Assembly: GCA_016788185.1 (NCBI GenBank)
Contig: JAEUTF010000033.1
Coordinates: 1 to 57,168, forward strand
Length of the DNA: 57,168 nucleotides
Direction of reading: 5' to 3'
From: Bacteroidia bacterium
GTDB lineage: Bacteria; Bacteroidota; Bacteroidia; AKYH767-A; OLB10
Shown: one piece after another, positions 1-57,168 of the stretch
Layout of the letters: the number at the start of each line of letters is the position of its first letter
Numbering within the stretch: position 1 is the first letter of the stretch
The notes under the pieces: generated by a model
The model's input: the letters and a program-made list of their open reading frames with translations, nothing else
What the model was told of the DNA's origin: nothing
Databases searched by the model: none
Made by a program: the position numbers and the translations under genes

Positions 1-251
1 TGTTTGTCCCTTGATATGCGAAAGGAAGCCTCTACTTTAGCAGCAGTAAAGGGTTTTTGTTGTTCAAACAGTAATTGTTTTGGCTTTTCTGTGTCGACCA
101 GGTCCCGCTCCGGCGGGACTTTGTCGTTTTTAGTCGGATCCAACAAGAAATGTATAGGTCTGATTTCGAATAAATTAGATTTCACACCTTGATTTAAATT
201 TATCTGAATTATTTTCCTTGGCTCCGCTGAATTCGGTAAAAATACAGGCAC
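1..251 (-). CDS. Possible partial reading frame running off the left edge
   Basis: On the minus strand a frame is open from a TAG at 257-255 to the edge of the window, about 84 codons. It has no ATG; a GTG at 251-249 and a second GTG near 189 are the only likely starts visible. The translation is hydrophilic and protein-like (it includes FEIRPIHFLLDP and EQQKPFTAAKVEASF), but I recognise no family. It contains a GC-rich hairpin (GTCCCGC, loop TCCG, GCGGGAC, 102-119). Part of its DNA recurs in diverged form at 341-402, so it may belong to a repeated element rather than an intact gene. The coding call is weak. Confidence 0.3.
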   Translation of the reverse strand, partial: MPVFLPNSAEPRKIIQINLNQGVKSNLFEIRPIHFLLDPTKNDKVPPERDLVDTEKPKQLLFEQQKPFTAAKVEASFRISRDK

Positions 252-402
252 TAGCTATTGTATTTCAGCGATTTGCAATAACACCAAAAGTTGAAATCCG
301 GATATTTTACCCGGCCTTCCCCTTCCCTGCCCTCCTCCACTTGTCCCTTGATCTGCCCTGCCCGCCCCTGTACTTTTGACTCCTGTAAGGGTTTTGTTGT
401 TC
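4..402. repeat. Diverged direct repeat, copies at 4-64 and 341-402
   Basis: TTGTCCCTTGAT occurs at 4-15 and again at 341-352. In both places it is followed about 45 bases later by AAGGGTTTT(T)GTTGTTC (48-64 and about 386-402). Two matched blocks at nearly equal spacing indicate one duplicated segment of about 62 bp with a diverged centre. Read on the minus strand both copies keep a similar peptide pattern (EQQ, a proline two residues on, later SRDK). The nature of the element is unknown. Confidence 0.55.
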
Positions 403-426
403 CGGCCGCGTGAAACCGGTCGAACG

Positions 427-460
427 GTGAAAGGGCCTCCGGAAGGGGCCCTTCACTTTT
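427..460 (+). promoter_or_regulatory. Hairpin followed by a T-run upstream of the TIGR02757 gene
   Basis: GTGAAAGGGCC (427-437) pairs with GGCCCTTCAC (447-456), with one bulged A, and is followed by TTTT at 457-460. It has the shape of an intrinsic terminator and lies 34 bases before the ATG at 494. No plus-strand gene is visible upstream, so it could end transcription entering from elsewhere or act as an attenuator in the leader. The structure is seen; its role is inferred. Confidence 0.4.
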
Positions 461-493
461 ATACACCTTCCTATCTTGCAGCTCCGTTCAACG

Positions 494-1264
494 ATGCTCC
501 ACCACGACCTGAAAAGCTTCCTGGATGAAAAAGCCGAGGCCTTTAACCGTCCTTTTTTCATTGAAAAAGACCCCATTTCCATACCCCATCGTTTCAGCCA
601 GAAGGAAGACCGCGAAATCAGCGGGTTTCTGACCGCCTTGCTGGCCTGGGGTCAAAGACCGGTTATCCTCCGGAACAGCCTCGAAATGATGCGCCGGATG
701 GATCAGGCCCCTTTTGATTTTATTCTTCACCATCGCAGCAGCGAACGCCGGCAATTTGCCGATTTTGTTCACCGCACCTTTAATGGAGAAGATGCCATCT
801 ACCTCCTGAAATCACTTCAGCAGGTTTATAGGGAAAAAGGGGGCCTTGAAAACATTTTCAGCCTCCATATGAAGGAACACAAAGACCTTGGACAGGCGAT
901 ATCAGCGGCCCGGAGCACCCTGCTTTCCTTTCAGGCGCCCGCAAGAACATCCAAACATATTGCCGATCCCCTACGGAATTCCTCTGCCAAACGTATCTGC
1001 ATGTTTTTGCGCTGGATGGTAAGAAAAGATAGAAACGGGGTTGATTTCGGTATCTGGAAAGGTATTCAGCCGAAAGATTTATACTGCCCGCTTGACCTGC
1101 ATTCCGGCAGAATGGCACGCAGCCTGGGCCTTTTACAGCGAAAACAGGATGACTGGAAGGCCGTAACTGAACTCACCCTAGCTCTCCGGAGACTCGACGC
1201 AATGGATCCGGTGAAATACGATTTTGCTCTCTACGGGCTGGGTGTTTTTGAGGGATTCCGCTAG
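494..1264 (+). CDS. TIGR02757 (DUF2400) family protein
   Basis: This 256-residue protein matches the TIGR02757/DUF2400 family, which is widespread in Bacteroidota and has no firmly established biochemical role. Recognisable features are the acidic N-terminal helix with FLDEKAEAFN, the segment FLTALLAWGQRPVILRNSL, a central region ending in KRICMFLRWMVRK, and a C-terminal helical part rich in Arg and Leu (LALRRLDAMDPVKYDFALYG). The frame stays open upstream to a TTG at 476, but the ATG at 494 starts the conserved part and gives the usual family length. It stands alone on the plus strand, converging with the minus-strand gene ending at 1341. Confidence 0.85.
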   Translation: MLHHDLKSFLDEKAEAFNRPFFIEKDPISIPHRFSQKEDREISGFLTALLAWGQRPVILRNSLEMMRRMDQAPFDFILHHRSSERRQFADFVHRTFNGEDAIYLLKSLQQVYREKGGLENIFSLHMKEHKDLGQAISAARSTLLSFQAPARTSKHIADPLRNSSAKRICMFLRWMVRKDRNGVDFGIWKGIQPKDLYCPLDLHSGRMARSLGLLQRKQDDWKAVTELTLALRRLDAMDPVKYDFALYGLGVFEGFR

Positions 1265-1340
1265 CCGTGGGTGGTGCGATCGGCACATGACCCGAAAAGG
1301 TACCACCTACCCGAAAAAACCTGGGCAATGGTCCGATGTG

Positions 1341-1745
1341 CTATTTTCCGAACTGGGTATTGATTTCCTCATCGGAAGGAAACACAATGACGTGATCACC
1401 GGCCTTCCGGACCCAATAGAGGTATTTCCCGGTTCCTTTACAGGCATAGGCAACGATGGAATCGTTCGGCTGCATGTTGAGCCGTGAAAATGTTTTCCAT
1501 CGCCGGTCCGTTTCCTGAGCAGCTACCTTCACATCAAGGGGTTCCTTGCATTCATTTCTGAAATAGGCCCTGTAACTTTTAGAATAATCCTGGCACTGAC
1601 TACAGGGCTTTGACCATTCGCTGCGGTACTTGACCAGGCATCGGTTGATATCTTCCTCGCTTTTCGCAATACTGATCACACACAGCATGATGGTAAAAGC
1701 CAGCAGCGTTCCCAGGGAATAAGTTAGCGCACGTTTCATTTGCAA
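1341..1745 (-). CDS. Small cysteine-containing exported protein, unknown function
   Basis: A 134-residue protein I do not recognise. Residues 4-28 form a hydrophobic stretch after two basic residues, fitting a signal peptide or membrane anchor. The mature part carries cysteines at 36, 48, 51, 66 and 102, including a PCSQC pair, suggesting disulfides in the periplasm or outside. A second in-frame ATG lies at 1739. The start overlaps the end of the upstream TPR gene (which ends at 1736), so the two are probably translated from one message. This is the last of three minus-strand genes for small exported proteins. Confidence 0.6.
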   Translation of the reverse strand: MQMKRALTYSLGTLLAFTIMLCVISIAKSEEDINRCLVKYRSEWSKPCSQCQDYSKSYRAYFRNECKEPLDVKVAAQETDRRWKTFSRLNMQPNDSIVAYACKGTGKYLYWVRKAGDHVIVFPSDEEINTQFGK

Positions 1746-2266
1746 TGGTTGTTTTTTAGTATGATTTTAGCTTCTGCATTTCCCAGTTGCCGGGACCTGT
1801 TCCAGTCCTCGCAGGCTCCTTCCATATCCCCCAATCCCTTTTTTGCAAAGCCTCTGTTGTTAAAAGCTTCCTGATTTTCCGGGTCCAGCTGGATGGCTTT
1901 GTTGAAGTCCTCTATGCCCTTTTCAAATTCCTTTAAGCGGTTATAGGCCCCGCCACGAGATATATAGGCGTTGGTATGTCCGGGAGCAAATTGAATCACA
2001 TGTTCATAGTCGAGCATCTCTCCCTCAAAATCTCCGGTCATGGCTTTCATGAATCCGCGTTTGATCCAGGCATCATAATTTGTGGTGTCGGCGGCAATCG
2101 AGAGATCAAAGGATTTCAGGGCTTCTTTTACTTTTCCCTGGCCGAAAAACTGAAGCCCTTTGTTAAAGGCCGCATCTGATTTTTTCCTGTCCTGCCCCTG
2201 CAGGCTGATCGGCAATACCAGCAAGCATGCCAGACTATTCAAAAGTAACAGCTTCCTTATATCCAT
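1736..2266 (-). CDS. Exported tetratricopeptide repeat protein
   Basis: A 176-residue protein with an N-terminal signal peptide (residues 1-25, LLLLNSLACLLVLPISLQGQ) followed by four tetratricopeptide repeats at about 31-64, 65-98, 99-132 and 133-166. The third and fourth show classic TPR spacing (NAYISRGGAYNRLKEFEKGIEDFNKAIQLDP, here split over residues 99-129). TPR arrays bind other proteins; a periplasmic scaffold is likely but the partner is unknown. Its start lies inside the end of the upstream gene by 32 bases, an unusually deep overlap, and its end overlaps the next gene, so the three form one operon. Confidence 0.75.
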   Translation of the reverse strand: MDIRKLLLLNSLACLLVLPISLQGQDRKKSDAAFNKGLQFFGQGKVKEALKSFDLSIAADTTNYDAWIKRGFMKAMTGDFEGEMLDYEHVIQFAPGHTNAYISRGGAYNRLKEFEKGIEDFNKAIQLDPENQEAFNNRGFAKKGLGDMEGACEDWNRSRQLGNAEAKIILKNNHCK

Positions 2267-2696
2267 GTTCGGAGGTGGTTCGTATTAAGTGATCGAATGC
2301 CTTTCGCAGCGCGTGAAAGGTCTTGCTGTCGCTTACCGGTATGCTCAGGCGGCCATAGGTTCTTTTAACTTTCTGAACGGTCAGCACGCGTAAAACGCAA
2401 TCCGGCTGATCCCTCATGCAGGGTATGCAAAGCAATCCTTCTTCTTCTTCGTAGGTAATGGCCAGGTCAAGATCGGGGGTTTGTACTTTATCTTCCCGGA
2501 TCACCTTACCCTGATCGTTATAGAAGGTGACAAATAATGTGCCGGCTTTCATCTCCATTCTGGCTTTCTCTCCCAGGATGGAATTGATGTATTCGACTGT
2601 TTCCTGCTTTCCCGGCGACTGACTGTAAGAAACCAGCGAAAATAGACTCATTCCCGCTAACAGGCATAGTAGCTTGCCGTTCAGGAGTTGATGCAT
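2235..2696 (-). CDS. Exported protein of unknown function
   Basis: A 153-residue protein from the ATG at 2696. This start is chosen because it places a signal peptide (LLCLLAGMSLFSLVSYSQ) at the N-terminus; the frame extends to an ATG at 2753 but the extra residues are polar and would bury the signal. The mature part is a mix of short beta-like segments with a cysteine pair in LLCIPCMRDQPDC. I do not recognise a family. It is the first gene of the three-gene minus-strand operon ending at 1341, and its start faces the divergent gene at 2805 across about 108 bases. Confidence 0.55.
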   Translation of the reverse strand: MHQLLNGKLLCLLAGMSLFSLVSYSQSPGKQETVEYINSILGEKARMEMKAGTLFVTFYNDQGKVIREDKVQTPDLDLAITYEEEEGLLCIPCMRDQPDCVLRVLTVQKVKRTYGRLSIPVSDSKTFHALRKAFDHLIRTTSEHGYKEAVTFE

Positions 2697-2804
2697 AAGT
2701 GGGTTCCGGATCATTGGATTCAAATTTCTGCTTTCTACTCCAAAATGCCACAAAATGTTGCTCTGAAAAGTAATGTTTTGGGGCGACCAACCAACGATTG
2801 CCTC

Positions 2805-4007
2805 ATGTTATACCTCATGCCACTCTTTAAAAGGCTGAAGTTTCGGCTTTTGCCAGTCTTACTCCTGCTCTCAGGCACTTTGTCTGCACAACAGAATTTC
2901 CTCGAAGTTCCGGTAAAACTGGAAATTGAAAAGGGAGATATGTCTGAAGTCGTGATCAAGGTTAAAAAGGACGGGAAAGACGCCTTTACCCAAAACGGTG
3001 CCAGTAAATTGCGCTTCAAACTGGATTTTAACCGAAAATATACCCTCATCTTCAGCAAACCCGGCTACATCAGTAAAACCATTGAAGTGAATACCAAAGC
3101 ACCTTCCGCCCGGATTGCGAGCGGCTTTGAACCCTATAAAATCGGGGTGAAGCTGTTTCAGCAAAACCAGGAAAACATGGTGATTTACAACCAGCCGGTT
3201 GCGCAAATCAAATACGATCAGAATCTCGACGAATTCAATTTTGATACGGACTATTCAAAGTCCATTCTCTCGGCTATCAATCGGGATGAGAGTGAACCCG
3301 AAGCTAAAGCCGATACAGCAGTTCAGCCTGTGAAGGATGTGGCAAGCACACAGGAAGTTCAGAAAAGCAACCCGGAACCAGGTAAAGCAGAAAGCAAACC
3401 TCCCGTCGCAGAAAAGATACAAACGACTTTAGCAACTACCCCTTCGGTAAAAGACCAGGCAGAAAAAGCCAGCACGCAGGCGGCCATTGAATCACCTCCT
3501 GCCGCTCCGCCGGTGCCGGCCGCAGATTTGCCCCCCGGAAATCCTCCCGGCACAGGCAACGAAATCCCTCCTGCTGCTCAGGCTGCCGGCGGCGATAATG
3601 CACCCCCTGTCGGGCAGGTAGCCGGAGGCGGTGAACAACCTGCATCGGGCAATGTTTCCGAGGGAGATGATCACAAACCGGTGGCTGCAAAAATGGATGG
3701 TGCGGACAGTCCGCTAAAATCCGGAAGATTCAGCAGCGGGGATGAAAGACAGGCGCCTCAGGTGAACTACAACACGGCTGCAGAACCTGCACCGGAGGGA
3801 CCAGTTTTTAAAGAGAGTGAACATGTGACCCGGGAAGATATTGTGGAAAGAAACAGGGTGATCACCAAAATAAAAATTACCAAAAACGGAGTGGTGACCG
3901 AATACCGGCGCGTGAACTACAGTTGGGGTGGACTTTACTTTTTCAAAAACAATACCCTGTCGATTCCTGAAAACCTCTTTGTTCAATGGACGGGTGTGAA
4001 TAACTAA
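2805..4007 (+). CDS. Exported protein with a long Pro/Ala-rich linker
   Basis: A protein of 400 residues from the ATG at 2805, or 396 from the ATG at 2817; both give a signal peptide ending near LSGTLSAQQ. Three parts are visible. An N-terminal beta-sandwich-like domain (about 31-170) contains KVKKDGKDAFTQNGASKLRF and LIFSKPGYISKTIEVN, a pattern seen in Bacteroidota exported proteins. A low-complexity linker (about 170-345) is rich in Pro, Ala, Glu and Gly. A basic and aromatic C-terminal segment (about 345-400) contains TKIKITKNGVVTEYRRVNYSWGG. The linker suggests a protein spanning the periplasm or attached to the envelope. No enzyme motif is seen. Confidence 0.6.
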   Translation: MLYLMPLFKRLKFRLLPVLLLLSGTLSAQQNFLEVPVKLEIEKGDMSEVVIKVKKDGKDAFTQNGASKLRFKLDFNRKYTLIFSKPGYISKTIEVNTKAPSARIASGFEPYKIGVKLFQQNQENMVIYNQPVAQIKYDQNLDEFNFDTDYSKSILSAINRDESEPEAKADTAVQPVKDVASTQEVQKSNPEPGKAESKPPVAEKIQTTLATTPSVKDQAEKASTQAAIESPPAAPPVPAADLPPGNPPGTGNEIPPAAQAAGGDNAPPVGQVAGGGEQPASGNVSEGDDHKPVAAKMDGADSPLKSGRFSSGDERQAPQVNYNTAAEPAPEGPVFKESEHVTREDIVERNRVITKIKITKNGVVTEYRRVNYSWGGLYFFKNNTLSIPENLFVQWTGVNN

Positions 4008-4504
4008 ACCAGAACCCTCTCGTTTCCGTAGCTTTCCCTTCCTGATCAAAAAGGAATCAGGCAACGTGCAGTTTTATGCATTCGCAATTGCCGATGCTCC
4101 TGGATCAGGTCCTGCGACCAACCAAATCAATTTCGCAAGCTCTTTTTATGGCTGAATTCTGTATTCCTTTTGCTACAGATTACCCATAAAAACATGACGC
4201 TGGTCAAAAATCAGGGGTTGGAAGGCCAGCCGGCAGCGTAGCTTTATTCTGCAAAAAAGCAGAAGCCATGTTGATGTACGAATTTTGTGCGGGCCATTTT
4301 GTACCGCATACAGAAGAACAAAAATCCTTGCTGTCGGAATTTAAAAATTTCCGGTCTAAAGCAGGGCAACCACACCGCTTCAGTATCCTGCGCCGGCTGG
4401 TCCGGACACGGCCATTCACCCGCAGCGTTTATCCTCCCGATTGGCGGGTAGACTGAGCCTGCCTTTTCAAAGTCCCTGGTGAATCTCATCCGGCTGTACA
4501 GCCC
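4008..4504. other. Stretch without a recognisable gene
   Basis: About 500 bases between the exported protein gene and the FKBP terminator. Short frames exist on both strands (for example 62 codons at 4268-4456 on the plus strand), but none shows a signal peptide, a known motif or a promoter match. I see no tRNA-like cloverleaf, no terminator for the gene ending at 4007 and no repeat. Confidence 0.5.
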
Positions 4505-4533
4505 AATAAAAAAGCCGGCTGATGGCCGGCTTC
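4505..4533 (-). terminator. Intrinsic terminator after the FKBP gene
   Basis: AAGCCGGC (4512-4519), loop TGATG and GCCGGCTT (4525-4532) form a perfect 8-bp stem. Read on the minus strand it is followed by a run of U residues (plus-strand A-run up to 4513). It lies about 20 bases past the FKBP stop codon. Confidence 0.85.
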
Positions 4534-4553
4534 TTTACTTGATCAGGAATAAA

Positions 4554-5240
4554 TTACTTGTCGATTGAGATCAGTTCCACTTCAAAAACCAGGACGCTGT
4601 TCGGACCGATTTTTCCTCCCGCGCCGCGCTCACCGTAGGCCAGGTTAGAAGGAAGGAAAAGTTTCCACTTGGAACCAACGCTCATCATCTGAAGGGCTTC
4701 TGTCCAACCCGGTATTACACCACTCACGGGGAAACTGGCGGGCTGACCGCGTTCAACGGAACTATCGAACACCGTACCGTCGATCAGGGTGCCGTGGTAA
4801 TGGGTGGTTACTTTGTCGTTCAGTGTTGGTTTTGCGCCGGTACCTTCTTTCAAAACAATGTACTGCATGCCGCTGGCCGTGGTTTTCACGCCTTCTTTGG
4901 ATTTGTTGGCATCCAGAAATGCCTGACCTTTTTTCAGGTTGTCATCACCTTTTGCTTTTTCTTTTTCTGCCATGTATCCCTGGATGATGCGATCGGCATC
5001 TTCCTGTTTCATTGTTGCCTTACCTTCAAAAACTTCCTTCAACGCCTGTGACATGATCTCCACTTTTACGGAGTCGAAGCCACTGTTCTTAAGGTTATTT
5101 CCGATGGCTACGCCAAGTCCGTAGCTGACTGAATCGATCGTACTGCTCATTTTAATTTCGTTTTTTTTGTTTTGTGCATTGCACGAGGCAACCATAAAGG
5201 CCGCTGCCAAAACCGGTAATAAGCTTTTCTTGAAGTTCAT
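4554..5240 (-). CDS. FKBP-type peptidyl-prolyl isomerase, lipoprotein
   Basis: A 228-residue peptidyl-prolyl cis-trans isomerase of the FkpA/Mip type, which helps exported proteins fold. The start at 5240 gives a lipoprotein signal with the lipobox VASC and lipidated Cys20; longer frames upstream lack a signal. Residues about 30-105 match the helical dimerisation domain (YGLGVAIGNNLK, EDADRIIQGYMAEKEK). Residues about 125-228 are the FKBP domain with TTHYHGTLIDGTVFDSS, GVIPGWTEALQMM, LAYGERG and IGPNSVLVFEVELI. It is divergent from uvrB. A TACCTTCG sequence at 5268-5261 is a plausible -7 element, giving a leader of about 14 bases. Confidence 0.93.
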   Translation of the reverse strand: MNFKKSLLPVLAAAFMVASCNAQNKKNEIKMSSTIDSVSYGLGVAIGNNLKNSGFDSVKVEIMSQALKEVFEGKATMKQEDADRIIQGYMAEKEKAKGDDNLKKGQAFLDANKSKEGVKTTASGMQYIVLKEGTGAKPTLNDKVTTHYHGTLIDGTVFDSSVERGQPASFPVSGVIPGWTEALQMMSVGSKWKLFLPSNLAYGERGAGGKIGPNSVLVFEVELISIDK

Positions 5241-5260
5241 TGATTTAAATGTTGGAGGGG

Positions 5261-5268
5261 CGAAGGTA
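5261..5268 (-). promoter_or_regulatory. Candidate -7 element for the FKBP gene
   Basis: Minus-strand TACCTTCG differs from the Bacteroidota consensus TAnnTTTG at one base. Placing the start seven bases past its G gives a leader of about 14 bases. No -33 TTG at good spacing is seen. Confidence 0.35.
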
Positions 5269-5355
5269 CAAAAAGGAAGCACTTCCGAAATAAGTTTTCC
5301 ATGAAGTCCGTATGAAAGCAGTACCCCTCCCTGCTTTTTCAAACACCGGTCTGAA

Positions 5356-5363
5356 TATCTTTG
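5356..5363 (+). promoter_or_regulatory. TAnnTTTG -7 element directly before uvrB
   Basis: TATCTTTG is an exact TAnnTTTG match ending five bases before the uvrB ATG (5369). Counting seven bases from its last G puts the transcription start at about 5370, on the start codon, which would make the message leaderless. Confidence 0.5.
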
Positions 5364-5368
5364 GAACA

Positions 5369-7393
5369 ATGAATTTTAAACTCTGCTCCGATTTCGAGCC
5401 AACGGGGGATCAGCCGGATGCTATTGAACAGCTAACCAATGGTTTAAAGGAAGGCGAAATTGCTCAAACCTTGCTGGGAGTGACAGGATCCGGAAAGACC
5501 TTCACCATAGCCAATGTGATCAAGAACATTCAGCGTCCAACCCTGGTACTGAGCCATAACAAGACCCTGGCCGCTCAGCTGTATGGAGAATTCAAGCAGT
5601 TTTTTCCGGAAAACGCCGTCGAGTACTTTGTTTCCTACTACGATTATTACCAGCCGGAAGCCTATTTACCGACCACCAACACCTACATCGAAAAGGATCT
5701 GTCGATCAACGAGGAAATAGAGAAACTGCGCCTGAGCACCACCACCTCTCTGCTTTCAGGCCGCCGGGATATCATTGTCGTTTCTTCCGTTTCCTGCATT
5801 TACGGCATGGGCAACCCGGCGGACTTCGCCGAGAACATCATCCGCATTCAAGTTGGACTTAAGATAAGCAGGAACGCTTTCCTGCACCGCCTCGTAAGCA
5901 GTCTTTACTCCAGAGCCGGAGCGGAATTCAAACGCGGGACCTTCCGTGTACAGGGAGATACCGTGGATGTTTTTCCAGCCTATATGGATCTCGCGTACCG
6001 GATCAGTTTTTTTGGCGATGAAATGGAAGAGCTGTCCACTATCGAGCCTTCTACCGGAAAGAAATACGAGAAACATGAACACCTGGCCATCTTCCCGGCC
6101 AACATCTTTGTCACCAGTGCATCGCGGCAGCAAAACGCGATTTATGAAATACAGGAAGACATGGTGAAGCAGGTGGAGTATTTCAGGTCGACCGGACGCT
6201 CGCTGGAAGCCAAGCGCCTCGAAGACCGTGTGACCTTTGACCTGGAGATGATCCGTGAACTGGGCTATTGCTCGGGCATCGAGAATTACTCGCGCTACTT
6301 CGACGGCAGAACCACCGGACAACGTCCGTTCTGCCTCCTGGATTATTTTCCGGACGATTTTCTGATGGTCATCGACGAAAGCCATGTCACTGTTCCGCAG
6401 ATCCGTGCCATGTACGGAGGAGACCGGTCCCGCAAAGTCAACCTGGTGGAGTACGGCTTCAGACTGCCGGCTGCCATTGATAACCGGCCGCTGAAGTTTG
6501 AAGAATTTGAAACCCTGGTTTCCCAGACGATCTACGTCAGCGCTACCCCGGCCGACTATGAACTACAGAAGAGTGAAGGAGTGATTGTGGAACAGGTGAT
6601 CCGACCGACCGGACTGCTGGATCCACCGATTGAGGTCCGGCCGGTTGGCAACCAGGTGGACGACCTGCTGGAAGAAATTGAAAAAGTGATTCAGCGTGAC
6701 GAGCGCGTTCTGGTGACCACCTTGACCAAACGCATGGCGGAGGAACTGGCCAAGTACATGACGAAGCTGGATATCCGTTGCCGTTATATTCACTCTGAGG
6801 TGGAAACACTCGAACGTGTGGAAATCCTGAAGGACCTCCGGCTTGGGAAGTTCGATGTGCTGATCGGTATCAACCTCCTGCGGGAAGGTCTGGATCTGCC
6901 GGAGGTGAGCCTGGTGGCGGTCCTGGATGCCGACAAGGAAGGCTTCCTTCGCTCCCACCGATCGCTCACCCAGACCGCCGGACGGGCGGCGAGAAACCTG
7001 AATGGCAGGGTGATCATGTACGCGGATACCATTACGGAAAGCATGCAGAAGACCATCGATGAAACCAACAGAAGAAGGAATAAACAAATCGCCTACAACG
7101 AAGCGCACGGGCTGACACCACAGGCCCTGCAGAAATCGAAATCCGGCCTGTTCGGCCACCTGGAAGGAAAAAGCGGGGGAATCAGCAAGGCTTACATCGA
7201 AAAAAACGAAACGGGCATTGCGGCGGATCCTGTTGTTCAGTTCATGAACAAAGAACAGCTGGACAAAGCGATTCAAACGGCCCGGAAGAACATGGAAAAG
7301 GCCGCCCGTGAACTTGACTTCATGGATGCGGCCAAGCACCGTGATGAATTGTTCAGCCTTGAAAAATTGCAAAAGGAAAAATACGGAGCCTGA
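5369..7393 (+). CDS. uvrB: UvrABC excinuclease subunit B
   Basis: A 674-residue UvrB, the damage-verifying helicase-like subunit of nucleotide excision repair, which receives DNA from UvrA and recruits UvrC. Visible features are Walker A GVTGSGKT (37-44), the beta-hairpin YYDYYQPEAY (about 90-99) that inserts between the strands, the DESH helicase box (336-339), motif VSATPADYE, motif TLTKRMAEELAKYM and the motif VI-like QTAGRAARN. The C-terminal UVR helical hairpin (about 630-670) binds UvrC. The length is normal. The ATG at 5369 starts the conserved MNFKLCSDFEPTGDQPDAI; the frame stays open upstream to 5312 without conserved sequence. A membrane-protein gene follows after three bases, and uvrA lies on the other strand about 3 kb away. 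Confidence 0.98.
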   Translation: MNFKLCSDFEPTGDQPDAIEQLTNGLKEGEIAQTLLGVTGSGKTFTIANVIKNIQRPTLVLSHNKTLAAQLYGEFKQFFPENAVEYFVSYYDYYQPEAYLPTTNTYIEKDLSINEEIEKLRLSTTTSLLSGRRDIIVVSSVSCIYGMGNPADFAENIIRIQVGLKISRNAFLHRLVSSLYSRAGAEFKRGTFRVQGDTVDVFPAYMDLAYRISFFGDEMEELSTIEPSTGKKYEKHEHLAIFPANIFVTSASRQQNAIYEIQEDMVKQVEYFRSTGRSLEAKRLEDRVTFDLEMIRELGYCSGIENYSRYFDGRTTGQRPFCLLDYFPDDFLMVIDESHVTVPQIRAMYGGDRSRKVNLVEYGFRLPAAIDNRPLKFEEFETLVSQTIYVSATPADYELQKSEGVIVEQVIRPTGLLDPPIEVRPVGNQVDDLLEEIEKVIQRDERVLVTTLTKRMAEELAKYMTKLDIRCRYIHSEVETLERVEILKDLRLGKFDVLIGINLLREGLDLPEVSLVAVLDADKEGFLRSHRSLTQTAGRAARNLNGRVIMYADTITESMQKTIDETNRRRNKQIAYNEAHGLTPQALQKSKSGLFGHLEGKSGGISKAYIEKNETGIAADPVVQFMNKEQLDKAIQTARKNMEKAARELDFMDAAKHRDELFSLEKLQKEKYGA

Positions 7394-7396
7394 TCC

Positions 7397-8059
7397 ATGG
7401 ATGCGGTACAACTGATTATCACCATCTGCCTCTACATCGTTTCCATAGTCATCTCGCTCCTGCTGGGGATGACGTCCAGGCGATTCAATCCGGAGTCGAT
7501 ACGGCTGCCCGTGGCTTTTCACCTGATTTTACTTTTCCTGGCCCTGGTATTTGCCCTGATCTTTCAGGGACATGCCATCAGCCAATACATGATTCTTTTC
7601 AGCATCTGCAGCGGGCTATCCCTTTCAGGCTGGGCACTTCGGAACACGTATCTGAAACGGCCTCTGAAAATCTACTTCGGCCTCTTCCTTTTCACCGTTC
7701 CCCTGTTCCTATGGTCGCCGTCCCTGCTTTTTTACAGCATCAGCGGGAATTACGGACATTACAGACCGGAACAGGAGTTCAGGCTCCAGTCAAATTACTT
7801 TCTGGTTGAACAGCAGAGCATGCTCCATACCGGCATGGAACCGGTGAAATACAAAGTCATCCGGAAATACGGAATCTATAATAAAACCCTGGCCCGCGAT
7901 CTCGATTTCAGAAAAAGACTGGTCGCGGTTGAACTGGTTAGGTTAAGCGAGGATACCCTGGTGCTGGAAGGCCGGCTCGAAACAGGTCAGTCCAGCCGAC
8001 TGGGTGTAAAGCCGGGGATGAAAAAAAACAAAATCACCCGAAAGCCGGTGAACAGCTGA
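7397..8059 (+). CDS. Membrane protein of unknown function
   Basis: A 220-residue protein with about four hydrophobic segments in its first 120 residues (near 5-25, 38-58, 62-82 and 92-115), then a soluble C-terminal part of about 100 residues with FRLQSNYFLVEQQSML and KYKVIRKYGIYNKTL, ending in a basic tail. It starts three bases after uvrB and is probably cotranscribed with it. I do not recognise a family and see no reason to link it to repair. The soluble part would lie on one face of the inner membrane. Confidence 0.6.
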   Translation: MDAVQLIITICLYIVSIVISLLLGMTSRRFNPESIRLPVAFHLILLFLALVFALIFQGHAISQYMILFSICSGLSLSGWALRNTYLKRPLKIYFGLFLFTVPLFLWSPSLLFYSISGNYGHYRPEQEFRLQSNYFLVEQQSMLHTGMEPVKYKVIRKYGIYNKTLARDLDFRKRLVAVELVRLSEDTLVLEGRLETGQSSRLGVKPGMKKNKITRKPVNS

Positions 8060-8136
8060 AGGCACGTGAATACCGGGTGAACGACCTTGACAATTCCTTC
8101 TGAATCACTTAATATTGTAAAATACAGTTTCCGAAT

Positions 8137-9030
8137 ATGAAAAAAAATCTTCTGTTGGCCCTTCTGCTGTTTGTCTCCGGACTGATCAGCGCACAAACCC
8201 ATAGCACTGAAATCTGGTTGCTGGATATTACCCGGAAAGACGGCAAAACCGTGGCGGCCAATCCGTACCAGATGACCCAAAACGAACACTATGACAATCA
8301 ACCCTGCTTCTCCAAAGACGGGCAGTTTTTATATTATGCCAGTATGCCCGATACCCTCCAGAGTGACATCTATGAATTTCATATCAGGAAGAAGCTGATA
8401 CGGCAGATTTCCAACACCCCTGAAAGTGAATATCAGCCTCAACCGATTCCATTTTCAAAAGGGAAGTTATCGGTTGTACGGGTGGAATTGGAGAAGACAC
8501 AGAAATTTTACGAAATGAGTCTTGACGGTTCTGCTTTTGAATTGCTCATGCCGAATGAAGATTCCGTGGCCTACTACAGCTGGATGAACGACACCACGGT
8601 GGGCGCTTTCATGCTCAACGGCAAAGGCGGCTACCTGCAGCAATTTGACATGATCCCGCAACAGGCCATCATTCTGATGGAAGGTGGTTTTGGCCGTTGC
8701 CTGGCTACCATCCCCGGAACGAATCTCCTCACCTATGTGCAAAAAGGTTCTGACGGAAAGAACACCCTGATGAAATACGACATGAGCAATGAAGAACGCA
8801 TGCCCGTACTCGAATTTCCCGCAGGCGTGGAAGACTACTGCTGGGGACCGGAGGAGATCGTTTATTGCGGCGACAAAGGCGTGCTGTATATGTACGACAC
8901 GAAGGATGAAAATGCGAAATGGGTGAACATCGGGGATTTCAGCAAGAGCATCGGGGATTTTTACCGTCTTGCCATTTCTCCTCTCGGTGATAAGATAGCG
9001 GTCGTTTCCTTTAAAGGAGAAAAACCCTGA
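8137..9030 (+). CDS. Exported protein with WD40-like/TolB-type beta-propeller repeats
   Basis: A 297-residue protein with a clear signal peptide (MKKNLLLALLLFVSGLISAQ). The mature part shows PD40/WD40-like blades, the clearest being YDNQPCFSKDGQFLYYASMP, which has the typical N-x-P-x-F-S-x-D-G-x-x-L-Y-Y pattern, and LAISPLGDKIAVVSF near the C-terminus. About 280 mature residues are enough for a five- or six-bladed propeller. Such proteins usually bind other exported proteins; no catalytic residues are evident. It begins 77 bases after the preceding gene, so it may have its own promoter, but I found no good -7 element. Confidence 0.75.
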   Translation: MKKNLLLALLLFVSGLISAQTHSTEIWLLDITRKDGKTVAANPYQMTQNEHYDNQPCFSKDGQFLYYASMPDTLQSDIYEFHIRKKLIRQISNTPESEYQPQPIPFSKGKLSVVRVELEKTQKFYEMSLDGSAFELLMPNEDSVAYYSWMNDTTVGAFMLNGKGGYLQQFDMIPQQAIILMEGGFGRCLATIPGTNLLTYVQKGSDGKNTLMKYDMSNEERMPVLEFPAGVEDYCWGPEEIVYCGDKGVLYMYDTKDENAKWVNIGDFSKSIGDFYRLAISPLGDKIAVVSFKGEKP

Positions 9031-9112
9031 GTTTTCCGTCAGATACCGGGACCAGGCAGTCTTCCCCTTCCGGAAAAGTCCGGTACGCGCACCTCCTTAC
9101 ATTTCACAGCAC

Positions 9113-10171
9113 TTGCCAGACCAACCACGCGACTATCTGATCATCGGCCAGGGATTGGCCGGCAGTTTACTGGCCTGGTTTTTCCTGCAGGCCGGAAAGA
9201 AAATCGTGATCATCGATCCTCAGGAAGAAAAGACCTGCAGCAGGGTTGCTGCGGGACTCATTCATCCGGTTACCGGGAGGCGAATTGTAAAAACCTGGAA
9301 TGCGGATCTGTTCATACCCTTTGCGCGTAAAACCTATACCCTCATCGAGGACAAACTGGGCGAACGATTTTTTGAAGACTACCCGGTGCTGGAATTGTAT
9401 AACGATGCGGGTCACCGAAATGACTGGACCGGCCGTAGTGCCGATCAGGGGATGGATCGGTATATTCAAGATGAATGCAGCGCTACGGAGGTGCCGGACG
9501 GGCTGCAGGCTCCGCTGGGAGGACGCTGGGTGGTAAACGGCGGCTGGCTGGATACGGGCAGATTTCTGGATGCCCTGCGTAAATACCTCGACGGAGAAGG
9601 GGTGCTGATCCAGGACCGTCTGCTTTATGATGATCTGGAATTCGGAAACAATTGTGTACGGTGGAAGAACCAGGTGGCCGATAAAATCATCGACTGCAGC
9701 GGTGCCGATGCGATTTTTCAGGAAAAATTCAGGTCGCTCCCCTTTAATCCCTGCAAAGGAGAGGTGATTCGGTTCCGGGCCGAAGGACTACCCCGCGACC
9801 TGGTTGTGCACGGAGCAGTTAAGATTATACCCATCGGAGGCAACGATTATATTGCCGGGGCTACTTATGATTTTAACCACATCAATTCCCATTGCACCCC
9901 GGAGGGCCTTGAAAAAATTGAGTTGGCCCTGCAAAAAATGATTTCTGTCCCCTACTTCATTTTAGCTCACGATGCCGCCATACGACCCTCCACCAGCGAC
10001 AGACGCCCCTTGCTCGGACCAATTGATCGCGATGGACTCTTTCACGTTTTCAACGGGCTGGGGTCAAAAGGCGCCTTGCTCGGGCCATGGATGGCGAATT
10101 ATTATTCGGATTGTCTGATCAGGAACCAGGAGATCTTTCCAGAACTGCAAGCCCTCCGAATGGCAAAATAA
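9113..10171 (+). CDS. FAD-dependent oxidoreductase, DAO family
   Basis: A 352-residue flavoprotein of the D-amino-acid oxidase/glycine oxidase superfamily. The N-terminal dinucleotide-binding motif YLIIGQGLAGSLLAWFFLQAG is followed by the acidic end of beta-2 in VIIDPQ. Other family features are the conserved VAAGLIHPVTGRRIVKTW, a substrate-side beta-sheet with FNPCKGEVIRFRAEG, and the C-terminal FAD-contact segment IRPSTSDRRPLLGP with FNGLGSKGALLGPW. There is no ATG upstream, and the TTG at 9113 is the only start that keeps the first beta strand, so TTG initiation is likely. The substrate is not determined. It converges with uvrA. Confidence 0.88.
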   Translation: MPDQPRDYLIIGQGLAGSLLAWFFLQAGKKIVIIDPQEEKTCSRVAAGLIHPVTGRRIVKTWNADLFIPFARKTYTLIEDKLGERFFEDYPVLELYNDAGHRNDWTGRSADQGMDRYIQDECSATEVPDGLQAPLGGRWVVNGGWLDTGRFLDALRKYLDGEGVLIQDRLLYDDLEFGNNCVRWKNQVADKIIDCSGADAIFQEKFRSLPFNPCKGEVIRFRAEGLPRDLVVHGAVKIIPIGGNDYIAGATYDFNHINSHCTPEGLEKIELALQKMISVPYFILAHDAAIRPSTSDRRPLLGPIDRDGLFHVFNGLGSKGALLGPWMANYYSDCLIRNQEIFPELQALRMAK

Positions 10172-10205
10172 ACAAGGTATCGCCCGCTTATAAATAGACG
10201 GCGTT

Positions 10206-13124
10206 CTACTTCTTCAACTTTTCAAGTAAAAATTTACCGGTGATGGAGTTCTTTTCTTTAACCAATTCTTCGGGTGTTCCTTCAAAAACCACGAGCCCGC
10301 CTTCGTTACCGCCCTCCGGTCCCATGTCAACAATCCAGTCGGCGCATTTAATGACTTCGAGGTTGTGCTCGATGACAATGAGGGTATTTCCATTTTTCAC
10401 CAGGGCCTCAAAGGCCTTGAGCAATTTCAGAATGTCGTGGAAATGCAATCCGGTGGTGGGTTCGTCAAAAACAAAAAGTGTATTGGTCGCATGGTTGCCT
10501 TTAGCCAGGAAACTGGCCAGTTTGATCCTTTGCGCCTCACCCCCGCTCAGGGTACTGCTGCTTTGCCCCAGGCAGATGTACCCGAGTCCCACATCGGACA
10601 AGGGCTGCATTTTATTGGAGATTTTCTGATGCAGCGTCTGGTATTTGCCCGGACCTTCTTCTTCGCTGAAAAAAGACAAGGCATCGTCCACCGTCATTTC
10701 CAGCACATCGAAAATGTTTTTACCCCTGTACTCTACGGCCAGCACTTCTTCCTTAAAACGTCGCCCTTTGCAATGTTCACATTTCAGGTGAATATCGGCC
10801 ATGAACTGCATCTCCACGGTTATGATTCCTTCCCCCTGGCACATGTCGCAACGGCCGCCGTCCACATTGAAGGAAAAATGCGCCGGCTTCAGTCCCCTGT
10901 TTCGTGACAGCGGCAGATCAGCAAACAAGGTACGTATCTCATCGTACGCTTTGATGTAGGTAACAGGATTAGATCGTGACGATTTTCCGATGGGATTCTG
11001 ATCCACCATTTCCGCACCGGTGATATCCTGGTAGTTTCCATTGAGCTGATCAAAATTGCCGGTGGATTCACTGTAGCCTCCGAGTATTTTTTTCACCGCG
11101 GGATACAGGATTTTTTTCACCAGCGAAGTTTTTCCTGAGCCACTCACGCCGGTAACCACCGTCATGATGCCCAGCGGAAATTTCACATGAACGTTCTTCA
11201 GGTTGTTTTCACGGGCTCCCCTGATCTCAATGTATTTTTTCCAGCGACGGCGCTGATCCGGAACGGGAATGATTGCTTTTTTATTGAGGTAACGGGCCGT
11301 CAGGCTGCTTTTATCTTTCAGCATTTCGGCACAGGTACCCTGAAATACCACCTCCCCACCGTGGGTGCCCGCCATGGGTCCTATGTCAATCAGATGATCG
11401 GCCGAGCGCATGATTTCCTCGTCATGCTCCACCACGATCAGCGTATTGCCCACCTCCTGCAGTGCTTTCAGCACCTTGATCAGCCTTTGCGTATCCCTGG
11501 AATGCAGGCCGATGCTGGGCTCATCGAGGATGTACATGGATCCGACCAGGGTACTGCCCAGGGAGGTGGCCAGGTTGATGCGCTGCGATTCACCACCACT
11601 GAGACTGTTTGAAAGCCGGTTCAGGGTAAGGTAGCCCAGTCCCACATCATCCAGAAACTGCAGGCGGCTCAGGATTTCTGTTAAAAGACGTTTGGCGATT
11701 CGGGCATCGGTCTCTTCCAGTTTCAGATTCTTAAAAAAGGAAAGGCTGTCCTTTACCGGCATCAGCACCAGTTCAGAAATGGAGGTCCCGGCTATCTTCA
11801 CATAATTGGCATCCTGGCGCAGGCGTGTACCGCGGCATTCCGGACATTGTGTTTTTCCACGGTAGCGGGAAAGCATCACCCGGTACTGAATTTTATAGGT
11901 CTGTTCCTCCAGATAACGGAAGAACGCATGAAGTCCTTTGAAATACTTGTTACCGGTCCAGACCAGTTCCTGGTGGTAGGCACTCAGCTCAAAAAAAGGT
12001 TTGTGGACGGGGAAATCGAACTTGTAGGCATTCATCACCAGTTTGTCATTCCACTCCTTCATCTTTTCACCTTTCCAGCACACAATGGCGCCTTCGTAAA
12101 CGGAGAGGCTCTTGTCGGGAATAACCAGGTCTGCATCGATGCCGATGACGGAGCCAAAGCCTTCGCAACGCTTGCAGGCGCCGTAAGGGTTGTTGAAGCT
12201 GAAGAGGTGAACCGATGGTTCTTCAAAGGCCATTTCGTCCAGTTCAAAGCGGTTGGAAAAAACAAATTCCTCCATGGCATTATTTTCCCCTGGTTTGAAC
12301 ACGATGCAGGTTCCTCCTCCCTCGTTAAAAGCGGTTTGCACCGAGTCCGAAATTCTCGCCAGCATTTCATCATCCGCATCTCCGGAAAGGGAAATCCGGT
12401 CGATGAGCAAATGATAGCCCGGGAATGGTTGAAGTTTGGGCTGCTCCTCAGGCTGCCGCTCGCTTTTCTTCACCTGTGCCTTTTTCACGGTCTTTTTCGG
12501 AGTTTCCTGAACGGTAGCCGTGATGGCTTCTATATCCTTTGTTTCGCCATTCACCAGGAGCCTGGTAAATCCCTTTTGCAGGAGGATCTGCAGGTCATCG
12601 GCCAGGTTGCGATCCGCATTCCTCAGAAGCGGTGCACAAAGGAGAAAACGACCTTCCCTGAAATTCACCAGGAAGTCGACCACGTCGCTTACCGTATGCT
12701 TTTTCACCTCCTGCCCGGAGAGTGGTGAATAGGTTTTCCCCACACGCGCAAAGAGGAGTTTCATGTAGTCGTAAATCTCCGTGCTGGTACCTACCGTGGA
12801 ACGCGGATTCCTGGAGTTTACCTTTTGTTGAATGGCGACAGCCGGTGAAATGCCGAGTATATAATCCACTTCCGGTTTGTCCATTCGTCCGATGAACTGC
12901 CGGGCATAGGAAGACAGGCTTTCTACGTATCTCCGCTGTCCTTCCGCATACAGGGTATCAAAGGCCAGGGAAGATTTTCCGGAGCCGCTGAGGCCGGTGA
13001 TCACCACAAACCGGTTCCTGGGGATGGCGACATCCAGTTTCTTCAGGTTGTGCATGGCCGCTCCCTTGATCACGATAAACTGCCGCGGATCAAGGGAGGA
13101 AATATCGGGTGATTTAAAAGTCAT
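10206..13124 (-). CDS. uvrA: UvrABC excinuclease subunit A
   Basis: A 972-residue UvrA, the dimeric ABC-type ATPase that first recognises bulky DNA damage and loads UvrB. Motifs in order: Walker A1 GLSGSGKSS (44-52), zinc cysteines CKRC (317-320) and CPEC (427-430), signature LSGGESQR (508-515), Walker B YILDEP (531-536), Walker A2 GVSGSGKTS (659-667), the second zinc module CDMC (759-762) and CEHC (782-785), and the second signature LSGGEAQR near 870. It is slightly longer than the usual 940 residues because of a lysine-rich insertion at about 207-234 in the UvrB-binding region. It appears monocistronic. Confidence 0.98.
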   Translation of the reverse strand: MTFKSPDISSLDPRQFIVIKGAAMHNLKKLDVAIPRNRFVVITGLSGSGKSSLAFDTLYAEGQRRYVESLSSYARQFIGRMDKPEVDYILGISPAVAIQQKVNSRNPRSTVGTSTEIYDYMKLLFARVGKTYSPLSGQEVKKHTVSDVVDFLVNFREGRFLLCAPLLRNADRNLADDLQILLQKGFTRLLVNGETKDIEAITATVQETPKKTVKKAQVKKSERQPEEQPKLQPFPGYHLLIDRISLSGDADDEMLARISDSVQTAFNEGGGTCIVFKPGENNAMEEFVFSNRFELDEMAFEEPSVHLFSFNNPYGACKRCEGFGSVIGIDADLVIPDKSLSVYEGAIVCWKGEKMKEWNDKLVMNAYKFDFPVHKPFFELSAYHQELVWTGNKYFKGLHAFFRYLEEQTYKIQYRVMLSRYRGKTQCPECRGTRLRQDANYVKIAGTSISELVLMPVKDSLSFFKNLKLEETDARIAKRLLTEILSRLQFLDDVGLGYLTLNRLSNSLSGGESQRINLATSLGSTLVGSMYILDEPSIGLHSRDTQRLIKVLKALQEVGNTLIVVEHDEEIMRSADHLIDIGPMAGTHGGEVVFQGTCAEMLKDKSSLTARYLNKKAIIPVPDQRRRWKKYIEIRGARENNLKNVHVKFPLGIMTVVTGVSGSGKTSLVKKILYPAVKKILGGYSESTGNFDQLNGNYQDITGAEMVDQNPIGKSSRSNPVTYIKAYDEIRTLFADLPLSRNRGLKPAHFSFNVDGGRCDMCQGEGIITVEMQFMADIHLKCEHCKGRRFKEEVLAVEYRGKNIFDVLEMTVDDALSFFSEEEGPGKYQTLHQKISNKMQPLSDVGLGYICLGQSSSTLSGGEAQRIKLASFLAKGNHATNTLFVFDEPTTGLHFHDILKLLKAFEALVKNGNTLIVIEHNLEVIKCADWIVDMGPEGGNEGGLVVFEGTPEELVKEKNSITGKFLLEKLKK

Positions 13125-13239
13125 AGGAACTGCGGCGCAGAAAGTGCCATATTACTTTCCGGGCTGCAAAATTGCTAAGAAGCGCTTGATTGAAAGAGAT
13201 GGAGCTGCTATTAATCGCTAACCTCTTCATTGGCAAAGC

Positions 13240-13851
13240 TTATTTTTTCCACTTGATGGTGCATCCGATGGCCTTGGTAAATGAAAGGCTGACCAATTCC
13301 CCTTTTATCAATTCCTCCATCGCATTTTCCACGTATTTCCGGGTTGCCGCAGAAGGATCGTCCGTATTATCGTCGATGGCGCCAATGTATTTCACCAGCA
13401 TATCGCCTTTATCCTTTTGAATCACAAAAACATGGGGAGTTCTGGCAGCACCGAATGCACGGGCCACATCCTGACTTTCATCGTGCAGGTAGGCGAATGG
13501 AAATTTCTTCTCACGGGCCCGTTCCATCATGGATTCGAAATCATCTTCCGGAACCGTTCCCGCATCATTGGGATTAATGGCAATGACCGGATAACCCTGA
13601 GGGGCATACTTCTGATGCAGGGCGATGATCCTGTCTTCATAGGCAACCGAAAACGGACAATGATTGCAGGTAAAAATGACAATGAAGCCTTTGGCCTCCT
13701 TTTGTCCAGCCAGTGAAACCCTGGTTCCATCGACGTTTCGGAGGTTAAAATCCTGGACCTTATCACCGACCTTGTACCCTTCTCCCAAGGGTACAAAAGA
13801 CGATAAAAGGCCAAGAGAAAGAATGAGTGCGAGCAAGGTTATTTTTTTCAT
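13240..13851 (-). CDS. Exported thioredoxin-fold (redoxin) protein with CNHC motif
   Basis: A 203-residue exported protein of the AhpC/TSA-redoxin type. A signal peptide covers about residues 1-20. The thioredoxin fold starts at GDKVQDFNLRNVDG, with the redox motif CNHC (62-65) in IFTCNHCPFSVAYEDR and the cis-proline region AARTPHVFVI. The two cysteines suggest a disulfide reductase or peroxiredoxin-like role in the periplasm. The start overlaps the stop of the preceding thioredoxin gene by four bases (ATGA), so the two are translationally coupled and may work together, for example as electron donor and acceptor, which is inference. Confidence 0.85.
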   Translation of the reverse strand: MKKITLLALILSLGLLSSFVPLGEGYKVGDKVQDFNLRNVDGTRVSLAGQKEAKGFIVIFTCNHCPFSVAYEDRIIALHQKYAPQGYPVIAINPNDAGTVPEDDFESMMERAREKKFPFAYLHDESQDVARAFGAARTPHVFVIQKDKGDMLVKYIGAIDDNTDDPSAATRKYVENAMEELIKGELVSLSFTKAIGCTIKWKK

Positions 13852-14339
13852 GGTAGCAATGGGTTGATCATTGATTTTAGTTCTTCGTATGTCAGTTCAC
13901 CTTCGTGAAACAGTTGTTTCCCGGCTTTGGCATCGGTGATCAGTGTGGCCGGAATGGAACCCTGCCAGGAGGGATCAATTTTATCAATCCAGGAATTGTA
14001 ATCGGGTTCATCCAGCAAAATCACCTCCGATGAAATTTGATTTTTACGAAGGAAGGGAAGCAGTTTGGTTTCCAATTCACGCTTAAAGTCAATGCTTAGA
14101 TAAACAAATCTAACACGCTTATTTTCAAACTCTTGTTCTAATTTTAAGAAGCCGGGCAATTCCTCCACACAGGGCTTGCACCAGGTCGCCCAGATGTTGA
14201 TCACCACAATGGAGTCATGGGCATGGTAACGACGCTTCGTGAGCTCATCAAACTTGAAAACCTTTACCATCTGGGCATCGGCCGCAGAAAAGTTCAAGCC
14301 GAGAAAAACGAGTAACGCATGACGGAATCCGAACTTCAT
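13848..14339 (-). CDS. TlpA-like thiol-disulfide oxidoreductase
   Basis: A 163-residue periplasmic thioredoxin-like protein. The ATG at 14339 gives a signal peptide (MKFGFRHALLVFLGLNFSAADAQ). The active site is INIWATWCKPCVEELP with WCKPC at 53-57, and the cis-proline loop is GSIPATLIT. This is the TlpA/ResA pattern, which reduces disulfides in exported proteins or in apocytochromes. A near-consensus -7 element, TTAATTTG (14351-14344), sits a few bases before the ATG, hinting at a very short or absent leader. It overlaps the next gene by four bases. Confidence 0.9.
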   Translation of the reverse strand: MKFGFRHALLVFLGLNFSAADAQMVKVFKFDELTKRRYHAHDSIVVINIWATWCKPCVEELPGFLKLEQEFENKRVRFVYLSIDFKRELETKLLPFLRKNQISSEVILLDEPDYNSWIDKIDPSWQGSIPATLITDAKAGKQLFHEGELTYEELKSMINPLLP

Positions 14340-14384
14340 GTCCCAAATTAACGGAATTCCGGTGCCCGGTCCCAAAACTGTGCA

Positions 14385-14414
14385 TAAAAAAAGACCGTCT
14401 TACGGGACGGCCTT
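14385..14414 (-). terminator. Intrinsic terminator after the triplicated-motif protein gene
   Basis: Plus-strand AAGACCGTC (14391-14399) and GACGGCCTT (14406-14414) form a 9-bp stem that is continuous, with one G-U pair, only when transcribed as the minus strand. There it is followed by a run of seven U residues. It therefore serves the gene ending at 14444. Confidence 0.8.
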
Positions 14415-14443
14415 ATAAACACTAACAAGCGATGATGCAACTC

Positions 14444-15010
14444 TTACTCCTGAACCGATACCGGTACCATGTGGCGCAGGATATTGATTCCTTTTTCCAC
14501 CACATACGTTATCAGTACATTAAAGGTCTGACGTGTATTGACCTGGAAATGGCCGGATTTCTCTGAATTTCTGCCGGAAGCCACGCCCACGGTTGATTTC
14601 GCATTCGAACGTTCTGCCACTACGGTTACTTCGGCCAATTGGATGGAAGGAATGTACTGGCCGTTCACTTGCACAACATCGACTTTATGACCCTTCCCTT
14701 CCGGGCTCCTGAACGCAAAAGCAGGAATATCAGATGGAGTATAATTTCCTGAAGCTTTGATTGTTACTTCATTTAATTGAACGAATGGAATAAGTTGACC
14801 CTGGTACATGCTGGTTTCATAAACCCGTGCCTGGGAACCATTGGCGGAGATTTCAACCTCCTTGAGCTGGATGGATGGGATCCAGGAATTTTCGTAAAGG
14901 GCTGCTTTTACTTTTTGCTGGTTAGAAGTCATGGCGGCGTTAACCTGGATGCTGGTAAATACAGCGACTACCATTGCTAAAGCTGCGTAAGGGATCAGGG
15001 TAGTTTTCAT
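14444..15010 (-). CDS. Small exported protein with a triplicated TonB-box-like motif
   Basis: A 188-residue protein from the ATG at 15010, which follows a good promoter; longer frames lack a signal. A signal peptide covers about residues 1-26. The mature part repeats the pattern IP-x-[IV]-QL-x-EV-x-[IV]-x-A three times, at about 43-56 (WIPSIQLKEVEISA), 73-86 (LIPFVQLNEVTIKA) and 119-132 (YIPSIQLAEVTVVA), separated by polar, variable sequence. The L-x-EV-x-V-x-A core resembles the segment that opens the mature part of TonB-dependent receptors; the receptor at 27576 has ILKEVSVVES. A C-terminal segment of about 30 residues is more hydrophobic. I do not recognise the family. It is flanked by its own promoter and terminator. 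Confidence 0.75.
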   Translation of the reverse strand: MKTTLIPYAALAMVVAVFTSIQVNAAMTSNQQKVKAALYENSWIPSIQLKEVEISANGSQARVYETSMYQGQLIPFVQLNEVTIKASGNYTPSDIPAFAFRSPEGKGHKVDVVQVNGQYIPSIQLAEVTVVAERSNAKSTVGVASGRNSEKSGHFQVNTRQTFNVLITYVVEKGINILRHMVPVSVQE

Positions 15011-15052
15011 AGCGTTTATTGTTTTTGAAATTGTTTTATCTAATTGACATTG

Positions 15053-15084
15053 CAAAGATATATCTATTGGATGGTACTTTGCAA
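15053..15084 (-). promoter_or_regulatory. Bacteroidota promoter of the triplicated-motif protein gene
   Basis: On the minus strand TTG (15084-15082) is followed 21 bases later by TATCTTTG (15060-15053), matching the -33 TTG and -7 TAnnTTTG pair at normal spacing. The predicted start is near 15046, giving a leader of about 36 bases. This is the best two-part promoter in the window. Confidence 0.7.
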
Positions 15085-15208
15085 TACATAGTACCTTTAT
15101 TTTTGTAATATCATTGATTTTCAGGTACATTAATTTTTTAGAGGGCTATTTTCAAGTGCTTACATGCATGAGATGCACAAAGATTGGGCTTTGTTACAGC
15201 AAGAAAGG

Positions 15209-15246
15209 TTAGGATTGCGTTAAAAAAGGTTAAAAAATGTTAAAGC
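15209..15246. repeat. Four GTTA blocks at exact 10-bp spacing
   Basis: GTTA begins at 15209, 15219, 15229 and 15239. The last three blocks are GTTAAAAAAG, GTTAAAAAAT and GTTAAAGC. A-tracts phased at one helical turn bend DNA. The array lies 125 to 165 bases upstream of the promoter at 15053-15084 and just past the end of the gene ending at 15299. Confidence 0.6.
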
Positions 15247-15298
15247 TTAGTTTCCAGCAATTTAAAAACTAAAACTGGTGAGGGAGGCTTTCCGCTGT

Positions 15299-15973
15299 CT
15301 ATTTTCCAAGCCATTCCAATTCAGGGGATTCGTAAACCCTTTGATTATTGACCGAATTTGAAATGCTGATCATGGCTTTTGCCACTGTAAAATCGTGAAT
15401 CGGCTTATACCGGGCCATCCTTCCACGCATGAATGGCGACAGAAGAATCATGAACAATTGTCCCACACGTTCACCGAATCTGAACTCGGTTCTTGGCCCC
15501 AGCAACATCGAGGGTCGCAGAAAAGCTAATTTCTGAAAACGAAAGGAAGCGGTAATGTCCCGCTCCATCTCCCCTTTGGTACGAAGGTAAAAGTTAGTAC
15601 CGGAGGGATCCGCTCCCACGGAAGAAACGGCGATAAATTTTTTAATTCCGGCTTTTGAAGCCAGTTCAGCCAATTTAAGCGGCAATTGATAGTCTACTTC
15701 CCTGAATGTCTCTTTGCTGCCCGCTTTACGCATGGTTGTACCAATACAACAATAGAGAATGCCGGCCCCGCTCAACTTCTCTGCATAGCCATCCAGGTCG
15801 TGAAAATCAGTGATGAGAAGTTCCAGTTTAGGGTGTTTCCGTTCAAGCGGACGTCTCGACAAAACAATCAATTTATTCACAGTGACATCGGTCAGCAATG
15901 CCTCCAGCAAGCGGCTGCCAATCAATCCTGTGGCACCCACTAATACAATAATTTTCAGTTGATTGCTATGCAT
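15299..15973 (-). CDS. NAD(P)-binding Rossmann-fold protein
   Basis: A 224-residue protein of the atypical short-chain dehydrogenase type (NAD(P)H-binding, HTATIP2/TIP30-like). The N-terminal motif IIVLVGATGLIGSRLLEALL is the glycine-rich nucleotide-binding loop, followed by VLSRRP at the end of beta-2. A YCCIGTTMRKAGS segment, AVSSVGADP and FLRPSMLLGPR follow the family pattern. The catalytic Tyr-Lys pair of classical members is replaced by YLRTKGEME, which keeps Y and K in nearby positions. The ATG at 15973 is chosen because it starts just before the first beta strand. Substrate unknown; no operon partners. Confidence 0.8.
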   Translation of the reverse strand: MHSNQLKIIVLVGATGLIGSRLLEALLTDVTVNKLIVLSRRPLERKHPKLELLITDFHDLDGYAEKLSGAGILYCCIGTTMRKAGSKETFREVDYQLPLKLAELASKAGIKKFIAVSSVGADPSGTNFYLRTKGEMERDITASFRFQKLAFLRPSMLLGPRTEFRFGERVGQLFMILLSPFMRGRMARYKPIHDFTVAKAMISISNSVNNQRVYESPELEWLGK

Positions 15974-16088
15974 AGAATGCCTGAGAGCCCTGGAGCAGGA
16001 AAACAATGGCTACACAAAGGTAAATACAGAAAGTATCGAAGCTGTTAAAAACGCCAAATTGTATTCCGGCAAAGCCGGCTAAAAGCCC

Positions 16089-16096
16089 TACCTTTG
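16089..16096 (+). promoter_or_regulatory. TAnnTTTG element for the TPR-comA-aroE operon
   Basis: TACCTTTG is an exact match. The predicted start is near 16103, giving a leader of about 10 bases before the ATG at 16113. A TTG at 16059 is 27 bases upstream, slightly far for a -33 element. Confidence 0.5.
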
Positions 16097-16112
16097 TCAT
16101 CTATCTGGTTTT

Positions 16113-17552
16113 ATGGAGGAAGATGACGATGAAATGGAGAATTCGGAAGAGTACAGTGAACTCATCCAGCGCTCCATTGAGAAATACGAAAAGATGCGGG
16201 AACGTCAGGAACGCTACTTTTTTGATGTAGACGCCCTGCTGAAAATCATCGATCATTTTATTGAGCGGCTTGAATACGAAAAGGCGCTTGAGGTGACTAG
16301 GTACGCGCATACCCTCCACCCCCATTCCGTTAATTTCACGCTGAAGGAAGCCCATTTATTTGCCCTGATGGGTAATGAAAAAGAAGCGCTTGCTTTGCTT
16401 GAAAAGGTAGAGCACGTAAATCCTTTTGACGTAGAGGTACATCTTATCCGTGGAAACATCTACAATGCGCTGGAGCAATATAGCCGGGCCATTGCCAGTT
16501 TCCGGAAAGCCCTTGAAATGGCCGACGAGCAAAAGGACGACATTTACCTGAGCCTGGCCATTACCTATCAGAACATGACTGAATATTCCAGAGCGGTTGA
16601 CTATTACAAGATGTCGCTGCTGGCCAATCCGGCCAATGAAGTGGCCATGGAAGAGATGGTGGTGAGCCTGGAATTCAGTCACCGGCTGGGTGAAGGCATT
16701 GAGTTTTTTAAGCGCCTGATTGACGAACAACCCTACGCCTACATGCTCTGGTATTACATGGGCGAACTTTACGCCAAGCAAAGCCAGTTCGAAAGCGCGA
16801 TCCAGGCCTATGATTATTGCTTGCTGATCAAGGAAGATTTTGCTCCTGCCCACCTCGATATGGCCCAGGCCTTGTCGATGCTGGAGCGTTTCAGAGAAGC
16901 CATCGACCGTTACAAGACCGCCTTTGAATACTGCCAGCCTGATGCATTTACCCATTACAACATCGGCGAATGCCATGAAAACCTGCACGAATACGAAACG
17001 GCAAGAACCTGTTATAAAAAAGCAGTCAAACTCTCCCCGGAAATGTCGCAGGCCTGGTTCGGCATCGGGGTGACGTTTGAAGAAGAAGACCGCTGGTACG
17101 AAGCCATCCATTACATAAAAAAGGCCATTGAGCTGGATGATCAGAACGGAGAGTACTGGCTGGCCCTCGGCGATTGTGAATACCGCCTGAATAATTTCGC
17201 GGAAGCCGAAGAATGTTACCGGAAAGTAATTGATTTCGATCCCGAAAGTGAAGACGGCTGGATCGCCTACTCGGAATTACTGGCCGAACTGAACCGGCCC
17301 TACGAGGCGGCTGAAATCATCAGTACCGCACTCTTTTACCATCACGATAATTACGAGTTAAGGTACCGTCAGGTATGTTATCTTTATATGGCAGGCTATC
17401 ACCAGGAAGCCTGTGAACGCCTGACCTCCACCCTGGAACAGCATCCGGATTCGTACCGGATCATTTACGAAATACTACCGACCCTGGAAGCCGACGAGCA
17501 GATCAGGGCCATTATACTTAATAAAGGAGGGAAAAATGGCGATGAACTTTGA
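16113..17552 (+). CDS. Cytoplasmic tetratricopeptide repeat protein
   Basis: A 479-residue protein without a signal peptide. After an acidic N-terminus (MEEDDDEMENSEEYSE) almost the whole length is tetratricopeptide repeats, about ten, for example ALEQYSRAIASFRKALEM, QSQFESAIQAYDYCLLIKED and LHEYETARTCYKKAVKLSPEM. It is therefore a protein-binding superhelix. It is the first gene of a compact operon and its 3' end overlaps comA by 17 bases, so it is translated together with phosphosulfolactate synthase. Its partner is unknown. The strongly acidic start suggests a cytoplasmic scaffold. Confidence 0.85.
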   Translation: MEEDDDEMENSEEYSELIQRSIEKYEKMRERQERYFFDVDALLKIIDHFIERLEYEKALEVTRYAHTLHPHSVNFTLKEAHLFALMGNEKEALALLEKVEHVNPFDVEVHLIRGNIYNALEQYSRAIASFRKALEMADEQKDDIYLSLAITYQNMTEYSRAVDYYKMSLLANPANEVAMEEMVVSLEFSHRLGEGIEFFKRLIDEQPYAYMLWYYMGELYAKQSQFESAIQAYDYCLLIKEDFAPAHLDMAQALSMLERFREAIDRYKTAFEYCQPDAFTHYNIGECHENLHEYETARTCYKKAVKLSPEMSQAWFGIGVTFEEEDRWYEAIHYIKKAIELDDQNGEYWLALGDCEYRLNNFAEAEECYRKVIDFDPESEDGWIAYSELLAELNRPYEAAEIISTALFYHHDNYELRYRQVCYLYMAGYHQEACERLTSTLEQHPDSYRIIYEILPTLEADEQIRAIILNKGGKNGDEL

Positions 17553-18369
17553 ATTGACACACATGCCCGAAAGACCGGACAAACCCCGTAAAACGGGTTT
17601 AACCATGGTGATGGACAAAGGACTCAGCATCCGTGATTGTGAAAACCTCATTGAATCATCAGGAGATTACATTGATGTTATCAAACTGGGATTCGGGAGT
17701 TCTCTCATCACTCCGAAACTGGACCGAAAACTCGCTTTCTTCAAAGAAGCCGGTATGCCTGTGTATTTCGGCGGTACCCTGCTCGAGGCATTCATTGTAC
17801 GCGGACAATTTGATGATTATCTGCGGCTGCTCGACAAGTATAAAATGGAGTACGCCGAAGTCTCCGATGGGTCCATCACCATGCCTCATCCTGAAAAATG
17901 CCACTACATCCACCGCCTCAGCAAACGCGTCACAGTCATCAGTGAAGTCGGCTCCAAGGAAGAGGGCATCCTCATCCGTCCCACCATGTGGATCGACATG
18001 ATCAACGCCGAACTGGAAGCCGGTGCCTGGAAAGTAATTGCTGAAGCCCGTGAAAGCGGCACCGTGGGTATTTACCGGCCCAATGGAAAAGCACACGTCA
18101 TGCTGATCAATAAAATTGTTTCGAAAATACCATCTGATAAAATCATCTGGGAAACGCCTCAGAAATCACAACAGGTGTATTTCATCAAGCATTTCGGGGC
18201 CAATGTGAACCTTGGGAATATCGCACCCAATGAAGTCATCGCACTCGAATCACTCCGTCTGGGACTGAGGAGCGACACTTTCTTTCAGTACCTTGATAAA
18301 GGCATGCGTAACCCCGCCATCGACCCCCGAACCTTATCTTCAAACAAATCAACTGTTAAAGCTGAATGA
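17536..18369 (+). CDS. comA: Phosphosulfolactate synthase (ComA family)
   Basis: A 277-residue protein matching ComA, which adds sulfite to phosphoenolpyruvate to give (2R)-phosphosulfolactate. In methanogens this is the first step of coenzyme M synthesis. The TIM-barrel pattern is clear: RKTGLTMVMDKGLS, YIDVIKLGFGSSLI, VYFGGTLLEAFIVRG, YAEVSDGSITMP, VISEVGSKE and the C-terminal IIWETPQKSQQVYFI with FGANVNLGNIAPNEVIALE. Coenzyme M is not expected here, so the product probably feeds another sulfonate. The gene overlaps the TPR gene by 17 bases and the rhodanese gene by four. The start at 17536 sits after a good AAAGGAGG sequence. Confidence 0.9.
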   Translation: MAMNFELTHMPERPDKPRKTGLTMVMDKGLSIRDCENLIESSGDYIDVIKLGFGSSLITPKLDRKLAFFKEAGMPVYFGGTLLEAFIVRGQFDDYLRLLDKYKMEYAEVSDGSITMPHPEKCHYIHRLSKRVTVISEVGSKEEGILIRPTMWIDMINAELEAGAWKVIAEARESGTVGIYRPNGKAHVMLINKIVSKIPSDKIIWETPQKSQQVYFIKHFGANVNLGNIAPNEVIALESLRLGLRSDTFFQYLDKGMRNPAIDPRTLSSNKSTVKAE

Positions 18370-18683
18370 AAGAAAAGACCGTAACCGAACTCAAGGAAAT
18401 GCGTGATCAGGGTGTGAATTTTCAACTGATCGATGTGCGGGAACCACATGAATACGAAATCTGCAACCTGCAGGGAGAACTGATCCCATTGGGGAACCTG
18501 CTTCAGGAGGTGGATAAAATAAGTAAAGACGTACCGGTTATCGTGCATTGCCGAAGTGGCGCCAGAAGCGCCGCCGCCATCAATGAACTTGAAAAACGTT
18601 TTGGATTTGAAAACCTGTACAATCTCAAGGGGGGCATCATGGCTTATGCCAAAGAAATCGACTCCAGCCTTTCCGTTTACTGA
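18366..18683 (+). CDS. Rhodanese-like sulfurtransferase domain protein
   Basis: A 105-residue single-domain rhodanese. The CDC25-like pattern is present: LIDVREPHEYEICNLQGELIPLG early in the protein and the active-site loop VIVHCRSGARSAAA with the catalytic Cys that carries the persulfide. Such proteins move sulfane sulfur. The ATG overlaps the comA stop by four bases (ATGA), giving translational coupling. With thiosulfate as donor the rhodanese reaction releases sulfite, the ComA substrate; this link is inference. Confidence 0.93.
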   Translation: MKEKTVTELKEMRDQGVNFQLIDVREPHEYEICNLQGELIPLGNLLQEVDKISKDVPVIVHCRSGARSAAAINELEKRFGFENLYNLKGGIMAYAKEIDSSLSVY

Positions 18684-18688
18684 ACACT

Positions 18689-19339
18689 ATGCTGCATAAA
18701 CTTCTGGATTTTATTCTGCACATCAACGACCACCTGGCCCTGATGGTGCAGGAATACGGAATGGCCGTTTACGGAATCCTCTTCCTGATCATTTTTATTG
18801 AAACCGGACTGGTGCTCATGCCTTTTTTACCCGGCGACTCCCTCTTGTTTGCTGCCGGAGCACTCTGTGCCAACGAAGCCACCGGACTCCATTTAGGGGT
18901 ATTGATTCTGCTCCTGAGTATAGCGGCCATCCTGGGCGACAACACCAATTACGCCGTTGGCCGTTTCCTGGGTATCCGGGCACTGCAGATCCAGTTCAGG
19001 GGAAAGAAACTGGTAAAACAGAAATACATCGACCAGACGCATGCCTTCTTTGAACGTCACGGTACCAAAGCCATCATCATGGCGCGCTTCGTACCCATCG
19101 TCAGAACCTTTACCCCCTTTGTAGCCGGTCTGGGACAAATGAGTTACAAAAGTAAATTTCTGCCTTACGACATTGCCGGTGGTCTGCTTTGGATCAGCAG
19201 CATGTCCGTTTGCGGTTACCTTTTCGGTCAAATGCCCTGGGTAAAGGAACATTTCGAAGCGGTCGTTTTGCTGATCATTTTCCTGTCGGTATTGCCCATG
19301 CTGATCGCTATTCTGAAGAATAAAATGGCCAAATCCTGA
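18689..19339 (+). CDS. DedA family membrane protein
   Basis: A 216-residue DedA/SNARE-associated (VTT) protein, a family now linked to flipping of membrane lipids such as undecaprenyl phosphate. Features include an N-terminal hydrophobic helix, the re-entrant segment FIETGLVLMPFLPGDSLLF, GDNTNYAVGRFLG, and the second re-entrant region with RFVPIVRTFTPFVAGLGQM. Further membrane helices lie near 155-180 and 185-210. It starts five bases after the rhodanese gene and its stop shares one base with the aroE ATG, so it belongs to the same operon. Confidence 0.93.
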   Translation: MLHKLLDFILHINDHLALMVQEYGMAVYGILFLIIFIETGLVLMPFLPGDSLLFAAGALCANEATGLHLGVLILLLSIAAILGDNTNYAVGRFLGIRALQIQFRGKKLVKQKYIDQTHAFFERHGTKAIIMARFVPIVRTFTPFVAGLGQMSYKSKFLPYDIAGGLLWISSMSVCGYLFGQMPWVKEHFEAVVLLIIFLSVLPMLIAILKNKMAKS

Positions 19340-20109
19340 TGCCCGTTTATGCCTTGCTCGGTAAAACGCTGAATCACTCTTTCTCCAAAGGCTGGTTTAC
19401 CTCAAAATTTGAAAGGGAAGGACTCGGGGATTACAGGTATATCAACCTGGAAACGGACGATGTTTCGACCATCCGGTCCCTCGTTCAAAGGCATGAACTC
19501 AGCGGATTCAACGTCACCCTTCCGTATAAAACAGCCATTCTGCCCTACCTGGATGATCTCTCGGAGGAGGCCAATGCCATTGGAGCGGTAAATGTTGTAA
19601 AAATCAGCTCAGCAGGAACACTCATCGGATACAATACCGACTGTATAGGCTTCGAGCTCACTTTGATTAAATGGCTCAAGCCCTGTCACACGAGGGCCCT
19701 GATACTGGGCACCGGAGGCGCGTCAAAAGCCGTAGCATACATCTTGAAAAAGCGAGGCATTGACTACCAGTTTGTATCCCGGCACGGAGATGGCCAACAC
19801 ATTTTGCGCTACGATGCCCTGACCATGCTGGATGTACGCAATGCCCCCCTGATTATCAATACAACGCCTCTTGGCATGTACCCGGATACGCTGAGCAAAC
19901 CGGATATCCCTTACGAAGGCGTGGACAAATACCATTTGTTATACGACCTGGTATACAACCCCCCTTTCACTGCCTTTATGGAAGCCGGTGAACTTTATGG
20001 GGCTGCCGTGGTCAATGGCTATGAGATGCTGTTGGAACAGGCACGGGCGGCCTGGGCGATCTGGCAGGCCCCGGCGTCCTCCCTCCAGCAAAGGGCTGAT
20101 CAGGAATGA
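19339..20109 (+). CDS. aroE: Shikimate dehydrogenase
   Basis: A 256-residue AroE, which reduces 3-dehydroshikimate with NADPH in aromatic amino acid synthesis. Substrate-binding motifs are LNHSFSKGWF, the catalytic lysine in NVTLPYKTAI and NAIGAVNVV; NTDCIGFE supplies the conserved Asp. The NADP loop is LILGTGGASKAVAYILK. The C-terminal NPPFTAFMEAGELYGAAVVNGYEML fits the family. The ATG at 19339 overlaps the DedA stop in TGATG. The length is typical, and it is the last gene of the tight operon that starts at 16113. Confidence 0.96.
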   Translation: MPVYALLGKTLNHSFSKGWFTSKFEREGLGDYRYINLETDDVSTIRSLVQRHELSGFNVTLPYKTAILPYLDDLSEEANAIGAVNVVKISSAGTLIGYNTDCIGFELTLIKWLKPCHTRALILGTGGASKAVAYILKKRGIDYQFVSRHGDGQHILRYDALTMLDVRNAPLIINTTPLGMYPDTLSKPDIPYEGVDKYHLLYDLVYNPPFTAFMEAGELYGAAVVNGYEMLLEQARAAWAIWQAPASSLQQRADQE

Positions 20110-20141
20110 GGGGGGATCGCGAAAACTCAGCCCTATTTTAG

Positions 20142-20149
20142 TATCTTCG
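20142..20149 (+). promoter_or_regulatory. Candidate -7 element for the DUF6580 gene
   Basis: TATCTTCG differs from TAnnTTTG at one base. The predicted start is near 20156, giving a leader of about 15 bases. Confidence 0.35.
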
Positions 20150-20170
20150 CAAGCAAATTTCATACAGCAC

Positions 20171-20707
20171 ATGCAACTAGACGGCCGAAACAAATTCATC
20201 ATTGCATTCATCGTATTGGGTGCACTTTCCCGACTGATTCCTCATCCTCTGAACTTTACTCCGGTAGCCGCCATGGCCTTGTTCGGAGGTACATACCTGC
20301 TGAACAAACGCATGGCCTTTCTCGTTCCGGTATCGGTGATGTTTCTCAGCGACACCGTGCTTGAACTCGTAAATGGCAGCGGCTTCCACCCCGAAATGAT
20401 CTGGGTTTATGGAAGTATGCTTTTGATTACGGGACTTGGGTTTTTCCTTCGCGGTCGTGAACAAAGGCAAACGATCATGGTTGCTTCCTTAAGCGGCTCC
20501 CTCCTCTTCTTCTTTATCACCAATTTCGGAACCTGGACGACCGGTCTTTATGGCTACACGGCGCAGGGCCTCGGGCAATGTTACATTGCGGCGATTCCCT
20601 TTTTCAAAGGCACCGTCATGGGCGATTTGTTCTACAACCTCGTTTTCTTCGGCGGCTTTGCACTCGTTAACCGCTTTGCACCTCAACTGGTAAAAAAGAA
20701 AGTTTAA
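20171..20707 (+). CDS. DUF6580-like membrane protein, possible transporter subunit
   Basis: A 178-residue integral membrane protein with about five or six hydrophobic segments. The sequence ALSRLIPHPLNFTPVAAMALFGGTYL is the signature of the DUF6580 family, described as putative transport proteins resembling the substrate-binding subunits of energy-coupling factor transporters. GDLFYNLVFFGGFALVNRF closes the protein. The frame is open upstream to 19988, but the ATG at 20171 starts the conserved part and follows a -7-like element. No ATPase partner is nearby. A strong terminator follows. Confidence 0.75.
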   Translation: MQLDGRNKFIIAFIVLGALSRLIPHPLNFTPVAAMALFGGTYLLNKRMAFLVPVSVMFLSDTVLELVNGSGFHPEMIWVYGSMLLITGLGFFLRGREQRQTIMVASLSGSLLFFFITNFGTWTTGLYGYTAQGLGQCYIAAIPFFKGTVMGDLFYNLVFFGGFALVNRFAPQLVKKKV

Positions 20708-20728
20708 AGCCTTTCCACAGGCGTTCAG

Positions 20729-20759
20729 AAAGGATAGCCATGATCACTATCCTTTTTTT
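20729..20759 (+). terminator. Intrinsic terminator after the DUF6580 gene
   Basis: AAAGGATAG (20729-20737) and CTATCCTTT (20747-20755) form a stem with a nine-base loop, followed by a T-run to 20759. It ends the 16113-20707 gene set. Confidence 0.85.
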
Positions 20760-20760
20760 A

Positions 20761-21144
20761 TCAGGGGAGTTTACTGCCTGGCAGAGCATACCATGAACGC
20801 ACTTCCACTACCAAACGACCTGCTTTCACGGCGGGATCGGCCGATGCACAGGAAGCCGCTTCCTCCTTTGAACCCACATTGTAAATGCAAATGCCCCTGA
20901 TCTCCTCATCACCCCCTACCGGACCGGCCATGCACATCTTCCCCGATTCATGCATTTTACCCAAATGAGCCAGGTGCTCCTTTTGAATGGTTGCCGCCGT
21001 TAATGAGTCATGGCTGCGGTCAGGCCCCTTTTTAAGGAAAACAAGGTAATATTCTTTGATATCAGCCGGATTGAAGGCCGGTTGCTGCGCCCAGGCCGCA
21101 TTTACCAGGATCAGCAATAAGAAGAACAGTTTGAGTTTTTTCAT
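20761..21144 (-). CDS. Exported YCII-related protein
   Basis: A 127-residue protein with a signal peptide (MKKLKLFFLLLILVNAAWAQ) and a YCII-related domain: YYLVFLKKGPDRSHDSLT, KEHLAHLGKMHESGKMCMAGPVGGDE and a final VEVRSWYALPG. The conserved His of the family (in KEHLAHL) and the GP turn are present. YCII domains are small dimeric alpha-beta proteins of uncertain enzymology; exported versions are common in Bacteroidota. It is divergent from apbC and convergent with the DUF6580 gene. Confidence 0.82.
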   Translation of the reverse strand: MKKLKLFFLLLILVNAAWAQQPAFNPADIKEYYLVFLKKGPDRSHDSLTAATIQKEHLAHLGKMHESGKMCMAGPVGGDEEIRGICIYNVGSKEEAASCASADPAVKAGRLVVEVRSWYALPGSKLP

Positions 21145-21191
21145 TGCAGGATATATTCGGGTTTATCCGCTAAGATACGCGGTCTATTTTC

Positions 21192-21199
21192 TAAATTTG
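21192..21199 (+). promoter_or_regulatory. TAnnTTTG element upstream of apbC
   Basis: TAAATTTG is an exact match. The predicted start is near 21206, giving a leader of about 36 bases. Confidence 0.45.
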
Positions 21200-21241
21200 C
21201 ATATCTGTTTACTTTCCATTTTGTTATACTAAAACAAGCCT

Positions 21242-22342
21242 ATGATTACGAAAGAAAAAGTATTGGAAGCCCTTAGCCAGGTAGAAGAACCGGATCTGAA
21301 AAAAGACCTGGTAAGCCTTAACATGGTGAAAGACATAGCCATTGATGGCAAAAAAGTCAGTTTTACGGTTGTATTAACCACGCCTGCTTGTCCGCTAAAA
21401 GAACTCATTGCCAATGCCTGCAGAAATGCCATTGTTCACCTGGTAGATGCGGACGCGGAAGTTACCGTAAACATGACTGCCAACGTTACCTCGAAACGTC
21501 CGGATGCGGAGGAAATGCTTCCGGGTGTGAAGAATATCATTGCCATTGCCTCCGGCAAAGGCGGAGTCGGCAAATCAACCGTGGCGGCCAATCTGGCGGT
21601 GGCCATGGCGCAAACCGGCGCCAGGGTCGGATTGATCGACGCTGATATTTATGGCCCCTCGCAGCCCATCATGTTTGGGGTGGAAGGAGAACGCCTCTTC
21701 ATCACCGAGAAAAAGGGCCGGCAATACATGGTTCCTGTTGAAAAACACGGGGTACGTCTTTTATCCATCGGATTCATGGCGGATCCCAGCCAGGCCATTG
21801 TATGGCGCGGGCCGATGGCCTCCAAGGCTTTGCAGCAACTCTTTAGTGATGCCGACTGGGGCGAACTGGATTACCTCTTTATTGATTTGCCGCCCGGCAC
21901 CAGCGATATCCATCTCACCCTTGCCGCCACCGTTCCCGTAACCGGTGCCATCATCGTGTCCACCCCGCAGCAGGTGGCTCTGGCCGATGCCCGTAAAGGA
22001 ATTTCTATGTTCCAGATGGAATCCATTAAAATTCCGGTGTTGGGTCTGGTGGAAAACATGGCTTATTTCACTCCCCAGGAGTTGCCTGAAAACAACTATT
22101 ATATTTTCGGAAAGGGCGGCTGCCGGCGGCTGGCCGAGGAGTTGCATATCCCCTTTTTAGGAGAAATACCTCTGGTGCAAAGCATCTGCGAGGGCGGAGA
22201 CAGCGGGCATCCGGTAGTATTGGATGAAAAGCATCCTGCCACCCTGGCCTTTTTAGCTGTAGCCGGCAATGTCGCCCAGCAGATCGCCATTCGCAATGCC
22301 AGCGTACAGCCCACTCAACAAACGGAAAACGCTTCTGCCTGA
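21242..22342 (+). CDS. apbC: Mrp/ApbC iron-sulfur cluster carrier ATPase
   Basis: A 366-residue Mrp/NBP35-type P-loop protein that carries iron-sulfur clusters to target proteins. The N-terminal MIP18/DUF59 domain covers about 1-80 and contains TTPACPLKE. The deviant Walker A ASGKGGVGKST lies at about 103-113, followed by LIDADIYGPS and FIDLPPGTSD. In E. coli Mrp the segment after ENM holds a CxxC motif that binds the bridging cluster. Here that segment reads ENMAYFTPQELPENNYYIFG (271-290) and has no cysteine, as I recall for other Bacteroidota members. The next gene, two bases on, encodes a NifU domain with CxxC. Confidence 0.93.
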   Translation: MITKEKVLEALSQVEEPDLKKDLVSLNMVKDIAIDGKKVSFTVVLTTPACPLKELIANACRNAIVHLVDADAEVTVNMTANVTSKRPDAEEMLPGVKNIIAIASGKGGVGKSTVAANLAVAMAQTGARVGLIDADIYGPSQPIMFGVEGERLFITEKKGRQYMVPVEKHGVRLLSIGFMADPSQAIVWRGPMASKALQQLFSDADWGELDYLFIDLPPGTSDIHLTLAATVPVTGAIIVSTPQQVALADARKGISMFQMESIKIPVLGLVENMAYFTPQELPENNYYIFGKGGCRRLAEELHIPFLGEIPLVQSICEGGDSGHPVVLDEKHPATLAFLAVAGNVAQQIAIRNASVQPTQQTENASA

Positions 22343-22344
22343 CG

Positions 22345-22590
22345 ATGTCACACCCCGAAAAAGATCTCATTCTAAGGATCGAAGAAACCCTCGCCCAGTT
22401 GCGTCCTTATCTGGAGGCCGACAACGGCAATGTCAGTTTTGTTGAACTGACTGATGATTTCGTGGTAAGGGTCAGACTGGAGGGCGCCTGCAGTTCATGT
22501 TCCATGAGTACCATGACACTCAAAGCCGGCATTGAACAATCCATCCTGAAAGCCATCCCTGAGGTGAAGGGCGTGGAAGCCATCGCCTGA
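22345..22590 (+). CDS. NifU C-terminal domain protein (iron-sulfur scaffold)
   Basis: An 81-residue protein that is just a NifU C-terminal (Nfu-type) domain. The cluster ligands are the CxxC pair C49 and C52 in LEGACSSCSMSTMTLKAGIE. Nfu domains hold [4Fe-4S] clusters and pass them on. It follows apbC by two bases, so the two are cotranscribed, fitting a scaffold that hands a cluster to or from the ATPase. The start at ATG 22345 matches the family N-terminus. Confidence 0.95.
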   Translation: MSHPEKDLILRIEETLAQLRPYLEADNGNVSFVELTDDFVVRVRLEGACSSCSMSTMTLKAGIEQSILKAIPEVKGVEAIA

Positions 22591-22620
22591 TAACAGAGCC
22601 TGTCGTTCCGTTTTACAGGT

Positions 22621-25600
22621 TTAAAAACCAGGGAAAGTGATCAGCATATTGAATCCATCCCGGGTACCCGGTGTGGCTGCTCCTTTCAGTTGGGACACCC
22701 ATGTTCTGACGAGGGTAAAGCCCAGCGTTCCGGACTTTTCCCAGTCATAGCCTTTCGGTAATCCGCAACCGTTGTCCTTCAGCTCGAGTACATAATAATC
22801 TCCCTGTTTTTTTAGCGAAACGCTGATCTCACCTGAACTCCGGCCCTTGAAGGCATGTCTCATCGAATTACCTGCCACTTCGTGAACGATCATGGCGCAG
22901 GATACTGCCGCCGCAAGCGGCAGGCGGGTATCGGACGTTCCGGTTTGCAGTGTTAAACTGAAATCCTTATTGATCCAGTCTTCCTGCATTCCGTGCAGCA
23001 AGGGATGAATCCAGGAATTGAACGCCACCGCATTTTCAGCATTGTTTTCCGTGAACAACTCCTGCACCAATTGCAGAACTGCCAGCCGCCCCCTGTTTTC
23101 CTTCAGTACCTGCCTGAAATGCTCCGTAGCAGCAAAATACTGTTCCAGCTGAAGCAATGAACTCATCACTGAAAAGTGGGTACGCACCTGCGCTTTCAGC
23201 TCTTCAAATTTTTCCTGTTCACGCAACAGGCGTTGCCGGTTATCCTGTTCCAGCGTAATCCGGGCAGTCACATCACAAAAAGTTACCAGTGAGCCGGTCA
23301 CCGTATTCCTGTCGGCCGAAAGCATCGGTGCGGCATTCAGTGAAAGCCACTTCACGGGCGCTTCTCCGCCGGCTATGCCCATGACCATGTCCTTCAGGAA
23401 AGACCGTTGATGCATGGCCATCAGGCAGGGTAATTCGTGATCACTGAGAAGTGTGCCATCGGCGTGCAAGAGCTTCCATCCTTCACCGTTCCGGAAGGGT
23501 CCGGTACCGATGAGCTGACTGACCGGAATCCCGAGCAGCTCAGCGGCGGATGTATTGCAACTCAGGTGTACACCCTTCGCATCCGTAATAATGACACCTT
23601 CCGCCATGGTATCGAACACGGTTCTGAAACGGGTTTCACTTTCAAGGATACTGCTGTTGATTTTTTTTCTTTCGAGAGCAGTACCGATCAGATCTGCCAC
23701 CGCGGTCAGTAACTCAATTTCCTCAACCGTCCATGAACGGTATTCCCTGCACTCATCAAATCCCATAAAGCCCCACCATTCCTCTCCGGCCATGACCGGT
23801 ACCACCAGCAGGGATTTGATTTGCTGCGGAAGCAAGGCCGCCTGCTCCATGGCCGGAAACTCATTCACATTCCCATAGAGCGCTTTCCCTGAACTAAGGC
23901 TGTCCACCCAACGTGTGAAGCCGTTGCCGATGAGATCAAAATCCTTTAACGCCTCGTTGTCCTTTTGGGAACTGAACTGCTGATCGTTCCATTCCAGAAT
24001 CTGACTGGTCAACAATTCTCCTCCCTGCCGCTGCTCCGAATTTCTGAACACATACACCCGGTTCACGGCCGAGGCTTCTCCGATCTTTGCCAGCATCATC
24101 CGGATGGAAGATTCAAGCTCCTTGTCGCTTTGAAGCCTGGCGGAGAACAGCGTAATGGCTTCCATCAGGCTTTGCCTTTTCCTGCTGCTGAGTTCCGCTT
24201 CTTTGGATCTGGTAATGTCGATGGCAATGCCCTGAATCACCTGCTCCTGCTTCTCCGCGTTTATCTTCACGATGCATCTGAACCAAACATAGCCCCCCTC
24301 CTCACGACGAATACGGTGCTCGAATTCGAGTCCAGTGCCTGTTTGCACCACCGTGTCCATAAAATTCATTAGACCGGCGACATCGTCCGGATGAATGGCC
24401 CCGAGATATTTACGGTATAACTCCTGCGGGGAGATGTCGGGATTCCAACCCAGCAATGCAAAAAGATGCTCTGACCAATACACTTCCTCCCTGGTGTAAT
24501 TAAATTCAAAAGAACCAAAGCGGGCGTAGTTCCCGGCTTCATCCAGGATGGCTTTCAGTTTCCTGCTTTTTTCAATGACATTCTTCTCAGCAGTGATGTT
24601 CTTTGAAGTGACGATGATCTGACCGGAGTCTGCCATCCGCATCAGGCGGGCTTTAAAGTGCAGCATGGAATCCTTGAATGGCATGCTGTAAAAGAACTCC
24701 CCGGACTGGTAATGTTCGTCAAGTTCCTTTTTCGCCTGATAATACAAAGGCAGGATATGTTCCGGCAACACTTCGTTGATCGGCTCACCCAAAAACAATT
24801 CTTTTTCCATGAAGAGAATACTTTCATCCTTCACGAATGCATCCTGGAACCGATCCTGCTCATCCAGAATAAACACCATGTCATCGAGACATTGCACCAA
24901 TTTTATCATCTCCTCCTGCTTTGCCATCAGCCTGAGTTCGGTTTCCTTCTGGCGGGTGATGTCATAAATGGTACCGTAGGTATACACGACCCCATCCTCC
25001 CTGTATTCGTGTACCGCTTTAATCAGAAACCAATGAAATTCCGGCTTCACCTCCGGAATGAGCTGAAACTCTATTTCCATGGGTGTTTTTTCCCTGATGG
25101 AAAGCTCAATTCTGCTCTTGAAATTTTCCAGGAAACGCGGATGCACATACCTGGCGAGGCTCTCGTTGTAATTCATGGCCTCCTCGCGGGTGATATTGGT
25201 AAATTCATAAAGGCGGTCGCTCACATATTCAAATTTTCGCTGACCGTCCTGGCTCATTTTAATGATATACACCACACCGGGAATGGAACTGCTGATTTCC
25301 TCCAACTGCCGGCTCTTTTCCCGGATTTCCCGCCCAATCGCCTCTTTCTCCATCAGCACCCCCACCACATTGACCGCACGTTGCATCAATGTACTTTCAA
25401 AATCACTCAGATCATGGATACTGCGGAAGTAGGCTCCCAATGTGCCCAGTACTTGTCCGTCCCGGCTGATAATCGGAAAAGCAGAGCAGGATTGAAAACC
25501 ATAGAGGAGAGTTAAGTCGCGGTACGTATCCCAGCATTCATGTTCCCGTATATTGCTGATGAAAACCGGCTCCATCGAATAGGCTGCAAGTCCGCAGGAG

Positions 25601-26628
25601 CCATGCAGGGAATCAATGGGGATTTCCTTTACTTTATCCGTGTAGGAAGCCGGAAGGCCGGGATGACTCAGCCACTCCAGTGCCATCTCGTCCTTCTTCC
25701 GGGAGGTTACATAGCAGGTCATTCCGGGAGAAAGCAATTCAATCCCTTCCACGAGGGTATCCAGAATCACCTTAATGTTCTCTTCCCGGTTCGCCAGCTC
25801 AAACACTTTTGTTTCCAGCGACTCCCATGCCTTCATCCTCCACCGGGCCGTGATATCGCGCACAAAAAAGGAAACGGCCGATATCTTTCCCGCATTTACA
25901 ATCGGATTTACGGCCGTTTCAATGTGATAGGTTTCATCCAGAAAAATACTCATGTCCAGCATCTGCCTTTCGCCGGAACAGGCCTGATGAAGCAAGGGCA
26001 CCCATTGCCGGTGTAATTCTTCCGGAAGCGCCTCCACAATATTTATTCCTTCCGAAACTACAATCCTGAAAAAGTCATGCAGTACCCTGCGAAAATGGTC
26101 ATTGAACATCAGCAATTCGCCCTCACAACTGACGATGAACACATAGTCATCCGTATTTTCAATGACCGACTTCAGGCTGGCCGTCTGATCCGTGATTTTT
26201 TCTTCAGCTACTTTCAGATCGGTGATGTTTTGTCCCTGACCCTTCAGGATGCCTTCGCGAAGGTTCCAGCAATTGGTCAGAAAATAAAACACCTTATGAT
26301 CGGCCGATTTCATTCTGATTTCAAAGCGATCGGAAAAATCAGGGTTGCTACGGTTTTCGATGGCGAGATTACATTTCTCCTTTACCAGCGGTATATCGTC
26401 GGCAAACACATAGCGCTCGGCATATTCAAGCAGATTGAGGGCCTCCGGAACATTGTTGTATCCCAGGGCTCCGAGCATTTTCTGATGCTGAAAATCAAGC
26501 TGAATGATGAGACTGTTGAGGTCCAGGTCCCATCCTGAAACCAGGTAAACATCGGGTCCCGGACCGGTCCTTGTCAAATTTCTCTCGGGGTTTATGGCTG
26601 TCTGATCCATCTGCCTGGTATTTTTCAA
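22621..26628 (-). CDS. Cytoplasmic multi-PAS/GAF histidine kinase with degenerate phospho-acceptor region
   Basis: A 1335-residue protein without membrane helices. Approximate order: PAS modules over residues 30-275, GAF (about 285-430), PAS (about 440-570, 575-690 and 705-830), a second GAF (about 840-1005), another PAS (about 1010-1130), then an HWE/HisKA_2-like helix pair and a HATPase domain. ATP-binding boxes are intact: HEVAGNSMRHAF (1249-1260), DNGCGLP (1285-1291) and GTLGFTL (1300-1306). Where relatives have E-[IV]-H-H-R-V-K-N-N the protein reads ELKAQVRTHF (from about 1143): both histidines are replaced, and the nearest is H1151. It may signal without canonical autophosphorylation or use another residue. 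No response-regulator gene is adjacent. Confidence 0.85.
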   Translation of the reverse strand: MKNTRQMDQTAINPERNLTRTGPGPDVYLVSGWDLDLNSLIIQLDFQHQKMLGALGYNNVPEALNLLEYAERYVFADDIPLVKEKCNLAIENRSNPDFSDRFEIRMKSADHKVFYFLTNCWNLREGILKGQGQNITDLKVAEEKITDQTASLKSVIENTDDYVFIVSCEGELLMFNDHFRRVLHDFFRIVVSEGINIVEALPEELHRQWVPLLHQACSGERQMLDMSIFLDETYHIETAVNPIVNAGKISAVSFFVRDITARWRMKAWESLETKVFELANREENIKVILDTLVEGIELLSPGMTCYVTSRKKDEMALEWLSHPGLPASYTDKVKEIPIDSLHGSCGLAAYSMEPVFISNIREHECWDTYRDLTLLYGFQSCSAFPIISRDGQVLGTLGAYFRSIHDLSDFESTLMQRAVNVVGVLMEKEAIGREIREKSRQLEEISSSIPGVVYIIKMSQDGQRKFEYVSDRLYEFTNITREEAMNYNESLARYVHPRFLENFKSRIELSIREKTPMEIEFQLIPEVKPEFHWFLIKAVHEYREDGVVYTYGTIYDITRQKETELRLMAKQEEMIKLVQCLDDMVFILDEQDRFQDAFVKDESILFMEKELFLGEPINEVLPEHILPLYYQAKKELDEHYQSGEFFYSMPFKDSMLHFKARLMRMADSGQIIVTSKNITAEKNVIEKSRKLKAILDEAGNYARFGSFEFNYTREEVYWSEHLFALLGWNPDISPQELYRKYLGAIHPDDVAGLMNFMDTVVQTGTGLEFEHRIRREEGGYVWFRCIVKINAEKQEQVIQGIAIDITRSKEAELSSRKRQSLMEAITLFSARLQSDKELESSIRMMLAKIGEASAVNRVYVFRNSEQRQGGELLTSQILEWNDQQFSSQKDNEALKDFDLIGNGFTRWVDSLSSGKALYGNVNEFPAMEQAALLPQQIKSLLVVPVMAGEEWWGFMGFDECREYRSWTVEEIELLTAVADLIGTALERKKINSSILESETRFRTVFDTMAEGVIITDAKGVHLSCNTSAAELLGIPVSQLIGTGPFRNGEGWKLLHADGTLLSDHELPCLMAMHQRSFLKDMVMGIAGGEAPVKWLSLNAAPMLSADRNTVTGSLVTFCDVTARITLEQDNRQRLLREQEKFEELKAQVRTHFSVMSSLLQLEQYFAATEHFRQVLKENRGRLAVLQLVQELFTENNAENAVAFNSWIHPLLHGMQEDWINKDFSLTLQTGTSDTRLPLAAAVSCAMIVHEVAGNSMRHAFKGRSSGEISVSLKKQGDYYVLELKDNGCGLPKGYDWEKSGTLGFTLVRTWVSQLKGAATPGTRDGFNMLITFPGF

Positions 26629-26712
26629 TTTTTAGTCAATGAAAAATACAATCAGCAGGCATACTCCGCGGATTCCGGAATTTTTTTTTTCAACAATACG
26701 CGGTCCCTGTGA

Positions 26713-27429
26713 TCAGGGTTTAACGAGGAGCTGACCCGCCTTAAAAACTTCGTTTTTGAGCACAGCTCCGTTCCGGTCGTACTCAATCCAGGATCCCTCC
26801 TTCAGGCCGTTCCGAAAAGTACCCGACTCCCTGATTTTCCCGTCACCAAAATATATTTTTACCGGCCCGTTTTCCTTGTCGGCTTTGTAGAACATTTCAA
26901 AGATCAGTTTCCCGTTTTCATTGTATTGGCGGTAGGGTCCATCTCTTTTACCCTTCAGGTAGGACTTCTCTTCCGCCAATACTCCCGATTCATAGAATAC
27001 TTTCCAATTTCCTTCCGGCAAGCCCTGCTTATACCCTTCAATGGACTTCACTGAATCATTCTCTCCATAATATACCCAAACGGAATCCTTTTTCAGTTCA
27101 AAATACCTGCCTTTCGCCATGATCTTTCCATTTTCATAGTAGGATATGGCGCTTGACCGTCGGGCATCTTTTTCAAAATGAACCTCGGCTTTCAGCTTAC
27201 CGCTTTCGTACCATGTTTTCGATACCCCCAGCGGCTTGTCGTTTTTGAAGACGGTCTCGGAGCAGAGTGTATCGGTGCGGTAGTACTTGCGCCAAATCCC
27301 CTGCTTCAGCCCCTTCTGATCCTTTCTATTGATGGTATCGCCTTTGAATACCTGAAAAGATTGTTGCTGCGCCATCCCGGCCAGGGACAAGAAGAGCAGG
27401 ACAGTAAGAAGAAGGAGCCGGACTTTCAT
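26713..27429 (-). CDS. Exported MORN-repeat protein (YwqK-like)
   Basis: A 238-residue protein from the ATG at 27429, which gives a signal peptide (MKVRLLLLTVLLFLSLAGMAQ). The rest is a ladder of MORN_2-type repeats with the pattern Y-x-x-G-x-x-x-x-x-x-x-Y-x-x-G-K, for example WYESGKLKAEVHFEKD, YYENGKIMAKGRY, FYESGVLAEEKSYLKGKRDG and YNENGKLIFEMFYK. Such proteins form elongated beta-hairpin stacks; many are annotated as antitoxin YwqK family by similarity, which does not establish a toxin-antitoxin role here. No toxin-like neighbour is present. It is divergent from the TonB receptor gene. Confidence 0.85.
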   Translation of the reverse strand: MKVRLLLLTVLLFLSLAGMAQQQSFQVFKGDTINRKDQKGLKQGIWRKYYRTDTLCSETVFKNDKPLGVSKTWYESGKLKAEVHFEKDARRSSAISYYENGKIMAKGRYFELKKDSVWVYYGENDSVKSIEGYKQGLPEGNWKVFYESGVLAEEKSYLKGKRDGPYRQYNENGKLIFEMFYKADKENGPVKIYFGDGKIRESGTFRNGLKEGSWIEYDRNGAVLKNEVFKAGQLLVKP

Positions 27430-27539
27430 GCTGCAAAAATGCAAATTCATTTTAATCCTGTTGCCAGCCCCCTTTGATTTTAGCTGCATCGCGGAGATTC
27501 TTAATTTCATACGGACGATAACGGCAATCCTCAATTCAT

Positions 27540-27547
27540 TATTTTTG
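27540..27547 (+). promoter_or_regulatory. TAnnTTTG element upstream of the TonB receptor
   Basis: TATTTTTG is an exact match. The predicted start is near 27554, giving a leader of about 22 bases. Confidence 0.45.
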
Positions 27548-27575
27548 TTTTAACCCACCCGACAAGAAAAAGCTG

Positions 27576-30344
27576 ATGAATTCACGTTTAGCCCTATTGA
27601 TAGTTCTCCTGATCCTGCCAGCCGTGTCCCTTGGGCAAGCGCTGAAGGGTGTGGTGAAAGACTCCAGGACCAAGGAAGCCCTGATTGGCGCCACCCTTTC
27701 CGTTAAAGGCACTTCGCTGGGTACCACCACTGATCTTGACGGGAAATTTATTCTGGAAGGCATCCCGGGCTTTCCGGCCACCCTGGTCGTGACGTATATT
27801 GGTTATGAGGCCCGGGAAGTGATAGCAAAGTCGAACAAGGAAGAGTTGATTATTTTACTGGGCACCAACGAAAAAATCCTGAAAGAAGTAAGTGTGGTGG
27901 AATCACGATTGACGGAGAAACAGCGTGAATCAGCCCTGACGGTAGAGGCCATGGACATCATTGCCATCCGGCAAACCCCTTCCGCCAACTTTTACGACGG
28001 CCTGGGTGCTTTGAAGGGGGTGGACGTCACCGCGGCCAGCCTGGGATTTAAAGTGGTAAATACAAGAGGTTTTAACAGCACTTCACCGGTCAGATCGCTA
28101 CAGATTATTGATGGAGTCGACAATCAGGCTCCCGGGCTTAATTTCTCGTTGGGGAATTTTCTGGGATCTTCTGAACTGGACATCCTCAAGGTGGATCTGA
28201 TTGTGGGGGCCAGTTCTGCATTTTACGGACCCAATGCCTTCAACGGCGTAATTTCCATGAATACCCGCAGTCCTTTTGTCAAACCCGGACTGGAAGTAAG
28301 TTATAAAACCGGATCAAGGAGTTTAATGGAAACCGCCCTGCGGTATGCCTTTGTCAAGAAAAACAAAGCGGGAGAAGAAAAGCTGGGCATGAAATTCAAT
28401 GCCTTTTACTTTAAAGCGAATGACTGGGAAGCCGACAACCGCAGCGCCACACCACAATCGAAAAGCGGGGTGGACAACCCCGGCGGATACGATGCCGTGA
28501 ATGTTTACGGTGACGAATATTACGCAGGCGGAGACTTCAGCCTTGTCCCCGCCCTGAGACCGGGGATGGGCATTATCTACCGCAGCGGGTATGCCGAAAA
28601 GGATGTTGTGGATTACAATACCCGCAACCTGAAATTAAACAGTGCCCTGCATTACAAAATCGGAAAGGAAACCGAGTTCATTGCGAGTTCAAATTTCGGA
28701 TATGGCACCACCGTGTATCAGGGCGATAACCGGTACAGTTTGAAAGACATCCTTTTCTTTCAGAACCGCCTTGAGATCCGGAAACCTGAAAAGTTCTTTT
28801 TGCGCGCCTATGTCACCAATGAAAATGCCGGCAACTCCTATGATGCGTTTTTTACGGCCCTGCTTTTACAGCGCTCCGTAAAGGATGACGCCGATTGGGT
28901 GGATGATTACACCAAGTACTTCACCGACAATCAGCTTTTCAAAGAAATCAGGGATTTCCCGGGCTATCCCCAGGCATCCCAATATCCGGATTACATCCAG
29001 TACCTGGCCGCCATCAACCCGTTCCTGTTACAGAATTACTACGACTCACTGGTGCTGTACCACTCGGGAGCGCAGGCCTATGCCAACAGCATCGGCAACC
29101 CCATCGCCGGGAACCAGGCCTACCTCCTTCCGGGCACCGCAGCCTTTGACTCTACGTTTCGGTCAATCACTTCCAGGGAAACATTTGCCGGCGGCGGATC
29201 AAAGTTTTACGACAAATCGGCGCTTTATCATGTGCATGGTGAATATAAATTCAACATCGACAGCTTTATTTTTACAGCGGGAGGAAACTATCGACAATAC
29301 CTTCCCGATTCACGCGGTACTATCTTCAGTGACACCAGCGGAAGGGTGATCCGGAACAGTGAATTTGGTGTGTACGCCGGTGCCGACAGAAAATTTTTTG
29401 ATGACAAACTGAAGATGAATGCCACCATCCGGATGGACAAGAATGAAAATTTTGACGCCCTTTTTTCTCCGGCATTATCCTGCATCTACAGCCCTGATAA
29501 AAACCATACCTTCCGCGTCTCCTTCAGTTCAGCCATCCGCAATCCAACCCTGGCCGATCAGTACCTGTACTACAAAGTCGGACGGGCCACCCTGATCGGC
29601 AACCTCAACGGATACGATTCACTGGCCACCCTCGGCTCCCTGTTCACAGGGTTGAATTACCAGAATCCCGATACGCTGGAGTACTTCAACGTCAAACCCG
29701 TACAACCTGAAGAAGTGCGAACCCTGGAAGCCGGTTACAGAGCCACCCTCTTTCAGCGCCTCTATGTGGATCTGAACGCCTATTACAGTATCTATACGAA
29801 TTTCATCGGCTATAAACTGGGCGCTGACGTATCCATTGCCCAGGGCTCTCCCCTTCCCATCTTCCTGAACAATATTTACAGGGTGGCCACCAATTCTGAA
29901 GACCGGGTCAGCACACAGGGCTTCACCATCGGCATGAATTACTTTTTCAGCAAGTTTTATTCGCTCAACGGCAATTGGTCATGGAACCAACTGGACCGCG
30001 GCGGTTCTGACGACCCACTCATACCGGCTTTCAACACACCGAAAAACAAGTTCAACATCGGCATCAGCGGAACGCAGATCGACAATAAAATCGGAAGCAA
30101 CTGGGGTTTTAACATCAATTACAAATGGGTGCAGGGTTTTTTGTTTGAGGGATCGCCCCAGTTCACCGGTGAAATTGATGATTACGGATTGCTCGACGCC
30201 CAGGTCAACAAAAAGTTTACTGAAACAAAGTGCACCATCAAACTGGGCTGTTCAAACCTCCTCGAAAACGAGCACTACGAAGTGTACGGAGGTCCGCTGA
30301 TCGGGAGGCTGTTTTACATGCAACTGCTGGTAGAGTTGAACTGA
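27576..30344 (+). CDS. TonB-dependent outer-membrane receptor
   Basis: A 922-residue receptor. A signal peptide (residues 1-21) is followed by a carboxypeptidase-regulatory-like beta-sandwich (about 22-105: LKGVVKDSRTKEALIGATLSVKG, TDLDGKFILEGIPG, VTYIGYEAREV). The TonB-box-like ILKEVSVVES comes next. The plug (about 120-235) has VNTRGFNSTSPVRSLQIIDGVDNQ and VDLIVGASSAFYGPNAFNGVISMNTR. The rest is the 22-stranded barrel, ending in GGPLIGRLFYMQLLVELN. No SusD gene follows, so this is not a standard SusCD polysaccharide pair; the substrate could be a siderophore, vitamin or peptide. It converges with priA. Confidence 0.94.
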   Translation: MNSRLALLIVLLILPAVSLGQALKGVVKDSRTKEALIGATLSVKGTSLGTTTDLDGKFILEGIPGFPATLVVTYIGYEAREVIAKSNKEELIILLGTNEKILKEVSVVESRLTEKQRESALTVEAMDIIAIRQTPSANFYDGLGALKGVDVTAASLGFKVVNTRGFNSTSPVRSLQIIDGVDNQAPGLNFSLGNFLGSSELDILKVDLIVGASSAFYGPNAFNGVISMNTRSPFVKPGLEVSYKTGSRSLMETALRYAFVKKNKAGEEKLGMKFNAFYFKANDWEADNRSATPQSKSGVDNPGGYDAVNVYGDEYYAGGDFSLVPALRPGMGIIYRSGYAEKDVVDYNTRNLKLNSALHYKIGKETEFIASSNFGYGTTVYQGDNRYSLKDILFFQNRLEIRKPEKFFLRAYVTNENAGNSYDAFFTALLLQRSVKDDADWVDDYTKYFTDNQLFKEIRDFPGYPQASQYPDYIQYLAAINPFLLQNYYDSLVLYHSGAQAYANSIGNPIAGNQAYLLPGTAAFDSTFRSITSRETFAGGGSKFYDKSALYHVHGEYKFNIDSFIFTAGGNYRQYLPDSRGTIFSDTSGRVIRNSEFGVYAGADRKFFDDKLKMNATIRMDKNENFDALFSPALSCIYSPDKNHTFRVSFSSAIRNPTLADQYLYYKVGRATLIGNLNGYDSLATLGSLFTGLNYQNPDTLEYFNVKPVQPEEVRTLEAGYRATLFQRLYVDLNAYYSIYTNFIGYKLGADVSIAQGSPLPIFLNNIYRVATNSEDRVSTQGFTIGMNYFFSKFYSLNGNWSWNQLDRGGSDDPLIPAFNTPKNKFNIGISGTQIDNKIGSNWGFNINYKWVQGFLFEGSPQFTGEIDDYGLLDAQVNKKFTETKCTIKLGCSNLLENEHYEVYGGPLIGRLFYMQLLVELN

Positions 30345-30414
30345 TCTGAAAGAAACAGCCGAATGCCTAATCGGCGTTGAACGCTTAGCAAAACGTCATT
30401 CACAGCGATGATCC

Positions 30415-32895
30415 TCAAAGGGGATCCACATCCACCTGAATGATCAACTGCCTGTTTTCCGGCTTCTGCTTGAAAGCAGCAAGGGCCAGTTGCAGGCTTT
30501 TCTTTACTTCTGAAATGCTGAGGGTCTTCTCCAGTTTGATCAGGAGATGCCGCTGGTAGAGATTTCTCACCCTGCTCACGTAGGGTATGGTCGGACCCAG
30601 TACCCGTTTGGCAAACATTTTTTTTAATTCAAGCGTAAGTTCTCCCGATAATTTATCAATGCGTTTCTCATCCTTGTGCTTCAGGCGGATTTCGATGAGA
30701 CGACAATAAGGGGGATAGAAAAATTTATAACGCTCGTTGAGCTCGTGCATGTAAAAATCCTTATAAGCATGCCTCAGTACAAAAGCCAGCACCGGATTGT
30801 CTACCTGATGGGATTGGATCAGCACTTTGCCGTGTTTCCGTCGTCCCGCACGGCCACTCACCTGAGCCAAGAGCTGAAAGCCTCGTTCATGCGCCCTGAA
30901 CTCCGGGTAATGAAGAATGGAATCCGCATTGAGTATACCAACAAGTTGCACCCGGTCGAAATCCAGTCCTTTGGTCACCATTTGTGTGCCCACCAGCACG
31001 TCGATTTCCCCCTCTTCAAAAGAGGTGATGATATCCCGGTAACCGGATTTGCTGCGCGTGGTGTCGTAGTCCAGTCTTGCAATTCTGGTTCCCGGCAACA
31101 TGCTTTGCAATTCCTCCTCGATCCGCTCTGTACCGTACCCCCTCATCCGTATATCCTGGTCACCACATTGCACGCAACGTGCCGGTACTCCCTGCATAAA
31201 TCCACAGTAATGGCAGCGTAGTTCATTCTTGAACTTGTGATAGGTCAGCGACACATCACAATTGTTGCATACCGGGGTCCATGCGCAGGTGTTGCATTCA
31301 AGATAAGGCGCAAAGCCTCTCCTGTTCTGAAAGATAATGGCCTGCTGCCCTTCCTTTAAGACTCCTTTCAGTTCCTCCAGCAGGGCATGAGAAAAATGAC
31401 CGCTCAGCTGCTTTCGCTTTCTGGCATCGCGCATGTCTACCAGGGCCACATCCGGCATTTCCAGATCGGCGTGCCGACGGTCGAGGGTCACCAGGTCATA
31501 CTTTCCCGACAGCGCATTGAAATAGGATTCCATGCTGGGTGTTGCGGTACCCAGGAGTACGGCGGCATCCTGTTGGGCGGCCATGACGATGGCCGCGTCG
31601 CGGGCATTGTAACGCGGAGCCGGATCTTCCTGCTTATAGGAATGATCGTGCTCTTCATCCACGATCACGAGACCCAGTTTCTGTAGGGGAAGAAGCACGG
31701 CCGAACGTGCCCCGATGACCAGGCGCCCGCGACCTTCAGTGTTTAAATTATCCTCCAGCAGTTTATTCCATACCTCCACCCGCTCCTGTTCATTGAAACG
31801 GGAATGGTACACCAGGAGCCGGTCGCCGAAATGTTTCTGCAAACGACCGATGAGTTGAGTGGTGAGGGCAATTTCCGGAAGCAGGTACAACACCTGTTTT
31901 CCCTGGTTGAGACTATCACGGATCAGGTGTATGTAAAGTTCCGTTTTACCCGAAGAAGTTACCCCGTGCAGCAAAGTTACTTTCCCTTGCTCGAAAGCAA
32001 ATTTTGTTTCCTTCAGCGACTGCTCCTGATAGGGATTCAGCACAAGCGGTTCGATCAGGGAGCCGGTATAGGCCGCTATCCTGTCCTCCTGCCTTTTCTT
32101 TACTTTCAGGACTCCTTTGCGCACCAAGGCATTGAGGGCGGCCGCGGTACTACCCGATCGTTTCAGCAACTGCGACTTTGGTATTTCCTCCACTTCTTCC
32201 TCACGCGTAAACTGCAAAACGGCCATGACCAGATCCAGTTGTTTCGCCGCTCTTTTCTCCAGGCTATCCAGCAATTTCCCCAATTTTTCCTCTGGAAATT
32301 CATTCACATTGAGTGAAACCACATCGATCATCCGGGGTTTGTACTTCTCCTCCACTTCCTCTCTCACCCGGATAAGCCTTTTATTCAACATGCTCCGCAA
32401 CACCGGCAAAACATGCTTCAGCGAAAGGATCTTACTGATATCTTTCAGGCGGAGTTCCTGTTGCATCTCCAGCGCTTCAAACACCAGGTATTCACGGTCG
32501 GTCAAGACAGAGGTGTCGCCGTCAAATTCCGGATTTCGTGTGATTATGGATTCGCTCTGTAAGCGCAGTGCGGAAGGCAGCGCCGCGGCCATGACTTCAC
32601 CCATGGAACAGAGGTAATAATCGGATATCCATTTCCATAGCCTGAACTGCGAGTCCGTCACCACCGGAAAATCATCCAGAACGGAAAGAATCTCTTTGAC
32701 CGCGTATTTTTCAGGAGGACGGTTATGACATTCATACACCAGGGCCGCAAATACTTTCTGACGTCCGAATTGCACCACCACCCTCATTCCCGGCACCAGG
32801 TTGTCTTTCATTTCTACAGGCACCCCATAGGTGAAAAGTTCAGGCAAAGGCAAGGGCAGAATGAGGTCTGCAAACCAGGTGGTTCCGGCGCTCAT
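30415..32895 (-). CDS. priA: Primosomal protein N' (replication restart helicase)
   Basis: An 826-residue PriA, the 3'-to-5' helicase that recognises stalled forks and reloads the replisome. The N-terminal DNA-binding domain starts WFADLILPLPLPELFTYGVP. The helicase core has LLHGVTSSGKTELYIHL (Walker A), VIVDEEHDHSYKQ (DEEH box), LLGTATPSMESY and the C-terminal motifs LVGTQMVTKGLDFDRV and QVSGRAGRRKHGKVLIQS. The zinc-binding region has the cysteine pairs CNTC, CNNC, CHYC and CVQC. The length is normal for the phylum. Its ATG lies five bases after the corA stop, so it is cotranscribed with corA. Confidence 0.97.
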   Translation of the reverse strand: MSAGTTWFADLILPLPLPELFTYGVPVEMKDNLVPGMRVVVQFGRQKVFAALVYECHNRPPEKYAVKEILSVLDDFPVVTDSQFRLWKWISDYYLCSMGEVMAAALPSALRLQSESIITRNPEFDGDTSVLTDREYLVFEALEMQQELRLKDISKILSLKHVLPVLRSMLNKRLIRVREEVEEKYKPRMIDVVSLNVNEFPEEKLGKLLDSLEKRAAKQLDLVMAVLQFTREEEVEEIPKSQLLKRSGSTAAALNALVRKGVLKVKKRQEDRIAAYTGSLIEPLVLNPYQEQSLKETKFAFEQGKVTLLHGVTSSGKTELYIHLIRDSLNQGKQVLYLLPEIALTTQLIGRLQKHFGDRLLVYHSRFNEQERVEVWNKLLEDNLNTEGRGRLVIGARSAVLLPLQKLGLVIVDEEHDHSYKQEDPAPRYNARDAAIVMAAQQDAAVLLGTATPSMESYFNALSGKYDLVTLDRRHADLEMPDVALVDMRDARKRKQLSGHFSHALLEELKGVLKEGQQAIIFQNRRGFAPYLECNTCAWTPVCNNCDVSLTYHKFKNELRCHYCGFMQGVPARCVQCGDQDIRMRGYGTERIEEELQSMLPGTRIARLDYDTTRSKSGYRDIITSFEEGEIDVLVGTQMVTKGLDFDRVQLVGILNADSILHYPEFRAHERGFQLLAQVSGRAGRRKHGKVLIQSHQVDNPVLAFVLRHAYKDFYMHELNERYKFFYPPYCRLIEIRLKHKDEKRIDKLSGELTLELKKMFAKRVLGPTIPYVSRVRNLYQRHLLIKLEKTLSISEVKKSLQLALAAFKQKPENRQLIIQVDVDPL

Positions 32896-32900
32896 CGGGT

Positions 32901-34040
32901 CTAACTTTTTTTCATCCAGCCCTTCTTCCAGAAAATGAACAACTGAACCAGCACCACCAGGAGCATGAAAAGCATGACTCCAAAATAACCATAGGGAGAG
33001 TACAACTCGGGCATGTTCCAGGGCAGCTTTTCACCTGTTTCAGGATCCGTACTTGAAAAATTCATTCCGTAGACACCCACAATGAATGTCAGGGGGATAA
33101 ATATGGTGGAGATCACGGCCAGCACTTTCATGACCTGATTCAGCCGGTTGCTCACACTGCTCAGGTAAATATCCATGAGCGAGGCGGTAATTTCCTTGTA
33201 GCTTTCCACCAGGTCCATGACCTGGATCGTATGATCATAGGTATCTCTGAAATACAATTTCGTCTGATCGCTGATAAAAGCGGAGCTGCTTCGCAGGATA
33301 TCATTCACTTTGTCGCGTTCGGCAAATACCGCGCGGCGCAGTACAATCAGTTCACGTTTGATCAATTGTATGCGTTGCAGAGAGGCTCTGCTCGGATTGG
33401 TAAACAATTCGTCTTCCAGTTCATCGAGCTTCTCTCCCAGAAATTCAAGAAGCGGGAAATACGTATCCACCACCGAATCCAGCAAGGCATAGGTCAGGTA
33501 ATCGGAGCCCGATGAGCGGAGATGCCCCTTCCCGGTTCGGATGCGGGTACGCACCGCTTCAAAATGATCATCGTAATTCTCCTGTATGGTAATCACGAGA
33601 TTTTTATGGACAAACAGTGAAAGCTGATCATTCTTCAAAGCCCCTTCGTTGTTGTTCTTCAGCAACCTTGTCACGATGAACAGGTGGTCTTCAAATTCCT
33701 CCAGTTTGGGACGTTGATAGGTATTGATCACGTCCTCCATTTCAAGCCGGTGAATGCTGAATTCGTAGCAAAAATTTTCCAGGAGGCTTCGATCGCCGAA
33801 ACCTTTCAGTTCCACCCAGTGCAACATTTCCGGTTGCTTTTCTATTCTCTGCCGAACCTGATCGAGGTGCTCCATGGGCGTTTCCAGAAGCAATTCACTG
33901 CTGTACGAGGTCACATGCAGACGGGGTTTGAAAGCATCTTCCGCCAGGTTGATCATCCCGGGTGCTGCGCCCGGGCTGGTACGTTTGGGACGCCATACAC
34001 GTAGCCGGCGAGGAATTGGAGGAAGGCCCGACTTAGACAT
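32901..34040 (-). CDS. corA: CorA-type magnesium/cobalt channel
   Basis: A 379-residue CorA family cation channel. A large cytoplasmic N-terminal domain with long helices (EKLDELEDELFTNPSRASLQRIQLIKRELI) is followed by two membrane helices at the C-terminus. The selectivity loop YGMNF, the GMN signature, ends the first helix (ISTIFIPLTFIVGVYGMNF), and the short outside loop ends in WNMPELYSPYGYFG. The basic tail WKKGWMKKS completes the fold. The ATG at 34040 is preferred over 34070: an exact TATTTTTG lies six bases before it, so the message may start at the start codon. It leads an operon with priA. Confidence 0.95.
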   Translation of the reverse strand: MSKSGLPPIPRRLRVWRPKRTSPGAAPGMINLAEDAFKPRLHVTSYSSELLLETPMEHLDQVRQRIEKQPEMLHWVELKGFGDRSLLENFCYEFSIHRLEMEDVINTYQRPKLEEFEDHLFIVTRLLKNNNEGALKNDQLSLFVHKNLVITIQENYDDHFEAVRTRIRTGKGHLRSSGSDYLTYALLDSVVDTYFPLLEFLGEKLDELEDELFTNPSRASLQRIQLIKRELIVLRRAVFAERDKVNDILRSSSAFISDQTKLYFRDTYDHTIQVMDLVESYKEITASLMDIYLSSVSNRLNQVMKVLAVISTIFIPLTFIVGVYGMNFSSTDPETGEKLPWNMPELYSPYGYFGVMLFMLLVVLVQLFIFWKKGWMKKS

Positions 34041-34046
34041 TGGCCT

Positions 34047-34054
34047 CAAAAATA
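34047..34054 (-). promoter_or_regulatory. TAnnTTTG element directly before corA
   Basis: Minus-strand TATTTTTG (34054-34047) is an exact match. Seven bases past its G is 34040, the A of the corA ATG, predicting a leaderless message. Confidence 0.5.
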
Positions 34055-34139
34055 AACCGAATAAGTTCACGAATGACGAATGGAAATAAATACCGGAAAA
34101 TCAAGCACCAGGATTAGAATGCCGGTATCCAGGATATCT

Positions 34140-34147
34140 TACTTTTG
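34140..34147 (+). promoter_or_regulatory. Possible -7 element upstream of the methyltransferase gene
   Basis: TACTTTTG matches TAnnTTTG exactly, but the leader to the ATG at 34296 would be about 140 bases and no -33 TTG is seen. The 255-base gap 34041-34295 holds nothing else I can recognise. Confidence 0.3.
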
Positions 34148-34295
34148 CAAAAAGATAATAGCTTCAGGTCTTAAAGGCGAATCGCAATGCAATTACAAAC
34201 TACTGATAATGAAGTTTGTGCACAGCAACAACGGGTATGCCATCCGAACAGTATGCATCAGGCAACACTAAACATGGAATCCGGGAAATCATCAG

Positions 34296-35030
34296 ATGAA
34301 AGAAACAGCCTGGTTTGAATCATGGTTTGATTCGCCGTATTATCATCTCCTGTACAAGGACCGGGATAACAGCGAAGCACAAAACTTCCTCGACCTGCTG
34401 TTGGAGCGGATCCACCTGAAGAGCGGTAGCCCGGTACTGGATCTGGCCTGTGGCAAAGGCAGGCATTCGCTACATCTTTTTCAAAACGGCTATGACGTTA
34501 CAGGCATTGATTTATCAGAAGAGAACATCCGGTATTGCCACCGGTTTGAAAATGAAAGGCTGCATTTTTACCGGCACGATATGCGCCGGATTCTTCGGCT
34601 GAATTATTTTGACGCCGTTTTCAATCTGTTCACCAGTTTCGGATACTTTGACCGGGATCATGAAAACGAGTTGGTGGTTCAGGCCGCCTCCTCGAGCCTG
34701 CATCCGGGCGGATATTTCATCATTGATTTTCTGAATGCCCATTACACCTTGCAGCATTTGTGCGCTGAACAGGAAAAAAACATTGAAGGCATCACCTTTC
34801 ATCTTCATCGAAAAACCGAAGGGGATCACCTGATCAAAGAAATACGATTCCATGCCGAAGGCCGTGATTTCAGATTCCGTGAAAAAGTAAAACTACTTTT
34901 TCCAGAAGATTTTATGCGCTACTTCGCCAAATCAGGTCTGACGGTACTGGAGACGTACGGAAACTACCAGTTACAGGATTTTAATGCGGAGAGTTCACAA
35001 CGGCTTATATTTGTTACCCGGAAGTTATAA
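34296..35030 (+). CDS. Class I SAM-dependent methyltransferase
   Basis: A 244-residue methyltransferase. Motif I is PVLDLACGKGRHSLHLFQNG, followed by the acidic end of beta-2 in VTGIDLSEENI. FDAVFNLFTSFGYF corresponds to motif IV (beta-4 and the following loop), and LHPGGYFIIDFLN to the post-catalytic strand. The C-terminal half has a beta-rich extension (GITFHLHRKTEGDHLIKEIRFH) typical of the small-molecule methyltransferases common in this phylum. The substrate cannot be read from the sequence. The ZIP transporter gene begins two bases after its stop, so the two are cotranscribed. Confidence 0.88.
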   Translation: MKETAWFESWFDSPYYHLLYKDRDNSEAQNFLDLLLERIHLKSGSPVLDLACGKGRHSLHLFQNGYDVTGIDLSEENIRYCHRFENERLHFYRHDMRRILRLNYFDAVFNLFTSFGYFDRDHENELVVQAASSSLHPGGYFIIDFLNAHYTLQHLCAEQEKNIEGITFHLHRKTEGDHLIKEIRFHAEGRDFRFREKVKLLFPEDFMRYFAKSGLTVLETYGNYQLQDFNAESSQRLIFVTRKL

Positions 35031-35032
35031 GT

Positions 35033-35767
35033 ATGGCCTTCTTCGATCTCTTTCTCCTTTTTGCATCGGTGCTCATCAGCGGCGGCATTTTCTTTTTTCT
35101 GCGCAAACCCTCTCCGCGTTTTTTAAAACTCCTCCTTTCCTTTTCCGGAGCCTTTCTCTTTGCCATCAGCGTACTGCATCTTATGCCTGAAGTATATGCA
35201 GGGAGCGGACCCGGTATCGGCATCTGGATCATGCTTGGTTTTTTCCTTCAGATTGTTCTCGAGTTGTTCTCTGAAGGAATCGAGCACGGACACATTCATG
35301 TTCATCAGCATGAACATGCCAGTTTCCCGGGCACCATGATGATCAGTTTATCGCTGCACAGTTTTCTGGAGGGCATACCGCTCACTTCGCTGGCCACCGG
35401 CGTGCATGAACACAGTCATTCGCATTCGCTTTTATATGGAATCATGCTGCATCATATCCCCGTTGCCTTCGCACTGGTGAGCATGCTCTCCGCCTCCGGG
35501 GTGAGTCGCCGGAAATCATTTTTGCTTCTGCTTGTTTTTGCTTCCATGGCTCCCCTGGGAGCACTCAGCGGCATGCTTTTTCACGAACATGCCACCGGCA
35601 GCATTGCCCCCTATTTCAATAACATCATGGCCCTGGTGATCGGAATTTTTCTGCACATCAGTACCACCATTCTTTTTGAATCCAGCAGTGACCACCGTTT
35701 CAATATTTATAAATTACTGGCTATTGTCACCGGGGGATTGATTGGAATCATCAGTTTCGGGTTTTGA
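35033..35767 (+). CDS. ZIP family metal transporter
   Basis: A 244-residue ZIP (zinc/iron-regulated) permease with about seven or eight membrane helices. The variable cytosolic loop is histidine-rich (EHGHIHVHQHEHA). Metal-binding helices carry LSLHSFLEGIPLTSLATG and, after a second His-rich stretch (HEHSHSHS), IMLHHIPVAFALVSML. These H-x-x-x-E and H-H-x-P patterns define the binuclear metal site. Import of Zn2+ or a similar divalent metal is likely. It follows the methyltransferase gene by two bases. Confidence 0.93.
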   Translation: MAFFDLFLLFASVLISGGIFFFLRKPSPRFLKLLLSFSGAFLFAISVLHLMPEVYAGSGPGIGIWIMLGFFLQIVLELFSEGIEHGHIHVHQHEHASFPGTMMISLSLHSFLEGIPLTSLATGVHEHSHSHSLLYGIMLHHIPVAFALVSMLSASGVSRRKSFLLLLVFASMAPLGALSGMLFHEHATGSIAPYFNNIMALVIGIFLHISTTILFESSSDHRFNIYKLLAIVTGGLIGIISFGF

Positions 35768-35918
35768 CAAAAGCAGATCGTTGCTAGTTCTGTTTGCTCA
35801 TTTTCAGCTAATTATAAAAATGCTGGTGAAGCGGTTAACAAGTAAATATCCTTGAAAAGCATGGACTATTTGAGATATTGCTATATTAGTGCATCAGCTA
35901 ATCCAAACCCAATATACC

Positions 35919-37757
35919 ATGAAAAAAATTCTACTGCTTCTATTATGCATTGCCTCAGGTTACGGTCTGTACGCGCAAACTTCCGGCGGACCGGATGCCT
36001 ATGGCTACATCTGGCGCGACAGCAATGATCCAAACGGTCCGGCCTACAACTGGGTGGATATTGCCAACGACCCCTCTGCCATTGAGGTGACCGGCCTGTC
36101 CGATGATAACATTGTAGGTCCCTTCTTTCTACCCAATCCTTTCCAGTATTACTGGTACACGGTTGACCGTTTCTGGATCGGCTCCAACGGGTATATCGTT
36201 TTCAGCCCGAACACCTCCTTTGCACACCCCTTTCCGGTGATTCCCACTCCCGACAACAAAAACAACTATGTGGCACCCCTGATGACAGATCTGAACCTCG
36301 ACCAAACCGGAACGGCAAGCGGCAATCCGGCCAGCTGCTACTACTGGTACAGCCCGAACGAAGATTCTGTGATTGTTACCTGGGACAGCGTACCCTTCTG
36401 GAATACCGGGAGTCCCTCGTACATCGGAGAAAACACTTTTCAGATTATCCTGAATTACAATGACAGTTCGATCACCTTTCAATACCTGACACAAAATGGC
36501 GCCAGCGTCTCCACACTCGACTTTACCACCACCGGAATTGAAAACACTTCCGGGAACGACGGACTGATGTGGGCACATGATCAATATGCTCCTTCACAGT
36601 ACGCCATTAAATTCTACCCGCCTGTCAGCTCCACGCTCCAAATCAACGATGCATCCACCAATTACAACGACAATCCGCTGACCGGTGCCAAATTCCTCTC
36701 AAAAAATGCAACAGGCACCTTTTACCTCACAGCGGAAGTTAAAAACAGCGGTAATACCACGCTGAACCCCTTCAACGTAACCGGTGTGGTTCGGGCGCAG
36801 AACAATGCGATTGTCGTATCCAACACGGCCGTCACCGACACCTTGCAGGCCGGGCAAACACAACTGCTGAGTTATGCCAATGCCTTCATACCTGTGAATG
36901 CCGGCACCTTCCGTTTCATCAACACCACCACGCTTGCCGGAGATGCGGCCAGCAGCAACGATGTAAAGACGATGGAATTGCAGGTTGTGGATACAACGCT
37001 CCTGGATATTGAATTGAAATACGACAACGGCACTGCGGCTGCCGGCGGAATTTCCTGGAACGGAGGCGACGGCGGATGTGCCAATTATTTCATTCCACCC
37101 TTCTATCCCTGCGACATCACCAAGGTTGCCGCCTACATTGTTGCGGATCCTAACGCCGTAGGTTATACCATGAAAGTATTCGATGATGATGGTCCTGCCG
37201 GTAGCGCCGGAACCATGCTTGATTCCATCTATGTAGCTCCGGGCACCTTTACCCTGGCCGCCTTCAACACCAGCATACTCACCCAGGCCATTCGCGTTGA
37301 CAGCGGCGGTTTTTACGTCGTTTGGCAAATGAACGGTGACGGAGTTTCACTCGGACAAAACCAGATTGCTCCGTTCAGTAACCGCACGTTCGAAGTATTG
37401 AGCGGCACGATGTCGGATTACCGCTACCGTGATATTGAAGACTTGATGATCCGTGCCAACATTTCCAGGGTTGGCGTTGGTTTAGCCGAATCTGAAAAAC
37501 TCGAGGGCATCGGTCAGTTTTTCCCGAATCCTGCCAGAGACCGGGCTGCCTTGCTGGTCGATGCTTCAGCCCTTGGAGCCAATTTACTCTATGTTCAGCT
37601 GTATGATATAAAAGGAGCACTTGTTTCCAGCGACCGCCTTGCCGTTCAAAACGGTCAGATTGAAGTAGATCTTAGCGGTCTGGAGAGTGGCCTTTACACA
37701 GTACGCTTCTCTACCGGTAGCAAAGAAATCAGCAGGAAACTGAATGTGATCCGCTGA
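35919..37757 (+). CDS. Large secreted protein with type IX secretion sorting domain
   Basis: A 612-residue cargo protein. The ATG at 35919 gives a signal peptide (MKKILLLLLCIASGYGLYAQ). The first half has a NIDO-like beta domain with FWIGSNGYIVFSP, VAPLMTDLN and ENTFQIILNYNDSSITFQY, a pattern seen in adhesive extracellular proteins. The second half has beta-sandwich segments, and the last 80 residues are a T9SS type A sorting domain: FFPNPARDRAALLVD, VQLYDIKGALV and LESGLYTVRFSTGS, ending in basic KLNVIR. It should be exported through the Sec and Por/Gld systems and anchored or released at the surface. It has its own terminator. Confidence 0.88.
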   Translation: MKKILLLLLCIASGYGLYAQTSGGPDAYGYIWRDSNDPNGPAYNWVDIANDPSAIEVTGLSDDNIVGPFFLPNPFQYYWYTVDRFWIGSNGYIVFSPNTSFAHPFPVIPTPDNKNNYVAPLMTDLNLDQTGTASGNPASCYYWYSPNEDSVIVTWDSVPFWNTGSPSYIGENTFQIILNYNDSSITFQYLTQNGASVSTLDFTTTGIENTSGNDGLMWAHDQYAPSQYAIKFYPPVSSTLQINDASTNYNDNPLTGAKFLSKNATGTFYLTAEVKNSGNTTLNPFNVTGVVRAQNNAIVVSNTAVTDTLQAGQTQLLSYANAFIPVNAGTFRFINTTTLAGDAASSNDVKTMELQVVDTTLLDIELKYDNGTAAAGGISWNGGDGGCANYFIPPFYPCDITKVAAYIVADPNAVGYTMKVFDDDGPAGSAGTMLDSIYVAPGTFTLAAFNTSILTQAIRVDSGGFYVVWQMNGDGVSLGQNQIAPFSNRTFEVLSGTMSDYRYRDIEDLMIRANISRVGVGLAESEKLEGIGQFFPNPARDRAALLVDASALGANLLYVQLYDIKGALVSSDRLAVQNGQIEVDLSGLESGLYTVRFSTGSKEISRKLNVIR

Positions 37758-37779
37758 TTTCCGGCATACGAATAATTTT

Positions 37780-37815
37780 AAAAGGCTGTCACGTTGAACG
37801 TGACAGCCTTTTTTT
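37780..37815 (+). terminator. Strong intrinsic terminator, probably bidirectional
   Basis: AAAAGGCTGTCACGT (37780-37794) and its exact complement (37798-37812) form a 15-bp stem with loop TGA and a T-run to 37815. A-rich sequence on the left also gives U residues on the minus strand, so it can serve the DUF4153 gene ending at 37880. Confidence 0.9.
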
Positions 37816-37879
37816 CAGAACTATAAAAGAGAACAGCCCTCCTTATGGGCTCGGATAAGATTAAAATGGATCGGGGCCA

Positions 37880-39718
37880 TCACGGCACATCCGGAGAGAT
37901 CCGGACCAGCAAATCCGCTTCCAGCGAATGGACATAACGGAGTTCCCTTTTACTGTTCAGTTTGCCGGCCACCTGTTTTATGATGAAGCGGCATGATCCG
38001 GTTTTACCCTTGCGTGTAAAACTCATTTCAGCCAGCGGCACCGCACTGTAATTCTCACCGTACCTTCGGATCAGGCCATTGCATACTTCCGACAGTTCCA
38101 ATTCGGCCAGTAAACCGGAATCATCCTGTACACTCAGTTTTTGGTTCTGGTCGTGCATCACCACCAACAGGCGTATGACAGAATCGGGCCTGTACTTTTT
38201 CGCTTCGGAATTGGTGTCTTTCCAGAAACTGTAAGTCAGGTAATAATCATACCCACTCACGCGTAAAGGCTCAGCATACGCATTGTACGAAAAATTAAAA
38301 TTATTGCTTCCGGAAGTCACGCTACCCGGGTAAGTGTAGGCCAGATTCCAGTGGTGCATGACACGGCCTGCCACCGCATAGGATCCTTCTTTCTTCACCA
38401 GTGAATCCATCTCGAGGGAAATAAAACTCTGCAACGAACCGGCACCGTGCGTACGGACCAGGTAAGAGAGTATGCTGCTCATATCGACCAGGTCATGGCT
38501 GGCAAACAACTTTCCCGGAACTGCAGGCACGATTTTATCCTGTTGAAGCATGCCGTATTTATCTGCAATGGCGGTAAGGCGGTTCAACTGACTCTTCCGG
38601 CTTACCGAAAAAGCACTCCACGGGCCGAATCCTGAAATCAGAGCGGCCAGAAACAAAGTCAGCGGTATGAAACGGATGTGCTTCCTCTGACTGAAAAGGA
38701 AATAAAAGGCGTTGAGGAGGAGCCAGGCTGCAAGCACCATAACAAAATACCGGTTCTCGGTAATCCCATATGCCCTGACACGAATGAAGATGGAAAATGC
38801 CAGCAGTAAAATCAGCGGAAAGAGTGCCCTGAAAAAATTACGGGCATATGCATTGATCCATTTGTATTGCGCGCTCTCACGCAGCGGCCAGACCAACAAC
38901 AAAGCCAGAATGCCGGCTGTGGAAAATCCAATAACGAGGTAGGACACCCAACCTTCGGGCCAATGCATGGTGATCAGAATTTTTGCTCCATACACATAGA
39001 GAATCAGGAGGTAAATCGTGACCAGCGGCAACAAAACAAACTGGGTAAATACCCGAAGTCCCGAAGGATATTCATCGCTACGTTCCAGAGCAGGAAGATC
39101 CTCCGGCAGGTCTGAAAGAAAAAACCAGGTATTAAAAACAGCAGCAATCAGAATCCATAGCCTGACATAGATTTTATCATTCAGGTCCGCCTCAAACAAA
39201 TGATCTACGGACAACAAGGCCAGTGCCAATCCTCCAAACAAAACTCCTGAATAAAGTGCCGAGGTCAGAAACCTCAGAAAAAGTGATTTGTTATATTGCC
39301 AGAATCCCTTTATTTCATCGCCAACGAGGAAGGGGGCAAACGAAACACCGAGGTGTGCAGAGATGGACAATAAAAAATAGGTAGCGAGGTCCTTGTCTTT
39401 AAACTCCTCTGGCAGAGAAAAAATGTACAGGATACAAATGCCACCAAGCAACAAATGCGCGAAAAGGGCATTCAACTTTTTCAGACGGTAACGCTCCAGC
39501 AAAAAAGCCAAACCCGTAAAGGCGGGCAAGGCCAGCGAAGCGGTCATTACAAAATGAAAAACGGACTGGAAACCGGCATCCCCTTTCCGCTGATCCACCA
39601 ACCAGATCAGGGCCACGGCGGCCAGTGAGGAGATGAGCAAGGGGAGCGGGAAACGCCGGACGGTTTCCATCGCTTTCTCTCCAAATGACTTCAGTGAAGC
39701 TATCCTGAACATCGGCAT
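37880..39718 (-). CDS. DUF4153 membrane protein
   Basis: A 612-residue protein. About the first 390 residues contain roughly ten to eleven membrane helices (for example LLISSLAAVALIWLV, VLLPLVTIYLLILYVYGAKI and LFPLILLLAFSIFI). The last 220 residues are soluble and beta-rich (SGYDYYLTYSFWKD, MSFTRKGKTGSCRFIIKQV). The layout and the repeated aromatic-rich helices match DUF4153, a family of unknown function common in Bacteroidota. The gene is monocistronic and divergent from the S4-domain gene. Confidence 0.8.
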   Translation of the reverse strand: MPMFRIASLKSFGEKAMETVRRFPLPLLISSLAAVALIWLVDQRKGDAGFQSVFHFVMTASLALPAFTGLAFLLERYRLKKLNALFAHLLLGGICILYIFSLPEEFKDKDLATYFLLSISAHLGVSFAPFLVGDEIKGFWQYNKSLFLRFLTSALYSGVLFGGLALALLSVDHLFEADLNDKIYVRLWILIAAVFNTWFFLSDLPEDLPALERSDEYPSGLRVFTQFVLLPLVTIYLLILYVYGAKILITMHWPEGWVSYLVIGFSTAGILALLLVWPLRESAQYKWINAYARNFFRALFPLILLLAFSIFIRVRAYGITENRYFVMVLAAWLLLNAFYFLFSQRKHIRFIPLTLFLAALISGFGPWSAFSVSRKSQLNRLTAIADKYGMLQQDKIVPAVPGKLFASHDLVDMSSILSYLVRTHGAGSLQSFISLEMDSLVKKEGSYAVAGRVMHHWNLAYTYPGSVTSGSNNFNFSYNAYAEPLRVSGYDYYLTYSFWKDTNSEAKKYRPDSVIRLLVVMHDQNQKLSVQDDSGLLAELELSEVCNGLIRRYGENYSAVPLAEMSFTRKGKTGSCRFIIKQVAGKLNSKRELRYVHSLEADLLVRISPDVP

Positions 39719-39772
39719 GAAATATTTCCGTTAAAAGTACGAAAGGGAAGCATGGACTAGCTTTAAGCTTGG

Positions 39773-39780
39773 TATTTTTG
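39773..39780 (+). promoter_or_regulatory. TAnnTTTG element directly before the S4-domain gene
   Basis: TATTTTTG is an exact match ending six bases before the ATG at 39787. Seven bases past its G is 39787 itself, predicting a leaderless message. Confidence 0.5.
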
Positions 39781-39786
39781 TACCGG

Positions 39787-40176
39787 ATGGTTGAAACTGA
39801 AAAAACAAGGATTGACAAATATCTTTGGGCAATACGCCTTTATAAAACCAGGAAACTGGCTTCGGAAGCTTGTGAGAAAGGGAGAGTAAAAGTGGGCGGG
39901 ATTGCCGTAAAAGCCGGCAGAAGCATTAAGGCCGGTGAACTGATTGTACTGCACAGGGGGCCCTGGTATCAGCATATCCGTATTCTGGCCACAGCGGAAA
40001 GGAGAATGTCGGCTTCTGTGGTAAAAGAATTTTACGAGGACATTACACCAACAGAGGAAATGGAACGTTTGCAACTCCATCAGGCGGCCATGGCCTCCTG
40101 GAATATCAAACGGGGAGCAGGTCGCCCTACCAAAAAGGACCGAAGGGAAATGAATGATTTTCTTGGTGACTGGTAA
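39787..40176 (+). CDS. S4-domain RNA-binding protein, Hsp15-like
   Basis: A 129-residue protein with an S4 RNA-binding domain at the N-terminus (RIDKYLWAIRLYKTRKLASEACEKGRVKVGG) and a basic C-terminal tail (KRGAGRPTKKDRREMNDF). This is the Hsp15/YrfH pattern; Hsp15 binds stalled 50S subunits that carry a nascent chain and frees them for reuse. The start at ATG 39787 is supported by the family N-terminus; the frame also reaches a TTG at 39769. The GT2 gene begins 17 bases later and is probably cotranscribed. Confidence 0.9.
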   Translation: MVETEKTRIDKYLWAIRLYKTRKLASEACEKGRVKVGGIAVKAGRSIKAGELIVLHRGPWYQHIRILATAERRMSASVVKEFYEDITPTEEMERLQLHQAAMASWNIKRGAGRPTKKDRREMNDFLGDW

Positions 40177-40193
40177 TCAATACAGCCTGGCAC

Positions 40194-41192
40194 ATGACCA
40201 CCGTTAGTGTTCTTCTGCCCTTCTGCAGGGAGGGAGAATGGCTTCTGTCGTCGGTTGAGAGTATCCTGAAGCAGTCCATTGTTGATTTCGAACTCATTCT
40301 GACGGGAAACGATGCTGATACGCACACCCAAGCCATTGCTGCATCCCTGGCCGCAGGTGACCCTCGCATTCTGCTTTGCGATGAATCAAAAAAAGGAATA
40401 GCGCATGCTCTGAACAAAGGGCTCTCCCTTGCAAAAGGGAAGTATATCGCGCGGATGGATGCCGATGATTTCAGCTTGCCCGACCGCCTTCTGAAACAAT
40501 TTAAATTTCTGGAATCGGATCCGTCGGCCCTTGTGGTAGCCACACAAACGGCCAGCCATCCGGAAGGACCTCCCGGAAAAGGCTTTCACCATTTTATGAA
40601 CTGGCAAAACAATCTGGTAAGCCCCGAAGACCATTGGAAGAACCGCTTCGTCGAATCCCCCCTGGCCCACCCTACCGTCTTTTTTCACAGATCCCTGTAC
40701 GAGCGTTACGGAGGCTATCTCACCGATGGGAGTCCCGAGGATTATGAACTCTGGCTTCGCTGGATGGAACAAGGAATCTCCATCCAAAAAATACCCGAAG
40801 CGCTCCTGCTTTGGCGGGATCACGACCTTCGGCTGAGCCGTACTTCGGCTGAATACACGCAGGATGCATTTTTCCGTATGAAGTCTGCCTATCTGTGCCG
40901 GTGGATCCGACAAAATATTCCGGAGCGGAAAATAATTGTTTGCGGAGCGCATGCCTTGAACAGGAAAAGGGTGAAAATACTGGAAGAGCATGCGATTCAA
41001 ATACACGGTTACACCGATATTACCGAAAGATCAGCGACCGGTAAAGCCTTTTACCCTGCTCTTCAGCTAAAACCCTCCGGGGAGTTCTTTTACCTCAGCC
41101 TCGTTTCCGGACGCGGTAAAGGGGATGAAATCAGGTTGTTTTTAAACAGCAGGGGATTAAAAGAAGAGGAAGACTTCCTGATTGCAGGATAA
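40194..41192 (+). CDS. Family 2 glycosyltransferase with an extra C-terminal domain
   Basis: A 332-residue protein. Residues 1-240 are a GT-A fold family 2 glycosyltransferase: VSVLLPFCREGEWLLSSVESI, the nucleotide-binding KGKYIARMDADDFSLPDRL with its DAD metal motif, and DGSPEDYELWLRWMEQGI with the catalytic-base ED. From about 242 on, KIIVCGAHALNRKRVKILEEH, GYTDI and FFYLSLVSGRGKGDEIRLFLNSRG with final DFLIAG form a Rossmann-like domain that I recall at the end of some GT2 proteins. Its role is unknown; it may bind a nucleotide sugar or regulate the enzyme. The substrate is probably an envelope glycan. Confidence 0.88.
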   Translation: MTTVSVLLPFCREGEWLLSSVESILKQSIVDFELILTGNDADTHTQAIAASLAAGDPRILLCDESKKGIAHALNKGLSLAKGKYIARMDADDFSLPDRLLKQFKFLESDPSALVVATQTASHPEGPPGKGFHHFMNWQNNLVSPEDHWKNRFVESPLAHPTVFFHRSLYERYGGYLTDGSPEDYELWLRWMEQGISIQKIPEALLLWRDHDLRLSRTSAEYTQDAFFRMKSAYLCRWIRQNIPERKIIVCGAHALNRKRVKILEEHAIQIHGYTDITERSATGKAFYPALQLKPSGEFFYLSLVSGRGKGDEIRLFLNSRGLKEEEDFLIAG

Positions 41193-41256
41193 TGCTTATA
41201 AACAGCTGCTGTGCAAAACCATTGAAAACTATCGGCCACACTTTGCGTATACCGGC

Positions 41257-41264
41257 TAAATTTG
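41257..41264 (+). promoter_or_regulatory. TAnnTTTG element upstream of the outer-membrane barrel gene
   Basis: TAAATTTG is an exact match. The predicted start is near 41271, giving a leader of about 22 bases. Confidence 0.45.
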
Positions 41265-41292
41265 ATTCAGCCCCAAGGGCTATTGCACCTGC

Positions 41293-41988
41293 ATGAAAAA
41301 AGCCATTTTTCTTGTTCTCCTGATTTCACTGAGCATCCAAACGCCGGCGCAGAAAAATTTTGTCCAGGTAGGCCTTCTGGCAGGTCCTTCATGGGTCAAC
41401 CTTTATGGAAATCCTTTCATTGAAACTTTTCTCGAGCCTGAATTCAGATTTACAGGCGGACCCACCGTATATTATCCGTTCCACAAACATTTCGCCGTGA
41501 AATCGAACCTGTTCTTTGAATCCAAAGGATCGGGAGGAATCCTGCCTTTGTTTGATGAAGCCGGCGAGCCTCTGGGCATTCATGAAACAGAGGTACATTA
41601 CAATTATCTCACCATACCCCTCCTCTTTGATTATTATTTTGGACGTCGTCTGAAAGGAAACCTCACGGCCGGTCCTTATCTCGGTGTCATGCTGAACCAG
41701 AACACCACCTACACCAAGCCGGTAGGCGGTGAAAGTATTGTAGAAAAAGGAACTGCCAATTTCATTCCCTGGGATGGTGGTTTGGTTTTGGGCACCGGAG
41801 GCCGTTATACACTCAGCAAACGTTTTACGGTAAGTATTGAAGGCCGGTACAACATTGGCCTGACCAATATTGTATCAAGACCTGTCATGGGCAGTCTGAC
41901 CATTTACAACCTCTCCACTCAGATAATGCTGGGTATTTTCTATACCCCGGGGTACCAGGCGGGAAGAGTGAGGAACAGCCATCTATAG
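41293..41988 (+). CDS. Outer-membrane beta-barrel (porin family) protein
   Basis: A 231-residue protein with a signal peptide (MKKAIFLVLLISLSIQTPAQ) and a PorT/OMP_b-brl_2-type barrel. Alternating amphipathic strands are clear: FVQVGLLAGPSWVNLYG, FRFTGGPTVYYPF, FAVKSNLFFESKG, YNYLTIPLLFDYYFG, LKGNLTAGPYLGVML and FTVSIEGRYNIGL. An eight-stranded barrel in the outer membrane is likely. No ligand or partner can be read. The stop lies two bases before the convergent queA stop. Confidence 0.85.
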   Translation: MKKAIFLVLLISLSIQTPAQKNFVQVGLLAGPSWVNLYGNPFIETFLEPEFRFTGGPTVYYPFHKHFAVKSNLFFESKGSGGILPLFDEAGEPLGIHETEVHYNYLTIPLLFDYYFGRRLKGNLTAGPYLGVMLNQNTTYTKPVGGESIVEKGTANFIPWDGGLVLGTGGRYTLSKRFTVSIEGRYNIGLTNIVSRPVMGSLTIYNLSTQIMLGIFYTPGYQAGRVRNSHL

Positions 41989-41990
41989 CC

Positions 41991-43277
41991 TTAGCGGGGC
42001 TGCTTGCTGAACAACAGTGAGGAATCACCGTAACTAAGAAAGCGGAAATTGTTGGCCAGGGCAAAATCATAGACTTTCTTCCAGTCATCCCCAATGAGCG
42101 CCGCTACCAGCAGCAACAAGGTACTTCCCGGCTGGTGAAAGTTGGTGATGAGGGCATCCAGCACCCGGAAGGAGTATCCCGGAGCAATCATCATCTGCGT
42201 GTAGGCGGTAATTTCGGTAAGCGCATGCTGATCCATCCACGACACGATTTTATCAAACACCTCTCCTGCCGGCGGGAATTCTGTCAGGGAAGTGGTGTAA
42301 GGTTCCCATTGACTGATAAAAAAAGTGTTTCCCGGCTGAACCTCCCTGTTCAGCTTCACTCCCAGCCAATACAAACTCTCCAGGGTTCTGGCCGAAGTTG
42401 TTCCCACCGCAACCATGACCTTTTTCCGGCAGGCCTCCGACAATTGTACGATCGTATCTCTGCCAGCGGCAATTCGTTCGGCATGCATCTCGTGGTCTGA
42501 AATATACTCACCGCTCACCGGCCGGAAGGTACCGGCTCCCACATGCAATGTCAGGTAAAGCGTTTGCGTACCACCTGTACTGAGTTTAGCCAACAATTCA
42601 TGCGTAAAGTGAAGTCCGGCGGTAGGCGCCGCAACCGACCCTTCCATGCCGGCATACACCGTGTTGTAACGGATTTCATCGTCGTGTTCGGATGGCCGGT
42701 TCAGGTAAGGCGGAATCGGCAGGACTCCACCCATTTCCAACACTTCCGAAAATGAATAAGAAGGGTTATCCCATGAAAAATCCACAATGCGGTCACGGCC
42801 CGACTCCCCTGTTTTTCGCGCACTGAGCACACAGGGACCATACTTCCCATTCAAAGATTTGGTGAGCACTTCCTCTTTCCAGCGTTTGGCATTTCCAACC
42901 ATGCATAGCCACTTTACGCTTGTATGGGATTTGAAGATTTCATCCGGGCTCTGCCGCCCATAGGGCTCGAGGCAAAAACATTCAATGGGACTGGCTCCCT
43001 CTCTGTTAAAAATCACCCTGGCATGAATCACTTTTGAATTATTAAAAACCAGACAGGAGTTTCCCGGCAAGAAGTCCTTGAGGTCTTTGAACTTGCCTTT
43101 TAAGATACCAGAGTCTTTATACACCAGCAAGGAAGCTTCATCCCTTTGCGGAAGCGGGTACCTGGCGATACGGTCATCCGGCAGGTCGTAGGTATAATTC
43201 CGGATTGAAATTGCTTTTGGTTCCACGTTTAACAATCTGCTGATACAAGGCTTTCCCCGCAAGAGTAAGCGGTGCAT
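41991..43277 (-). CDS. queA: tRNA preQ1(34) S-adenosylmethionine ribosyltransferase-isomerase
   Basis: QueA transfers and isomerises the ribosyl group of S-adenosylmethionine onto preQ1 at the wobble base, making epoxyqueuosine. The protein has 428 residues from the ATG at 43277, or 411 from a GTG at 43226. The GTG product starts VEPKAISIRNYTYDLPDDRIARYPLPQRD, closer to the family N-terminus, so it may be the true start. Family motifs include VFNNSKVIHARV, SVAAPTAGLHFT, LTLHVGAGTFRPV, AVGTTSARTLES and LITNFHQPGSTLLLLVAA. The gene converges with the porin-like gene. Confidence 0.95.
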   Translation of the reverse strand: MHRLLLRGKPCISRLLNVEPKAISIRNYTYDLPDDRIARYPLPQRDEASLLVYKDSGILKGKFKDLKDFLPGNSCLVFNNSKVIHARVIFNREGASPIECFCLEPYGRQSPDEIFKSHTSVKWLCMVGNAKRWKEEVLTKSLNGKYGPCVLSARKTGESGRDRIVDFSWDNPSYSFSEVLEMGGVLPIPPYLNRPSEHDDEIRYNTVYAGMEGSVAAPTAGLHFTHELLAKLSTGGTQTLYLTLHVGAGTFRPVSGEYISDHEMHAERIAAGRDTIVQLSEACRKKVMVAVGTTSARTLESLYWLGVKLNREVQPGNTFFISQWEPYTTSLTEFPPAGEVFDKIVSWMDQHALTEITAYTQMMIAPGYSFRVLDALITNFHQPGSTLLLLVAALIGDDWKKVYDFALANNFRFLSYGDSSLLFSKQPR

Positions 43278-43409
43278 AATTAAGAAAAAATTGGATGAAA
43301 TAAAGCCGGATAGAATATTTCAATATTATGACAAACAAAAAATTTGAGCAACTGTTGTCTCATTGTTGCCAACAAAATTTAAAAAATCAACAATATAAAA
43401 CCAATTCAC

Positions 43410-46085
43410 ATGAGAAAAAAACTATGGACCCTCGCAGTGAAAAGTTTAAAGGTACTTTTCCTTGCATTTCTGATCATCCCTCAGGCAGCCCATTCGCAAA
43501 TCTATTGCAAAAACGATGGGGTAAACACCAGCACACGCAAGTTATGGATTGAACGATTTGACTTAGGAGGCGGACTTTCCAATACCAGCGGTGACAACAG
43601 TGGATATGCTGATTTCAGCTCCTTATCTGTAAACGCGCAACCAGGATCCGCTCTTCCCTTTACCATCGAAACCGGCCGACTTTTATCTAGTAAATTATTT
43701 TATGCCCGCATCTATGCTGACCTGAACACCGATGGAGACTTTACAGATGCCAATGAGATTGTATTTGAAGATACAGCAAGGGCTATCGTTTCGGGAACTA
43801 TCAACCTACCCGCCAATACGCCCGCCGGATCCGTCCGGTTGCGAGTAACCGTGAAGCGACTTGGTTTTGCTCCACCCTGCAACCATTATTTCCTGGGTGA
43901 AACCGAAGATTATACGGTGGATGTAAATACCCCGGCCTGCCTTGCTGAAGCCGGTACCCTGACCGCATCGTCTTCCTCAGCCTGTCTTAAAGGCGGCTCA
44001 ACCACCTTGCAAGCCAATCCAGGAGGAAACAGTATTGTACCTCCGGGCTATCAAACCCTCTATGTTTTAACGCAAGGGACTGGGCTGGTTATTCAGCAAG
44101 TCAATTCAACCCCTTCCTTTAACGTTACAACGGGCGGCTTGTTTACGATTCACACGCTCGTTTACAACCCCGCCACACTCAACCTCGGCATCGTGGTGCC
44201 GGGTGTAACCACCGGTTTTGATGTGAATGCCCTGCTCGTACAGGGTGGCGGCAGCATCTGCGCCTCGCTCGATGTGGCCGGCGCTCCGATTCATGTTAAC
44301 AATCCCGATGCCGGTACCCTGACGGCTGTGAACAGTACGGTATGTGGCAACGGCGCCGTACTCAGTGCCATCCCTGACGGGAACAGCAATGTCCCGGCAG
44401 GATACTCTGTACTCTACGTACTCACTTCAGGCACCGGACTGGTCATTGAGCAGGTCAGCGCGAGTCCTTCCTTCACCGTGAGCAACAGCGGCCTGTACAC
44501 CATCCACACCCTGGTGTATGATTCCACGCTCAACCTGGGCATCGTGGTGCCGGGTGTAACCACCGGTTTTGATGTGAATGCTCTGCTCGTTCAGGGTGGC
44601 GGCAGCATCTGCGCCTCGCTCGATGTGGCCGGAGCTCCTTTCCAGGTGAACAATCCCGATGCAGGCACCCTGACGGCTGTGAACAGCACGGTCTGCGGCA
44701 ACGGTGCTGTGCTCAGTGCCATCCCCGACGGTAACAGCAATGTCCCGGCCGGATACTCTGTACTCTACGTACTCACTTCAGGCACCGGACTGGTCATTGA
44801 GCAGGTCAGCGCGAACCCTTCCTTCACCGTGAGCAACAGCGGCCTGTACACCATCCACACCCTGGTGTATGATTCCACGCTCAACCTGGGCATCGTCGTG
44901 CCGGGCGTAACCACCGGTTTTGATGTGAATGCCCTGCTCGTACAGGGCGGCGGAAGCATCTGCGCCTCGCTCGATGTGGCCGGCGCTCCTTTCCAGGTGA
45001 ACAATCCCGATGCAGGCACCCTGACGGCTGTGAACAGCACGGTCTGTGGCAACGGTGCTGTGCTCAGTGCCATCCCCGACGGGAACAGCAATGTCCCGGC
45101 CGGATACTCCGTGCTCTACGTTCTTACCTCCGGCACCGGATTGGTCATTGAGCAGGTCAGCGCGAGTCCTTCCTTCACCGTCAGCAACAGTGGCCTGTAC
45201 ACCATCCACACCCTGGTGTATGATTCCACGCTCAACCTGGGCATCGTCGTGCCGGGCGTAACCACCGGTTTTGATGTGAATGCCCTGCTCGTACAGGGCG
45301 GCGGAAGCATCTGCGCTTCGCTCGATGTGACCGGCGCTTCTTTCCAGGTCAGCAATCCTGATGCAGGGGATATCGACCCGGATCAATTCCTGAATTGTCT
45401 TGTAAACGGGTCCACTACCTTGACCGGGATTCCAGCCGGCAACTCCAACATTCCTGCCGGTTATCAGGTATTGTATGTACTGACCCGTGGTCTCAACCTT
45501 GTGATACAACAAGTGAATGTCACCCCTAATTTTACTGTAAATCAAACCGGATTATACAGAATTCACACCCTGGTTTATGATCCGGCCAGCCTCAACCTTG
45601 GCATCGTGGTTCCAGGTGTAACCACAGGATTGGATGTAAATGCCTTGTTGGTGCAGGGAGGCGGAACGATTTGTGCTTCACTGGATGTTAACGGCGCCCC
45701 TTTCCTGGTGTTCGGACCGATCATCTGCAATCTGTTTGGCATCAGCAACAATCTTGTTACGCTTCCGCAACATGAAACCCAGCTGACTGAAGAGGCGGTC
45801 CGTTTGGCGGAAAACAGCATGAATTCAGCCATCTTATTGAGCAGCCTCTACCCCAACCCGGCGACGGAAAATATTTCTGTCAATTATATTGTTGCGGAAT
45901 CCGGCAGTACCACCCTTAGCATCCTGAACGCCTTAGGGCAAAACGTTGTCACCGAACGATTCAACGACCTGGCAGGAATAAACCAGAAAATCCTCTCGGT
46001 GTCTGATCTTGAAAGCGGACAGTACCTGCTTCGTCTGGAAAACAACGGACAGGTGCAAAGCACCCGTATACAAATAGTACGATAA
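43410..46085 (+). CDS. Secreted GEVED and tandem-repeat protein with type IX sorting domain
   Basis: An 891-residue cargo protein. A signal peptide (about 1-30, ending IPQAAHSQ) is followed by a GEVED domain (about 95-172: FYARIYADLNTDGDF, ETEDYTVDV). Five beta-rich repeats of about 117 residues follow, each containing LYVLTxGxxLVIxQV, TIHTLVY and LNLGIVVPGVTTGxDVNALLVQGGG. Repeats two to four are nearly identical in protein. The last 80 residues are a T9SS type A sorting domain (SSLYPNPATENISVNY, LESGQYLLRLENNG). It should be exported by T9SS and displayed or released. The repeats look structural or adhesive; no enzyme motif is seen. The first ATG used is 43410. Confidence 0.9.
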   Translation: MRKKLWTLAVKSLKVLFLAFLIIPQAAHSQIYCKNDGVNTSTRKLWIERFDLGGGLSNTSGDNSGYADFSSLSVNAQPGSALPFTIETGRLLSSKLFYARIYADLNTDGDFTDANEIVFEDTARAIVSGTINLPANTPAGSVRLRVTVKRLGFAPPCNHYFLGETEDYTVDVNTPACLAEAGTLTASSSSACLKGGSTTLQANPGGNSIVPPGYQTLYVLTQGTGLVIQQVNSTPSFNVTTGGLFTIHTLVYNPATLNLGIVVPGVTTGFDVNALLVQGGGSICASLDVAGAPIHVNNPDAGTLTAVNSTVCGNGAVLSAIPDGNSNVPAGYSVLYVLTSGTGLVIEQVSASPSFTVSNSGLYTIHTLVYDSTLNLGIVVPGVTTGFDVNALLVQGGGSICASLDVAGAPFQVNNPDAGTLTAVNSTVCGNGAVLSAIPDGNSNVPAGYSVLYVLTSGTGLVIEQVSANPSFTVSNSGLYTIHTLVYDSTLNLGIVVPGVTTGFDVNALLVQGGGSICASLDVAGAPFQVNNPDAGTLTAVNSTVCGNGAVLSAIPDGNSNVPAGYSVLYVLTSGTGLVIEQVSASPSFTVSNSGLYTIHTLVYDSTLNLGIVVPGVTTGFDVNALLVQGGGSICASLDVTGASFQVSNPDAGDIDPDQFLNCLVNGSTTLTGIPAGNSNIPAGYQVLYVLTRGLNLVIQQVNVTPNFTVNQTGLYRIHTLVYDPASLNLGIVVPGVTTGLDVNALLVQGGGTICASLDVNGAPFLVFGPIICNLFGISNNLVTLPQHETQLTEEAVRLAENSMNSAILLSSLYPNPATENISVNYIVAESGSTTLSILNALGQNVVTERFNDLAGINQKILSVSDLESGQYLLRLENNGQVQSTRIQIVR
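43926..45716 (+). repeat. Five tandem coding repeats; three exact 351-bp units
   Basis: Units start at 43926 (375 bp, diverged), 44301, 44652, 45003 and 45354 (diverged). The three central units are each 351 bp (117 codons). Differences between them are mostly third-base changes, such as GCC/GCA in the NPDAG motif; the first two central units differ in protein at essentially one Ser/Asn position, and the third ends DVTGASFQVS instead of DVAGAPFQVN. The array arose by tandem duplication and may be kept alike by selection or gene conversion. Confidence 0.93.
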
Positions 46086-46105
46086 GCGACGTCCTATTAT
46101 ACTAG

Positions 46106-46138
46106 AAAAGAGACAGCCGTTAGCTGTCTCTTTTTTTT
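46106..46138 (+). terminator. Intrinsic terminator after the repeat protein gene
   Basis: AAAAGAGACAGC (46106-46117) and GCTGTCTC plus TTTT (46123 on) form a 12-bp stem with loop CGTTA, followed by an unbroken T-run to 46138. Confidence 0.9.
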
Positions 46139-46184
46139 GGCGATCATTTTCCATTAATTTTACAATCACTTTAAACCACCAGCC

Positions 46185-46961
46185 ATGAAATGGAATTCAA
46201 CCCCGGTATTTTCTGCCATGCTTTCACTGATCACCTCAGGCAGTCTTTATGCACAGCAGGAATTTGTAGAATTGAGAAGGGAAATCAGCTGTTTTGACAA
46301 TACCAAATGTATCAATCAGGAATTTAATGTCAGCCTGCCCTTGTTTGATACCGATGCCGGAGGGAAAATTCTCGCGGCTACCAACGACAGTATTTACCAG
46401 ATTGCCGGAAAAGTGCTTAGCGACATGAACCAGGAAGTATCCTTTACCCGGCGCAGCTGGAAAGATGACCAGGCCGATATTGACTCCTGTGAAGACGGAA
46501 TCAGCAAATCGGAAACCCGGGAATTGTATTATTCGATACTGTACAATGAAGATGACATCCTCAGCTTTGCCGTCCGGAACAACTGGATCCTCGAACAACA
46601 GAAAATCCTTGAAAGCGATTTAACCTCCGCAGAACAACAGCTCGTCTATTGCTTTACACTGGATCTTAAAAACGACGTTCTCATGGATGTGAACACCCTG
46701 TTTCCGGCGGCCAATCGTCCACGGGTGATTGAAATGATCAGAAATGAATACGATCATTCCTATGAGGAGGACATGGTGAAGGCCGGTGACCGGCTGCGGT
46801 TTTGTGGTCTCCTGATCAGCCCGATTGAATTGCTTGCCGTATACGTCCGGATGCTTCCCGACGACCAGTCAGAAGTACGCAGCGTAGAACTTCCCTTGTC
46901 GGAAATACACGACCTGATGCATCCCTTTTACCAGGATAAATTCAAATTGCATGAAGAGTAA
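46185..46961 (+). CDS. Exported protein, weakly DUF3298-like
   Basis: A 258-residue protein with a signal peptide ending near SGSLYAQQ. The mature part is mostly beta strands and short helices. The segment YCFTLDLKNDVLMDVNTLFPAANRPRVIEMIRNEY resembles the DUF3298/RsiV C-terminal pattern, where a strand of DL residues leads into a helix, but this match is by eye and weak. Cysteines at the start of the mature region (ISCFDNTKCIN) could form a disulfide. The stop overlaps the next gene by 11 bases, so the two are cotranslated. Confidence 0.6.
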   Translation: MKWNSTPVFSAMLSLITSGSLYAQQEFVELRREISCFDNTKCINQEFNVSLPLFDTDAGGKILAATNDSIYQIAGKVLSDMNQEVSFTRRSWKDDQADIDSCEDGISKSETRELYYSILYNEDDILSFAVRNNWILEQQKILESDLTSAEQQLVYCFTLDLKNDVLMDVNTLFPAANRPRVIEMIRNEYDHSYEEDMVKAGDRLRFCGLLISPIELLAVYVRMLPDDQSEVRSVELPLSEIHDLMHPFYQDKFKLHEE

Positions 46962-47676
46962 AGGTGTATTAAAAGGCAGTACCACGACTGCCCTGCTCTT
47001 CCTGTTGCTTCTGAGTACTGTTCCGGATGGACTCTTTGCTCAGTATTCCATTCTCACCCTGCGCTGCGACAGCCTCAACCTCCGTTGCGACACCGTCAGC
47101 CTTGAACATTACACCGCTGAAAAGAAACTCAGCAGAAAAATAAAATACGGAAATCCGGCTGCCCTTATTGATTATGTCTACAATTCTTCCGGAGTGCTGA
47201 TCCGGAAAGAACACCGTAACCCTGCCGGGGAAATACAAAAGATCAATAAAATTTATTCCGATGCGAATGGAGAATGGAACCTCGACAGTTTACAGGACAA
47301 AAATGGGAAAACACTTTTTGTTTTCAGACGCCATCCGGGTGAACGGGAGAACACCAAAATCGTGGAGTGGTTTTACAAGAACGACACGCTTCCCAGTACC
47401 CGTCAGCTGATACAAAGTGACACGATGGGTAATGAACTCAGCAATTCAACCTGTTACAGCGCTGACAACTGCGTCACCTATCGATTCTTTTATAACGGAA
47501 GCCGTAAGCTGAAAGCGGAAATGTGGGTTCTGGACGGCACTACCAATGCGCCTGTATTGAGGGAAACAGAGGAGTTTTATTATACCGAGGGGGAATTTGC
47601 CACAGGCTCCGTCCGGTTTCTTGAACCCGAACACCTCTGTACTTCGAGGTTCAGGTATGTTTTAATCAACAAGTAA
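46951..47676 (+). CDS. Exported protein of unknown function
   Basis: A 241-residue protein with a signal peptide (TALLFLLLLSTVPDGLFAQ, about residues 13-31). It contains short beta segments with turn-rich spacing such as YGNPAALIDYVYNSSGVLIRKEHRNPAGEI and FFYNGSRKLKAEMWVLDG, loosely like RHS/YD or MORN-type hairpins, but no clear repeat register. I do not recognise a family. It starts inside the end of the preceding exported-protein gene (11-base overlap), so the two probably act together. Confidence 0.6.
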   Translation: MKSKGVLKGSTTTALLFLLLLSTVPDGLFAQYSILTLRCDSLNLRCDTVSLEHYTAEKKLSRKIKYGNPAALIDYVYNSSGVLIRKEHRNPAGEIQKINKIYSDANGEWNLDSLQDKNGKTLFVFRRHPGERENTKIVEWFYKNDTLPSTRQLIQSDTMGNELSNSTCYSADNCVTYRFFYNGSRKLKAEMWVLDGTTNAPVLRETEEFYYTEGEFATGSVRFLEPEHLCTSRFRYVLINK

Positions 47677-47688
47677 AGGTTGCCTGTT

Positions 47689-48294
47689 TTAAAACAGAGA
47701 CATTTGCAATTCCTTCAATTGAAAACTCTTTCGGTGATGTGGTGTATAGCCGTAAGTTTTAATGGCATGAACATGTGCCTCGGTTCCGTAGGCCTTGTTC
47801 CGGTCCCATGCATATTGGGGAAACTGCTGGTGTAATTTCTTCATGTACTCGTCGCGGTGTGTTTTGGCCAGAACAGAAGCCGCCGCAATGGCGAGATAGG
47901 TGGCATCTCCCTTTACCATGCATTGGTGCGGTATGTTCGGATAACGGGGAAAGCGGTTTCCGTCAATCAGCAGAAATTCCGGTTCGGGCGACAGTTTGCT
48001 GATGGCCGCATGCATGGCCTTGAAGGTAGCGTTCAGGATATTGATCCGGTCAATTTCATCCGGCATGATCATCGAAACACCCCAGGCCAGGGCATCGCGC
48101 TCAATCAACTGCCGGAGGTTGTCACGCATGGTTTCCGGCAGTTTTTTGGAGTCGTTGAGCACCTCGTACCAACTGAACAGGGTTCCGGGCGGTAAGATGA
48201 CGGCCGCCGCCACGACAGGACCCGCCAGGCATCCCCTCCCTGCCTCATCCACCCCTGCTTCCAGGACCTCAAGATTATAACCGGGTTCCAGCAT
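47689..48294 (-). CDS. rnhB: Ribonuclease HII
   Basis: A 201-residue RNase HII, which nicks RNA in RNA-DNA hybrids and starts removal of single ribonucleotides from DNA. Catalytic residues are D16 and E17 in AGVDEAGRGCLAGPV, D111 in LLIDGN and D130 in KGDATYLAIAAASVLAK. KSFQLKELQ at the C-terminus fits the family helix. The ATG at 48294 gives the usual length. Its stop lies 13 bases from that of the convergent exported-protein gene. Confidence 0.96.
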   Translation of the reverse strand: MLEPGYNLEVLEAGVDEAGRGCLAGPVVAAAVILPPGTLFSWYEVLNDSKKLPETMRDNLRQLIERDALAWGVSMIMPDEIDRINILNATFKAMHAAISKLSPEPEFLLIDGNRFPRYPNIPHQCMVKGDATYLAIAAASVLAKTHRDEYMKKLHQQFPQYAWDRNKAYGTEAHVHAIKTYGYTPHHRKSFQLKELQMSLF

Positions 48295-48325
48295 ACATTT
48301 TAAAAATCCGCCCTCTAAATTGCTT

Positions 48326-48333
48326 TAAATTTG
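48326..48333 (+). promoter_or_regulatory. TAnnTTTG element upstream of the flippase gene
   Basis: TAAATTTG is an exact match. The predicted start is near 48340, giving a leader of about 9 bases. Confidence 0.45.
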
Positions 48334-48348
48334 CGAGCAATTCAAGCC

Positions 48349-49794
48349 ATGCAGAAAAAATTTGTCACGAACCTGGCCTTCCTGCTCTTCCTGAACCTGC
48401 TCATCAAGCCGTTCTGGATTCTGGGCATTGACCGGGCTGTTCAAAATACGGTAGGGGCAGCATCCTATGGCTTGTACGCAGCTTTGTTCAACTTTTCATT
48501 TCTGTTCAATATCCTGCTCGATGTAGGCATCACCAATTTCAACAACCGGAACATTGCTCAGCACAATCATTTATTGCAAAAACACCTCTCGGGCATCCTG
48601 GTACTCCGGATTGTGCTTTCACTCGTTTACTTTCTATTCAGTTTCCTGATAGCCTACCTGCTGGGATACCGGGAGAAGGAATTGTGGATGCTCAGTGTGC
48701 TCCTGATCAACCAGGCCTTGATTTCCTTCATCCTGTACCTGCGTTCGAACCTGGCCGGCCTTCATCTTTTCAGGATCGACAGCATGATTTCCATACTTGA
48801 CCGTTTTATCATGATCATCTTATGTGGGGTTTTGCTGTGGGGTGGAATCAGTGATTCGGACTTCAGGATAGAATGGTTTATATGGGCACAGACCATTGCC
48901 TACGCCATCACCGCCATCTTTACGTTTCTCATTCTGGCGTCCAGGGTACACAACCTCAGCCTGAAATGGGATCCTACTTTTTTTCTTGTGATCTTAAAGC
49001 AGAGTTATCCTTTTGCCATTCTGATCCTGCTCATGACCTTTTACAACCGCATCGATTCGGTGATGCTCGAACGTTTGTTACCCGATGGAGCACAACAGGC
49101 CGGTATCTATGCACAGGCTTACCGCCTGCTGGATGCGGCCAATATGATCGCCTATTTGTTTTCAGGACTTCTCCTGCCCATGTTTGCCCACATGATCAAG
49201 CACCGGAAGCCCATTGAGGAACTGGCCGAACTCTCCTTTTCCTTTATTGCCGTTCCGGCCATCATGGTGATTTCCTGCGGAGTATTTTTCAGCCAGGATC
49301 TGATGGGATTACTCTATCATGCGCACGTCAGGGAATCAGCAGCGGTATTCATGCTCATCATCAATTGCTTTCTGGCCATCAGTTCCGTATACATTTTCGG
49401 AACCTTGCTCACGGCGAACGGCAATTTAAAACAGCTGAACTTTGTGGCCATGGGAGGCATGCTGATGAACATCATACTCAACCTGCTTCTCATCCCCCGT
49501 TACCAGGCCATCGGTGCAGCGGTATCCAGTGTGCTGACCCAGTTCATCACGGCCGGAGCACAGATCCTTTTGGCGCACAAAATTTTTCAATTTCACTTCC
49601 GATGGATGCTTTGCCTCCGCTACCTGGTATTTATCCTGCTGTCATTCAGTCTGTTTTGGTTTACCAGTCAATTCGATACCTTCTTTATCTGGCGGGCCGG
49701 GTTGGCTGCCGGGGCCACTTTTTTATTGGCCCTTCTCTTAAAACTTATCCGGCCTTTTGAACTGTTTCGCCTAATCAAATACGGTGAGGACTAA
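48349..49794 (+). CDS. Polysaccharide flippase, Wzx/MATE-like
   Basis: A 481-residue membrane protein with about 12 to 14 hydrophobic helices, of the Wzx (MOP superfamily) type that moves lipid-linked glycan units across the inner membrane. The N-terminal LYAALFNFSFLFNILLDVGITNFNNRNIAQHNHLL segment (residues about 40-74) and FYNRIDSVMLERLLPDGAQQAGIYAQAYRLLDA match the family. The ATG at 48349 is preferred because the frame upstream to a TTG at 48331 holds no conserved sequence and includes the -7 element. It is followed by the chain-length and polymerase genes. Confidence 0.88.
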   Translation: MQKKFVTNLAFLLFLNLLIKPFWILGIDRAVQNTVGAASYGLYAALFNFSFLFNILLDVGITNFNNRNIAQHNHLLQKHLSGILVLRIVLSLVYFLFSFLIAYLLGYREKELWMLSVLLINQALISFILYLRSNLAGLHLFRIDSMISILDRFIMIILCGVLLWGGISDSDFRIEWFIWAQTIAYAITAIFTFLILASRVHNLSLKWDPTFFLVILKQSYPFAILILLMTFYNRIDSVMLERLLPDGAQQAGIYAQAYRLLDAANMIAYLFSGLLLPMFAHMIKHRKPIEELAELSFSFIAVPAIMVISCGVFFSQDLMGLLYHAHVRESAAVFMLIINCFLAISSVYIFGTLLTANGNLKQLNFVAMGGMLMNIILNLLLIPRYQAIGAAVSSVLTQFITAGAQILLAHKIFQFHFRWMLCLRYLVFILLSFSLFWFTSQFDTFFIWRAGLAAGATFLLALLLKLIRPFELFRLIKYGED

Positions 49795-49852
49795 TCACTT
49801 AGGCCAGTTTCCCTGCTTTAGCCTATTTTAGCGCTCCCAAAATCAGCAATTC

Positions 49853-50830
49853 ATGGATCAAACGCAGGGAGTATCAGAAAAACTCGATGCCGTCAAGTTA
49901 TTAAAATTCATCGTAAAATGGCGCAAACAGCTCATCATCACGGGTGCCGGAGCATTGTTTGTTTCGTTTCTCTTCACGCTTCCGCAGGTAATGACCCCCA
50001 TGTACAAAGCGGTAACGGTGGTTTACCCGGTGAACCTCCAGGCGTATTCCAAAGAAACGCCAACCGAACAAATGGTACAGTTGCTCCATTCGGAAGAGGT
50101 ACGGGAACAACTGATTCAGGCATTCGACCTGTACAGGCATTACGATATTGACAGCACCGGCAAATACCCGCGTTTTGAAATGATGAAGCGGCTCGAGGAA
50201 AATATTTCCATTTCCAAAACCGAATTCGAATCCATTGAAATCAACATCATTGACAAAGATCCGGTACGGGCAGCAGCCATGTGCGATTCCCTCCTGCATT
50301 ATGTTGATCAGAAAGCCATCAGCCTGGTCAGAATCAGGGCGAATGAAGTGCTGACGATTGTAAGGAACCAGATGCTGGAGAAAAAGGCAGAGGTGGACTC
50401 CCTTGAAAATGCCATTAAAAAAATACGCAGCACCTACGGCATCACCGATTTTGAAAACATGGTGGAAGGGTTTTCGCGGGAGTATTTTCGTTCACTCAGC
50501 AGCGGAGGCGCCAACAGCAGGATGGAAACAGTACGGAAAAACATGGAAGATCACGGCGGGGAGTATGTGTTTTTAAAAGAAATGCTCTGGAAAGTGCGGG
50601 GACAATATTCCGATTACAAACTCAAATACGAACAAACGCTTACCGACACCAGGAAGATGGTGGAGTTCCACAATACGGTGACCAAAGCGGTACCGCCCGA
50701 ACGTAAGGATTCACCCAAGCGTACCTTGATCATGCTTGTCTTTACCTTCAGCGTGGTCTTCCTCGCCATCCTGGTCATCATTTACCAGGAACACTTCAAA
50801 AAGCGATTCGACCAGGAAATCATTTCCTGA
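49853..50830 (+). CDS. Wzz-like chain-length regulator (polysaccharide co-polymerase)
   Basis: A 325-residue protein with two membrane helices, near residues 28-48 (LIITGAGALFVSFLFTLP) and 296-316 (LIMLVFTFSVVFLAILVIIYQ), and a periplasmic part of about 245 residues rich in helices and coiled coil (QMLEKKAEVDSLENAIKKIRSTYG). This is the Wzz/PCP topology, which controls glycan chain length. The C-terminal pattern P-x-R-x-x-S-P before the second helix (PPERKDSPKR) is a typical mark. No cytoplasmic kinase domain is attached. It stands between the flippase and the polymerase genes. Confidence 0.85.
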   Translation: MDQTQGVSEKLDAVKLLKFIVKWRKQLIITGAGALFVSFLFTLPQVMTPMYKAVTVVYPVNLQAYSKETPTEQMVQLLHSEEVREQLIQAFDLYRHYDIDSTGKYPRFEMMKRLEENISISKTEFESIEINIIDKDPVRAAAMCDSLLHYVDQKAISLVRIRANEVLTIVRNQMLEKKAEVDSLENAIKKIRSTYGITDFENMVEGFSREYFRSLSSGGANSRMETVRKNMEDHGGEYVFLKEMLWKVRGQYSDYKLKYEQTLTDTRKMVEFHNTVTKAVPPERKDSPKRTLIMLVFTFSVVFLAILVIIYQEHFKKRFDQEIIS

Positions 50831-50837
50831 GTGTTAC

Positions 50838-52307
50838 ATGTCTGACCGGACCTTCAATACATCGTTCAGCAAAAGCCAGCTGCATTGGTTTTATGCGCTG
50901 GTGATCCTGTTTGGCGCCTTCCTGACCTGGGGGATCCTGAAGGGAATGATGTTCATGGCCGGACTTCCCGTGGTTTTTCTCATCCTGCTGCTCATGGTGT
51001 TCAGGCTCGACCTGATGGTGTTTTTTGCCATTCTGGTTACACCCTTTTCACTCAACCTGGCCCATACTTCTGTCGGCATAGGGGTCAGTCTGCCTTCTGA
51101 GCCTTTGATGTTCGCGCTTTTCCTGGTGTTCTGGCTGAAAGTATTTCTCGACGGTGGTCTTCCGCTCAAAATGCTCAGGCATCCGGTCACCATCCTCATT
51201 CTGATTCATTTGTTCTGGTACACGCTGACTACATTGACCAGCAGCATGCCGCTGGTTTCATTCAAATCAACACTTGCCCGTTTTTGTTTTGTCAGTGTAT
51301 TTTATTTCATGGTATTGCACCTCTTTTCAAAAAAAGAGAACATCAGGAAATTCATCTGGTATTATACCATCCCCCTGCTCATCATCATTGCATACACCAT
51401 CACCCAGCATGCGCTGGCCGGCTTCAGTGAAGATGCCGCACACACGGCCATGGTTCCGTTCTACAACGACCATACGGCCTATGCCGCCGTCATTTCCTTC
51501 TTCATCCCGGTCATGATTGCCTTTGTATTTGATCCGGAATACAGCCGCCGAATCCGGATTGTTTCGGGTATCATCCTGGCGATACTCATTACCGCTACCG
51601 TTTTATCCTATACCCGGGCCGCCTGGGTGGGATTGATCGCCGCTCTTGGCTGTTATTTCATTTTCATTCTGCGGATAAAATCCGCTGTAATTTATGCCGG
51701 CTTTGCCATGCTCCTGGCTGTGTTGTTCATGTTCAGAACACAAATCACCATGCAACTGGAAAGTAACGAGCAGGTATCGTCTGACGATTATGCCTCGCAT
51801 GTACAATCCATTGGCAACATCTCAAGCGATGATTCCAATATCGAACGCCTCAACCGCTGGGCCTGTGCCCTCCGCATGTTTGCCGAACGACCCTTTTTCG
51901 GATTCGGACCCGGCACCTATATGTTCAAATACGGAGCATTTCAGAAGTACAGTGAGCGTTCGGGCATCAGCACCAATTTTGCGGAAGGCGGCGGTTCACA
52001 CAGTGAATACCTGGGACCCTTGTCGGAGCAGGGATTCATGGCTCCGTTGATATTTATCGCCCTCATCGTTGCTGTTTCACAAAGCACTTCCAACTACCTG
52101 AAAAGAAGCCGCAACAAATCAAATAAAATGCTTGCAAGAGGTGTTTTGCTCGGCCTGGTGACTTATTGGGTACACGGCGTTCTGAATTATTTTCTGGACA
52201 CCGAAAAGGCCTCTGTCCCTTTCTGGGGCTTCATCGCCATTCTGGTGGCGCTTCAGATTTTTGAAGAAGAAGATACAGAAACGGCTACGGAAGAAGCCGG
52301 CAGCTGA
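50838..52307 (+). CDS. O-antigen polymerase/ligase family (Wzy_C) protein
   Basis: A 489-residue membrane protein with about ten to twelve helices. The large periplasmic loop carries the Wzy_C/WaaL pattern: SYTRAAWVGLIAALG before it, NRWACALRMFAERPFFGFGPGTYMF within it and GSHSEYLGPLSEQGFMAPL after it, with the conserved Arg and His. It polymerises or ligates surface glycan. The ATG at 50838 comes seven bases after the Wzz stop; the frame upstream overlaps that gene and is not conserved. Its 3' end overlaps the convergent phosphatase gene by 23 bases. Confidence 0.88.
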   Translation: MSDRTFNTSFSKSQLHWFYALVILFGAFLTWGILKGMMFMAGLPVVFLILLLMVFRLDLMVFFAILVTPFSLNLAHTSVGIGVSLPSEPLMFALFLVFWLKVFLDGGLPLKMLRHPVTILILIHLFWYTLTTLTSSMPLVSFKSTLARFCFVSVFYFMVLHLFSKKENIRKFIWYYTIPLLIIIAYTITQHALAGFSEDAAHTAMVPFYNDHTAYAAVISFFIPVMIAFVFDPEYSRRIRIVSGIILAILITATVLSYTRAAWVGLIAALGCYFIFILRIKSAVIYAGFAMLLAVLFMFRTQITMQLESNEQVSSDDYASHVQSIGNISSDDSNIERLNRWACALRMFAERPFFGFGPGTYMFKYGAFQKYSERSGISTNFAEGGGSHSEYLGPLSEQGFMAPLIFIALIVAVSQSTSNYLKRSRNKSNKMLARGVLLGLVTYWVHGVLNYFLDTEKASVPFWGFIAILVALQIFEEEDTETATEEAGS

Positions 52308-53529
52308 GCAAGGTCACATCATCGATGGCATCGGTGTTCTTTCTGAATTCGTTAAAAGTATCCAGCACCCGGAAATGCAGGTCTTTCATGGTATATGCAT
52401 CCTCGTTCTCGCGGATCATGTCCATCAGAATCTCCAAACCAAAGATGTCCCCTCTTTCATTTTCCTGCTCAACAATTCCATCGGTATAACAGAAAAGGAT
52501 GGAATTCGGATGAATGTAAGCCATGCCCTCCTGAATAAAGGGCAAATCCTCAAACATTCCCAGCCCGGTAGTCCCTTTATCCAATACTTTAAACTCACCG
52601 TTCTTGTAGATGAAAGGAGGGTTTTGCCCGGCATTGACATATTTCAGGATATGCGTTTTTGAATTCAACACCGCGACAAAAGCCGTGATGAATTTTTCAC
52701 CTTTCGCGCTTTTGTTTACACTCTCATTCAATTCCGTCAGCAGAGAACTGAGTGAGTCAAAGTGATGCGCCTTGGCGTTCAGGTTCGCCTGAAAATTGGA
52801 CATCAGCAAAGCCGCGGAAATTCCCTTGCCGGACACATCGGCAATGCAGATCAGCAACTCATCCTTGTTGAGTTGAATGTAGTCGTAATAATCACCCCCG
52901 ACCTGCTGATGCGGCAGATACGTGGCCGCCAGATCAATTTTTTTATCCTCCGGCAGGTGTGAGGGGAACAGCATGGTTTGCATGCGGGCCGCCAGTTCCA
53001 GTTCACGCTGCATTTGTGCCTGACGGATGGTATTTTTTGTCAGTCGCTTGTTTTCGATGGCCACCACGATGATGTTCGTAATGGTATGGATGAAAGGCAG
53101 CACTTCTTTCAGGTTTGGAATCTCATCGTTCTGAAGATCCCCGATGAAGGCATAAGCCAAAGCCTGTTCATTGTGATTCACCGGAATGATACTGTCGAAG
53201 CCGTGCACCCATGAAGGCATGTGCACATTGTTCAGCTGCAATTCATTCAATTCACCAAAGCGGGTCTCCAGATCTTCCAGCAGGAAGTCGTCCGGAACCC
53301 CGTACGCCAGCATTTTCTGCCAGCGGTGTTCGTGAATAAACAAGACCAGCTTTTTCACTTTGAGCTGATCGCGCATCACAATTTCATAAATTTCGAAAAG
53401 CTGAGCAGCAGGCACATTGTAATTGATGGCCTTGGTGATCTGTAAAAGCCAGTGCAGCTGCAATTTTTTCACATGCAGTTCTGCCTCGTTTTTAATCTCC
53501 CTGCTCAAGGGGTGCTCCATCGGTTTCAT
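52285..53529 (-). CDS. SpoIIE-type PP2C serine phosphatase with N-terminal sensor-like region
   Basis: A 414-residue protein. The N-terminal 160 residues look like a GAF-type or related sensory domain (LHWLLQITKAINYNVPAAQLFEIYEIV). A linker helix with QRELELAARMQTMLFPSHLPE leads into the SpoIIE/PP2C domain (about 195-414). Metal-binding aspartates are in GGDYYDY (211-217), IADVSGKGISAALLM (229-243), YTDGIVE (348-354) and DDVTLLSC (403-410). Such enzymes dephosphorylate anti-sigma-factor antagonists in partner-switching cascades. The start at 53529 shares bases with the lpxD stop (ATGA), so the two are coupled. No anti-sigma or antagonist gene is nearby. Confidence 0.9.
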   Translation of the reverse strand: MKPMEHPLSREIKNEAELHVKKLQLHWLLQITKAINYNVPAAQLFEIYEIVMRDQLKVKKLVLFIHEHRWQKMLAYGVPDDFLLEDLETRFGELNELQLNNVHMPSWVHGFDSIIPVNHNEQALAYAFIGDLQNDEIPNLKEVLPFIHTITNIIVVAIENKRLTKNTIRQAQMQRELELAARMQTMLFPSHLPEDKKIDLAATYLPHQQVGGDYYDYIQLNKDELLICIADVSGKGISAALLMSNFQANLNAKAHHFDSLSSLLTELNESVNKSAKGEKFITAFVAVLNSKTHILKYVNAGQNPPFIYKNGEFKVLDKGTTGLGMFEDLPFIQEGMAYIHPNSILFCYTDGIVEQENERGDIFGLEILMDMIRENEDAYTMKDLHFRVLDTFNEFRKNTDAIDDVTLLSCRLLP

Positions 53530-54455
53530 TTCAGTTTTTCAAACAATTCCGGCAAGCGGTTAAGCAGCGCCAGTTCCTTCATCTTCTCACGGGCTTCCTT
53601 CACCGGACTGCCAAAATACACCGTATCGCCCTTAATGGATTTGGATATTCCGGATTGTCCGTAAACGATGGCACCGGCACCCACGGTAAGATCTTTCTGA
53701 CAGCCCACCTGGCCCCAGAAAATCACATTGTCTTCTATGTTCACACATCCCGCAATGCCCACATGGGCCGCAAAGAGACAGTTCCGGCCGATTACGGTAT
53801 CGTGGCCGACATGAACATGGTTGTCGAGTTTGGTACCTTGACCGATCACGGTATCCGAAGAAACGCCGCGATCGATGGTACAGCATGCGCCTATTTCAAC
53901 ATGATCCTGCAACACTACCCGACCACAGGAATGCATTTTATCATAGAATTCGGGCCGACGTTTGTAATAAAACGCATCGGCACCGATGACGGTATTGGCA
54001 TGAATGATCACATTGTCGCCGATCACGCAATGCGCATAAATCACGACTCCGCTGTGGAGGATGCAATTTTTACCGATCACCACCTCCGGTCCTACCGAAA
54101 CATTGGGCTGAAGCACGGTCCCCTTTCCGATTTTTGCGGAGGGATCGATGGCCGCAGAGGAAGGAACGAAAGGCATAAAGCGACGGCACAGGTAAACGTA
54201 ATCACGAAAAGGATCATCGCTGAAGATCAAACCCTTGCCGGCCGGTGCTTCCACCTCCTTGTTGATCAGAACAAATGTTGCGGCCGAATGGAGGGCCTTA
54301 TCATAATACTTCGGATGATCTACAAATGTAAGATCGCCGTTTTCAACACGGTGAATTTCGTTGATCCCGCTGACTCTGGCCTCCGGATTACCGATGACCC
54401 TGCCGCTGATCATTTCTGCAATTTCTGCAAGCGTTGGTGAATGGGTTAATTTCAT
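53526..54455 (-). CDS. lpxD: UDP-3-O-acylglucosamine N-acyltransferase
   Basis: A 309-residue LpxD, which adds the N-linked hydroxyacyl chain during lipid A synthesis. The N-terminal uridine-binding domain (about 1-100) includes GVIGNPEARVSGINEIHRVENGDLTF read over residues 19-44. The left-handed beta-helix follows, with hexapeptide repeats such as VVIGKNCILHSGVVIYAHCVIGDNV (126-150). The likely catalytic His is H218 in HVGHDTVIG. The C-terminal helix is VKEAREKMKELALLNRLPELFEKLK. A promoter-like TATTTTTG lies 11 bases before the ATG. Bacteroidota often carry a second LpxD-like gene; which one this is cannot be told here. Confidence 0.9.
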   Translation of the reverse strand: MKLTHSPTLAEIAEMISGRVIGNPEARVSGINEIHRVENGDLTFVDHPKYYDKALHSAATFVLINKEVEAPAGKGLIFSDDPFRDYVYLCRRFMPFVPSSAAIDPSAKIGKGTVLQPNVSVGPEVVIGKNCILHSGVVIYAHCVIGDNVIIHANTVIGADAFYYKRRPEFYDKMHSCGRVVLQDHVEIGACCTIDRGVSSDTVIGQGTKLDNHVHVGHDTVIGRNCLFAAHVGIAGCVNIEDNVIFWGQVGCQKDLTVGAGAIVYGQSGISKSIKGDTVYFGSPVKEAREKMKELALLNRLPELFEKLK

Positions 54456-54466
54456 AGCTTAATATA

Positions 54467-54474
54467 CAAAAATA
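54467..54474 (-). promoter_or_regulatory. TAnnTTTG element upstream of lpxD
   Basis: Minus-strand TATTTTTG (54474-54467) is an exact match, with a TTG 24 bases further upstream. The predicted start is near 54460, giving a leader of about 5 bases. Confidence 0.5.
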
Positions 54475-54634
54475 CATATTAAAAAGAGCTTCGTATTTCA
54501 AATTCAGAAAGCTATCAACAGCAGGGCCCTAAAAACCGGAATCGGGGATTTCAACAAACTATGCCTGATATCTGCTTTCTAAAAATGTCAATTGTTCTTG
54601 TTCTGCGCAGGAAAGCGCAGTTCCTTTGGGTCCC

Positions 54635-55087
54635 ATGTTATCCAAAAAGGCCAAATATGCACTGAAAGCTCTGGAATTTATTGCGGAGCACCGCGAAGAA
54701 GGCCCCTTGCGCATTGCTGAAATTGCTGCTGAACAAGGTATTCCACAAAAATTTCTGGAAGCCATCCTGCTGGAACTCCGGAAAGATGGCTTGCTGCGCA
54801 GTAAACTTGGTAAAAGCGGCGGCTATTTACTGAACAAAGACCCGAAAGATATCCGCTTAGGACATATCATCCGGCTGATGGATGGACCGATTGCTTTGGT
54901 ACCCTGTGTTTCGTTCAAGTATTATGCCCGCTGCGAAGAATGTCCGGATGAAGCGACCTGCGGACTACGGCAGGTGTTTGGTGAAGTACGGGAAGCCACC
55001 AATCATATTTTAGACCATGTCAGCCTGGACGATGTTTTGCACCGCAAGCGGCTTTTAATACGCAAGGCTTCCAGGAAGAAACGTTGA
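54635..55087 (+). CDS. Rrf2 family transcriptional regulator
   Basis: A 150-residue winged-helix regulator of the Rrf2 type. The N-terminal helix-turn-helix reads MLSKKAKYALKALEFIAEH, LRIAEIAAEQGIPQKFLEAILLELRKDGLL, and the wing RSKLGKSGGYLLNKDP. The cysteine cluster CVSFKYYARCEECPDEATCGLR holds the residues that carry an iron-sulfur cluster in IscR and NsrR. It is likely to sense iron-sulfur, NO or redox state. The ATG at 54635 is used; a TTG at 54626 is in frame. No regulated partner is adjacent. Confidence 0.93.
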   Translation: MLSKKAKYALKALEFIAEHREEGPLRIAEIAAEQGIPQKFLEAILLELRKDGLLRSKLGKSGGYLLNKDPKDIRLGHIIRLMDGPIALVPCVSFKYYARCEECPDEATCGLRQVFGEVREATNHILDHVSLDDVLHRKRLLIRKASRKKR

Positions 55088-55273
55088 TCAGACTTTTCAA
55101 GCACTCCCTGATTACCGCACCACGAAAAATTCTCATTCCATTTTTGTACGTTGCAGTGTACCTGAAGCAACTTCAAAACAGGAGATGCCTCACGAGTTTG
55201 GCTTTTCTGATCATGCAGGTCTATTGAAATGGTTCTATTACTTTCCGCAGGCAATAACCGATATGGAATCATA
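55088..55273. other. Intergenic region between convergent genes
   Basis: About 185 bases after the Rrf2 stop. I see no gene, promoter match or repeat, and no terminator for the Rrf2 gene other than the hairpin at 55285-55312, which is oriented for the minus-strand gene. Confidence 0.4.
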
Positions 55274-55312
55274 TAAAAAAACAGGGGGTGCTGATCGAAT
55301 GATCAGCACCCC
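55274..55312 (-). terminator. Intrinsic terminator after the DUF4397 lipoprotein gene
   Basis: GGGGTGCTGATC (55285-55296) and GATCAGCACCCC (55301-55312) form a perfect 12-bp stem with loop GAAT. On the minus strand it is followed by a U-run (plus-strand A-run 55275-55281). It lies about 20 bases past the gene's stop. Confidence 0.9.
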
Positions 55313-55331
55313 TCTGTGAGCTTTTCAGGAA

Positions 55332-56030
55332 TCAGTTATTTACGATCAATCCGGCACCCAGTGCCTGCGTACCCGCTCCGGAAACAAATCCTTTGGCATA
55401 GACGGTATAAATCTTACCTGCGGTCAGGCTGATGTTCGGCAAGGGCAATACCACTGTAGAGGTTCCGGCCAGGCGCACCTCGAGGTTGTAGGTTGCAGCA
55501 TCCAGCGGCGTGAACGCCGTGAATTCTTTAAAGCTCTTGTTGCCGAAGACCACTGCTCCGCCGGCCAGGGCTACATCCACTGCGGGTGCATCCGGACTCA
55601 GATGGATGAAGCGGACGTGGGCCTTACCCGCCGCCGGCGTGGTCAGGTCATCGGTCAGCACCAATGGCGAGATGTTACTGACACTGTCGACCGCAAACAC
55701 CGAATAGGCTGTTTTGGCGGCTACTGTGATATCCGCATCAATCACGCTCACCGAAGTGCCCGCCGGATTGATTTTAACGTTGTAGGTGGCTGGATTGACG
55801 CTAAAATACCCTGCAAATCCGGCATACTCCAGATTCGTCTGGTTCAATTTATTTCCATTCAGTAAAACATCCACACCGGGTGCATCCGGTGATGTATGCA
55901 CAAACATTAAGCTGCCTTTGTTGGAGGTGCTTGGACTGGCGTTGTCATCATCATCGTCTTTGCAGGATGAAAACGAAACCATGCTAATCATTGCAATAGC
56001 CATCATGGCCAAAATCTTTCTGGTGTTCAT
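55332..56030 (-). CDS. DUF4397 lipoprotein, probably surface-exposed
   Basis: A 232-residue lipoprotein. The ATG at 56030 gives a signal with lipobox FSSC; the Cys is followed by KDDDDDN. This fits the lipoprotein export signal described for Bacteroidota surface lipoproteins (Lys followed by two or more acidic residues). The mature part has two DUF4397 repeats, each starting with a V-R/M-F-x-H-x-S-P-D-A-P motif: LMFVHTSPDAPGVDVLLNG and VRFIHLSPDAPAVDVALAG. These are beta-sandwich domains of unknown function, often in extracellular proteins. It is divergent from typA. Confidence 0.92.
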   Translation of the reverse strand: MNTRKILAMMAIAMISMVSFSSCKDDDDDNASPSTSNKGSLMFVHTSPDAPGVDVLLNGNKLNQTNLEYAGFAGYFSVNPATYNVKINPAGTSVSVIDADITVAAKTAYSVFAVDSVSNISPLVLTDDLTTPAAGKAHVRFIHLSPDAPAVDVALAGGAVVFGNKSFKEFTAFTPLDAATYNLEVRLAGTSTVVLPLPNISLTAGKIYTVYAKGFVSGAGTQALGAGLIVNN

Positions 56031-56128
56031 TGGAATATTGGGTTTAGAGTTTACGGACATAAAACAGCCGTTCTGCGAATTTGTTTATCCCAACCACAGA
56101 ATCATTTCCTGATCACGGGTAAAAAGCG

Positions 56129-56136
56129 TAACTTCG
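56129..56136 (+). promoter_or_regulatory. Candidate -7 element for typA
   Basis: TAACTTCG differs from TAnnTTTG at one base. The predicted start is near 56143, giving a leader of about 63 bases that contains the inverted repeat at 56162-56176. Confidence 0.35.
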
Positions 56137-56161
56137 CATTGAATTTTACACAAAATAAATA

Positions 56162-56176
56162 TATTGATTATCAATA
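56162..56176. promoter_or_regulatory. Inverted repeat in the typA leader
   Basis: TATTGAT (56162-56168), one T, then ATCAATA (56170-56176): 7-base arms about one centre base. It could be a binding site for a dimeric regulator or a chance AT-rich palindrome. Confidence 0.3.
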
Positions 56177-56205
56177 AGATAGTCGATATCACAGCTTCTC
56201 CTTCC

Positions 56206-57168
56206 ATGCAATCCATTCGCAACATTGCCATTATTGCCCACGTTGACCACGGAAAAACCACCCTAGTTGATAAAATTTTACACCAGACTGAACTGATCCG
56301 GGATCATGAAAAATCGGGAGAACTGATTCTGGACAACAACGATCTTGAACGCGAAAGGGGGATAACCATTATCGCCAAGAATGTTTCCGTTCAATACAAA
56401 GGCACCAAGATCAACATCATTGATACGCCCGGTCACGCCGATTTCGGAGGGGAAGTGGAGCGCGTCATGAACATGGCCGACGGTGTTCTCCTGCTGGTGG
56501 ATGCTTTTGAAGGACCCATGCCCCAGACACGTTTCGTACTTTCCAAAGCGCTGGAAATGGGTAAAAAAGCCATTCTGGTCATTAACAAGGTAGACAAAGA
56601 AAATTGTCGTCCGGATGAAGTACACGAAAAGGTATTTGACCTGTTCTTCCACCTGGATGCCACCGAGGATCAGCTCAATTTTCCGACTGTATACGGTTCC
56701 TCCAAGCAGGGCTGGATGGCCACCGACTGGAAGACTCCCGGTACCGATATCACCCCCTTGCTGGATACCATCATCGACTATTTCCCCGCACCTGCCGTGG
56801 TGGAAGGGACCCCACAGTTGCTCATCACTTCTCTTGATTTCTCCACCTATGTGGGACGAATTGCCATCGGTAGAATCAGCCGGGGCACGCTGAAGGAAAA
56901 CCAGCCTGTTACCCTGATGAAGAAAGACGGCAGTGTGAAGAAGATGCGCATCAAGGAAGTATTTGTTTTTGAAGGATTGGGCAGACGAAAAACGACCGAA
57001 GTAGGCTGCGGAGACATCTGCGCCATCACCGGTATTGAAGATTTTGACATCGGCGACACCATCGCTGACTTTGAAAACCCCGAAGCACTCACCCCGATTG
57101 CGGTGGATGAGCCCACCATGTGCATGTTGTTTACCATCAACAACTCTCCCTTTTTCGGTAAGGAAGGA
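56206..57168 (+). CDS. typA: Ribosome-associated GTPase TypA/BipA (5' part)
   Basis: The first 321 codons of BipA/TypA, open to the right edge; full-length proteins have about 600 residues. GTPase motifs are [17 protein letters not shown] (G1), RERGITI (G2), [17 protein letters not shown] (G3) and [11 protein letters not shown] (G4). Domain II starts near 205 ([23 protein letters not shown]), and the fragment ends in domain II to III linker sequence. TypA is a translational GTPase that helps 50S assembly and cold or stress growth. The ATG at 56206 matches the family N-terminus. Confidence 0.96.

Follow-up and report, generated by a model that had tools for sequence, protein, structure and literature searches.

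A gene on the minus strand of the window, the whole 57,168-nucleotide stretch of DNA from a Bacteroidia bacterium that was analysed, encodes a small exported protein with three motifs resembling the TonB boxes of the organism's own receptors, and has an operator in common with the padR-pspC operon of the same genome. The gene very probably belongs to a PadR/HAAS-PspC regulon, and on sequence evidence its motifs are likely to be of the TonB-box type. We tentatively read the product, with the scales just short of even, as a disordered exported multi-motif protein of this envelope-stress regulon that would dock TonB and lower TonB-dependent traffic.

The motif gene and its flanking elements

The motif gene (14444-15010, minus strand) runs from an ATG at 15010 to a stop codon at 14446-14444, coordinates that a preliminary description had given correctly, leaving the strand unmentioned. 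A mechanical ORF caller places the start upstream, at 15130, but the start at 15010, as originally chosen, is to be preferred because a conserved promoter sits between the two positions and a signal peptide follows 15010. This predicted signal peptide (residues 1-25; 14936-15010, minus strand) consists, by eye, of MKTT, a hydrophobic stretch and VNA, lacks a lipobox cysteine, and includes a helix at residues 6-24 in the structural model. The promoter and terminator that the preliminary description had assigned to the gene were both recovered, the former as a conserved -7 box, TATCTTTG (15053-15060, minus strand), and the latter as a terminator-like hairpin of the intrinsic type followed by a T run (14391-14414, minus strand). 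Bacteroidota promoters have a -33/-7 consensus, and we take the box to be of the Bacteroidota type, TAnnTTTG; a sigma-70 scan of the promoter yielded nothing useful. At 13 nt from the box lies the palindromic operator GTACTATGTATTGCAAAGTAC (15074-15094, minus strand), a 21-bp palindrome, GTACTATGTATTGCAWAGTAC. Further upstream there is a TGTAAC (15193-15198, minus strand); most motif genes have such a TGTAAC, with a CGTC/CATC-TTAT-like box about 17 nt further on, possibly a second promoter of the ECF-sigma type.

Profile searches with the 188-residue protein matched no Pfam and no NCBIfam family, and no second copy was found in its own genome. The gene is flanked by an epimerase-like gene on one side and by two thioredoxin-fold genes on the other. 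Synteny was considered as a definition of the family, since G007 preserves the order epimerase, X, thioredoxin and G009 does so with genes inserted; it was rejected, as four g5 genomes have a different gene at this place and the contig of G003 breaks off there.

The three motifs outscore genuine TonB boxes

The motifs are IPSIQLKEVEISA (residues 44-56; 14843-14881), IPFVQLNEVTIKA (residues 74-86; 14753-14791) and IPSIQLAEVTVVA (residues 120-132; 14615-14653), all on the minus strand. All three had been pointed out in the preliminary description, with starts (43, 73 and 119) that are one residue off, as had the sequence ILKEVSVVES, which is indeed present in the receptor of the window (ORF 27576-30344). 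We compared them with a receptor set of 48 proteins from six genomes, comprising 18 plug-domain receptors of the same genome (from 19 plug matches, one at a contig edge being omitted) and 30 loci from five relatives, out of 101 plug matches there. A Gibbs sampler run on these receptors, blind to the motif protein, returned xLKEVxVxAxR, whose distance upstream of the plug match is 13-17 residues in most receptors and 13-41 residues across all 48.

A scoring matrix was then built from 47 receptors, excluding the receptor of the window and never having seen the motif protein, and was used to scan 236 ORFs of the genome (14 stretches plus the window; 86,449 windows of sequence). The three motifs took ranks 1, 2 and 3 (motif 1, 22.0 bits; motif 3, 21.7; motif 2, 18.3), thus outscoring every other position examined and bearing out the likeness that had been noticed by eye. 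The receptor of the window has a genuine TonB box that came fifth with 14.4 bits, below all three, and genuine boxes scored when left out had a median of 16.2 bits. With an earlier matrix, made from boxes picked by eye in the 18 receptors of the same genome, the motifs ranked 1, 3 and 4 of 17,104 positions, and when the mature protein was shuffled 20,000 times no shuffle contained three windows as good. The protein has neither a plug domain nor a beta-barrel, judging from the absence of Pfam families in its 188 residues.

Relatives and conservation of the motifs

A single-sequence scan of genome contigs retrieved no homologues, and a three-row alignment retrieved two. Protein searches recovered relatives of the protein from nine family genomes (G000, which is the genome under study, G006, G007, G008, G009, G011, G012, G013 and G017), with likeness over most of the length limited to G007 (35% identity) and G009 (28%). 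Overall, the motif gene was found in 14 of the 24 family genomes and in one genome outside the family, for a total of 17 proteins, which mostly retain two to four motifs. It was not found in the other 10 of the 24 and is therefore dispensable. Low scores belong to both proteins of G010 and to that of G005, none of which has a window at 10 bits (best of G005, 9.9); the two G010 genes are nearly identical and in tandem (L202), each with its own operator. Searched over 395 genomes of the class, a profile of the repeated unit also matches large receptor-like proteins in their box regions (G101, G137 and, in the genome under study, C202), as well as the N-termini of DUF4294 proteins.

The preliminary description had proposed that the motifs be compared in conservation with their surroundings, and the outcome differs among groups. 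In the clade of the motif protein (P0001, with G007 and G009), mature-part conservation is clearly higher in the cores than in the rest (0.53 versus 0.26), and 6 of 163 circular shifts did equally well. The effect is weak in the group formed by G006, G013, G017 and G019 (0.69 versus 0.58; 18 of 95 shifts as good) and absent in the hardly diverged pair G012 and G016 (0.92 versus 0.95; 171 of 201 shifts as good).

Residue preferences within the motif were counted omitting G016, a near copy of G012. After the leucine, the P0001 clade has K five times, N twice and A and D once each, and the 48 receptors have K in 15, D in seven and N in six. In the motifs outside this clade the same position mostly holds P (28 of 36), a residue found there in 2 of 48 receptors; this difference counts against TonB docking. 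The LPEV form occurs in proteobacterial receptors. Glutamate at the next place is found in 9/9 motifs of the P0001 clade, 22/36 of the other members and 25/48 receptors, and alanine at the last place in 8/9, 21/36 and 27/48, respectively. The G015 protein has four LPEVV motifs within 146 residues and almost no lead-in, from which it follows that the core, rather than the hairpin, is what selection keeps.

The predicted structure is probably that of a disordered chain

An AlphaFold2 model computed from a three-sequence alignment has a mean pLDDT of 32.6 and shows no confident fold. It draws three short hairpins in the lead-ins, at residues 36-45, 66-75 and 111-122, and, by DSSP of the same low-confidence model, a C-terminal amphipathic helix (residues 159-179; 14474-14536, minus strand) with a hydrophobic moment of 0.5. 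The preliminary description had reasoned that burial of the motifs in a folded core would speak against contact with TonB; no such burial is seen, a weak observation at this mean pLDDT and with three sequences. The model fits, weakly, a protein that is probably an exported, disordered chain of short motifs. Among solved structures, a 25-residue profile of the unit gave a best E of 0.12, which is not convincing.

The motif gene has an operator in common with padR-pspC operons

The palindrome is common to the upstream regions of nine motif genes, clear in eight and degenerate in G011, even though the encoded proteins are hardly alike. We searched for it in whole genomes of the order (42 genomes, at most three mismatches, each palindrome counted once) and found 53 distinct sites in 35 genomes, compared to one match for a reversed control pattern. 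Reading the DNA downstream of all 53 sites placed 36 ahead of a padR gene, within 1.5 kb, and 14 ahead of motif genes, leaving three that fit neither (G012:C96, G003:C50 and G036:C54) and that we take as chance. A TAnnTTTG box follows the palindrome at 47 sites, nearly always at 13 nt; it is missing at one padR site (G003), at two sites of motif genes (G008 and G011:C151) and at the three sites fitting neither, although G003:C50 presents a box when the other strand is read with four mismatches. At padR sites, a PspC-type gene comes after padR wherever reading was continued.

The genome under study has exactly two operator sites, one at the motif gene and one at the padR-pspC operon on contig C21, each 13 nt from its -7 box, and the gene following padR encodes HAAS, PspC, LiaI-LiaF-TM and Toast-rack domains. 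In three genomes (G005, G011 and G035) the motif gene itself opens the padR operon; G035 belongs to another family and its operon-opening protein carries a single motif. In seven genomes of the family of G035, this first slot is held by a DUF2807 (Toastrack) gene. Profiles of the PSP domains (PspC, Toastrack, HAAS and LiaI-LiaF-TM) had no match in any of the six motif proteins tested out of 17 (P0001, G015, G005, G016, G035 and G011). The PadR-HAAS-PspC-Toastrack layout has been proposed (PMC11237479) as a membrane signalling route alternative to two-component systems. Since the motif gene has its operator in common with the padR-pspC operon, it points to envelope stress; binding of the operator by PadR itself is suggested by the position of the sites, 36 of 53 of which precede padR. 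Some of these loci have further features: G023 has two padR-pspC operons (L184 and L205), both with the operator; a gene for a small exported protein, SnoaL-like by eye, lies after padR-pspC in G000 and G009 (L208:2595 onward and L196); and in G013 (L195) the PadR frame, compared with that of G006, changes near its end in a way that resembles a frameshift or an assembly error.

The operator also allowed the motif to be recovered independently of protein similarity. Eight motif proteins were obtained through the operator or its operon rather than by protein search (G005, two in G010, the second of G011, G015, G016, G019 and G035), with the proviso that G016, as a near copy of G012, is not wholly independent. 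In these proteins 11 of 1,131 windows reached at least 10 bits, compared to 10 of 86,231 in the background. None did in the regulon neighbours, which were chosen by regular expression from 36 loci: 26 PadR proteins (2,698 windows), 33 HAAS-PspC proteins (11,010) and six DUF2807-like proteins (1,199).

A possible link between envelope stress and TonB

On the interpretation that we propose, PadR would occupy the operator and repress the motif gene until stress, detected by way of the HAAS-PspC-Toastrack protein of the membrane, relieved this repression. The polypeptide would arrive in the periplasm, where its motifs may pair with the beta-sheet that the C-terminal domain of TonB provides, and the several boxes of each chain would occupy or cluster TonB; TonB-dependent traffic would then fall and would draw less on the proton-motive force of the damaged membrane. 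Matches to TonB_C number four in the genome. We regard binding to TonB as an evenly balanced proposition. It is less likely than not that the protein regulates or gauges the TonB motor under stress, its tandem boxes capturing TonB when the membrane is failing, and it is somewhat doubtful that the protein serves as a TonB decoy or throttle. A TonB-box pentapeptide reportedly inhibits TonB in E. coli.

In PMC11658791, TonB is described as limiting and as serving many receptors, with 300-1000 TonB against up to 14,000 FepA per cell in E. coli, and its rationing by cells is given as an open question. Several boxes on one chain would limit TonB because, by these E. coli numbers, it is scarcer than its receptors. 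The Psp response of E. coli serves the proton-motive force (PMC3068692), and a multi-box chain could therefore ration TonB under stress. If this holds, a TonB-box-repeat protein controlled by an envelope-stress switch would be the cell's own device for TonB rationing and an endogenous multi-box TonB ligand, linking a PSP-type response directly to TonB energetics and providing an output for the PspC systems of Bacteroidota, which are poorly understood. The titles and abstract openings that we surveyed, preprints and subscription papers being outside the scope, contained no endogenous protein with several TonB boxes.

The association with the regulon also suits an unlikely alternative, in which the motifs are ligands for a domain of the stress system, such as the Toast-rack of the PspC protein, their likeness to TonB boxes reflects convergence of edge strands, and the motif protein plays the part of the DUF2807 Toastrack protein of sister genomes. 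The common operator, the operon shared in three genomes, the presence of DUF2807 in that slot in seven sister genomes and the LP at the third motif position of most members, unlike receptor boxes, fit such a role; against it, the residues of the P0001 clade at this place are K, N, D or A, as in receptors, together with its invariant E and nearly invariant A, the DUF2807-like and HAAS-PspC proteins have no window at 10 bits and so no common strand pattern, and Toastrack is proposed to be intracellular (PMC11237479) whereas the motif protein is exported. TonB-box-like motifs and the PspC regulon could also be joined by a tension gauge, in which energised TonB-ExbBD pulls a tethered multi-box chain and loss of this pull at low proton-motive force becomes the PspC signal. 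The predicted C-terminal helix could provide the tether, and the role of Psp in E. coli noted above is in keeping with it (PMC3068692), but padR-pspC occurs in many family genomes that do not have the motif gene, which is thus no required part of a sensor, and we consider a gauge of this kind decidedly improbable.

The lead-in NG-x-x-IP-x-V-x-L, which was not seen in the boxes of the receptor set and resembles the DUF4294 N-terminus, hints at a beta hairpin that serves some different purpose, and the whole unit could be an ordinary hairpin repeat (lead-in strand, NG turn, second strand) that folds or packs against something else, with no function as a linear motif. The match of the unit profile to DUF4294 N-termini and the three hairpins of the model favour such a repeat, which we nevertheless regard as quite improbable given that 26 of 30 DUF4294 segments score below 8 bits on the TonB-box matrix and one reaches at least 10, that the four motifs of G015 persist with the lead-in almost gone, and that the model lacks a confident fold. 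A chance likeness might be expected of a small, low-complexity exported protein of scattered distribution, hydrophobic alternation being common; the outcome of the shuffles and the independent recovery of the motif through the operator make it extremely improbable.

Comparison with known systems

DUF4294 proteins (PF14127) are of unknown function, occur in 54 of the 61 genomes searched (L095 at C146:48134-48589 in the genome under study; also L074-L103), and returned no literature. Their opening hairpin, NGDTIPxVxL-x-x-V-x-I, resembles the lead-in of the motif protein and, as in the latter, a short hydrophobic strand follows just after the signal peptide. Their single unit, however, precedes a helical domain over which the motif protein gives no PF14127 match, and its E-V core is mostly lost, with a low TonB-box score. 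The first gene of the DUF2807 type occupies the same slot before padR and likewise encodes an exported protein of about 200 residues; it differs in having no detected sequence likeness and no TonB-box-like windows, and the motif proteins tested have no Pfam match.

Colicin M and other TonB-box bacteriocins (PMC11658791) are also soluble proteins with a TonB box in a disordered segment, but they carry one box and a toxin domain and are released, whereas the motif protein has a signal peptide, several boxes and no toxin domain; a bacteriocin reading was dropped in view of the signal peptide and the missing toxin domain. The PSP partner systems of PMC11237479 match the regulon described here in combining padR with a HAAS-PspC-LiaI-LiaF-TM-Toast-rack protein, with an operator in common; the motif protein stands apart from them in lacking any PSP domain, and the word TonB does not occur in that paper. 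With the TonB boxes of Bacteroidota receptors (LxEVxVxA), the motifs have in common the core L, E, V, V/I and A, an expected periplasmic location and scores within the range of genuine boxes. The motif protein differs from these receptors in being a soluble chain with several boxes and neither plug nor barrel, in its NG-IP lead-in, and in the LP of most of its relatives.

Follow-up and report, generated by a model that had tools for sequence, protein, structure and literature searches.

A PAS/GAF HisKA_2-type sensor protein without the canonical acceptor histidine: a candidate pseudo-histidine kinase in a Bacteroidia bacterium

One gene in the window, the 57,168-nucleotide stretch of DNA analyzed here, encodes a PAS/GAF HisKA_2-type sensor protein that has no histidine at the canonical phospho-acceptor site, while orthologues at the same gene position in a sister genus have an intact H-box. 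The change extends over most of the DHp part, and the ATP-binding (CA) domain is the better kept part of the transmitter. We lean toward the view that the protein is a pseudo-histidine kinase whose sensors signal through contact with another kinase or a response regulator.

Results

The gene lies on the minus strand at positions 22621 to 26628, as do all features given below unless stated otherwise, and comprises 1,335 codons when read from a TTG. The ATG at 26610 (M7) is likely the true start, because the syntenic orthologue opens with MDQSNN and the sensor protein reads MDQTAI from residue 7. The protein has a size of ~1,330 amino acids and is soluble, with no membrane segment detected by hydropathy. 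The reading frame is open across all 1,335 codons, with GC3 and codon usage like those of the neighboring genes.

Six sensory modules score above the Pfam cut-off, in the order PAS, GAF, PAS_3, PAS_3, GAF, PAS. They are a PAS module at residues 152 to 259 (25852 to 26175; PF00989, 26.0 bits), a GAF module at residues 288 to 424 (25357 to 25767; PF01590, 44.1 bits), two PAS_3 modules at residues 468 to 549 (24982 to 25227; PF08447, 26.3 bits) and 716 to 800 (24229 to 24483; PF08447, 52.7 bits), a second GAF module at residues 838 to 985 (23674 to 24117; PF01590, 48.2 bits), and a PAS module adjoining the transmitter at residues 1005 to 1123 (23260 to 23616; PF00989, 34.9 bits, and PF08448, 25.1 bits). 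With a weak PAS_4-like module below the cut-off (residues 581 to 682; 24583 to 24888; PF08448, 13.4 bits) and an N-terminal PAS-like module that has no Pfam match, the eight PAS/GAF modules counted in the first-pass annotation are a fair description. The number of modules varies: orthologous kinases of the sister genus (L052, 3423 to 8519; L053; L054) carry extra PAS_3-like modules.

The sensory region leads into a degenerate pair of DHp (HisKA_2) helices, placed at residues 1121 to 1194 (23047 to 23268) by Pfam and AlphaFold. Within it, residues 1143 to 1152 (23173 to 23202) indeed read ELKAQVRTHF, the altered H-box that the first-pass annotation had pointed out. Aligned without gaps to 30 homologues drawn from 61 genomes, the protein has K1145 and A1146 in the two His columns, and A1146, Q1147, and T1150 take the places of H, R, and N in the HRxxN signature. 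Ala1146 stands in the acceptor column and His1151 in a non-acceptor column. In EL346 the acceptor is presumably the His that precedes Arg, His142. In a sequence alignment, the acceptor His of EL346 (4r3a) falls on A1146. The Pfam HisKA_2 profile (PF07568) gives the same register, with a match that begins only at profile position 7 to 8, after the acceptor; the whole protein scores 20.0 bits, below the cut-off of 22.3, and C-terminal pieces score 22.8 to 24.9 bits. The register that had been called secure is therefore upheld by all homologues and by the profile, and the C-terminal region is homologous to the HisKA_2 DHp domain. The acceptor His and the HRxxN signature of an active HisKA_2/HWE kinase are missing, and a histidine kinase fold with a non-phosphorylatable residue (Ala1146) at the acceptor position corresponds to a pseudo-histidine kinase. 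Judged from the sequence, canonical autophosphorylation has probably been lost.

The CA (HATPase) domain spans residues 1219 to 1335 (22624 to 22974; HATPase_c, 30.9 bits against a cut-off of 26.4) and is also seen in the AlphaFold model. The alignment locates an N-box HEVAGNSMRHAF at residues 1249 to 1260 (22849 to 22884), a G1 box DNGCGL at residues 1285 to 1290 (22759 to 22776), and a G2 box TLGFTL at residues 1301 to 1306 (22711 to 22728), and the retained residues are N1254 in the N box, D1285, G1287, and G1289 in G1, and L1302-G1303 in G2. By its boxes, the domain resembles that of an active HisKA_2/HWE kinase and may bind ATP. The earlier description of normal ATP boxes thus holds, although 7 of the 25 family-invariant residues of the domain are altered.

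The loss of conserved positions is uneven along the transmitter and goes well beyond the two His columns. When family-invariant residues were defined as those at least 90% invariant, and the DHp part was scored across residues 1134 to 1206, the sensor protein kept 7 of 31 in DHp and 18 of 25 in CA (p = 3.6e-4). Every other homologue keeps at least 24 of 27 to 30 in DHp and at least 21 of 24 to 25 in CA.

AlphaFold2, run on residues 1084 to 1335 with the 30 homologues, returned a model with a pLDDT of 86.5, in which DHp forms a pair of long helices and CA a sandwich. Its best structural match is EL346 (VIA-align Z of 20.8 and 19.6), above matches to CA domains only; DivL (4q20) is also matched, chiefly in CA and part of DHp. 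The sequence is compatible with an EL346-like fold, according to a model that draws on homologues whose H-box is intact and is silent on dimerization and activity.

The gene is flanked upstream by a gene for a YwqK-like repeat protein (26713 to 27534), identified by sequence and orthologue comparison, and downstream by a NifU-like C-terminal domain gene on the plus strand (22345 to 22590), identified by its sequence and present also in L210 and L212. Both served as synteny anchors. Across the family, genes for YwqK-like, NifU-like, Mrp, DUF6580-like, and AroE proteins occur together as a conserved block (19339 to 27534 in the window; L210, L212, and L052), and only some genomes of the family have a kinase between YwqK and NifU/Mrp.

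The genomes G007 and G022, both from a sister genus within the same family, contain syntenic orthologues in the gene order YwqK-like, kinase, Mrp, DUF6580-like, AroE, and both orthologues read EIHHRVKNN at the H-box. They are ~32% identical to the sensor protein; the one in G007 is longer (1,698 amino acids), and the one in G022 is split across two contigs. A further relative, in G009, reads KIHHRLKNN and is 34% identical over residues 29 to 820, in a different upstream context. No kinase lies between YwqK and NifU-like/Mrp in G003, which belongs to the same genus as the window, or in G014, where these genes are adjacent. Because it is missing at the same site in these two genomes, the kinase gene is optional in the group. 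Because the syntenic orthologues are intact, the loss of the H-box arose on the branch leading to this genome.

The acceleration on this branch is confined to the transmitter, which evolved several times faster than in the orthologues. Transmitter branch lengths are 1.55 for this lineage versus 0.30 and 0.66 for the two orthologues, whereas those of the sensory region are about equal (1.15 versus 0.96 and 0.99). Lineage-specific changes, with this lineage given first, number 122:109:94 in the sensory region and 54:9:18 in the transmitter (Fisher p = 2.8e-6).

The motif HHR[VIL]KN[ND] is present in all of the ~140 other HisKA_2 loci inspected (62 distinct loci from the 61 relatives and 79 from a wider contig collection, after overlap), and the sensor protein, with K1145/A1146 at the His columns, is the sole exception among them. 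The first-pass annotation was right that a canonical acceptor His is absent. Both H-box surveys favor well-conserved domains, and the 79-locus survey, which chose loci with an intact CA pattern, may miss degenerate ones. Likewise, a Pfam family survey of 197 genomes of the class speaks for the matches listed only, and low-scoring degenerate domains would be hidden from it. No other genome with an ELKAQ-type change was found among all available genomes of the family and the order plus the wider contig collection, so that orthologues sharing the change, for which the first-pass annotation had proposed a search, did not come to light, and the altered H-box is known from one genome only.

The genome has 29 HATPase_c and 42 receiver matches. 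Its only other HisKA_2 kinase (L055, 1478 to 6053; G000:C177) has a Reg_prop-type sensor and an intact EIHHRVKNN, and its gene adjoins one for a REC-PAS-LytTR regulator. No regulator gene lies beside the altered kinase in the window. The transmitters of the two proteins are 26.5% identical.

Discussion

We hypothesize that the protein descends from an intact PAS/GAF-HisKA_2 kinase encoded at this gene position, and that the acceptor His and the HRxxN signature were lost in this lineage. Autophosphorylation at the canonical site and phosphotransfer from it would then no longer be possible, while the DHp helical pair and the ATP-binding CA domain most likely still fold. The signals of the eight PAS/GAF modules would be passed on by protein contact, either through pairing with another kinase, for which the HisKA_2 paralogue beside the REC-PAS-LytTR gene is a candidate, or through binding of a response regulator. 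Contact signaling or a role as a pseudokinase partner, which the first-pass annotation had also proposed, is our best inference because of the analogy with DivL, RocA, and a ChrS variant. The presence of a regulator gene next to the paralogue and of none next to the altered kinase supports a pseudokinase. On the other side, the change occurs in a single genome, the fast transmitter would also be expected from decay, and more than a quarter of the CA consensus residues have gone.

Acceptor-less HWE/HisKA2 kinases and DivL-type pseudokinases have already been published; the kind is known, and the member is new. The best match in sequence and fold is EL346 (PDB 4r3a/4r39), an HWE/HisKA2 kinase with the same DHp-CA fold and register that is likewise soluble with PAS-type sensing. 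However, EL346 has the acceptor His and one LOV domain, whereas the sensor protein has Ala, no HRxxN, and eight PAS/GAF modules. An alphaproteobacterial subgroup of EL346-like LOV kinases of the same class was reported without a conserved acceptor His (PMC10359499); these have a single LOV domain, whereas the sensor protein is a multi-PAS/GAF protein with intact syntenic orthologues. DivL of Caulobacter has multiple PAS domains, a DHp-CA transmitter, and a non-His acceptor with the other histidine kinase motifs kept; its acceptor residue is Tyr (Ala in Magnetospirillum), and it senses a phosphorylated regulator (PMC4211667). DivL differs in that its H-box is otherwise kept, its partner is DivK~P, and it is conserved across alphaproteobacteria, whereas the H-box of the sensor protein has changed throughout, and this change is known from a single genome. 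The sensor protein does not belong to the DivL orthologue family: its homologues in G007, G022, and G009 read IHHR[VL]KNN.

RocA, which acts through CovS (PMC7028121), and a pseudokinase variant of ChrS, which pairs with HrrS (PMC9491836), are kinase-like proteins that work through another kinase by contact. RocA still has its His, which is dispensable, but its CA domain is degraded, and the CA domain of the ChrS variant is frameshifted, whereas CA is the better kept part here. The HWE/HisKA2 phosphotransferases PhyT/PhyP and PhyK belong to the same family and have lost kinase activity, but they keep the acceptor His for relay; the sensor protein is their mirror image in that it lacks the His but keeps CA.

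The main rival to a contact-signaling pseudokinase, to which we give a decidedly smaller chance, is relaxed decay, in which the kinase role has been lost, the transmitter drifts, and the frame has stayed open only for the time being. Both the pace of transmitter divergence relative to the orthologues and the dispensability of the gene, missing even from a genome of the same genus, would be expected. However, ~1.5 substitutions per site have accumulated in the transmitter with no stop codon or frameshift over 1,335 codons, the sensory modules change at about the rate of those in the intact orthologues, and the CA residues that were kept are mainly those of the nucleotide pocket.

Retention of the N, G1, and G2 residues in a protein whose DHp motif is gone could also mean that an active CA domain transfers phosphate to the His of a partner kinase with which the protein forms a mixed dimer, its own DHp being unable to accept. 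The HisKA_2 paralogue encoded in the genome is canonical and has kept its H-box, and if this reading is true, an eight-module cytosolic sensor and its partner HisKA_2 kinase would form a directional pair. We consider such one-way trans-phosphorylation rather unlikely, as the DHp surface needed for pairing has diverged and the identity between the two transmitters is low.

Still more doubtful is phosphorylation of an alternative acceptor, be it His1151, as the first-pass annotation had suggested, or another residue. The two DHp helices contain no His other than His1151 and His1170, and the string LKAQ-x-x-x-HF resembles what we take to be the LytS-family motif, which would allow a LytS-like register. 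Against this, PF06580 (the LytS-type His_kinase family, with a PHF acceptor motif) is unmatched at E values up to 5, so the protein is not a member of that family, and the homologues fix a gap-free HisKA_2 register; we therefore rejected a LytS-type register for His1151, and the LytS-like look is probably due to chance. The column of His1151 lies five residues past the acceptor, and EL346 has a His there in addition to its acceptor His, which marks it as an ordinary site.

That chance or a local assembly or sequencing error produced the altered H-box is very unlikely even in a draft genome of 282 contigs, since 24 of the 31 DHp-invariant residues are changed over ~70 codons whose usage is normal and HHR does not reappear in any other frame, which also led us to reject a compensated frameshift.

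In summary, the gene offers a clean natural case of acceptor loss, in which the orthologues that share its gene position are intact and the rate change is confined to the transmitter. It should be a good model for the question of whether pseudo-histidine kinases arise from decay or from repurposing.
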